The position numbers and the translations under genes are program-made. Shown one piece after another: positions 1 to 15,372 of a stretch of 15,372 bases of DNA. The notes under the pieces were generated by a model. It was not told the DNA's origin. It did not search any database and was given only the letters and a program-made list of their open reading frames with translations. The stretch is from Thermococci archaeon (lineage in GTDB: Archaea; Hadarchaeota; B88-G9): positions 1-15,372 of the forward strand of contig QMUK01000025.1 in assembly GCA_003660555.1 (NCBI GenBank). The letters are read 5' to 3'. Position 1 is the first letter of the stretch. Every line of letters starts with the position of its first letter.

Positions 1-3000
1 AGGTTCCCTAGGCTGGAAGTCCCTCCTATGTCTGTTCCTATCTTGTTTCCTGCTATCCAGTTGTTATTCGAGAGATCCAGCCAAATTCCTTCTCCATCGT
101 TTCCGCTTATGAGATTTCCTTCTTCTGAGTCGCTTACTCCGTCTCCGTTCGTTCCTATGATGTTCCCATCGGAGTGTGTGAGAGCCACTCCTCTATTTCC
201 ATTGCCGAGGTCAGATGTTCCTCCTATGTCTGTTCCTATCTTGTTTCCTGCTATCCAGTTGTTATTCGAGTAAGATAGGTATATCCCGTTTCCTTGGTTA
301 TGAGATATCACGTTTCCTTCCTGAGAGTCATTGGTTCCATCTCCGTTCGTTCCTATGGTGTTATTATCAGAATATATCAGGGATACTCCACTTCCTGTGT
401 TTCCTGCTGGGTTTCCTCCTGAATCTAAGCCTATGTAGTTTCCTTTTATCCAGTTCCCAGTTATCTCTGCTCCACTACCCCCTTCGAAGTAGATACCGTC
501 TCCCTCATTGGAGTATATGTAATTGCCCTCGATGGTATTGTCTCTCGGGACATAGTATGTCCCTCCAGATTGATAAAGCCCGTATAGGTGAATTCCATGG
601 CCTTTATTGCTGAATATTTCGTTGTTCCTTATCTCGTTGTTAATTGATTCCCCACTCACGAAGATCCCATCTGTAAAGTCGTATCCGTATGGATGTGAGC
701 CATCGAATATACATCCGTTATAGGCTATTGTATTCCCATCCACTATATTGGAATCAGACGCTGCGTAAACTGGGTTGTTCCAGTCATCTGTCCCTATTAT
801 GATTCCATATGCTCCGTTTCCACAACCTCCTGGTAATGAACTCGAACCGTCTGCTTGAGTACCTATCAAATTACCCTCTATTGTGTTGTTGTCTGAGCTG
901 TATACGAAGATTCCCCACCATCCGTTTCCTGAGACTAGGTTATTTCTCAATGTGTTGTTGTCAATACTCCCGTATACTAGTATTCCTTCCCAAACGTTTC
1001 CAGGCTGGAAAGGCGTCGGGGAAATGGGAAGGTGTATAGCGTCTGTCCCTAACCTGTTGACTCCAACGTAGTTGTCTTCGATTAAATTGTTCCCATCGAT
1101 TGACGGTGCAGTTGGGGACCTCGATATTACTATTCCTCTGCCTCCACGCCAGTCCCAATCGCTACTTGTGTATCCATTACCCGAGACTAAATTATGTGCT
1201 ATCGTGTTATTTGTCGAGTCGCGTATGTAAATTCCGTCCATTTCGGTGTTTCCATATACATCATTGTTGAAGTAAGCTGGAGCGTTCGGTATCAAAATTA
1301 CACTTTCTCCAGTGGGATCAGTTCCAATGTAACAGTATTCGACTGTATTATTGCTGGTTCCGGAATCTATCCTTATGCCCGATGCTGTTGGGAAACCCGT
1401 GTAGATGAATCCGCTAATTGCTATCCATCTGACGAAATTATCGTCAGATTGAATTGTTATGACTCCGGTGTTAGGTGAAAGTGCCCAATTTCCATCGCTA
1501 CTGATCAGTATCGGTGGACCATAAGGAAGAGTCCAGCCGTTCCTACTATTCGAGTTCACAGTGTATCCTTGGCCTAAAGCGTAATTTATCTGTTCAAATC
1601 CGTTTAAGTCAGTTCCGTCGTCTTGAATTGCTGGAAGTTGACTTTGTAACGTTATCTTCCAATATCCGACAGTAGAGTTGTAACCTGGATCGGTATCTGG
1701 GATCATGAACCTACTTAGATTCGGACCCGCTATTGCATTCGAGTTCTGGATGAATTGTCTGAGAGAACCTTGGCCTGAGTCGTTGGTATTCACTATTATC
1801 TCGAAGTTGAATCCCATGTTGACTCCCGTTACAGGGCTGCTCACTGTGACTATTACCTGGTTGTCGTCCTCTACTAGGGGATCGTCTCCTCCGAACTCTG
1901 AGTAGCAGTTCCCTGCTGAAGTGCACTCAACGGTTTGCTCTGGCTTCACGTCCGAAACAGTGTAACCTGGGTTCAGGCCTGCAGAAGGTTCCATCCAATT
2001 TGGATCAGTTTCTACTTTGACGCAGTAATCCCCTGGGCCCGGAGCTGCCAAGATGTAGTCTCCGTTTGAATCGGTTATTGTGATGTCGTATATTATTGAG
2101 CAATCGCAGTTTCCTCCCGATACCCCACAAAGCATGACTGTGACGTTCTCCAATGGTGAATCTTCTCCCGGGATGAAGTCTACTCCCAAGTTAGGGGGAA
2201 GGTCCTCGAATATCTTTCCTTCGACTGTGTAGTTGTTCAAGGCTTGGGCGTAGTAGAGGGAAAGACCTATTGCTGCTGTTCCTAATCTATATATGTCATG
2301 AGTAGGATCAGTGGTGTCATAATATGCTCCAGGGGTAGCTGACTCTAGATTTCCTATGATGTAATCCACGGCATCCATTCCACTTGCTATTTCCCTGAGA
2401 GCTAGTAGGGTGTAAGAGCCAGAAGCTTGATCTCTCGAGAATCTCTCGGTGTTGTCGTGGAGTTTATATCCGCCGGGAATCGAACCGTCTGAATCTGTGT
2501 TAGGGCACACGAAGCTTCCATCTAATTGCTGCTGACTCAATAGCCAATTTAACAAGTCTTGAGATGAAGAAGTCTCTCTGAGATATGCCCATGAGATCGC
2601 TGCTGCTGAGGACTCCACTTCATCTCCAGTAGATGCATCAGACCTCGGTAGGGCCCCATTTGTTTTTTGCATATCCTTCAATTTATCAGACAAACTCTGG
2701 ATACACGTGCTATAGTCGTTAGCGCTGAATCTATCCAGCAATATGAGAGAGGACAGCAAAGTGATTATGCCCCTAGTATCGTTTGGTGAACTCTTAGAAA
2801 GCGGGAAACTAGTTCCTGTAGCAGCGTAATACCAATCTCCCGTACCTGGATCGTAGAATACATCTCCCGTCATATCGCATGAGAAATCTGCTATTCTCTC
2901 TGCTGCTTGTAAATAAGTAGAATCTCCAGAAACCTCGTAAAGTTCTGTTAGAAAGGATATCGCTTGTCCCTGATCGGCCATCGTCCAAGTCGCTGATAAG

Positions 3001-3479
3001 CTTGGTGTACTTCCTGGAGTCACTCTCCCTACTCCGGCTTTACTCATACCACAGGAACCTATGAACACGTTATTATTATTGTATACTAAGTAATCTCCCA
3101 ATCCCTTCGCTTTATCGAGGTAGTTCTGAGCTGTGAGTGCATCTCCCTCACTCAGGTAAACCCAGTAGGCTCTGATCATTATTAAGCCAGCCATTGCGTA
3201 ACTTCCAGGCCTCTCACCGTTCGAAGTGTCACCGCAATTCGTGGCTATTCCATTTGGACCTATCGTTGGATCGAATGCCCAAGCCGGAAGTGGTGGATCA
3301 GCGAACTCCGGTTCCCTCATTACATACACTGTAACCATGTCAAAAGCTGGTCCAACTTCGTTGTAGATATAGGAGGCTACTTCTTTGAACTCCTGCCTGT
3401 AGTTGTACTGGGAGCTCACGTGGGATGGCGCCAAGAGGGCACATAGCAATATCGGGATCACAACATAGTAATATCTCAT
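1..3479 (-). CDS. Large secreted multidomain surface protein with right-handed beta-helix (partial, C-terminus beyond window)
   Basis: I translated this frame by hand and found no stop down to the left edge, so at least 1,159 residues are encoded and the end is missing. ATG 3479 follows GGGGAG by 8 nt. Residues 1-23 form a signal peptide (Arg, then VVIPILLCALLA, then SHVSS). Residues about 25-410 are helix-rich with repeated aromatic hairpins and resemble an alpha/alpha toroid (six-hairpin glycosidase or lyase type); I see no assignable catalytic residues. Residues about 417-550 look like an SdrD/carboxypeptidase-regulatory beta-sandwich (VEGKIFED, then GDYCVKVE). Residues 564-582 carry NTNDSGQGSLRQFI, the motif that typically precedes CSLREA-type pectin-lyase-fold proteins. 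From about 690 on, repeats of the N-x-I-x-GN-x-IGTD type indicate a right-handed beta-helix. Likely a cell-surface adhesin or polysaccharide-active protein. The fold calls are inference, and the substrate is unknown. Confidence 0.88.
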   Translation of the reverse strand, partial: MRYYYVVIPILLCALLAPSHVSSQYNYRQEFKEVASYIYNEVGPAFDMVTVYVMREPEFADPPLPAWAFDPTIGPNGIATNCGDTSNGERPGSYAMAGLIMIRAYWVYLSEGDALTAQNYLDKAKGLGDYLVYNNNNVFIGSCGMSKAGVGRVTPGSTPSLSATWTMADQGQAISFLTELYEVSGDSTYLQAAERIADFSCDMTGDVFYDPGTGDWYYAATGTSFPLSKSSPNDTRGIITLLSSLILLDRFSANDYSTCIQSLSDKLKDMQKTNGALPRSDASTGDEVESSAAAISWAYLRETSSSQDLLNWLLSQQQLDGSFVCPNTDSDGSIPGGYKLHDNTERFSRDQASGSYTLLALREIASGMDAVDYIIGNLESATPGAYYDTTDPTHDIYRLGTAAIGLSLYYAQALNNYTVEGKIFEDLPPNLGVDFIPGEDSPLENVTVMLCGVSGGNCDCSIIYDITITDSNGDYILAAPGPGDYCVKVETDPNWMEPSAGLNPGYTVSDVKPEQTVECTSAGNCYSEFGGDDPLVEDDNQVIVTVSSPVTGVNMGFNFEIIVNTNDSGQGSLRQFIQNSNAIAGPNLSRFMIPDTDPGYNSTVGYWKITLQSQLPAIQDDGTDLNGFEQINYALGQGYTVNSNSRNGWTLPYGPPILISSDGNWALSPNTGVITIQSDDNFVRWIAISGFIYTGFPTASGIRIDSGTSNNTVEYCYIGTDPTGESVILIPNAPAYFNNDVYGNTEMDGIYIRDSTNNTIAHNLVSGNGYTSSDWDWRGGRGIVISRSPTAPSIDGNNLIEDNYVGVNRLGTDAIHLPISPTPFQPGNVWEGILVYGSIDNNTLRNNLVSGNGWWGIFVYSSDNNTIEGNLIGTQADGSSSLPGGCGNGAYGIIIGTDDWNNPVYAASDSNIVDGNTIAYNGCIFDGSHPYGYDFTDGIFVSGESINNEIRNNEIFSNKGHGIHLYGLYQSGGTYYVPRDNTIEGNYIYSNEGDGIYFEGGSGAEITGNWIKGNYIGLDSGGNPAGNTGSGVSLIYSDNNTIGTNGDGTNDSQEGNVISHNQGNGIYLSYSNNNWIAGNKIGTDIGGTSDLGNGNRGVALTHSDGNIIGTNGDGVSDSEEGNLISGNDGEGIWLDLSNNNWIAGNKIGTDIGGTSSLGN
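7..270 (-). repeat. 198-bp (66-residue) tandem coding repeat in the beta-helix region
   Basis: Bases 22-72 and 220-270 are identical over 51 nt and lie exactly 198 bp apart, so the period is 66 codons. Both copies encode NNNWIAGNKIGTDIGGTS followed by LGN. Inside the unit, 144-160 is repeated with one offset (144 to 342, again 198 bp), so a third, more diverged copy begins beyond 270. This is an internal protein repeat that probably continues past the left edge, and the near-perfect DNA identity suggests recent duplication or gene conversion. Confidence 0.85.
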
Positions 3480-3481
3480 CA

Positions 3482-3523
3482 CTCCGTCTCCCCAAGCCCT
3501 CAGAGAAAACTAGATATTTATAC
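3482..3523 (-). promoter_or_regulatory. TATA box and ribosome binding site of the surface-protein gene
   Basis: On the minus strand TATAAATA lies at 3522-3515. A transcript starting about 25 bp on would begin near 3492 and leave a leader of roughly 13 nt before ATG 3479. GGGGAG at 3493-3488 and GGAG at 3485-3482 are candidate Shine-Dalgarno sites. Spacing supports the assigned start; the transcription start itself is inferred. Confidence 0.55.
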
Positions 3524-3778
3524 GTTGCGGTTCTCTTCACCCAGAAACAATAACTTCGCAATCGGTCATTCGGATAAGTCTAAAGAGGCATGGAGCAATT
3601 GCACTTCTGTACATTACAGATGAAGAAACTTACCATGAGGTTTCCATACTAAACAGCAGTGGACGAAAAATGCATACTGTAGTAACGGTGTTTCGAAGCG
3701 TGGGGACCCTTACTGTTTCCTCGAAGAGCTGTTGCAACAAGCCTCAGTGGGTAATCAAGAGAAGTAATGGACTTGAAC
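3524..3778. other. Intergenic stretch without a convincing gene
   Basis: About 255 bp separate the surface-protein promoter from tRNA-His. A plus-strand frame is open from 3514 through the tRNA gene, but it has no ATG, GTG or TTG before 3670 and then reads antisense through tRNA-His, so I do not call it. I found no clear C/D-box pair, no hairpin with a T-tract and no repeat. It may hold the 3' trailer of tRNA-His and the upstream region of the surface gene. Confidence 0.4.
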
Positions 3779-3852
3779 TGGGGCCGGGGCCGGGATTCGA
3801 ACCCGGGTCGCGGGATCCACAGTCCCGTAGGATACCTCTACCCTACCCCGGC
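3779..3852 (-). tRNA. tRNA-His (GTG), CCA encoded, no encoded G-1
   Basis: A full cloverleaf can be drawn: acceptor GCCGGGG (3852-3846) pairs with CCCCGGC (3789-3783); the anticodon stem CGGGA/TCCCG closes loop CTGTGGA with anticodon GTG; the T-arm is CCGGG-TTCGAAT-CCCGG. The discriminator is C73 at 3782, as expected for tRNA-His, followed by an encoded CCA (3781-3779). U8 and the GTTCGAATC T-arm fix the numbering, so position -1 is A (complement of T3853), not the usual G. The gene lies 56 bp downstream of the phosphoesterase stop codon. An AT-rich box at about 3877-3887 (AGATTTAAT on the minus strand) is a possible own promoter. Confidence 0.95.
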
Positions 3853-3908
3853 TCGGTGAGTTTCTCTACTCCCCGAATTAAATCTTTTCTGGATTCTGAA
3901 TCACAATG

Positions 3909-4652
3909 TCAATGTATTGCATCGTCCAGCAACTCACTCTTTAGTTCCCCAATCCTCGGGAACTCGTATATCCCAGCTTCCTCATCTACGACGTAAACTC
4001 TCATGTGGTCAACTCCCCTCTCCCTCAAAATCGGGGAGAGTAAATCCTCTCTTCCAGAGACGTTTACTTCCGTCCCTCCCATTAGCGGAGACATGCTGGG
4101 AAGAACTATTAAATCACTTTTCTCAAATTCCCCGTATAGTAAACACTTGAACTTCCACTTAACACCCATTTCGTCTCTTATGGAAATAGCAGGGTGTTCA
4201 TGTCCCATTAAATTCACCTTCCCCAGTTCTACAGGCTTATGGCCATGGAAGAACTTGTACTTCCCTATCGTGATCTGGTCTTTCAACTCAATTCCCCTCT
4301 TCCTCGCAATGGGCTTCAGGTAGTTGTCGTGATTCCCCCTTATTAGGTGGACCTCTCTCCCAGAGAACAAGTCAAAGAAGTCCTTTATCTCCCTCCATTC
4401 CTGCCAACTAGCTTTCGAGAAGTCATGCTTTAAATCCCCAAGGACTATTAGCATTTGAGGATCGAATTCCTCTATGTTCTCCTCTAGATACTCTCTTATT
4501 TTCTTGTATTGGGTCAGTGGCACGTGCACTCCTATTTCCCCAAGGTATATCTCATAGCCGAGATGCAAATCGGAAACCACCAAGGCACCAATCTCCTCTA
4601 TGAATAAGGAATAAAGACCTATTTCCATTCCCCTAGCTAGTTTTCTCGACAA
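3909..4652 (-). CDS. Lhr-associated metallophosphoesterase (SbcD/Mre11-related archaeal family)
   Basis: A 247-residue calcineurin-like metallophosphoesterase with all core motifs: D-x-H at 28-30 (SDLHLG), GD at 72-73 (GDLKHD), GNHD at 106-109, HGH at 136-138 and GHEH at 150-153. These bind a two-metal centre that hydrolyses phosphodiester or phosphomonoester bonds. Length and motif wording match the archaeal SbcD-related phosphoesterase family that is often encoded beside Lhr helicases. The start is TTG 4652, supported by GGAGAGG 7 nt upstream; ATG at residue 9 is the alternative. It overlaps the 3' end of lhr by 20 bp, implying translational coupling. A nuclease or phosphatase acting with Lhr on damaged nucleic acid is a reasonable but untested inference. 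Confidence 0.92.
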   Translation of the reverse strand: MSRKLARGMEIGLYSLFIEEIGALVVSDLHLGYEIYLGEIGVHVPLTQYKKIREYLEENIEEFDPQMLIVLGDLKHDFSKASWQEWREIKDFFDLFSGREVHLIRGNHDNYLKPIARKRGIELKDQITIGKYKFFHGHKPVELGKVNLMGHEHPAISIRDEMGVKWKFKCLLYGEFEKSDLIVLPSMSPLMGGTEVNVSGREDLLSPILRERGVDHMRVYVVDEEAGIYEFPRIGELKSELLDDAIH

Positions 4653-7188
4653 TTGATATCCTCTCCAAAACCATTTGATGGAGGTCCTCTAGAACCTTCC
4701 TCTTGTCCTCCATGAGTATGGCATCTGAAGCCCCTGCCAAGTAAAGGTTGTGTGCAAAGGGAGAAGGTATTTCGAACTCTGGTGAAAACACGTATTCCAT
4801 CTCTCCCCTCTCCAACTTGGACAGGACCTCCTCAGCATTTTTCACATCCATTAGATCCTCCATTATCTCCCTTATGGTCTCTTCAATTACTGGAAATCCT
4901 TTTGTATCTTTTAGAGCCTTTAGGAGAGATTCCGCACTTAGTTGCTGCCTATAGACGCTTTTCTCTCTTCCTCGATAGTTCCTCAGGATCATTAGGGATC
5001 TAGTCGCACAGTGTCTGAACCTCCTCTTGATCATCTCGGTGTTCAGTATGGCCTTCCTCAGTACTTCCCTGATGTTTCTACTGTTGAGATTAGATAATAT
5101 CTCCTTTATTTTTTCTTCTCCAATTCTAGGAACCGTTAGCATGAAGCCATTATCGTTAACTGTTATTAGGACTGTTCTGCCCAAATTCCTGTTGAACAAG
5201 TAAGCTAAAGCCCTAGAAAGTGCATCGTTTACTCTCCTTCCGAATAGGGCATGGAAAATTAGGTGGAGCTTTCTTCCCTCCCTGACTCTTTCTATAAGTA
5301 ATTTCTTGTGGCTAGGCCAATCTCTCACCCCTAAACTATTGAGGAACAGATACTCCTCTAAAAAGTAGTTATATATTGACTTTGCTGAGTTTAAATTAGT
5401 TCTACACTTCTCCTTTATCTCCTCTATGACTTTAGATGGATCTTCTCTGCTATTTATTGCTTGGAACATCCTCTCTCTGAATTTCCCTATCTCTAGGGCT
5501 AGATCATAGGAAAGAGGGAGCATCTCTGAGAACCAACTTGGAACAGTTGGTCTTTCCGAATAAGCCTTTTTCACATAAGCCTTGCTCCCCTTTGCCCTCC
5601 TAAACTCATAGACTCTTCCTCCCAAGACGAATCTGTCGCCGGGCATTAACCTCTCTAGGAACTCCTCCTCTATGTATCCTATCTTCCTACCTTCACAGTA
5701 AACCTTCACCTCGGCTTCATCTGGAATGGTGCCTATGTTAGTCGAGTATATTACCCTAGTGTACTTCCCTCTCCTGCCGAATTCCCTTCCATTGAACCAT
5801 ATTTTCCCATATACTCTGTTACTTTCCAGATCTACTCCATCGTATTCTCCGCTCAGATACTTGAGGACAGAGACGAACTTCTCCTTCTCCAAGTCCTTAT
5901 ATGGATAGGCTCTCTTTACTAGGGAATAGGCCTCTTCAATACTCCAAACCCTGTCTATGGCCATACCAACTAAGTGTTGAGCCAAAACGTCCAGGCAATT
6001 CCTAGGTATTTGCACTCTGTCCAACATGCCATCATATGCCTTTTCTATCATCACAGCTATTTCCACTATGTCGTCCCTGTCCAAGGCTATTATTCTACCC
6101 TTCGAGATGTCTTTGAGCCTATGACCTGCCCTGCCAGTCCTCTGGAGACACCTAGAGATGCTTTTAGGAGAACCAACTTGGACTACTAGGTCAACATAGC
6201 CTATGTCTATTCCCAGTTCAAGGGAAGTGGAACAAACTACTGCCTTTAATTCCCCGTTCTTCAATTTCTCCTCCACTTCTAATCTAGTTTCCCTAGAAAG
6301 GGAACTGTGATGTGCTGCCAGATCCTCCACTTTCTCCTTTCCTAAGTGAAAGACCACTCTCTCTGTTCCGCTTCTGGTGTTCGTGAAGACTAAAGTGGTT
6401 CTGTGTTCTTCTATTAGCCCCTTGAGTGTCTCATACATTCTCCTGGATACCAAATCAGATGGAGTGTTTATCAAATCCTCAACCGGACATATTAGTTTTA
6501 TGTCTGTTTTCTTCAGGTAATCTACTTTGATTACTGTGCAATCTCTTGGTTTCCCATTGGATAAGCCAACTAAGAATTGAGCCACTTCCTCTATTGGGTG
6601 TATAGTGGCCGAGAGGCCTATCCTCTGGAACTCTCCGGAGAGGTCCACTAACCTCTCTAAAGATAAGGACAGATGTACTCCTCTCTTCGAAGAACAAAGT
6701 TCGTGGATTTCATCTACTATTACCCACTTAACCCCTCTCAGCTTCTCTCTGAATTTGGGAGCAGACAACATTATCCCTAAGCTCTCTGGAGTTGTTATGA
6801 GTATGTGAGGAGGTTTCCTTAGCATTCTCTGTCTCTCGGATTGAGGCGTGTCTCCAGTTCTAACTCCAACTCTTATTCGATCCTCGTTCATCTCCTTGAG
6901 AGGTCTCAGTAAGTTCCTCCTTATGTCATTGTTTAATGCCCTTAAGGGCGAGACGTACACACAATAGACCCTGTCTTCTAGGGAATTGTTCTCCGCAAGA
7001 CGTACCAACTCGCTTATAACGTATATGAAGGCAGCTAATGTCTTACCAGACCCAGTTGGTGAACTTATCAGGACGTTCTCTCCCTTGGAAATAGGAGCGA
7101 GAGAGAGGGCTTGAGGGGGACTCAACTCCCCGAATTTTGAGAACCAACTACCTACTTTCGGGTGTAGTATCTCCAGGGCCTCATCCAT
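4633..7188 (-). CDS. lhr: Lhr-family superfamily 2 ATP-dependent helicase
   Basis: A large SF2 helicase of the Lhr type. In numbering from the upstream TTG (7218), the motifs are Walker A SPTGSGKT at 53-60, PLRALN at 91-96, TTPES at 142-146, DEIH at 169-172, SAT at 203-205, FTNTRSGTERV at 278-288, STSLELGIDIG at 330-340 and QRTGRAGHR at 359-367. The long C-terminal part fits the winged-helix and Lhr-specific domains of the Lhr core. Lhr enzymes translocate 3'-5' on single-stranded DNA and unwind duplexes or RNA:DNA hybrids, and are linked to repair. I prefer ATG 7188 (TGAGG 8 nt upstream; first residues align with the family); TTG 7218 preceded by GGTGAT is possible and gives 861 residues. 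Its 3' end overlaps the phosphoesterase gene, and tRNA-Gln lies just upstream. Confidence 0.93.
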   Translation of the reverse strand: MDEALEILHPKVGSWFSKFGELSPPQALSLAPISKGENVLISSPTGSGKTLAAFIYVISELVRLAENNSLEDRVYCVYVSPLRALNNDIRRNLLRPLKEMNEDRIRVGVRTGDTPQSERQRMLRKPPHILITTPESLGIMLSAPKFREKLRGVKWVIVDEIHELCSSKRGVHLSLSLERLVDLSGEFQRIGLSATIHPIEEVAQFLVGLSNGKPRDCTVIKVDYLKKTDIKLICPVEDLINTPSDLVSRRMYETLKGLIEEHRTTLVFTNTRSGTERVVFHLGKEKVEDLAAHHSSLSRETRLEVEEKLKNGELKAVVCSTSLELGIDIGYVDLVVQVGSPKSISRCLQRTGRAGHRLKDISKGRIIALDRDDIVEIAVMIEKAYDGMLDRVQIPRNCLDVLAQHLVGMAIDRVWSIEEAYSLVKRAYPYKDLEKEKFVSVLKYLSGEYDGVDLESNRVYGKIWFNGREFGRRGKYTRVIYSTNIGTIPDEAEVKVYCEGRKIGYIEEEFLERLMPGDRFVLGGRVYEFRRAKGSKAYVKKAYSERPTVPSWFSEMLPLSYDLALEIGKFRERMFQAINSREDPSKVIEEIKEKCRTNLNSAKSIYNYFLEEYLFLNSLGVRDWPSHKKLLIERVREGRKLHLIFHALFGRRVNDALSRALAYLFNRNLGRTVLITVNDNGFMLTVPRIGEEKIKEILSNLNSRNIREVLRKAILNTEMIKRRFRHCATRSLMILRNYRGREKSVYRQQLSAESLLKALKDTKGFPVIEETIREIMEDLMDVKNAEEVLSKLERGEMEYVFSPEFEIPSPFAHNLYLAGASDAILMEDKRKVLEDLHQMVLERISIVEKTS

Positions 7189-7236
7189 GCTTAGTTCCTC
7201 ATTAGCTACTCTGAACAACTCTTATCACCAAAACAG

Positions 7237-7312
7237 TGGTAGCCCGGGGCGGATTCGAACCGCCGTCTCGGGCTCCAAAGGCCCGAATGCTTGACCGCTA
7301 CACCACCGGGCT
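7237..7312 (-). tRNA. tRNA-Gln (TTG), CCA encoded
   Basis: Acceptor AGCCCGG (7312-7306) pairs with CCGGGCT (7247-7241). The anticodon stem CGGGC/GCCCG closes loop CTTTGGA, giving anticodon TTG. The T-arm is GGCGG-TTCGAAT-CCGCC. The discriminator is A at 7240 and CCA is encoded at 7239-7237. Its 3' end is 18 bp from TTG 7218 or 48 bp from ATG 7188 of lhr, so the two may share a transcript. Confidence 0.95.
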
Positions 7313-7324
7313 TCCAGACAGACT

Positions 7325-7344
7325 CTATTTTTATGTATTATAGA
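7325..7344 (-). promoter_or_regulatory. Putative TATA element of tRNA-Gln (and possibly lhr)
   Basis: The minus strand reads CTATAATACATAAAAATAG upstream of tRNA-Gln. TATAAT centred near 7340 lies about 27 bp before the tRNA 5' end at 7312, the usual archaeal spacing. No comparable element fits in the short gap between tRNA-Gln and lhr. Confidence 0.45.
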
Positions 7345-7635
7345 GTGTAGTAGTACTTGCCTCTCTCACTGCCCCTGTATTCATAGAGTAGATAAAAAGT
7401 TTTCAGCCCACGGGAGTTACCTCCACTGCGCGCTCCTAGGATGTCTGAGGCGTTCACTCGACTAATAGATCGTGTTTTACCGCGTTATTGATTACACACT
7501 TGATTAGAATCGATAACGATTTATTGAAATCGAAAATTTACCTAGTATTCTTCGTAGATGGGATGAGCTTAATTATCTGTCACTTCGCATATATCTCAGA
7601 TCGAGAGGCAACTCACTTAGACTAGGGGGGATCGA
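7345..7635. other. Intergenic region between divergent tRNA genes, no gene seen
   Basis: The gap between tRNA-Gln and tRNA-Thr spans 7313-7673. It has no ORF of plausible size. Visible structure is limited: on the minus strand a GGAG-GTAA-CTCC hairpin (7424-7413, GNRA-type loop) sits in a GC-richer patch and is followed by CTTTTT (7399-7394); at 7508-7521 there is a short inverted repeat AATCG-ATAA-CGATT. A small RNA is possible, but I cannot assign a family. Confidence 0.3.
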
Positions 7636-7653
7636 GAAAAACCTTTTTAATCA
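7636..7653 (+). promoter_or_regulatory. Putative BRE/TATA of tRNA-Thr (and hypD)
   Basis: GAAAAACCTTTTTAATC contains an A-rich BRE-like run followed by TTTTTAAT centred near 7648, about 26 bp upstream of the tRNA-Thr 5' end at 7674. It is the only good promoter ahead of both tRNA-Thr and hypD. Confidence 0.5.
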
Positions 7654-7673
7654 CTTGGAGAAATCCAAGCCGA

Positions 7674-7750
7674 GCCCTGGTAGCTCAGCCCGGTGGAGCG
7701 CTCGCTTGGTAAGCGAGAGGTCCCGGGTTCGAATCCCGGCCAGGGCTCCA
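7674..7750 (+). tRNA. tRNA-Thr (GGT), CCA encoded
   Basis: Acceptor GCCCTGG (7674-7680) pairs with CCAGGGC (7740-7746). The anticodon stem CTCGC/GCGAG closes loop TTGGTAA with anticodon GGT. The T-arm is CCGGG-TTCGAAT-CCCGG, the discriminator is T and CCA is encoded at 7748-7750. hypD begins 15 bp after the CCA, which leaves no room for a separate promoter. Confidence 0.96.
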
Positions 7751-7765
7751 TTAAAGGTGTCCTAA

Positions 7766-8830
7766 ATGATTTTCAGAGATCAAAAGCTAGCCGCCGAGAT
7801 AATAAACAAAATAAAAGAAAAAAACGTTAGGATAAAAGTGATGCATGTCTGCGGAACCCACCAAGACACTCTGGTTAGATTTGGTCTGAGGGACATGCTG
7901 CTAGAGGCAGGAGTGGACATGAGGGAGGGGCCTGGATGTCCTGTGTGCGTAACCACTCCGATGGAGATAGAAGAGGCTTTGGAGCTGGCTTCTAGGGGGA
8001 AAGTAATAACTACTTTTGGAGATATGTACCGCGTTCCAGGAATGAGGGGGGCTCTAAAGGATTCCAAAGGAGACGTCAGAATAGTTTACAGCATAGACGA
8101 CTCCATAGAAATAGCTAATAAAACCGATAAAGATGTTATATTCCTGGGAGTCGGATTTGAAACTACCATGCCATCAATAGCCTCCTCCATAATTAGGGGT
8201 GTCCCAGAGAACTTCTATCTATTGAGTTTTCATAGGCTGACTCCTCCTGCTGTGATGAAGATAGCTGAAATGGGAGAGCTCAACCTAGACGGGATCATAG
8301 ACCCAGGACATGTATCTACAATTATAGGTAAGAAGCCATGGGAACCAATATCTGAGAAATTCGGTATTCCTCAAGTCATAGCTGGATTCGAACCACTTGA
8401 TTTGTTGATGGCTGTTCTAATGATTATTAAGCAAATAGAGAATGGGGAGGCTAAGGTAGAAATAGAGTACACTAGAGCTGTTAGAGAAGAAGGGAATCCG
8501 AAGGCACAGGAGTTGATGTATCGAGTGTTTGAAAAGAGAGGTGTGAAATGGAGAGGGTTCCCAGAAATAGAGGAAAGTGGCATGTTCCTAAAGAAGGAAT
8601 TCGAGGATTTAGATGCTAGGAAGGCATTCGAGGATCTACTGCAAGAAGTTTGGTCAATGGACGTTGATGAGCCTAAGGGATGCAGGTGTGGGGAAGTTAT
8701 AAGAGGACTAATCCAGCCCTGGGAATGCCCTCTCTTCGGAAAGGTTTGCACGCCAGATAAGCCAGTGGGACCTTGCATGGTTTCCAGAGAGGGGGCATGT
8801 TACATAGAATATAAGTTCTCATCTCCCTGA
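7766..8830 (+). CDS. hypD: [NiFe]-hydrogenase maturation protein HypD
   Basis: A 354-residue iron-sulfur protein, the usual family length. HypD is the scaffold on which, with HypC, the Fe(CN)2CO group of [NiFe]-hydrogenases is assembled in the cytoplasm from HypE/HypF-derived cyanide. Signature motifs are all present: CGTHQ at 29-33, GPGCPVC at 55-61, GFETTMP at 130-136, PGHVS at 180-184, and a C-terminal cysteine set (C306, C308, C321, C328, C337, C345) that includes the [4Fe-4S] ligands. ATG 7766 follows AAGGTG by about 7 nt. It stands alone here, with no hypC, hypE or hydrogenase subunit, so its partners must be elsewhere. Its last 31 bp overlap the convergent membrane-protein gene. The tRNA-Thr promoter probably also drives it. 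Confidence 0.96.
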   Translation: MIFRDQKLAAEIINKIKEKNVRIKVMHVCGTHQDTLVRFGLRDMLLEAGVDMREGPGCPVCVTTPMEIEEALELASRGKVITTFGDMYRVPGMRGALKDSKGDVRIVYSIDDSIEIANKTDKDVIFLGVGFETTMPSIASSIIRGVPENFYLLSFHRLTPPAVMKIAEMGELNLDGIIDPGHVSTIIGKKPWEPISEKFGIPQVIAGFEPLDLLMAVLMIIKQIENGEAKVEIEYTRAVREEGNPKAQELMYRVFEKRGVKWRGFPEIEESGMFLKKEFEDLDARKAFEDLLQEVWSMDVDEPKGCRCGEVIRGLIQPWECPLFGKVCTPDKPVGPCMVSREGACYIEYKFSSP

Positions 8831-9702
8831 GAAACATCTTCCTCTCTCTTCTCTGCTTCTTTGATCTCTCTAGCGTGTAGGTACACCGAAGTCGGTATTC
8901 CAATTGATATTAGGACGCTCACCGAGAACAGCACTAGGGTAAGTACTAGGGCGACATAACCCTTTGGAGTTGCTAATACTCCGAGAAATTCTGAAAGTTG
9001 ATCCAAGAATTCATCGAAGTTCATCCCATAATGATAGCTAATGCCCAGAGGTCCCACCATTCGAGAAATTATTCTGAAAAGGAAGACAAATATAAACGCT
9101 CTAATTAATGTGTCTGAGACGAATCCCACTATTACCTCGATTGGCCTAGAAATCAAGACCCTGACACTGTTCCAGAGGGTAGATACTGGACCTATTTCGT
9201 CTATCACTACTCCCTGAGGAACGAACCAGAATAGTAGTGAGAGCAAGAGGGAAACTAGATATATGGGTAGAAATTGGGTAGAAAATGATGGAATTGGCGA
9301 GAAACTCATCTCCATACTCCCCGTGAACGCAAGAGACACTACCATCGTGACTATTCCCGAGAGTATAACTAGAATTATAACAGCAGCTAGGAGTGGCAAG
9401 TACCTCTTAGCAGCTCTCCTTAGATCTTCATTCACATCATCTCTTCCTTTTATCAGAGAGGAAGTCCTGCTTATGATGAGGGCCTCCACGTACAAATAAA
9501 CTAGTGCCCAAATCAATAACATACCCATTATAACTAGCGATAGGGATATAAACGCTCCTGGTTCGCTTATATTTGGTAATTTACACCTTAGGTAAAATAA
9601 TATCAACAACGAGAAAAGGAAATTTACTATTAGGGCTACCGAGAAGTTGTATGTCTCGAAGGGTTTCAGTATTCCTCTCAGTACTACTTCGTGTGTCCTC
9701 AC
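8800..9702 (-). CDS. Six-helix integral membrane protein, DUF4013/DUF7847-like
   Basis: About 300 residues with six predicted hydrophobic segments (numbered from GTG 9702): about 21-39, 52-75, 102-127, 144-161, 188-214 and 247-276, and a charged acidic tail. The segment FVPQGVVIDEIGP followed by a helix with NSVRVLI and RPIEVI resembles archaeal membrane families annotated DUF4013 or DUF7847 (glycerophosphodiester phosphodiesterase membrane-domain-like); this is a resemblance, not a firm match. No catalytic motif is seen and the function is unknown. The start is uncertain: TTG 9726 gives 308 residues, but a TATA box at 9739-9731 would put transcription initiation near 9711, so GTG 9702 with GGGG 4 nt upstream is preferred. 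Convergent with hypD, overlapping by 31 bp. Confidence 0.8.
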   Translation of the reverse strand: MRTHEVVLRGILKPFETYNFSVALIVNFLFSLLILFYLRCKLPNISEPGAFISLSLVIMGMLLIWALVYLYVEALIISRTSSLIKGRDDVNEDLRRAAKRYLPLLAAVIILVILSGIVTMVVSLAFTGSMEMSFSPIPSFSTQFLPIYLVSLLLSLLFWFVPQGVVIDEIGPVSTLWNSVRVLISRPIEVIVGFVSDTLIRAFIFVFLFRIISRMVGPLGISYHYGMNFDEFLDQLSEFLGVLATPKGYVALVLTLVLFSVSVLISIGIPTSVYLHAREIKEAEKREEDVSQGDENLYSM

Positions 9703-9729
9703 CAAACCCCTATTAGAGATTTCCAAACA

Positions 9730-9746
9730 CTCTATATATGTATTTC
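9730..9746 (-). promoter_or_regulatory. BRE/TATA of the membrane-protein gene
   Basis: The minus strand reads CGAAATACATATATAGAG: a BRE-like CGAAAT followed by a TATA core at about 9739-9731. Expected initiation near 9709-9711 is downstream of TTG 9726 and 7-9 nt before GTG 9702, and this drives the start choice. A second AT-rich box at about 9763-9770 could instead serve the TTG start. Confidence 0.45.
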
Positions 9747-9812
9747 GGCTGGTTACTCACAGTAAATAACTTTATTAGATGCAAAGCGAAAAAATATGTG
9801 TAGGGAGAGCGG

Positions 9813-10031
9813 TCACTCCACCTTTATGGCACCAACTGGGCACGAACTAGCTGCTGTCTCAGCCATATCCTTCATGTCATCCGGTATTTCTCCCTCAGTA
9901 GGAGAAGATGTTCTGAACTTCTCTACTAGTATGCTCTTTCCCTCCTCGTTTGCTTCGAATATCTCCGGTGCGACAGACGCACATACTCCGCAAGCTATAC
10001 AGCTCTCATGGTCTATGGTGACCTTCGGCAT
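9813..10031 (-). CDS. Ferredoxin with a single [4Fe-4S] cluster
   Basis: A 72-residue acidic protein with the ligand pattern C-x2-C-x2-C (C11, C14, C17 in CIACGVC) and a distant C64-P (SSCPVGAI). This matches single-cluster ferredoxins of the Pyrococcus/Thermotoga type, soluble cytoplasmic electron carriers for oxidoreductases. All four ligands are Cys. The second site found in 2[4Fe-4S] ferredoxins is absent. Two ATGs lie 6 bp apart: GGGGG sits directly against the first (10037) but 6 nt before the second (10031), so I take 10031. Its own promoter, with a palindrome over the TATA box, lies upstream. No redox partner is adjacent, so its physiological partner is unknown. Confidence 0.93.
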   Translation of the reverse strand: MPKVTIDHESCIACGVCASVAPEIFEANEEGKSILVEKFRTSSPTEGEIPDDMKDMAETAASSCPVGAIKVE

Positions 10032-10058
10032 TGGCATCCCCCGGCCGTCATCCTAGTT

Positions 10059-10073
10059 ACGTTTATTAAACGT
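10059..10073 (-). promoter_or_regulatory. Ferredoxin TATA box within a 15-bp inverted repeat
   Basis: ACGTTTA-T-TAAACGT is a perfect inverted repeat with 7-bp arms and one central base. It contains the only TATA-like sequence of the gene (TTTAATAAA on the minus strand). Centred at 10066, it predicts a transcript start near 10040 and a leader of about 9 nt to ATG 10031. A dyad covering the TATA box would suit a repressor operator; that role is inferred. Confidence 0.5.
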
Positions 10074-10164
10074 TTCCAATGTAGACCCCTGAGCACTACA
10101 TCCTTCGGAGAAGCTATCAGTTGGTAGATATTGAGTTCACGAACGCGGAGATTTCCATACTTGC

Positions 10165-11088
10165 ATGGAAGATTGTCTGAGTAAAAGTACTAGCTCGGTG
10201 ACCGGGTTGTTTAGGGAGAACTTGAGAGAGAAATGGTTTAAAGGTAAGATAAAGAAGTATTCGGATTCAAAGAGCCTAAGGTGTATTATAAGGAAGATAA
10301 GGGAGAAGAAAGTTCCAGAGAGCGCGTTCTTCCGAGAAATAATTAGAAATAGGGTCGAGGTCATTGGCCTGAGAGAACTATTAGATCTAGAGAAGTCCTT
10401 GTGGAGACACTACGAAGAGGTAATGAAAGTTATCGAAATATACGTGTCTGTATCAGTTCTGAGCCCAATACGAAATAGAAGAGAGTCCGCTAGGTTCTAT
10501 AAAGAGAGAGTACTCCAAATAGATGAGAAGTACTATGAATTGGGTAAGTCATCCCCAGAGGAGTACCTAAAATCCATGAGGGAAATAAAGGAGAGGTGTA
10601 AGATAGAAATAGACTGCGTATTACTAGAGCACAAGATAACTGAGCTGATCAAGGAAATAGCTAAACTGATGGGTTGTCCCAATGGCCAAAGACCAGAACT
10701 GCTAGGATTCATCAGGCGAAGTCCTTTGCATAAGGCTAAAATGCAAGAGCTATTCGAGTATAGGGACCTACTCAGAGATGTCTCAAGGAGTTGTGCTCTA
10801 GCGAGGAAGTCCCTTTCTGTAATAGGGAGCCTAGGATACTCTCCCTCGGAGATAGTAGGGCTTAGACCTCTTCTCGGACTGATGAATAAAAAGTACAAGC
10901 TTCCAAATGAGCTAAAGGCTAAATTTCAGGAGAAAGGTCTCCTAAAAGGAGAGGAATTGACCGAACTAGGAATAGAAATTGCAGAGATGCTTATGGTCCT
11001 AGACGAAGTAGCTAGGAGTTGTGGCTACGAGTCGTTTGAGAAAATGCCCTTTGCCAAATTTGAAATAGAAAAGAAGACTAATCCCTAG
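10165..11088 (+). CDS. Unrecognised basic, alpha-helical protein
   Basis: A 307-residue reading frame that I do not recognise. It is rich in Lys, Arg and Glu, has no signal peptide or membrane segment, and looks almost wholly helical, with coiled-coil-like stretches around 60-175. Cysteines are scattered (for example C4, C40, C144, C150, C169) without a zinc pattern. The C-terminal part, about 230-280, ends in EKGLLKGEELTELGIEIAEML, which resembles the recognition helix and wing end of some winged-helix proteins; this is weak. The ATG 10165 start has only a distant GGAG (14 nt), so the start is uncertain, and GTG 10198 is an alternative. Codon use matches its neighbours. It ends convergently with the VIT-like gene, the two stops sharing CTAG. 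Confidence 0.75.
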   Translation: MEDCLSKSTSSVTGLFRENLREKWFKGKIKKYSDSKSLRCIIRKIREKKVPESAFFREIIRNRVEVIGLRELLDLEKSLWRHYEEVMKVIEIYVSVSVLSPIRNRRESARFYKERVLQIDEKYYELGKSSPEEYLKSMREIKERCKIEIDCVLLEHKITELIKEIAKLMGCPNGQRPELLGFIRRSPLHKAKMQELFEYRDLLRDVSRSCALARKSLSVIGSLGYSPSEIVGLRPLLGLMNKKYKLPNELKAKFQEKGLLKGEELTELGIEIAEMLMVLDEVARSCGYESFEKMPFAKFEIEKKTNP

Positions 11089-11651
11089 ATTACCCCTAGT
11101 ATCTTGTTTATTATCATTACTGCTACTCCCGCAAAGAGCATTCTTACTCCTGAGATCAGAGCGTTTTGCTTTGAGAGCCTGCCCATGTAAAATCCAAATG
11201 AGAAGAGAACTGTAAGGGCTATGATTATCGATACTAGGACAGCTAAGCTAGTGTCCCAGATGAGGGCTATTGGAATTAGCGGAATTAGAGACCCAACCAT
11301 TGGACCCATTCCGGAAAACAGACTGTTGACAACTGCTGATATCTTCATCCTGTTGTACAATACAGTATTGGTTAGGTCTGTGAGCATTGCCTCCTCTATT
11401 TCCATTAATTCGTACCTTCTCTCTGCCCTCTCTACCTCGTAAGTGCTCCAGAAGCCAGAGAGACTTAGACCTATGGTGCTTCCTATTCCAGCTCCTAATA
11501 TTAACTCTTTAGGCGCTCCGGTGGAATATGCTCCCAATATCACTCCAATTATCGTTAAAACCCCATCAAATCCATTTGTAACGAAGTATCTCCTTGAGAT
11601 TTTTGCAGTATTCGGATCTCTCAGATATCTCAAGAATTCTCTCAAAGACAC
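11085..11651 (-). CDS. VIT1/CCC1-family membrane protein (putative iron/manganese transporter)
   Basis: 188 residues with about five hydrophobic segments (about 27-43, 51-66, 105-131, 134-156, 165-186). TM1 carries NGFDG (26-30), containing the conserved Asp of the VIT/CCC1 fold, and GSTIGLSLSGFWSTYE leads into a Glu-rich cytosolic helix (71-90: YEVERAERRYELMEIEEAML), the position of the metal-binding region in plant VIT1. Family members move Fe2+ or Mn2+ across membranes. It is close to the short archaeal VIT1/CCC1-like proteins. The start is GTG 11651. It is divergent from ileS across 114 bp. Substrate is inferred. Confidence 0.85.
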   Translation of the reverse strand: MSLREFLRYLRDPNTAKISRRYFVTNGFDGVLTIIGVILGAYSTGAPKELILGAGIGSTIGLSLSGFWSTYEVERAERRYELMEIEEAMLTDLTNTVLYNRMKISAVVNSLFSGMGPMVGSLIPLIPIALIWDTSLAVLVSIIIALTVLFSFGFYMGRLSKQNALISGVRMLFAGVAVMIINKILGVI

Positions 11652-11707
11652 CCTGGTTTTCTCTCTGGGTTCTCTAGGGAAAAAGCTTTCGGGTCCAGAA
11701 CTAGGAA

Positions 11708-11718
11708 GGTATTTAACA
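11708..11718. promoter_or_regulatory. TATA-like element between the VIT-like gene and ileS
   Basis: GTATTTAAC at 11709-11717 reads as a TATA-like box in both directions. For ileS it predicts initiation near 11739, about 27 nt before ATG 11766. For the minus-strand VIT-like gene it predicts initiation near 11686, about 35 nt before GTG 11651. No better box is seen for either gene. Confidence 0.45.
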
Positions 11719-11765
11719 CATGAGGAACTAAGGACTGGGACTAGAACCTCCCAGAAGGGATGGAA

Positions 11766-14700
11766 ATGGTCAGGGTTCCTGAGAGGAGATATGACCCAAA
11801 GTCAATTCAAGAGAGAGTCGAAGCACTATGGAAGAGTAAAGAGATTCCTAAAAGAGCGGGAGAGATAAGGAAGGGGGAGAAGAGAATATACTTCCTAGAT
11901 GGACCGCCATACGTCACAGGAAGCATACACGTTGGTACTGCATGGAACAAAGTTCTGAAGGATCTCTACATAAGATATAAAACTATGAGGGGATTCTGGG
12001 TCACCAGAAGACCTGGATTCGACATGCATGGTCTCCCCATAGAGGTAAAAGTGGAAGGAGAACTAGGAATAAAAAGCAAGAAGGAAATTGAGGAGAAAAT
12101 AGGGGTAGACAACTTCATAAGATACTGTAGGGAATACTCTTTAAGATACATGAGAGTCAATACCGAACAGTTCAGGAAATTAGGAGTTTGGATGGATTGG
12201 GAGAATCCATACCTCCCGATAACCAATGAGTACATAGAGTCTGCGTGGTGGACTCTAAAGCGAGCACATGAGAGGGGCCTACTAGAAAGGGGATTGGGAG
12301 TAATATTCTGGTGCCCCAGATGTGAGACTGCCTTAGCAGAGCACGAAGTCAGAGGAGAATACCGGGATGTAGAGGACCCGTCCATATTCATCAGGTTCAG
12401 GGTTAAGAATGAAAGTGATGAGGAAGAGAAATATCTATTGGTATGGACTACCACACCTTGGACTGTTCCCTCGAACTTAGCCATTGCAGTTCACCCGGAA
12501 TACGACTACGCCGAAGTCGAAGTAGATGAAAACGGAAAATCCGTGACTTACATAGTTGCTTATCCCCTAGTAGACAAAGTCATGGGCAAAATAGGGAGAT
12601 GGAGCTATAAAGTCAGGAGACTGCTGAAAGGGTATGAATTGGAAGGAATTGAGTACGAGTTCCCGCTCTCTTCGGAAATACCTTTCCAGAAGGACTTCAA
12701 GCATAAAGTAATTCTGGGAGAGTTCGTGACATTGGAAGAGGGGACTGGCTTAGTACACATCGCTCCTGGGTTTGGAGAAGAAGACTTCCAAGTTGGGGAA
12801 AAATACTCTCTACCTGTATTTTGTCCAGTTGGCCCAGATGGTAAATTCACTCCAGATGGTGGAAAATACGAGGGGATGTACGTTAAAGAAGCAGACCCTG
12901 TGGTAATAGAGGACCTAAGGAGGAAGGGAGCTCTACTAAAAGAGGAAACTATAGTTCACTCGTATCCACACTGTTGGAGATGCAAGACTCCCTTGATATT
13001 CAGGGCTACAGAGCAGTGGTTCTTGAGGGTGCACAAAATAAAGGAGAAAATACTGGAGGAAAACTCAAAGAAGGTGAAGTGGGTTCCAGAATGGGTCGCG
13101 AAGAGGTATGAAAACGGGGTTAGAGAAGTTGGAGATTGGTGTATCTCGAGGCAGAGGTATTGGGGAATACCCATGCCAATTTGGGTTTGCGAGAATTGCA
13201 ATTCCTTCGAAGTAATAGGAAGTAGAGAAGAGCTAGAGAGACTCTCCCTCGGGGAAATACCAGAAGATCTACATAGACCATGGATAGACTCAGTTGAAAT
13301 AAAATGCAGGAAGTGCAACGGAAGAATGAAAAGGGTTAAAGACGTACTAGATGTTTGGTTCGATTCAGGAATTGCTTCTTGGGCTAGTCTTGGATATCCC
13401 TCAAGAAAAGAAGAATTTGAGGAGTTATGGCCTGCTGATTTTATCGTAGAAGGGCAAGATCAGGTTACGAAATGGTTCTATTCGCAACAGGCTGTTTCGG
13501 TAATTGCATTCGACACAGTCCCCTACAGAGAGGTCTTAATGCACGGATTCGTTCTAGATCCTACAGGAGAGAAGCTATCCAAATCCAAGATGAAGGGGAA
13601 GAAATTTACTCCAGAAGGAATAATAGAGGAATTCGGAATAGATGCATTTAGATTCTATTTCCTTTGGGCTACAGCTCCATGGGAAGATCCCAGAGTTGAC
13701 GAGGAGGAATTAGGTGTAGTCTACAGAACCCTAAACGTTTTGTGGAACTCGTATTATTTCTCTGCATCGTACATGAATTTGGACAATTACTCCCCAGAGA
13801 AAAAAGGGAAGTTGAAATTAGAGGACAAATGGATACTTTCTAGGATAAACAGCCTAAAAAAGGAAGTCACTGAGCATATGGATCGGCATGAATATCACAA
13901 AGCGTCTAGAAAAATTCAAGAGTTCATATTAGAGGATCTAAGCAGATGGTACATAAAATTGGTGAGAAGCAGAACTTGGATAGAGGGGGAAGACGAGGAG
14001 AAATATGGGGCATACTATTCTCTATACAACGTACTCGTAGATTTGAGCAAACTCATGGCTCCTTTCACTCCCTACATCTCTGAGGAAATATACACTAGTT
14101 TAACTGGTAGGGAGAGCGTGCACTTGGAGGAGTGGCCCGAAGTAAACGAGGAGTTGATTGACAAGAAATTAGAGGAAGAAATGGAGATATGCAGGAAAGT
14201 AGTCGAGACTACAGTCTCGCTCAGGCAGAAAGCTAGAATAAAACTCAGGTGGCCACTCAGGAGGATAGTAATACTCCCTAGGGGAGAAGACGTCATAGAA
14301 GCTATAATGAATACTTCAGAAATAATAAAAGAACAGAGCAATCTGAAAGAGGTACTAATAGCTTCTTCAAAGGCTGAAAACAACAGTGGTAGTAAAGAGA
14401 TAACCCTAGAGCTGATAGATGGTAGGAGAGTATTCCTTTCGAAATATCTATCTGAAGAGATAGATAAAATTGGGACAGTATATCTAGATTGCGAGATAGA
14501 CGAAGAATTGAAATCGGAAGCTTGGGCTAGAGAGATAATAAGAAGAATTCAGGAAATGAGGAAACAACTCGACTTGGATATGGAGGAAAGAATAAGGTGT
14601 CAGGTCTCAGCTAAAGAAGAGGTCCTAGAAATGATATCTTCTAGGATAGAAGAAATATCAAGGGAAACCAGATCCTCGGAGATAGCTCTAATCGAAGAAA

Positions 14701-14792
14701 GTACGGAAATATCTGGAGATCTAATCAAGAAATGGAGAATAAACAACGTGGAGGTAACCATAGGGATATCTAGTTCCAGTGAGAAGAGATGA
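11766..14792 (+). CDS. ileS: Isoleucyl-tRNA synthetase
   Basis: A class Ia synthetase of 1,008 residues that charges tRNA-Ile and edits misactivated valine. Numbered from ATG 11766: HIGH-type HVGT at 55-58 after PPYVTGSI; a CPRC site at 183-186; the CP1 editing domain with WTTTPWTVPSN from 227; GDWCISRQRYWGIP near 456; a zinc-type CxxC pair at 475/478 and 514/517; LDVWFDSG near 525; and the KMSKS-type loop KLSKS at 603-607, then the helical anticodon-binding domain. The archaeal/eukaryal IleRS organisation is clear. AGGG lies 6 nt before ATG 11766 but directly abuts ATG 11760, so 11766 is preferred. The KMSKS loop is KLSKSKMKGKKF rather than the usual KMSKSLGN. It shares ATGA with taw3. Confidence 0.97.
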   Translation: MVRVPERRYDPKSIQERVEALWKSKEIPKRAGEIRKGEKRIYFLDGPPYVTGSIHVGTAWNKVLKDLYIRYKTMRGFWVTRRPGFDMHGLPIEVKVEGELGIKSKKEIEEKIGVDNFIRYCREYSLRYMRVNTEQFRKLGVWMDWENPYLPITNEYIESAWWTLKRAHERGLLERGLGVIFWCPRCETALAEHEVRGEYRDVEDPSIFIRFRVKNESDEEEKYLLVWTTTPWTVPSNLAIAVHPEYDYAEVEVDENGKSVTYIVAYPLVDKVMGKIGRWSYKVRRLLKGYELEGIEYEFPLSSEIPFQKDFKHKVILGEFVTLEEGTGLVHIAPGFGEEDFQVGEKYSLPVFCPVGPDGKFTPDGGKYEGMYVKEADPVVIEDLRRKGALLKEETIVHSYPHCWRCKTPLIFRATEQWFLRVHKIKEKILEENSKKVKWVPEWVAKRYENGVREVGDWCISRQRYWGIPMPIWVCENCNSFEVIGSREELERLSLGEIPEDLHRPWIDSVEIKCRKCNGRMKRVKDVLDVWFDSGIASWASLGYPSRKEEFEELWPADFIVEGQDQVTKWFYSQQAVSVIAFDTVPYREVLMHGFVLDPTGEKLSKSKMKGKKFTPEGIIEEFGIDAFRFYFLWATAPWEDPRVDEEELGVVYRTLNVLWNSYYFSASYMNLDNYSPEKKGKLKLEDKWILSRINSLKKEVTEHMDRHEYHKASRKIQEFILEDLSRWYIKLVRSRTWIEGEDEEKYGAYYSLYNVLVDLSKLMAPFTPYISEEIYTSLTGRESVHLEEWPEVNEELIDKKLEEEMEICRKVVETTVSLRQKARIKLRWPLRRIVILPRGEDVIEAIMNTSEIIKEQSNLKEVLIASSKAENNSGSKEITLELIDGRRVFLSKYLSEEIDKIGTVYLDCEIDEELKSEAWAREIIRRIQEMRKQLDLDMEERIRCQVSAKEEVLEMISSRIEEISRETRSSEIALIEESTEISGDLIKKWRINNVEVTIGISSSSEKR

Positions 14793-15372
14793 GATGGGAA
14801 ACTCTAAGAAACAAGTTCCTAAGAGGTCTCGAGAAGGAATTATTGTCTGGTAAAGTAGACGAGGAAATCGTGCGTCTCCTAGAAATAATAAACTCCTCAG
14901 AGGATTTCTTCACGACCAGTAGCTGTAGTGGCAGGATCGTGCTAATCGACGTCCCAGAAAACGGAGATAAAAAGAGGGCTAAGGTATTGAAAAAGTGGCA
15001 TAGGGAGATTAGTGTTGAGGAAATTGCCTCCTCCATTAGGGAGTTGAGTTTCAATTGGATACTCTGGTTCTCGTCCCAGCAGCCGATAATCGATGTCTCC
15101 TGTAAGTCCCTAGAGGGGGCTATTGATTTAATCAAGATAGGTGTTGCCTCTGGATTCAAGGACTCATGCATTAAATCCATAAGTGAAAACAGAGTGGTGG
15201 TAGAGATAAGAACTTCGGAAAAACTTTATTCGCCCATAGGATACGGCGGGAGAGTACTCGTAGGAGAGAGTGGGCTTGAGCTTTTAGTCAGGTCCGCGAA
15301 CCTCATACAAAGAAGAGGGAAGAATAGACTGAGGAGACTAACTACTTCCACTGAAAAATACATCAAGGAGAG
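14789..15372 (+). CDS. taw3: tRNA wybutosine-synthesizing protein 3 (Taw3/TYW3), partial
   Basis: The frame starting at ATG 14789 stays open to the right edge (194 codons seen), so the C-terminus is missing. TYW3 proteins methylate the wybutosine precursor at position 37 of tRNA-Phe, using S-adenosylmethionine. Motifs seen are FTTSSCSGR (41-49), KWH (69-71), WILWFSSQQPI (90-100), VASGFKDSC (119-127) and EIRTSEKL (139-146). At 101-103 this protein has IDV where family members often have His in the PI-x-H segment, a mild divergence. ATGA overlap with the ileS stop indicates translational coupling in one operon. Confidence 0.93.
   Translation, partial: MRWETLRNKFLRGLEKELLSGKVDEEIVRLLEIINSSEDFFTTSSCSGRIVLIDVPENGDKKRAKVLKKWHREISVEEIASSIRELSFNWILWFSSQQPIIDVSCKSLEGAIDLIKIGVASGFKDSCIKSISENRVVVEIRTSEKLYSPIGYGGRVLVGESGLELLVRSANLIQRRGKNRLRRLTTSTEKYIKE

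Follow-up and report, generated by a model that had tools for sequence, protein, structure and literature searches.

A probably secreted archaeal beta-helix protein with a helical, probably toroidal, N-terminal domain

The large gene at one end of contig C25 of the archaeal genome G000 appears to encode a new arrangement of mostly familiar modules, in which a helical, probably toroidal, N-terminal domain precedes an SdrD-like segment, an SLRQ block and a long beta-helix; in our searches, which were of limited depth, no fusion of a toroid to a beta-helix was found elsewhere. We consider it reasonably likely that the gene product is a secreted modular archaeal surface protein with a beta-helix stalk and a toroid head that binds or modifies polysaccharide. 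The window analysed here is the whole of contig C25 (15,372 nucleotides), which belongs to a genome of 1.295 Mb in 150 contigs with a completeness of 91%.

The gene and its modules

A single frame on the minus strand (3-3479, ATG at 3479) extends over 1,159 codons with no internal stop and is still open at the end of the contig, where its C-terminus is cut. The following features were assigned, all on the minus strand.

3515-3522, minus: TATA-like element (TATAAATA), read from the sequence by resemblance to the consensus only
3488-3493, minus: GGGGAG, a ribosome-site-like stretch before the ATG, likewise by consensus resemblance only
3408..3479, minus: signal peptide, residues 1-24 (MRYYYVVIPILLCALLAPSHVSSQ), by hydrophobicity, with a putative cleavage site
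2232..3407, minus: helical domain (residues 25-416), probably an alpha/alpha toroid, from weak Pfam and PDB matches and low-confidence models
1800..2231, minus: SdrD B-like beta-sandwich segment, residues 417-560, from SdrD_B (1.9e-3) and archaeal and Deinococcus ficus homologues
1410..1799, minus: SLRQ segment (residues 561-690) directly before the beta-helix, from the motif and archaeal matches
3..1409, minus: right-handed parallel beta-helix (residues 691-1159), truncated where the contig stops, from PF05048, PF13229 and TIGR03804
4..392, minus: two 191-nt DNA copies, 73% identical, with a spacing of 198 nt and a 43-nt sub-stretch that is 98% identical

The signal-peptide region contains the sole 19-mer of the 1,159-residue protein with a hydrophobicity above 1.5. 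The SdrD-like segment begins at GKIFEDL 421; SdrD_B alone is sub-threshold over residues 437-497, and the curated cut-off of PF17210 (SdrD B-like) is not reached (18.8 vs 29.7 bits). Archaeal homologues of the segment score similarly low on PF17210 (20-23 bits), and the assignment is backed by these homologous segments in other archaeal proteins. The SLRQ motif (NTNDSGQGSLRQFI) lies at residues 564-577 of a segment that matches archaeal TLRQF/SLRQF proteins with E-values down to 2.3e-15. All three beta-helix families exceed their curated cut-offs: PF05048 with 88 vs 23.6 bits (7.8e-25), PF13229 with 79.4 vs 25.9 bits (3e-22) and TIGR03804 with 82.9 vs 19.45 bits (9.3e-24). This agrees with an earlier note on this DNA, which had described an open frame of 1,159 residues changing character along the chain and encoding a secreted archaeal surface-type protein with an SdrD-like segment near residues 417-550 and a long beta-helix. 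The Asn/Gly-rich IGTD repeats listed there proved to be two tandem units of 66 residues (IGTNGDG at 1042 and 1108, IGTDIGG at 1081 and 1147), preceded by looser rungs.

The frame is truncated because the contig ends inside the 198-nt repeat, which is likely to have caused the assembly break in short-read data. A query with the C-terminal part of L036, a related archaeal protein, had its sole match in genome G000 at bases 5-160 of contig C109, within a frame (2-1273, L125) of 423 aa that is open at its 5' end. This frame starts with the ending typical of the block proteins (NSFFENGELGIDL ... NLNFPVITYA ... NTSEF) and continues with a marginal Big_6 match (0.01), apparently beta-rich sequence and a lysine-rich basic tail; a hydrophobicity scan of it found no transmembrane segment. 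Contig C109 probably carries the C-terminal end of the window gene, with the end of the beta-helix, an Ig-like domain, the beta-rich sequence and the basic tail, because a single D. ficus plasmid protein, WP_027464140.1, is matched by the two pieces in adjacent stretches and in unchanged order (window gene at 611511-610147, C109 fragment at 610122-609541). In L036, the homologous C-terminal part likewise comes after the SLRQ block, and genome G000 yielded no second SLRQ gene. Since no k-mer of at least 12 was common to C25 and C109 in the stretches compared, we infer the join with a gap of unspecified length between the contigs. If C109 is indeed the C-terminal end, the full protein would comprise at least about 1,580 aa, and the link would provide the likely full gene for expression work. 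Downstream of L125, C109 holds a 299-aa frame with no Pfam match, followed by a 352-aa frame with a marginal match to a GH31 TIM-barrel (2.7e-5). Contig C122 was rejected as the missing part, as it encodes a different beta-helix protein of the NosD type with different codon use. This second large beta-helix gene (L126, 3-3410) has a GC3 of 0.34 and an AGR/Arg of 0.68, unlike the window genes, and either does not belong in the bin or was acquired recently.

The neighbouring genes in the window are ordinary archaeal ones, namely those for a metallophosphoesterase, an Lhr-type helicase, HypD, VIT1 and TYW3 according to Pfam, a class I tRNA synthetase that we read as the isoleucyl type, and three tRNAs. 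A 307-aa frame at 10165-11088, between the DUF7847 and VIT1 genes, has no Pfam match at E<=0.01.

Distribution and origin of the SdrD-SLRQ-beta-helix block

By its sequence, the part of the protein that runs from the SdrD-like segment through the SLRQ/TLRQ block to the beta-helix is of an already known kind, and the helical N-terminus is the less familiar part. The same order within one chain, as present in the window protein, was found in 24 of 393 other archaeal genomes from 12 genera (25 of 394, and 13 genera, if the window's own genome is counted), mostly in proteins of 1,500-3,300 aa. The closest archaeal block shares 43% identity over about 224 residues. In L036, L037, L038 and L039 the SdrD-like and SLRQ/TLRQ segments lie close together, and other proteins have an insertion between the SdrD-like segment and TLRQ. 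The likeness of L036, L037 and L039 to the window protein extends to the C-terminal module; the three N-termini read in this group are non-toroid by Pfam (DUF2341 in L036). None of 20 large archaeal SdrD-SLRQ proteins matched the helical domain. The order of the blocks from the SdrD-like segment to the beta-helix is not new; for the joining of toroid and beta-helix, whose novelty the earlier note left to a search, we found no second case at the depth searched. Archaeal adhesin-like proteins combining a right-handed beta-helix with archaeal Big domains (PMC11532034) resemble the window protein in their stalk of beta-helix and beta-sandwich; the main text of that paper makes no mention of a toroid or of SdrD.

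The D. ficus protein, annotated as a right-handed parallel beta-helix repeat-containing protein, also shares the SdrD-like segment, SLRQF, the beta-helix and a C109-like end with the window protein, at about 28% identity, but its N-terminus resembles, by eye, DUF11-type sandwich domains and not a toroid. A recent transfer of the entire gene from bacteria would be in line with the failure of the block to match any of the phylum's 27 other genomes. Beta-helix proteins in general were present in 20 of this phylum's 28 genomes, G000 among them. However, the nearest match of the block is archaeal (43% identity vs about 28% for Deinococcus), and the gene, in all three of its parts, uses codons (AGR/Arg 0.8-1.0, ATA/Ile 0.59-0.67) much as its neighbours do (0.95 and 0.71). 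The tRNA-His gene was rejected as an integration site, as no second copy of its end was present to mark an insertion. With bacterial chromosomes covered by an insensitive pattern scan only, we regard a recent bacterial origin as improbable; the transfer suggested in the earlier note is unsupported because the closest match is archaeal and the codon usage native, and the part from the SdrD-like segment to the beta-helix did not turn out to be mainly bacterial in this sample.

The N-terminal helical region

At E<=10, residues 25-416 matched two Pfam families only, C5-epim_C (2.4e-4) and Prenyltrans (0.033), both of which are alpha/alpha toroids, and a PDB search returned complement C4 chains only (E 0.0055), the matched part of which we take to be the toroidal TED domain. 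All of these matches are weak and below curated cut-off, with 21.1 vs 23.3 bits for PF06662 (D-glucuronyl C5-epimerase). The archaeal C5-epimerase profile aligned in register over residues 104-217, covering two helical hairpins. Two alignment-free predicted models of low confidence (pLDDT 31.5 and 37.3), too poor to serve as structures, were mostly helical, with about 12 helices. A Foldseek search with the second of them gave nothing significant; GH76 alpha/alpha enzymes appeared only at ranks 40 and 50, and these matches are meaningless. As nothing but toroids was matched in Pfam and the PDB, residues 25-416 probably form an alpha/alpha toroid, and the helical toroid proposed in the earlier note stands as the likeliest fold, at the level that weak matches and low-confidence models allow.

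No homologues of this region were found in plasmids, viral contigs or genome_contigs, none in 36 genomes from the phylum of genome G233 in a scan that had no positive control, and none beyond short toroid-motif matches in 394 archaeal genomes. The empty genome_contigs and viral scans are weak evidence because the same pattern method also missed the SLRQ block in genome_contigs, where the peptide patterns were unhelpful although the block is common in archaea.

Possible role of the protein

The protein would be exported by the Sec pathway to the outside of the cell, where the beta-helix and sandwich domains may form a long rigid stalk or a glycan-contacting surface, and the N-terminal toroid could serve as the functional head, binding or altering a polysaccharide that belongs to the archaeon's own coat or to a neighbour. 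Its role is probably related to sugars. C109 offers no transmembrane segment as an anchor, which counts against this reading.

Since C5-epim_C is the family that the N-terminal region matches best, the protein might be a divergent D-glucuronyl C5-epimerase that is joined to a beta-helix and modifies uronic-acid polymers, and the conserved positions of the first half of this family are largely retained (W165, Q170, Y181, Y189-L190, F199). Nevertheless, for the second half, the profile alignment leaves the conserved columns (EY, LNG, YD, Y, H) unaligned or without a counterpart in the window protein, and the identity as a D-glucuronyl C5-epimerase was rejected because this half is absent. Comparable scores of 18-26 bits were also obtained with other archaeal proteins, about 570-1,280 aa long and including the GH127-like L138, each of which covers a short stretch of the model. 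Because of these partial matches elsewhere and the unaligned second half, the C5-epim_C match supports the fold and not membership in the family. Genome G000 moreover has a bona fide C5-epim_C protein elsewhere, on contig C36 (L064, 6760-7272; 1.6e-51), with no match in the other genomes of its phylum in that search. Taken as an explanation of the window protein, a divergent epimerase is therefore very improbable.

Alternatively, the toroid may lack catalytic activity and serve for scaffolding or binding, the protein as a whole being an adhesin or a structural protein associated with the S-layer, a possibility that we take seriously while somewhat doubting it. It fits the absence of the second half of the epimerase, the failure of the N-terminal region to match any enzyme family above cut-off, and the description of archaeal beta-helix proteins as adhesin-like (PMC11532034). 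No catalytic residues were identifiable in the N-terminal region, homologues for locating conserved residues being lacking. On the other side, many secreted alpha/alpha toroids act on carbohydrates, among them GH76, GH88, GH127, several polysaccharide lyases and epimerases. We favour a head on a stalk that either binds or modifies polysaccharide; that residues 25-416 found an undescribed carbohydrate-active family of alpha/alpha toroids, which an uncultured lineage of archaea displays on a beta-helix stalk, seems rather unlikely. If the head is an enzyme, a small uncultured archaeon would be tied to extracellular polysaccharide processing.

Precedents for a toroid head on a stalk exist among archaea. 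The archaeal surface proteins L134 and L135 have an N-terminal alpha/alpha toroid, as the window protein probably does, followed by stalk domains (Big/MG, Ig-like), which we count in favour of the head-on-stalk reading; their toroid is of the Prenyltrans type and, unlike the window protein, they have no beta-helix by Pfam at E<=0.001. The archaeal SdrD-SLRQ-beta-helix chassis appears to accept a helical, probably toroidal, head. Toroids were also seen in other settings: the archaeal frame L136:15354-18527 unites a strong Prenyltrans toroid (5.3e-39) with an ABC-transporter ATPase domain, an unusual combination, and in L137:4867-8037 an archaeal SQHop_cyclase/Prenyltrans toroid is joined to a VWA domain.
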